From positions 1-12,723 of the forward strand of contig JABURN010000224.1 of NCBI GenBank assembly GCA_014762585.1: a DNA stretch of 12,723 nt, given 5' to 3'. Below, piece by piece: positions 1 through 12,723 of the stretch; the first letter of the stretch is position 1; every line of letters starts with the position of its first letter. The notes under the pieces were generated by a model. The model worked only from the letters and a program-made list of their open reading frames with translations, made no database searches and was not told the origin of the DNA. Made by a program: the position numbers and the translations under genes. The DNA comes from Methylophaga sp. GTDB taxonomy: Bacteria > Pseudomonadota > Gammaproteobacteria > Nitrosococcales > Methylophagaceae.

Positions 1-195
1 TGTGTATCAGCGACAGACCGTAGCGTCAGCTTCCGTGCCGGCGGCGCCATGGGTAGTCTCATCAGTGGTTATTTATGGCTGACACCGGGACCGATGTGGA
101 CCTATCTTTTAGCCAGTAGCCTGACCCTGCTCGCATTTTTCATCTCCTGGATCTGGCTCAAGGAAGATGACCGTCACAAAAAACCGGCTCTGTAA
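1..195 (+). CDS. C-terminal fragment of an MFS-family transporter
   Basis: An open frame enters from the left edge and ends at TAA 193-195, giving 64 residues. The fragment contains a glycine-rich turn (RAGGAMGSLISGYLW), a loop with TPGPMW, then a strongly hydrophobic helix (about residues 37-54) and a short charged tail ending KEDDRHKKPAL. This arrangement, a glycine-rich helix followed by a last helix and a basic tail, resembles the last two membrane segments of MFS_1-like permeases of the HcaT/nucleoside-symporter type. The substrate cannot be told from this end. The gene is on the same strand as the Nqr operon, 123 bases upstream, and I see no convincing terminator between them. The family call rests on overall resemblance only. 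Confidence 0.6.
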   Translation, partial: CVSATDRSVSFRAGGAMGSLISGYLWLTPGPMWTYLLASSLTLLAFFISWIWLKEDDRHKKPAL

Positions 196-1668
<1,473 letters not shown>

Positions 1669-1670
1669 TC

Positions 1671-2891
1671 ATGGCGCGGTTAAGACGTTTCCTTGATCGT
1701 ATCGAGCCGCAATTTCAGAAAGGCGGCCCTTACGAGAAGTATTACGCCCTGTATGAGATGGTCGATACCTTCATCTACTCACCGGCGGATGTGACACGCG
1801 GTTCACCGCACGTGCGTGACGCCATCGACCTCAAGCGGGTCATGAGTTATGTGGTGGTCGCGACCTTCCCGGTGTTGTTGCTGATGCTGTGGAATACCGG
1901 CTTCCAGGCTAACTCGGCGATGGCCCAGATTGGCATGGATGCAGGTGAAGGCTGGCGCCACTGGCTGATGACGACACTGGGCATCAGCTATGACCCCAAC
2001 AGTCTGTTTGCCAATATGTTCCACGGGCTGCTCTACTTCCTGCCGATGTATATCGTAACGCTGGCGGCCGGTGGTCTGTTCGAGGTCATCTTTGCTGCAG
2101 TGCGAAACCACGAAGTCAATGAGGGTTTCCTGGTCAGCTCAATGCTCTACACCCTGACCCTGCCACCCTCAACACCGCTGTGGATGGTGGCTTTGGGTAT
2201 CATCTTCGGTGTGGTACTGGGTAAAGAGGTGTTCGGCGGGACCGGCAAGAACTTCCTCAACCCCGCACTGACCGGCCGTGCTTTCCTGTATTTTGCTTAT
2301 CCTGCCTCAATGTCGGGTGATGCAGTGTGGACTGCAGTCGATGGCTACACCGGTGCAACGCCGCTGGCTCTGGCTGCCTCCGGCGGTGTCGAAGCTATTA
2401 AAGAAGCTGGTTACACCTGGTCGCAAACTTTCTTCGGCATGATTCCGGGCTCACTGGGTGAAACCTCGACGTTAGCGATTCTGATTGGCGCTGCTTTCCT
2501 GATTTATACCCGGGTGGCTAATTACCGAATCATTTTCGGCGTTTTCCTTGGCATGGTTGCCACCACCCTGCTGTTCAACCTGATCGGCAGTGAAACCAAT
2601 CCGATGTTCAGCGTACCGTGGTACTGGCATATGACGATTGGCGGTATCGCCTTTGGTATGGTGTTTATGGCGACTGACCCGGTTTCCGCTGCAATGACCG
2701 ACAAGGGCCGCTGGATATACGGCTTTTTGATTGGTTTCATGGCAGTACTAATCCGTGTGGTCAACCCGGCCTTCCCGGAAGGCATCATGCTGGCAATCCT
2801 GTTCGGCAATATGTTTGCGCCGCTGATCGATCACTTTGTGATGCAGGCGAACATCAAACGCAGATTGAAACGAAGTGAAGTCAATGGCTGA
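1671..2891 (+). CDS. nqrB: Na+-translocating NADH:quinone oxidoreductase subunit B
   Basis: NqrB is a multi-spanning membrane subunit that carries one covalently bound FMN and takes part in sodium transport and quinone reduction. The 406-residue product has a cytoplasmic N-terminus ([15 protein letters not shown]), then many hydrophobic segments. The flavin-attachment motif TGATPLA is present, with the acceptor threonine at residue 230 (the equivalent is Thr236 in Vibrio cholerae). The conserved segment [25 protein letters not shown] precedes it (written here as a known family stretch), and [16 protein letters not shown] follows near the C-terminus. Length is normal for the family. It starts two bases after nqrA, and its last eight bases overlap the start of nqrC, so translation is probably coupled. 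It requires ApbE for FMN attachment, and no apbE gene is in this window. Confidence 0.97.
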
Positions 2892-3708
2892 TTCAACTGA
2901 GAAAAAAGGATTTCTGGGCAGCTTTCTGAGTCTGCCTAATGACAATCCCAAGAAAACCCTGTTTGTGGCGATTATGTTGTGCCTGGTCTGTTCGATCCTG
3001 GTATCAACCGCGGCAGTATCACTGAAACCGCTGCAAACCAGTAACAAAAAAGACGATATCAAACGCAATATTCTTGCTGTAACCGGCCTGAGTGATCAGG
3101 AAGGCACACTGGATGAGCTGTTCAGTCGCTTTGAGGTCAAGCTGGTTGATCTGGATACAGGCCTGTATGCCATTTCAGATATCGATCCGGTTGTTTACGA
3201 CCAGCGTAAAGCCTCTGCGGATCCGATGATGAGCGTGGCCTTGCCGGGTGGTCAGGATATCGCCGGCATCAGCCGCCGTGCCAATATGGCGCCGGTCTAC
3301 CTGCTGACCGAAGGCGATACCATCAAACAGGTTGTTTTGCCGGTTCATGGCTACGGACTCTGGTCTACCTTGTATGGCTTTTTGTCGCTGGAGGGTGACT
3401 TCAATACCATCACCGGCCTGCGCTTTTACGAACATGCTGAAACCCCGGGGCTGGGCGGCGAAGTAGACAACCCGAAATGGCGCGCCAAGTGGGATGGCAA
3501 AAAAGTCTTTGATGAAGAAGGTAATGTCGAAATCCGCGTGGTTCGTGGCTATGTCGACGAGAAGACCGCGAATGCCGAACACAAAGTCGACGGCCTGTCC
3601 GGCGCGACTTTGACCAGTAACGGTGTGACCAACCTGCTGCAATACTGGCTGGGTGACCACGGCTTCGGTCCTTACCTGAAAAACATGCGTAGCGAATTGG
3701 GGAAATAA
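2884..3708 (+). CDS. nqrC: Na+-translocating NADH:quinone oxidoreductase subunit C
   Basis: NqrC is a single-span anchored subunit whose periplasmic domain carries a covalent FMN passing electrons within the pump. The 274-residue product has a short charged N-terminus, one membrane helix (about residues 24-46, [21 protein letters not shown]) and a long soluble FMN-binding domain. The motif [13 protein letters not shown] sits near the C-terminus, and by comparison with V. cholerae Thr225 the acceptor is Thr244. [13 protein letters not shown] and [16 protein letters not shown] are also standard NqrC segments. ATG 2884 is chosen. A GTG nine bases upstream (2875) is in frame but adds only three residues and has no better ribosome site. 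The start lies inside the end of nqrB (eight-base overlap), and nqrD follows after three bases. Slightly longer than the V. cholerae protein. Confidence 0.96.
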
Positions 3709-3711
3709 CAG

Positions 3712-4374
3712 ATGGCTAGTCAAGCAAAAACCAATGTTATCGATCCGTTAATCGACAATAATCCCATCACTCTGCAGGTGCTGGGCATTTGTTCGGCTTT
3801 GGCGGTGACAACCAACATGATGGCGTCGCTCATCATGTGTATCGCACTGACCACGGTCTGCGCCTTTTCGGGTGCCTTTATCAGTGCTATCCGCAAACAT
3901 ATTCCGGGCAATATCCGCATTATCGTGCAGATGACGATCATTGCCTCGCTGGTCATTATCGTCGACCAGGTGCTCAAGGCCTATGCCTATGAAGCCAGCA
4001 AGCAACTGTCAGTATTTGTGGGCTTGATCATCACCAACTGTATCGTGTTGGGCCGGGCAGAAGCCTACGCAATGAAAAACCCGCCGCTGCTCAGTTTCCT
4101 TGATGGCATCGGTAATGGGCTGGGTTACAGCCTGATCCTGATGTCGGTCGCGTTTTTCCGTGAACTGCTCGGTGCCGGCAAACTATTTGGCGTTCAGGTG
4201 ATTCCGGTTGCCAGTGAGGGTGGCTGGTACATCCCCAATGGTCTGATGTTACTGCCGCCCAGCGCGTTTTTTGTCATCGGTCTGATGATCTGGGGCATCC
4301 GTACCTGGAAGAAAGAACAGGTAGAAAAACCGGACTATCAGATTCACCAGGTTCACCGGACGGAGGTACTCTAA
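3712..4374 (+). CDS. nqrD: Na+-translocating NADH:quinone oxidoreductase subunit D
   Basis: NqrD is an integral membrane subunit of the pump, pseudo-symmetric with NqrE. The two together bind an intramembrane [2Fe-2S] cluster. The 220-residue product starts [19 protein letters not shown] and has about six hydrophobic segments. Its two expected cluster cysteines are visible: Cys27 in [11 protein letters not shown] and Cys110 in [15 protein letters not shown], in line with Cys29 and Cys112 of V. cholerae. [11 protein letters not shown] and [16 protein letters not shown] are also conserved. The C-terminal tail ([22 protein letters not shown]) is a little longer than usual and polar. The gene sits three bases after nqrC, and its TAA abuts the ATG of nqrE with no gap. 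Confidence 0.96.
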
Positions 4375-4983
4375 ATGGAACAATACCTGAGCCTCTTTAT
4401 GCGGGCGATTTTTGTCGAGAACCTGGCGCTGGCCTTCTTCCTGGGGATGTGTACTTTCCTGGCGGTATCCAAAAAAATTGAAACCGCACTGGGTCTGGGC
4501 ATCGCTGTTATTCTGGTTCAAACCATCACGGTACCGGCCAATAACCTGATTTATCAGTACCTGCTCAAAGACGGTGCACTGGCCTGGGCCGGTCTGCCGG
4601 AAGTGGATCTGAGCTTTTTGGGTCTCATCAGTTATATCGGCGTTATCGCTGCGATGGTGCAAATCCTGGAAATGGCCATGGATAAATATGTACCGGCCCT
4701 GTACAACGCCCTCGGCATTTTCCTGCCGCTGATTACCGTAAACTGCGCCATCCTCGGCGGCACCCTGTTCATGGTAGAGCGTGATTACAACTTCGCAGAG
4801 AGTGTCACTTACGGTCTTGGTAGTGGCTTTGGCTGGGCACTGGCGATTACTGCGATTGCCGGTATTCGCGAAAAGCTGAAGTACTCCGACGTGCCTGACG
4901 GACTTCAGGGTCTGGGTATCACCTTTATTACCGCGGGCCTGATGGCGCTTGGATTTATGTCATTTTCGGGGATACAGCTGTAA
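4375..4983 (+). CDS. nqrE: Na+-translocating NADH:quinone oxidoreductase subunit E
   Basis: NqrE is the partner of NqrD in the membrane core and supplies the other two cysteines of the intramembrane [2Fe-2S] cluster. The 202-residue product starts [19 protein letters not shown] and has six hydrophobic segments. Cys26 ([12 protein letters not shown]) and Cys124 ([13 protein letters not shown]) correspond to Cys26 and Cys120 in V. cholerae. The ER.YNFAESV.YG.GSG.GW segment typical of the family follows. A strong GGAGG (4362-4366) inside the end of nqrD serves as ribosome site, eight bases before the ATG. The stop overlaps the start of nqrF by one base (TAATG), which favours translational coupling. 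No anomalies seen. Confidence 0.97.
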
Positions 4984-6200
4984 TGGAAATCATACTCGGT
5001 ATCGTACTCTTCACACTGATCATCATGGCCCTGGTGTTCCTCATCCTGGGCGCACGCTCACGGCTGGTCTCCACCGGTGATGTCAATATCATCATTAATG
5101 ATGAGAAGACCATCAAAACCAAACCGGGCAGTAAACTGTTGGGTGCGCTGGCTGATGCCGACCTGTTCGTGTCATCTGCCTGTGGCGGCGGTGGTACCTG
5201 CGGTCAGTGCAAGGTCAAGATTTTTGAGGGCGGCGGCTCCATTCTGCCCACTGAAGAATCGCATATTACTAAACGTGAAGCCGCTGACGGTGAGCGCTTA
5301 TCCTGCCAGGTCTCGGTCAAGCAGGATATGAAAATCGAAGTACCGGAAGAGGTCTTCGGTGTTAAGAAATGGGAGTGCACCGTCCGCTCCAACCATAACG
5401 TGGCGACCTTCATCAAGGAACTGGTGCTGGAACTGCCGGAAGGTGAAGACGTTAACTTCCGCGCCGGTGGTTTTATTCAGATCGAGTGTCCGCCGCACAC
5501 GGTTGAATATAAAGACTTCACTATTGAAGACGATTATCGCGGTGACTGGGATCGCTACGATATGTGGCGTTACAAGTCGGTAGTCAAAGAAGATGTGGTG
5601 CGTGCCTATTCCATGGCCAACTACCCGCTGGAAAAAGGCGTTGTCATGCTCAACGTCCGGATTGCTTCACCGCCGCCGGATCAGGATGATATTCCGCCAG
5701 GTCAGATGTCTTCCTACATCTTTAACCTGAAACCGGGCGATAAGGTCACGATTTCTGGTCCTTTCGGTGAATTCTTCGCTAAAGACACCGATAAGGAAAT
5801 GGTCTTCATCGGTGGTGGTGCCGGTATGGCGCCGATGCGTTCACACATCTTCGACCAGCTGGGTCGTTTGAAGAGCAAACGCAAGATGACCTTCTGGTAC
5901 GGTGCCCGCAGCCTGCGTGAAATGTTCTATACCGAAGATTTCGACCAACTGGCTTCAGAAAACGATAACTTTACCTGGAATGTTGCTCTGTCAGACCCAC
6001 TTCCCGAAGATAACTGGCAGGGGTACACTGGCTTTATCCATAACGTGCTGTATGACAATTACCTGAAAGATCATCCGGCACCGGAAGACTGCGAGTTCTA
6101 TATCTGTGGTCCGCCGATGATGAATGCTGCCGTGATCAGCATGCTGGAAGATCTGGGTGTCGAGCGTGAGAATATCCTGCTTGACGACTTTGGAGGCTAA
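4983..6200 (+). CDS. nqrF: Na+-translocating NADH:quinone oxidoreductase subunit F
   Basis: NqrF is the NADH-oxidising subunit: electrons go from NADH to FAD and then to a [2Fe-2S] cluster. The 405-residue protein has one N-terminal membrane helix (about residues 3-24) and a ferredoxin domain with the cluster ligands Cys67, Cys73, Cys76 and Cys108 ([10 protein letters not shown], then LSCQ). A ferredoxin-reductase-type FAD domain with RAYSMANYP (207-215) follows, then an NADH-binding domain with GGGAGMAP (277-284) and CGPPMM (375-380). It ends LLDDFGG, as NqrF proteins do. All expected catalytic motifs are intact and length is normal. It overlaps nqrE by one base, and nqrM begins immediately after its stop, without the apbE gene that lies between them in Vibrio. 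Confidence 0.98.
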
Positions 6201-6398
6201 ATGACTACCTTTATCGCCACCTTTGTAATACTGCTGCTCGTCGTTGCCGGCATGGCTATCGGCGTCCTGTTTGGTCGTTCATCGATCAAGGGCAGTTGTG
6301 GCGGTCTCAACCAGGTCGGTTTGGGTGGTAGCTGCGGCGGTGCCTGCTCTCTTGAGGAAAAAGAGGAATGCGCCCGCCGAAAAGCAGAACAACAATAA
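6201..6398 (+). CDS. nqrM: NqrM, assembly factor for the Na+-NQR (DUF539)
   Basis: NqrM is a small membrane protein needed for maturation of the Na+-NQR, thought to help deliver iron for the NqrD/NqrE cluster. The 65-residue product has an N-terminal membrane helix (about residues 4-24) followed by a short cysteine-bearing soluble tail. The four family cysteines are at 33 (KGSCGGLNQVG), 45 and 49 (GGSCGGACSLEEKEEC) and 57. This pattern and length match the DUF539 family well. The ATG directly follows the nqrF stop, so it is part of the same transcript. The ribosome site is the GGAGG in the last codons of nqrF. In Vibrio the gene follows apbE, which is absent here. Confidence 0.93.
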   Translation: MTTFIATFVILLLVVAGMAIGVLFGRSSIKGSCGGLNQVGLGGSCGGACSLEEKEECARRKAEQQ

Positions 6399-6416
6399 GG
6401 TCACAGGAGAGAAGCC

Positions 6417-6881
6417 ATGCTCGCACCGTTGAAAGTTAAAGACTATATGAATGGCACCAAAATCACCTTCACACCGGATATGGATGTGCTGCGTGCGATT
6501 CATCAACTGATCGAATTCAAGATTTCCGGTGCCCCGGTCATTGATCATCACGGCAACCTGATCGGCTTCCTGTCCGAAAAGGACTGCATGCAGGTCGCGC
6601 TCAACGCGGCTTACCAGGGTGAAGCAGCCGGCAAAGTCGCCGAATTCATGCATGAGGGCTGCCAGACCGTCGATGTTGAAGCCTCAATCATTGAAGTCGC
6701 CGAAACTTTTCTTCAAACCGCTTTCAAATGTCTGCCGGTCGTCAAAGACAATCGTCTGGTCGGCTCAATCACCCGCCAGAATATCCTCAAAGCACTGGAA
6801 AAGACGGCGAATATCGAAAGCCACAAAAAGCCGGCCAAACAATCCACCAAGCAACAGATCCACGTCAGCAGCCCCAACTAA
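6417..6881 (+). CDS. Two-CBS-domain protein at the end of the nqr operon
   Basis: The 154-residue soluble protein consists of two CBS domains, about residues 7-62 (VKDYMNGTKITFTPDMDV, FKISGAPVIDHHGNLIGFLSEKD) and 73-128 (VAEFMHEGCQTVDVEASI, FKCLPVVKDNRLVGSITRQNILK). A basic polar tail of about 25 residues (SHKKPAKQSTKQQ) follows. Tandem CBS pairs usually bind adenine nucleotides such as AMP, ATP or SAM, and regulate a partner. No catalytic domain is attached. It begins 18 bases after nqrM with an AGGAG site (6404-6408) and ends before the operon terminator, so it is very likely co-transcribed with the pump. That a nucleotide sensor regulates or stabilises the Na+-NQR is an inference from position only. 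The protein could equally act elsewhere. Confidence 0.88.
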   Translation: MLAPLKVKDYMNGTKITFTPDMDVLRAIHQLIEFKISGAPVIDHHGNLIGFLSEKDCMQVALNAAYQGEAAGKVAEFMHEGCQTVDVEASIIEVAETFLQTAFKCLPVVKDNRLVGSITRQNILKALEKTANIESHKKPAKQSTKQQIHVSSPN

Positions 6882-6904
6882 ACCTGGGCCTGTGCATCAA
6901 ATAG

Positions 6905-6929
6905 AACAGCTACTTCGGTAGCTGTTTTT
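6905..6929 (+). terminator. Rho-independent terminator of the nqr operon
   Basis: AACAGCTAC (6905-6913) pairs with GTAGCTGTT (6918-6926) around a UUCG tetraloop, followed by a run of T to 6929. The stem is nine base pairs with a very stable loop. It lies 24 bases after the CBS gene stop and closes the transcript from nqrA onward. Confidence 0.9.
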
Positions 6930-6982
6930 GTCTCCATAACGCGCTACACTCAAAACGACAGGCCCAGCAACCGGAGCTTTTT

Positions 6983-7198
6983 ATGCAATTGGTGTTTCGT
7001 GCCAATAATATTCTGGAAGCCCACATCGTCGCGGGCATGCTCAAGAGTCATGACATCGACTGTCATTTGGGTGGTCATTATTTACAGGGGGCCGTGGGCG
7101 ATCTGCCTGCGGCCGACTTTGCCCATGTGTTTGTCCACGAGGACGATCAAGCCCGTGCAGAAGCGCTGATTAAGGACTATGAAGACGGCGAGTTATAA
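6983..7198 (+). CDS. Small DUF2007-like protein
   Basis: The 71-residue acidic product starts MQLVFRANNILEAHIVAGMLKSHDIDCHL and ends with a helix rich in D, E and A. The pattern is a short beta strand, a helix with EAHIVAGMLKSHDI, then a strand FAHVFVHEDD and a helix QARAEALIKDYED. It matches the DUF2007 family (putative signal-transducing protein, ferredoxin-like half fold), which is widespread in proteobacteria and has no established role. CGGAG (6971-6975) is the ribosome site, seven bases before ATG 6983. The gene is monocistronic: the nqr terminator lies before it and a hairpin with a T run follows it. No membrane helix or catalytic motif is visible. Confidence 0.75.
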   Translation: MQLVFRANNILEAHIVAGMLKSHDIDCHLGGHYLQGAVGDLPAADFAHVFVHEDDQARAEALIKDYEDGEL

Positions 7199-7214
7199 CG
7201 CTGTTTAGTCAGTC

Positions 7215-7254
7215 TTGACAGGCATCATGTGATCTAAGCTGCCTGACATTTTTT
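7215..7254 (+). terminator. Probable rho-independent terminator after the DUF2007-like gene
   Basis: CAGGCA (7219-7224) pairs with TGCCTG (7240-7245). Beyond one mismatch a further GC and TA pair extend the stem, and six T follow at 7249-7254. The loop is long (15 bases), and its left end overlaps a small ATCA-TGAT palindrome. Position and T run fit a terminator, but the stem is short. Confidence 0.5.
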
Positions 7255-7311
7255 CCCGGGCACAAATTAATGTAAGCTTGCTATTCGACTTTCCAACAAG
7301 ACACTCTAGCT

Positions 7312-8265
7312 ATGATTTACAACAGCATTCTCGATACTATCGGCAACACGCCCGTTGTCCGCCTCAATAATATCGCGCCCGACCATGTCGATATGTACGT
7401 CAAGGTCGAATCATTCAACCCGATGGGTTCGGTTAAGGACCGACTCGCCTTTGCGGTCATCGATGATGCTGAAAAGCGTGGGGTGCTCAAACCCGGCCAG
7501 ACTGTCGTGGAAGCGACCTCCGGCAACACCGGTATCGCACTGGCCATGGTCTGCGCTGCCAAGGGTTATCCTTTTGTTGCCACCATGGTGGAAACCTTCT
7601 CGGTAGAACGCCGCAAAATTATGCGCGCCCTGGGTGCCAAGGTCATTCTGACGCCGGCAGCAGAAAAAGGCACAGGTATGGTCAAGAAAGCCGAAGAACT
7701 GGCAGAGAAACATGGCTGGTTTCTGGCGCGTCAATTCGAAAACCCGGCTAATCCGGCTTACCACAGAAACACCACCGGGCCTGAGATTTTGCGGGACTTT
7801 GCCGGCAAGCGCCTCGATTACTGGGTCTCCGGCTGGGGCACCGGCGGTACTTTGACCGGCGCCGGTGAAATGATCAAGCTCGCTCGTCCTGACACCAAGG
7901 TGGTAGCAACTGAGCCCGCTGCCGCTTCATTGCTGGCAGGCGGTGACTGGAACCCGCATAAAATTCAGGGCTGGACCCCCGACTTTGTACCCGATGTATT
8001 GAATCGTGACGTGCATGATGAACTGTATCCCGTCACCGATGAAGAGGCAAAACACTGGGCCTTGCGCCTTGCCAGTGAAGAAGGCATTTTTGTTGGCCTC
8101 TCCTGTGGTGGCACACTGGCGGCAGCGATGAAGGTTGCAGAGAAAGCAGAAAACGGCTCAACCATTCTGGCCATGCTGCCTGATACCGGTGAACGCTATC
8201 TCTCAACTTACCTGTTTGAAGGCATGAATGAAGAATCAGATGACGACTGGCTGGCGAGTCAATAA
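7312..8265 (+). CDS. cysK: Cysteine synthase (O-acetylserine sulfhydrylase, CysK type)
   Basis: This PLP-dependent enzyme makes cysteine from O-acetylserine and sulfide in the cytoplasm. The 317-residue product has the family order: GNTPVVRL (11-18), FNPMGSVKDR with the PLP lysine at residue 42, TSGNTG (69-74) binding the substrate carboxylate, the phosphate-binding GTGGT (176-180), and HKIQGWTPDFVPDVLN (216-231). SCGGT (264-268) keeps the serine that contacts the pyridine nitrogen. The HKIQG segment and the ERYLST ending favour CysK over CysM, although the two are hard to separate by eye. The loop normally written as SSGA or SAGA is SCGG here, and the usual PET.S.ERR is VETFSVERR. It is a single gene 113 bases after the previous one. 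No clear terminator follows, so transcripts may continue into pqqA. Confidence 0.9.
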   Translation: MIYNSILDTIGNTPVVRLNNIAPDHVDMYVKVESFNPMGSVKDRLAFAVIDDAEKRGVLKPGQTVVEATSGNTGIALAMVCAAKGYPFVATMVETFSVERRKIMRALGAKVILTPAAEKGTGMVKKAEELAEKHGWFLARQFENPANPAYHRNTTGPEILRDFAGKRLDYWVSGWGTGGTLTGAGEMIKLARPDTKVVATEPAAASLLAGGDWNPHKIQGWTPDFVPDVLNRDVHDELYPVTDEEAKHWALRLASEEGIFVGLSCGGTLAAAMKVAEKAENGSTILAMLPDTGERYLSTYLFEGMNEESDDDWLASQ

Positions 8266-8279
8266 TCGTATTTTACGAT
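8265..8279. repeat. Small perfect palindrome at the cysK stop
   Basis: ATCGTA (8265-8270) and TACGAT (8274-8279) form a six-base inverted repeat with a TTT loop, starting on the last base of the cysK stop codon. It is AT-rich and has no T run, so it is not a good terminator. It could be an operator half-site pair or chance. Confidence 0.3.
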
Positions 8280-8336
8280 AATATCAATCTGATTTAATCG
8301 TTAGACTTGATTATGAGTCCACGCCATAATTCACTC

Positions 8337-8361
8337 AACGCTTCAGGGAAACCCCGGCGTT
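8337..8361 (+). promoter_or_regulatory. Possible structured leader of pqqA
   Basis: AACGC (8337-8341) pairs with GCGTT (8357-8361), enclosing an inner GGG-AAA-CCC hairpin (8346-8354). The right arm runs into TTTATATAA, 16 bases before the pqqA Shine-Dalgarno site. It could be a leader structure, a weak terminator or attenuator between cysK and pqqA, or chance pairing in a GC-rich patch. The stems are short. Confidence 0.3.
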
Positions 8362-8376
8362 TTATATAACCTTAAC

Positions 8377-8381
8377 AGGAG
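8377..8381 (+). promoter_or_regulatory. Shine-Dalgarno site of pqqA
   Basis: AGGAG is followed by eight bases (AGAGAACC at 8382-8389), then ATG 8390. This strong, well-spaced site before a 23-codon frame is evidence that the frame is translated. Confidence 0.75.
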
Positions 8382-8389
8382 AGAGAACC

Positions 8390-8461
8390 ATGTGGACTAA
8401 ACCAGAATACTCAGATATGCGTTATGGATTTGAAGTGACCATGTACATATGCAACCGCTAG
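8390..8461 (+). CDS. pqqA: PqqA, ribosomal precursor peptide of pyrroloquinoline quinone
   Basis: This 23-residue frame opens [11 protein letters not shown] and ends EVTMYICNR. That matches the PqqA peptides of gammaproteobacteria, which open MW.KP and end EVT.Y..NR. Glu15 and Tyr19 stand in the invariant E-x3-Y arrangement. In the known pathway PqqE (radical SAM, with PqqD) crosslinks these two side chains, and PqqB, PqqC and proteases finish PQQ, the cofactor of periplasmic methanol, alcohol and glucose dehydrogenases. A good Shine-Dalgarno site precedes it and a strong terminator lies 24 bases after its stop. None of pqqB-F follows: the next gene is on the other strand. It is thus a separately transcribed precursor gene, perhaps an extra copy that raises peptide supply. 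Cys21 stands where related peptides usually have Ala or Ser. Confidence 0.93.
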
Positions 8462-8485
8462 TTGCTTTATATCCTTCTCACCCGG

Positions 8486-8512
8486 AAAAAGCCCCTTCCC
8501 GAGGGGCTTTTT
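8486..8512. terminator. Bidirectional terminator between pqqA and the hydrolase gene
   Basis: AAAAAGCCCCT (8486-8496) pairs with AGGGGCTTTTT (8502-8512) around a five-base loop. There are T runs on both strands, so it can end pqqA transcription rightward and hydrolase transcription leftward. The minus-strand stop codon is only five bases away (8518-8520). Confidence 0.92.
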
Positions 8513-8517
8513 CTTTT

Positions 8518-9243
8518 CTAGTTCAAAACATCTGCCAGTGCCAGTGACCAGCAGCAGGTATGGTCGGCGCCCACCACGATATAGCTTTGTACATTGTCCA
8601 GTGTTTTCATATGCGAAAGATACGATGTCAGTACCGAGCCCGGGACGACATCATCGCGTTCGCCGATTAAGTGGATCTGCGGAACGGCTTCCAGCGCTTC
8701 GCTGAAGTTGATGGGGTTGAGTGAACCATCCAGTGGATCAATTTGATTGAAGTCGGTCCAGCGCTTATGGTCCAGATTACCGGCCACGGTGACAAGCAGA
8801 TCCACATCATCACGCACGGCCGCGACAATGCTCGCGACAGTACCGCCACCGGAAAAGCCTATCAGACGAACCTGTTTAGCCTGGTAACGGATTTTCATCG
8901 CCGAAATGGCTCGGTTCATTGAGTGGATCACCTGACCTGAATAGCGGTGAGAGGTCCATACGTCCTTACCACAGGTATTCATTCGATTCGCACGCAGGTA
9001 TTGGCATGGGCGACCAATGTAGACGCTGTTAGCACCGATTTCCTGGGCCAGCTTCAGGGCGACACCGGGCCTGCCATCACCTTCAATAAAAATATTGAGC
9101 ACATCAGCACGGCGCAGCTCCGGCGGCGCAAATCCCATCATGGTATGCACACCACCTGATAATACAACCCGACTCCATGGGATAAAATCGTCCGCCTGGG
9201 CACTGGGGAAGACCAGGGACATGAGTAGCAGGAACCATCTCAT
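8518..9243 (-). CDS. Exported alpha/beta-hydrolase-like protein
   Basis: The 241-residue product begins MRWFLLLMSLVFPSAQADD, a signal peptide with a likely cut after AQA (residue 17). The mature part shows an alpha/beta-hydrolase layout: an early strand and loop (VLNIFIEGDG), a nucleophile elbow GFSGGG with Ser131, an acid strand IGERDDVVP with Asp197, and a terminal GADHTCCW with His228. Paired cysteines in RPCQYL.ANRMNTCGKD suggest a disulfide outside the cytoplasm. Substrate is unknown; an esterase or lipase-like role is plausible. ATG 9243 is chosen because AGAGGTG lies just upstream on this strand. A longer frame starts at 9312 but would bury the signal peptide. The gene is convergent with pqqA across a shared terminator and divergent from the cupin gene. 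Confidence 0.72.
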   Translation of the reverse strand: MRWFLLLMSLVFPSAQADDFIPWSRVVLSGGVHTMMGFAPPELRRADVLNIFIEGDGRPGVALKLAQEIGANSVYIGRPCQYLRANRMNTCGKDVWTSHRYSGQVIHSMNRAISAMKIRYQAKQVRLIGFSGGGTVASIVAAVRDDVDLLVTVAGNLDHKRWTDFNQIDPLDGSLNPINFSEALEAVPQIHLIGERDDVVPGSVLTSYLSHMKTLDNVQSYIVVGADHTCCWSLALADVLN

Positions 9244-9381
9244 AGCGCACCTCTCAGCGAGTTGTGTCATACAAGCTTCTGCATAACTGATGCCAGAATT
9301 TATCAAGCTCATCAGTCAGATAGAAAATCAGATCCGCAGAATTTGATTCTCTTCCGTGCAAAAACCCATTACTATCGGCGC

Positions 9382-9744
9382 ATGACCAGTTATATCAAAT
9401 ACTTCGATCCGGGCCGAGAGTATTTCTTTGTCGAAGGCTGCTTTATTAACGAATTATCCAATGACCCGCATGATCCGAATGTGTCAATTGCCCGCGTCAA
9501 AGTGACGCCGGGCGTCACCACAGCCTGGCACCGGCTCAGCGGGACGACGGAACGCTATGTGATTCTGGAAGGGGAAGGTGATGTCGAAGTCGGTGATGAC
9601 GCACCAAAAAGGGTCAAAACCGGTGATGTCGTGTTGATTCCGCCCCAAATCAGACAGCGAATCAGCAATCCTAGCGATAAAGATCTGATATTTCTAGCTA
9701 TCTGCTCTCCCCGCTTTCAGGAAAAGCACTATATCGACAGTTAA
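9382..9744 (+). CDS. Small single-domain cupin protein
   Basis: The 120-residue protein is a single cupin barrel. Motif 1 is PGVTTAWHRLSGTTERYVILEGEG (residues 43-66) and motif 2 is GDVVLIPPQIRQRISN (81-96). Of the usual metal ligands, His50 and Glu57 are present, but the second His of motif 1 is Leu52 and the motif 2 His is Gln92. It therefore may not bind metal in the standard way. The enzyme or binding activity is unknown. ATG 9382 is the first start giving the cupin fold. The frame is open further upstream, but that part does not resemble a cupin. No clear Shine-Dalgarno site precedes it, and TACTAT (9370-9375) seven bases upstream could be a -10 box, so the message might be nearly leaderless. 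It is divergent from the hydrolase gene. Confidence 0.75.
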   Translation: MTSYIKYFDPGREYFFVEGCFINELSNDPHDPNVSIARVKVTPGVTTAWHRLSGTTERYVILEGEGDVEVGDDAPKRVKTGDVVLIPPQIRQRISNPSDKDLIFLAICSPRFQEKHYIDS

Positions 9745-9818
9745 TGAAGCATAAACTGATGCATTTTTAAGCATCGCTGGAATCTGATAGGCTGAAAATG
9801 ATCGAGTTAGACATCCTT

Positions 9819-9827
9819 AAAGGAGGT
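9819..9827 (+). promoter_or_regulatory. Very strong Shine-Dalgarno site
   Basis: AAAGGAGGT matches the 16S rRNA tail over about eight bases and lies four bases before ATG 9832 (counted from its last T). It predicts efficient translation of the basic 167-residue protein and fixes its start. Confidence 0.8.
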
Positions 9828-9831
9828 CAGC

Positions 9832-10335
9832 ATGACTCAGAAACAAAGAGAAGCAGCCAGAGAAAATATCAAGAAAGCACAGAAAGCCTGGCAGGAAATG
9901 ACATCACGCCAGCGTTCGCTTTCCCAGCCGGAAGGTTCTGACAGGGCCAATGTCGGCACTAAAGGCGAAGGCGAGTATTACCGCATTATCGTTCGCCCAA
10001 AAAGCCAGTTCACCAGCTTTCGCACTCATGACGTAGGTAAAGATGGCCACACTCTGAGACTGGCAGGCCACCGTTCCAGCGGTTCATGGGCCACCCATGC
10101 CTGGTTGATTGATAAAGATGATGCCTATGTTGACGACCAGGGGTATCTACGCAGCGACAGAAAATCCACTCAGAAAGTACTGCGTAACCTGCGAAGCGTG
10201 CCGCGGCGTGTCCGTGGTGATATTTTCGAATCCAAACCGCGCAAAAATGTGGCAGAAAAAGACAAACCGACCGCGGCGCAACAGCGGGCCAGGAAAGAAA
10301 ACATTCAGAAAGCGCAGCAGGCCAGACATCATTGA
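9832..10335 (+). CDS. Basic protein of unknown function with matching N- and C-terminal helices
   Basis: I do not recognise a named family. The 167-residue soluble product has three parts. The first is an N-terminal charged helix (QREAARENIKKAQKA, 5-19). The second is a central domain of about 90 residues (47-138) with YYRIIVRPKSQFTSFRTHDVG, LAGHRSSGSW and a strand AWLIDKDDAYVDDQG. The third is a C-terminal helix (QQRARKENIQKAQQA, 150-164). The two end helices share nine of fifteen positions when aligned without gaps. Lys and Arg are abundant throughout, so nucleic-acid or ribosome binding is possible, but no catalytic motif is visible. The ribosome site is unusually strong. The gene ends three bases before the stop of the oppositely oriented membrane-protein gene. 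No signal peptide or membrane helix. Confidence 0.8.
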   Translation: MTQKQREAARENIKKAQKAWQEMTSRQRSLSQPEGSDRANVGTKGEGEYYRIIVRPKSQFTSFRTHDVGKDGHTLRLAGHRSSGSWATHAWLIDKDDAYVDDQGYLRSDRKSTQKVLRNLRSVPRRVRGDIFESKPRKNVAEKDKPTAAQQRARKENIQKAQQARHH

Positions 10336-10338
10336 ATA

Positions 10339-10773
10339 TCAGCCAATACAGCTGACCGTATAAAAAATGTACCAGATCAGTAAGGGGATGGCCGCTGCAG
10401 CAAGCAGGATAATCCAGCATAACAGCTGGGCAATCCGTCCGCGCCAGACAGCGGCCTGTCCCTCGACTACACGAACATCACGTATGACGGGCGTGTCTGG
10501 TGGCGGGAATCTTTGCGTCTTGATAATCCTGCCGGCATAGCGCAGCAGCACAATACTCAGACCTATCACCGGCGCCACCGGGATCAGCATCAGCAGGAAT
10601 GCCAGGTAATGATGCTCAACCAGCAGTTCGGCATTGTCTTCAATCCAGACATTCACATTGCCAATCAGACTGTCGAAGATGAGAAACAAGACAGTGCCGA
10701 CCGCGAGCCCAATCAAAATTGATTTAATCGCTTTGCGCCGAGCTTCAGGATCTGCTTTTTGAATATGCGCCAT
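10339..10773 (-). CDS. Three-helix membrane protein of unknown function
   Basis: The 144-residue product has a basic N-terminus (HIQKADPEARRKAIK), then hydrophobic segments at about residues 17-37, 57-79 and 113-141. A polar stretch (KTQRFPPPDTPVIRDVRVVEGQAAVW) lies between the second and third. Few charges lie inside the segments, as expected for an inner-membrane protein. No family motif is recognised. It runs convergent to the basic-protein gene with three bases between the two stop codons and no visible terminator. Upstream it is divergent from the HPF-like gene, separated by 177 bases. The ribosome site before ATG 10773 is weak. Confidence 0.72.
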   Translation of the reverse strand: MAHIQKADPEARRKAIKSILIGLAVGTVLFLIFDSLIGNVNVWIEDNAELLVEHHYLAFLLMLIPVAPVIGLSIVLLRYAGRIIKTQRFPPPDTPVIRDVRVVEGQAAVWRGRIAQLLCWIILLAAAAIPLLIWYIFYTVSCIG

Positions 10774-10937
10774 TGATTACACTCTGTTTAAGCCACAGAC
10801 TATCTTAGCAAAGACACTCTGCTTGAATGCTAATTCACTGCCCAGCATGGCTTGCACATGACCCAGTGATAAGCGCATCATGAAATTGTAACTGGCGATG
10901 CCCTGTGCATTGCTGGCAGAACTTCAAGACTCATGCT

Positions 10938-10943
10938 GGAGGT
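10938..10943 (+). promoter_or_regulatory. Shine-Dalgarno site that sets the HPF-like start
   Basis: GGAGGT is followed by seven bases and ATG 10951. It overlaps the first codons of a frame from ATG 10933, so the downstream ATG is the likelier start. The resulting N-terminus MQLPVQITFR begins directly with the first beta strand of the HPF/RaiA fold. Confidence 0.7.
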
Positions 10944-10950
10944 AAGTGTT

Positions 10951-11514
10951 ATGCAGTTACCCGTCCAAATCACCTTCCGTCAAATGGCACCTTCCGAAGC
11001 CCTCGAGGCAAAAATCCGCGAAAAAGCCGCCGGCCTTGAACAATTCTTTGATCGCATCATGAGCTGCGATGTTATTGTCGAACAGAGTAATCGCAACCAT
11101 AACCAGGGCAATCTGTTTCATGTCCGCATCGACCTGCGTGTGCCCGGCAAGGAACTGGTGGTAAGCCGCGATCCGGTTAAAAACCATGCTCACGAAGACC
11201 CCTATGTGGCTGTACGTGATGCCTTTGAAGCCATGAAGCGTCAGCTCAAATCCTACGCCAGTCAGCAGCGCCGCGAAGTAAAGACGCATGATATCCCACC
11301 CCATGGTCGAATCACTGCGCTGTTTCCGATGGAAGATTACGGACGCATTCTGACCCCGACCGGCCGAGATATCTATTTCCACCGCAATAGTGTGCTTGAT
11401 GCAGACTTTGACAACCTTGAGGAAGGGATGGAAGTCAGGTTCAGTGAAGAAATGGGTGAACAAGGCCCTCAGGCCAGCACGGTGAAACTGGTTGGCAAAC
11501 ACCATGTGGTATAG
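10951..11514 (+). CDS. HPF/RaiA-type ribosome-associated protein with a C-terminal cold-shock-like domain
   Basis: The 187-residue protein joins two domains. Residues 1-105 resemble the ribosome hibernation factor HPF/RaiA: VQITFRQMAPSEALEAKIREKAAGLEQFF, then VIVEQSNRN, VRIDLRVPGKELVVSRDP, and a helix with YVAVRDAFEAMKRQLKSY. Residues 117-184 resemble a cold-shock (OB-fold) domain. HGRITALFPMEDYGRIL stands for the strand that carries KGFGFI in CspA, and GRDIYFHRNSV for DVFVHFS. HPF proteins bind the 30S decoding region and slow translation in stress or stationary phase, and the added domain could bind RNA. Its length differs from long HPF, whose C-terminal dimerisation domain is absent. It is a single gene divergent from a membrane-protein gene, followed by a hairpin. 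Confidence 0.87.
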   Translation: MQLPVQITFRQMAPSEALEAKIREKAAGLEQFFDRIMSCDVIVEQSNRNHNQGNLFHVRIDLRVPGKELVVSRDPVKNHAHEDPYVAVRDAFEAMKRQLKSYASQQRREVKTHDIPPHGRITALFPMEDYGRILTPTGRDIYFHRNSVLDADFDNLEEGMEVRFSEEMGEQGPQASTVKLVGKHHVV

Positions 11515-11528
11515 ACAGTCTTCAATCA

Positions 11529-11549
11529 GCACTCATTATGAGTGCGCTT
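11529..11549 (+). terminator. Hairpin after the HPF-like gene, possible terminator
   Basis: GCACTCA (11529-11535) and TGAGTGC (11539-11545) form a perfect seven-base stem with a TTA loop, 14 bases after the stop codon. Only three T follow (11548-11550 region), so it may be a weak terminator or an mRNA-stabilising hairpin. Confidence 0.5.
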
Positions 11550-11628
11550 TACATTCCAAATGCCCTGTAACTATTTGCCAAAGATGCGGTCAGTCATTAC
11601 TCATGGCTAATCAACAAATGAGCGACTT

Positions 11629-12435
11629 ATGAAGCGATTGATTCCTGTATTTGTGAGTGTCTGTATGGCACTGCTCCCTCAGTTAACGTTGAGTGCTGAT
11701 ATTCAAACCATACTTGATCACCCGGATCGTAACCTCAGTAACAAACATCGAGATCAATACCGTAATCCCGCTGAAACCCTCGACTTCTTCGGCATAAAAC
11801 CAGACATGTCTGTCATTGAAATCTGGCCCGGTAGAGGCTGGTACACGGAAGTCCTCGCACCGTGGATAAAACAGGGTGATGGTAATTTCATTGCTGCCGG
11901 CTTCCCTGAAGGTGGTCCTGTCTGGCGTCAGAATATCAAGGCTGAATATGAGGCCTGGTTAGCAGACCATCCGGACAGATTTGAGGAGGTTGAAGTGATA
12001 GCATTCGGCCCGCCAGACAACTGGCAGCTCGGCCCGGACAATAGCGCGGATGCCGTTCTCACATTCAGGAATGTACATAACTGGGTTAAAGGTGGCTTTG
12101 CAGAGCAGGTATTCACTGCAATGTTCGATGTACTCAAGCCAGGCGGCATTCTGGGCTTGACTGACCACAGGGCTGACGCCGGCACATCTCTACAGACCAT
12201 GAATGCCTCTGGCTATCTGACTGAACAGCTGGTTATTGACCTGGCAGAACAAGCCGGCTTTGTACTTGAAGCGAAATCTGAAATTAACAGTAACCCTAAA
12301 GATATTAAAAACTATCCTGCTGGCGTCTGGACATTACCACCCACATTACGTCTGGGTGAGCAGGACAGGGAGAAATATCTGGGTATTGGCGAGAGTGATC
12401 GGATGACTTTGAGGTTCAGGAAGCCTGAAGAATAG
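11629..12435 (+). CDS. Class I methyltransferase-fold protein with a signal peptide
   Basis: The 268-residue product starts MKRLIPVFVSVCMALLPQLTLSADIQ, a clear signal peptide with a likely cut after LSA (residue 23). The rest resembles a class I SAM-dependent methyltransferase: motif I VIEIWPGRGWYTEVLAP (62-78), an acidic strand after FIAAGFP, a later strand TFRNVHNW (145-152), VLKPGG (168-173) and LGLTDHRA (175-182). Motif I is E-x-W-P-G-R-G instead of the usual E-x-G-x-G-x-G, with Trp in place of the first glycine. An exported methyltransferase is odd because SAM is cytoplasmic, so it may bind another ligand or have lost catalysis. Similar 'predicted methyltransferase' proteins with leaders occur in proteobacteria. 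A ten-codon frame (11603-11632) overlaps the start; the ribosome site is weak. Confidence 0.8.
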   Translation: MKRLIPVFVSVCMALLPQLTLSADIQTILDHPDRNLSNKHRDQYRNPAETLDFFGIKPDMSVIEIWPGRGWYTEVLAPWIKQGDGNFIAAGFPEGGPVWRQNIKAEYEAWLADHPDRFEEVEVIAFGPPDNWQLGPDNSADAVLTFRNVHNWVKGGFAEQVFTAMFDVLKPGGILGLTDHRADAGTSLQTMNASGYLTEQLVIDLAEQAGFVLEAKSEINSNPKDIKNYPAGVWTLPPTLRLGEQDREKYLGIGESDRMTLRFRKPEE

Positions 12436-12483
12436 GTTCGTGTACAGCTCAAGCTCTTACTATTCAGGTGCCTACTTTATCGC

Positions 12484-12497
12484 CTACATCCATGTAG
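12484..12497. repeat. Palindrome with CC loop, copy 1
   Basis: CTACAT and ATGTAG flank CC, forming a six-base stem. Its core ACATCCATGT is the exact reverse complement of the core of the palindrome at 12672-12685, so the two are inverted copies of one element. Confidence 0.6.
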
Positions 12498-12511
12498 CTG
12501 ACCCTTGGGGC

Positions 12512-12528
12512 TTGCACCAGTCGTGCAA
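12512..12528. repeat. Inverted repeat TTGCAC/GTGCAA
   Basis: TTGCAC (12512-12517) and GTGCAA (12523-12528) pair across a five-base loop, 14 bases downstream of the first palindrome. Confidence 0.45.
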
Positions 12529-12600
12529 AGACATTCGTGATTCTCTGGATATGTGTTCGTAATGAGCCTTGGGATGGACTTAAGGGTGACCTACTTTGAT

Positions 12601-12620
12601 GAAGTGCATCCCTGCACTTC
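12601..12620. repeat. Perfect eight-base hairpin GAAGTGCA/TGCACTTC
   Basis: The two arms flank a TCCC loop with no mismatch. The loop context GCATCCCTGC echoes the CATCC core of the neighbouring palindromes. Confidence 0.65.
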
Positions 12621-12627
12621 ACCCTTC

Positions 12628-12645
12628 GGGCAGCTATCGCTGTCC
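12628..12645. repeat. Hairpin GGGCAGC/GCTGTCC
   Basis: This is a seven-base stem including one G-T pair, with a TATC loop, followed by ATTTTTG. It looks like a weak terminator on the plus strand, but its T run is itself the arm of the next hairpin. Confidence 0.5.
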
Positions 12646-12667
12646 ATTTTTGTTCCTGACAAAAATG
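12645..12667. repeat. Perfect nine-base hairpin CATTTTTGT/ACAAAAATG
   Basis: The arms pair exactly across a TCCTG loop. The stem is AT-rich and starts on the last base of the preceding hairpin. Either structure could form, but not both fully. Confidence 0.55.
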
Positions 12668-12671
12668 TTAT

Positions 12672-12685
12672 TCACATGGATGTGA
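12672..12685. repeat. Palindrome with GG loop, copy 2 in opposite orientation
   Basis: TCACAT and ATGTGA flank GG in a six-base stem. The central ten bases ACATGGATGT are the reverse complement of the core at 12486-12495, indicating an inverted second copy. Confidence 0.6.
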
Positions 12686-12689
12686 TGTA

Positions 12690-12718
12690 TGCCGCCAATG
12701 CAGGAGCAATTGGCGGCA
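12690..12718. repeat. Ten-base hairpin TGCCGCCAAT/ATTGGCGGCA
   Basis: The arms are perfect across a nine-base loop and GC-rich at the base, making this the most stable structure in the tail. It ends just before the ATG at the window edge. Confidence 0.65.
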
Positions 12719-12723
12719 ACATG

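Follow-up and report, generated by a model that had tools for sequence, protein, structure and literature searches.

A pqqA copy of Methylophaga with an ahpC-type, putatively OxyR-responsive promoter in place of the operator of its siblings

The short gene at positions 8390-8461 of the DNA analysed here (the window, 12,723 nucleotides, which is the whole of contig C258 in a draft Methylophaga genome) is a genuine pqqA. It is best explained as a member of a dispersed, multi-copy pqqA family of Methylophaga, with a promoter that appears unlike those of its siblings, and we consider it probable that a spare pqqA has here been moved from the switch shared by the family to control by peroxide through OxyR. 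From the sequence we infer OxyR binding, induction of the gene and the use of its peptide for PQQ. The features on which the argument turns are the following, in window coordinates.

7312..8265, plus strand: upstream neighbour, a cysteine synthase gene of the cysK type (TIGR01139, 417.9 bits against a cut-off of 350.95), which marks the site
8264..8307, plus strand: 44-bp ahpC-type, OxyR-like promoter element (20.9 bits with a matrix of ahpC elements, 17.1 bits with a covariance model)
8301..8306, plus strand: predicted -35 box TTAGAC, which falls within the element at its end and keeps the register seen in 18 ahpC promoters
8325..8330, plus strand: predicted -10 box CATAAT, 18 bp after the -35 box
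8377..8381, plus strand: Shine-Dalgarno site AGGAG, from the sequence layout
8390..8461, plus strand: pqqA, 23-residue PqqA precursor peptide, TAG stop included (over the cut-offs of TIGR02107 and PF08042, with three same-place orthologs)
8484..8514, plus strand: intrinsic-terminator-like stem-loop with a 14-pair stem and a T tail
8518..9312, minus strand: convergent neighbour gene, which adjoins the cysteine synthase gene in relatives and marks the site

The original prediction, made from the letters of the window, held that this 23-codon frame carries the PqqA signature, and that reading is borne out by matches to Pfam PF08042 (E 1.2e-9, 38.4 bits, cut-off 21.1) and to TIGR02107 (E 1.7e-12, 46.8 bits, cut-off 20); because both cut-offs are passed, the frame is not due to chance. 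Its translation has Glu15 and Tyr19 in the E-x3-Y spacing, the glutamate and tyrosine of which are the residues cross-linked in PqqA. The gene also has the Shine-Dalgarno site that had been claimed for it and, for the claimed terminator, a terminator-like stem, and the next gene does run in the opposite direction; the product of the latter has no Pfam match at E ≤ 1e-3 and no NCBIfam match at E ≤ 1e-30. Genes of PQQ synthesis, said to be absent from the neighbourhood, were indeed not found, in that none of the 15 window proteins matched a pqq family of NCBIfam (seven proteins at E ≤ 1e-30 and ten at E ≤ 1e-5, two being in both sets), and a pqqD search of the whole genome gave matches on other contigs and none in the window. 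Elsewhere in the window, positions 10951-11511 encode an HPF/YfiA-like ribosome hibernation protein (37.3 bits, just under the cut-off of 40.9) with a C-terminal stretch similar to cold-shock proteins.

The host genome (G000) is a draft of 2.37 Mb, 85.7% complete, and the window cysteine synthase is 95% identical to the protein of Methylophaga thiooxydans DMS010, its best match among the named genomes scanned. Contig C231 of this genome carries pqqA, B, C, D and E, with pqqA in front; PqqB, PqqC and PqqE, as well as PqqD, score over their cut-offs. A pqqA search of the genome returned nine copies over cut-off, the window copy included. The gene had been called an orphan, and it is one by position; by genome it is not, given a pqqABCDE operon and eight other pqqA genes over cut-off. 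The genome search proposed at the outset thus located pqqB, C, D and E elsewhere, together with further pqqA copies. A genome devoid of these enzymes and a frame not kept among relatives would have spoken against the prediction; instead pqqBCDE are in the genome, and three relatives have kept the frame.

Copies of this kind are widespread. At least 38 of 58 whole genomes of relatives have a pqqA over cut-off, and for the genus we listed 117 copies from 24 genomes, two to nine in each, to which further weakly scoring ones may add, and compared the surroundings of each listed copy. The peptides of 101 of the 117 listed copies are identical despite 72 DNA forms, which points to selection on the peptide. 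The sites recur between species, and include the following (listed copies, 24 genomes).

pqq operon: 24 listed copies in 21 of the 24 genomes
Between bioA and ahpCF: 18 of the 24 genomes
Between two-component systems
Behind glutathione reductase: 5 of the 24 genomes
Beside a CbbR-like LysR gene
Window site, behind cysteine synthase: 4 of the 24 genomes (G000, G013, G002, G004)

Further recurrent sites exist besides these, and a PQQ dehydrogenase gene is found no more than about 500 bases from some copies, as in G002, G006 and G009. The copy between bioA and ahpCF (L124:6162-6233, which is G000:C177:10161, and its orthologs) has its own palindrome and terminator and stands ahead of the ahpC promoter. 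Another pqqA lies directly behind a peroxiredoxin-glutathione reductase (peroxiredoxin-gor) pair in G016 (C3), G017 (C10), G018 (C19), G020 (C11) and G021 (C66), and the pair itself has an ahpC-type element in four of these five genomes (not G018); this arrangement may be a second tie of pqqA to peroxide defence. A further copy, at L123:4110-4181 (G000:C218) with counterparts in G013 and G004, sits just upstream of a match to the cspA thermoregulator, and has a changed peptide in G000 and G013.

The promoters of the great majority of these copies share a palindrome, TCAGGA-AAA-TCCTGA (TCAGGAAAATCCTGA). A sequence like TCAGGAAAATCCTGA in at least 12 of 15 bases lies 83-115 nt before the ATG of 108 of the 117 listed pqqA copies, with exact matches at 47 of the 117; 250-nt windows placed at random in these loci, real sites included, reach 12/15 in 106 of 2000 cases. 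The palindrome was derived from the very copies on which it was counted, and a genome-wide search is the more independent test; there, all 10 exact matches listed precede a pqqA (five genomes, G014 not included). Examples of the palindrome in the host genome are G000:C231:368-382 and G000:C242:12078-12092. It is also found beyond the genus: every one of the 11 pqqA copies checked in six genomes of other genera in the family has 12-15 matches to it, against 9 for both copies from the more distant G047. Among 65 aligned promoters that are less than 75% identical, an invariant G and C repeat those of the palindrome exactly 22 bp downstream, which makes a degenerate second copy two turns of the helix further on, and a TAAnAT-like -10 stands at a fixed spacing. 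Palindrome, second copy and -10 would together look like an activator-dependent promoter, and we regard the palindrome as a putative operator dedicated to pqqA, with the two-component regulators next to one of the pqqA sites as first candidates for the protein that reads it.

The nine of 117 listed copies that lack the palindrome comprise the four at the window site, three second members of tandem pairs and two orthologs (G001, G020). In the tandem pairs, at L122:3976-4226 (G000:C181), L129 (G013:C3) and L153 (G008:C3), the operator is found at the first copy only, and the second copy may be read through from the first. At the window copy itself the best match is 11/15 and lies 32 nt before the ATG, outside the usual place.

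Upstream of the window copy stands the ahpC-type element instead, with the tetranucleotides ATCG-N7-CGAT-N7-ATCT-N7-TCGT, overlapping the cysteine synthase stop codon; the recognition layout of OxyR is given as ATAG-N7-CTAT-N7-ATAG-N7-CTAT (PMC5720770). A matrix built from 14 distinct ahpC elements of 18 genomes, with no pqqA sequence in it, gives the four window-site copies the top four places among the 117 listed pqqA upstream regions, at scores of 23.8, 20.9, 19.3 and 7.8 against -15.0 for the fifth; the window copy is second with 20.9 bits, and the G004 copy is the weakest of the four. In all four the element lies 81-82 nt before the ATG, and for each of these regions (full 160 nt) none of 400 dinucleotide shuffles scores as high. 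The core promoter follows the same plan as at ahpC, where a TACAAT or TAGAAT -10 is found at 18-bp spacing in 18 of 18 promoters: a predicted -35 and an 18-bp-spaced -10 are present in all four window-site copies, the -10 of G002 (TAAACT) being a weak match. Compared with the ahpC promoter of the same genome, these copies agree at 26-31 of 44 positions inside the element, 4-12 of 40 upstream and 21-24 of 60 downstream. The likeness thus ends at the edges of the element, as for a binding site, and for the same reason a recent copy of an ahpC promoter is an unlikely source. In G000 and G013 a degenerate pattern has its only exact matches at ahpC and window-site pqqA, a result that is not independent, as the pattern was derived from these same elements.

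Counting matches to the generic OxyR consensus proved not to be a discriminating test. The textbook 16-base consensus is matched at 9/16 in the window and at 9-12 positions at ahpC, and among the 117 listed pqqA upstream regions the best count is 9 in 57, which equal the window, and 10 or 11 in 29. Riboswitch control of the window pqqA was also set aside, since no Rfam family reaches its gathering score in the window, where four weak matches at E ≤ 5 all fall below it. The Rfam scan covered 50 sources, and its sole c-di-GMP-I riboswitch match (L034:1795-1872, in G006) lies some 230 nt ahead of a pqqA but on the other strand; a c-di-GMP riboswitch flanking a pqqA is tabulated for M. nitratireducenticrescens (PMC12530212).

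The ahpC elements were also made into a sequence-only covariance model, which, applied to 24 genomes with 150 first-look candidates scored in each, places the element in a wider setting. At E ≤ 0.05 it returned 47 rows, of which 23 are at ahpC, 13 at dps/chrA, six at peroxiredoxin-gor, three at window-site pqqA and two elsewhere (G008:C5:38714 and G023:C13:76904), such that 19 of the 24 non-ahpC matches are at dps/chrA or peroxiredoxin-gor. The 13 dps/chrA rows represent nine genomes, some gaps holding two elements; in one row (G000:C119) chrA stands at the start of a contig, and this row was counted because it resembles the dps-chrA locus that is intact in G013. The window-site pqqA ranks second in G002 (E 6.6e-5) and is the third locus both in the host genome (17.1 bits, E 0.013) and in G013 (E 0.022), the E-values of the latter two being modest. 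The genome-wide model did not find the G004 window-site element and had no match at E ≤ 0.05 in G001, and katG of the host genome has an E of 0.137.

OxyR classically controls ahpC, dps, gor and katG, and the set formed by ahpC, dps, peroxiredoxin-gor and window-site pqqA looks like an OxyR peroxide regulon. Control of Methylophaga ahpC by OxyR is likewise something that we infer. A candidate regulator is encoded in the host genome at G000:C260:4405-5295 (238 bits against the NCBIfam OxyR cut-off of 329). The OxyR-like proteins have OxyR as their best NCBIfam match, at about 230-243 bits and below that cut-off; the C-x8-C cysteine pair is kept in those of G000, G013 and G014, and in the PDB the G013 protein is best matched by OxyR proteins of other bacteria.

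Comparison of the locus among relatives, also proposed with the original prediction, established that the frame is kept, with same-place orthologs in G013, G002 and G004. The G000 and G013 genes differ in six codons, all synonymously, and each of the six pairs of window-site orthologs differs in 3-8 codons synonymously and in 0-3 nonsynonymously. Both the G000 and the G013 peptide have Tyr for Phe12, and the M. thiooxydans ortholog encodes exactly the commonest peptide of the genus. In seven relatives (L042-L048) there is no pqqA behind the cysteine synthase gene, the sequence there amounting to only 371 nt in L044 and 130 nt in L048; in L042 and L043 cysteine synthase and the convergent gene almost touch. 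The ahpC-type element is absent at the same locus of these seven, within the same 371 and 130 nt for L044 and L048, and as both are missing, gene and element would have been gained or lost together. On gain against loss of the window site the cysteine synthase tree is mostly open, with a single change in 51% of bootstrap trees. The leaders of the four window-site genes (8337-8385 in the window) form predicted hairpins with z of -2.2 to -2.9 and differing sequences. A 5'-UTR hairpin common to all copies was considered and dropped (mean z -0.99 over 73 non-redundant copies, against -0.77 for the upstream control).

That the copy might answer to a signal different from that of the main operon had been suggested at the outset, and this idea now gains specific support from the sequence, in the missing operator and the ahpC-type element. 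In the mechanism that we propose, peroxide would oxidise OxyR, which is predicted to bind the element next to the -35 box, and the oxidised protein would activate the window pqqA promoter. A short mRNA, with a predicted start near 8337 and an end at the 8484-8514 terminator, would be translated to PqqA, which PqqB, C, D and E encoded on C231 would convert to PQQ. Peroxide stress would then increase the supply of precursor, whatever the state of the main pqq switch. A possible benefit of more PQQ under peroxide would be the replacement of damaged quinoprotein cofactor, or scavenging.

Rival accounts of the same locus have to be weighed against this one. The gene could be a plain dosage copy, a redundant pqqA with an ordinary promoter whose likeness to ahpC is without consequence, in keeping with the use of one peptide for each PQQ. 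High copy numbers in the genus (2-9 listed per genome) would suit such a role, as would the statement that PqqA availability is rate-determining in Methylovorus MP688 (PMC11317620, citing Ge 2015). It leaves unexplained, however, the presence of the element at each of the four window-site copies, when the remaining 113 listed regions score far below zero, and the lack here of an operator that 108 of the 117 listed copies have, and we think it rather unlikely. Equally, the element could be real and be read by another regulator common to ahpC, dps and peroxiredoxin-gor, in answer to a signal other than peroxide. The poor fit of the element to the textbook OxyR consensus and the scores of the OxyR-like proteins under the curated cut-off speak for such a regulator; that ahpC, dps, peroxiredoxin-gor and, weakly, katG are the classical OxyR set, that four tetranucleotides with 7-bp spacers are the OxyR layout, and that the genome encodes an OxyR with the cysteine pair all speak against it, and on balance we hold it to be unlikely.

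A purpose of the peptide other than PQQ, for example as a modified peptide or in metal binding, seems to us highly improbable. It would accommodate the change of Phe12 to Tyr in the G000 and G013 copies, and for Methylorubrum PqqA has been suggested as a possible component of an alternative system for lanthanide uptake (PMC11317620). Against it, Glu15, Tyr19 and the remainder of the peptide are kept, and the same-place ortholog of M. thiooxydans is exactly the commonest peptide. Control of a PQQ precursor gene by OxyR is the reading that we favour.

Multiple pqqA copies as such are already known in methylotrophs. Methylophilaceae have 3-12 dispersed copies (PMC4109929), Methylovorus MP688 and a production strain of Hyphomicrobium denitrificans have five each (PMC11317620, PMC9851590), and Methylorubrum extorquens has the orphan genes pqqA2/pqqA3 (PMC11317620). 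These systems resemble Methylophaga in having several short pqqA genes beside one pqqBCDE set, and their copies are differently expressed in the cited work (PMC4109929, PMC11317620, PMC9851590). The Methylophaga copies differ in that they are split by promoter, into an operator class and one peroxide-type site, and a peroxide-type promoter is not mentioned for multi-copy pqqA in the accessible text of those three papers. Within the open-licence literature, so far as its text was accessible, we found no report of an OxyR-linked pqqA, of a palindromic pqqA operator or of a peroxide-type pqqA promoter, and the promoter wiring of the window copy appears to be new. Its element is like OxyR sites in its four tetranucleotides, its 7-bp spacers and its recurrence at ahpC, dps and peroxiredoxin-gor. 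OxyR regulons include ahpCF, dps, katG and gor; the putative target here, unlike those, is a cofactor-precursor gene.

A parallel comes from fermentation. Hyphomicrobium denitrificans strains H4-45 and AE-9 overproduce PQQ under oxidative stress, and feeding of H2O2 raised PQQ production by 16.3% in the mutant AE-9 (PMC10864529). That case differs from the present one in concerning an alphaproteobacterium and an evolved mutant, and neither "pqqA" nor "OxyR" occurs in the main text of the paper as accessible, which is thus without a mechanism. A peroxide-type pqqA promoter would tie PQQ supply to oxidative defence, as this fermentation work hints (PMC10864529).

It is unsettled what keeps several pqqA genes beside a single set of PQQ enzymes in many methylotrophs, and promoter classes that can be read from sequence make the question testable in the cultured M. 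thiooxydans DMS010. More tentatively, the peroxide response of the M. thiooxydans group may include PQQ precursor supply as one of its branches, and in this genus pqqA may spread as small cassettes with exchangeable promoters. If so, a pqqA cassette with an OxyR promoter would provide extra PQQ on exposure to peroxide, protecting or re-equipping quinoprotein dehydrogenases, and cassettes of promoter, gene and terminator would let a single enzyme set answer several signals through its peptide substrate.
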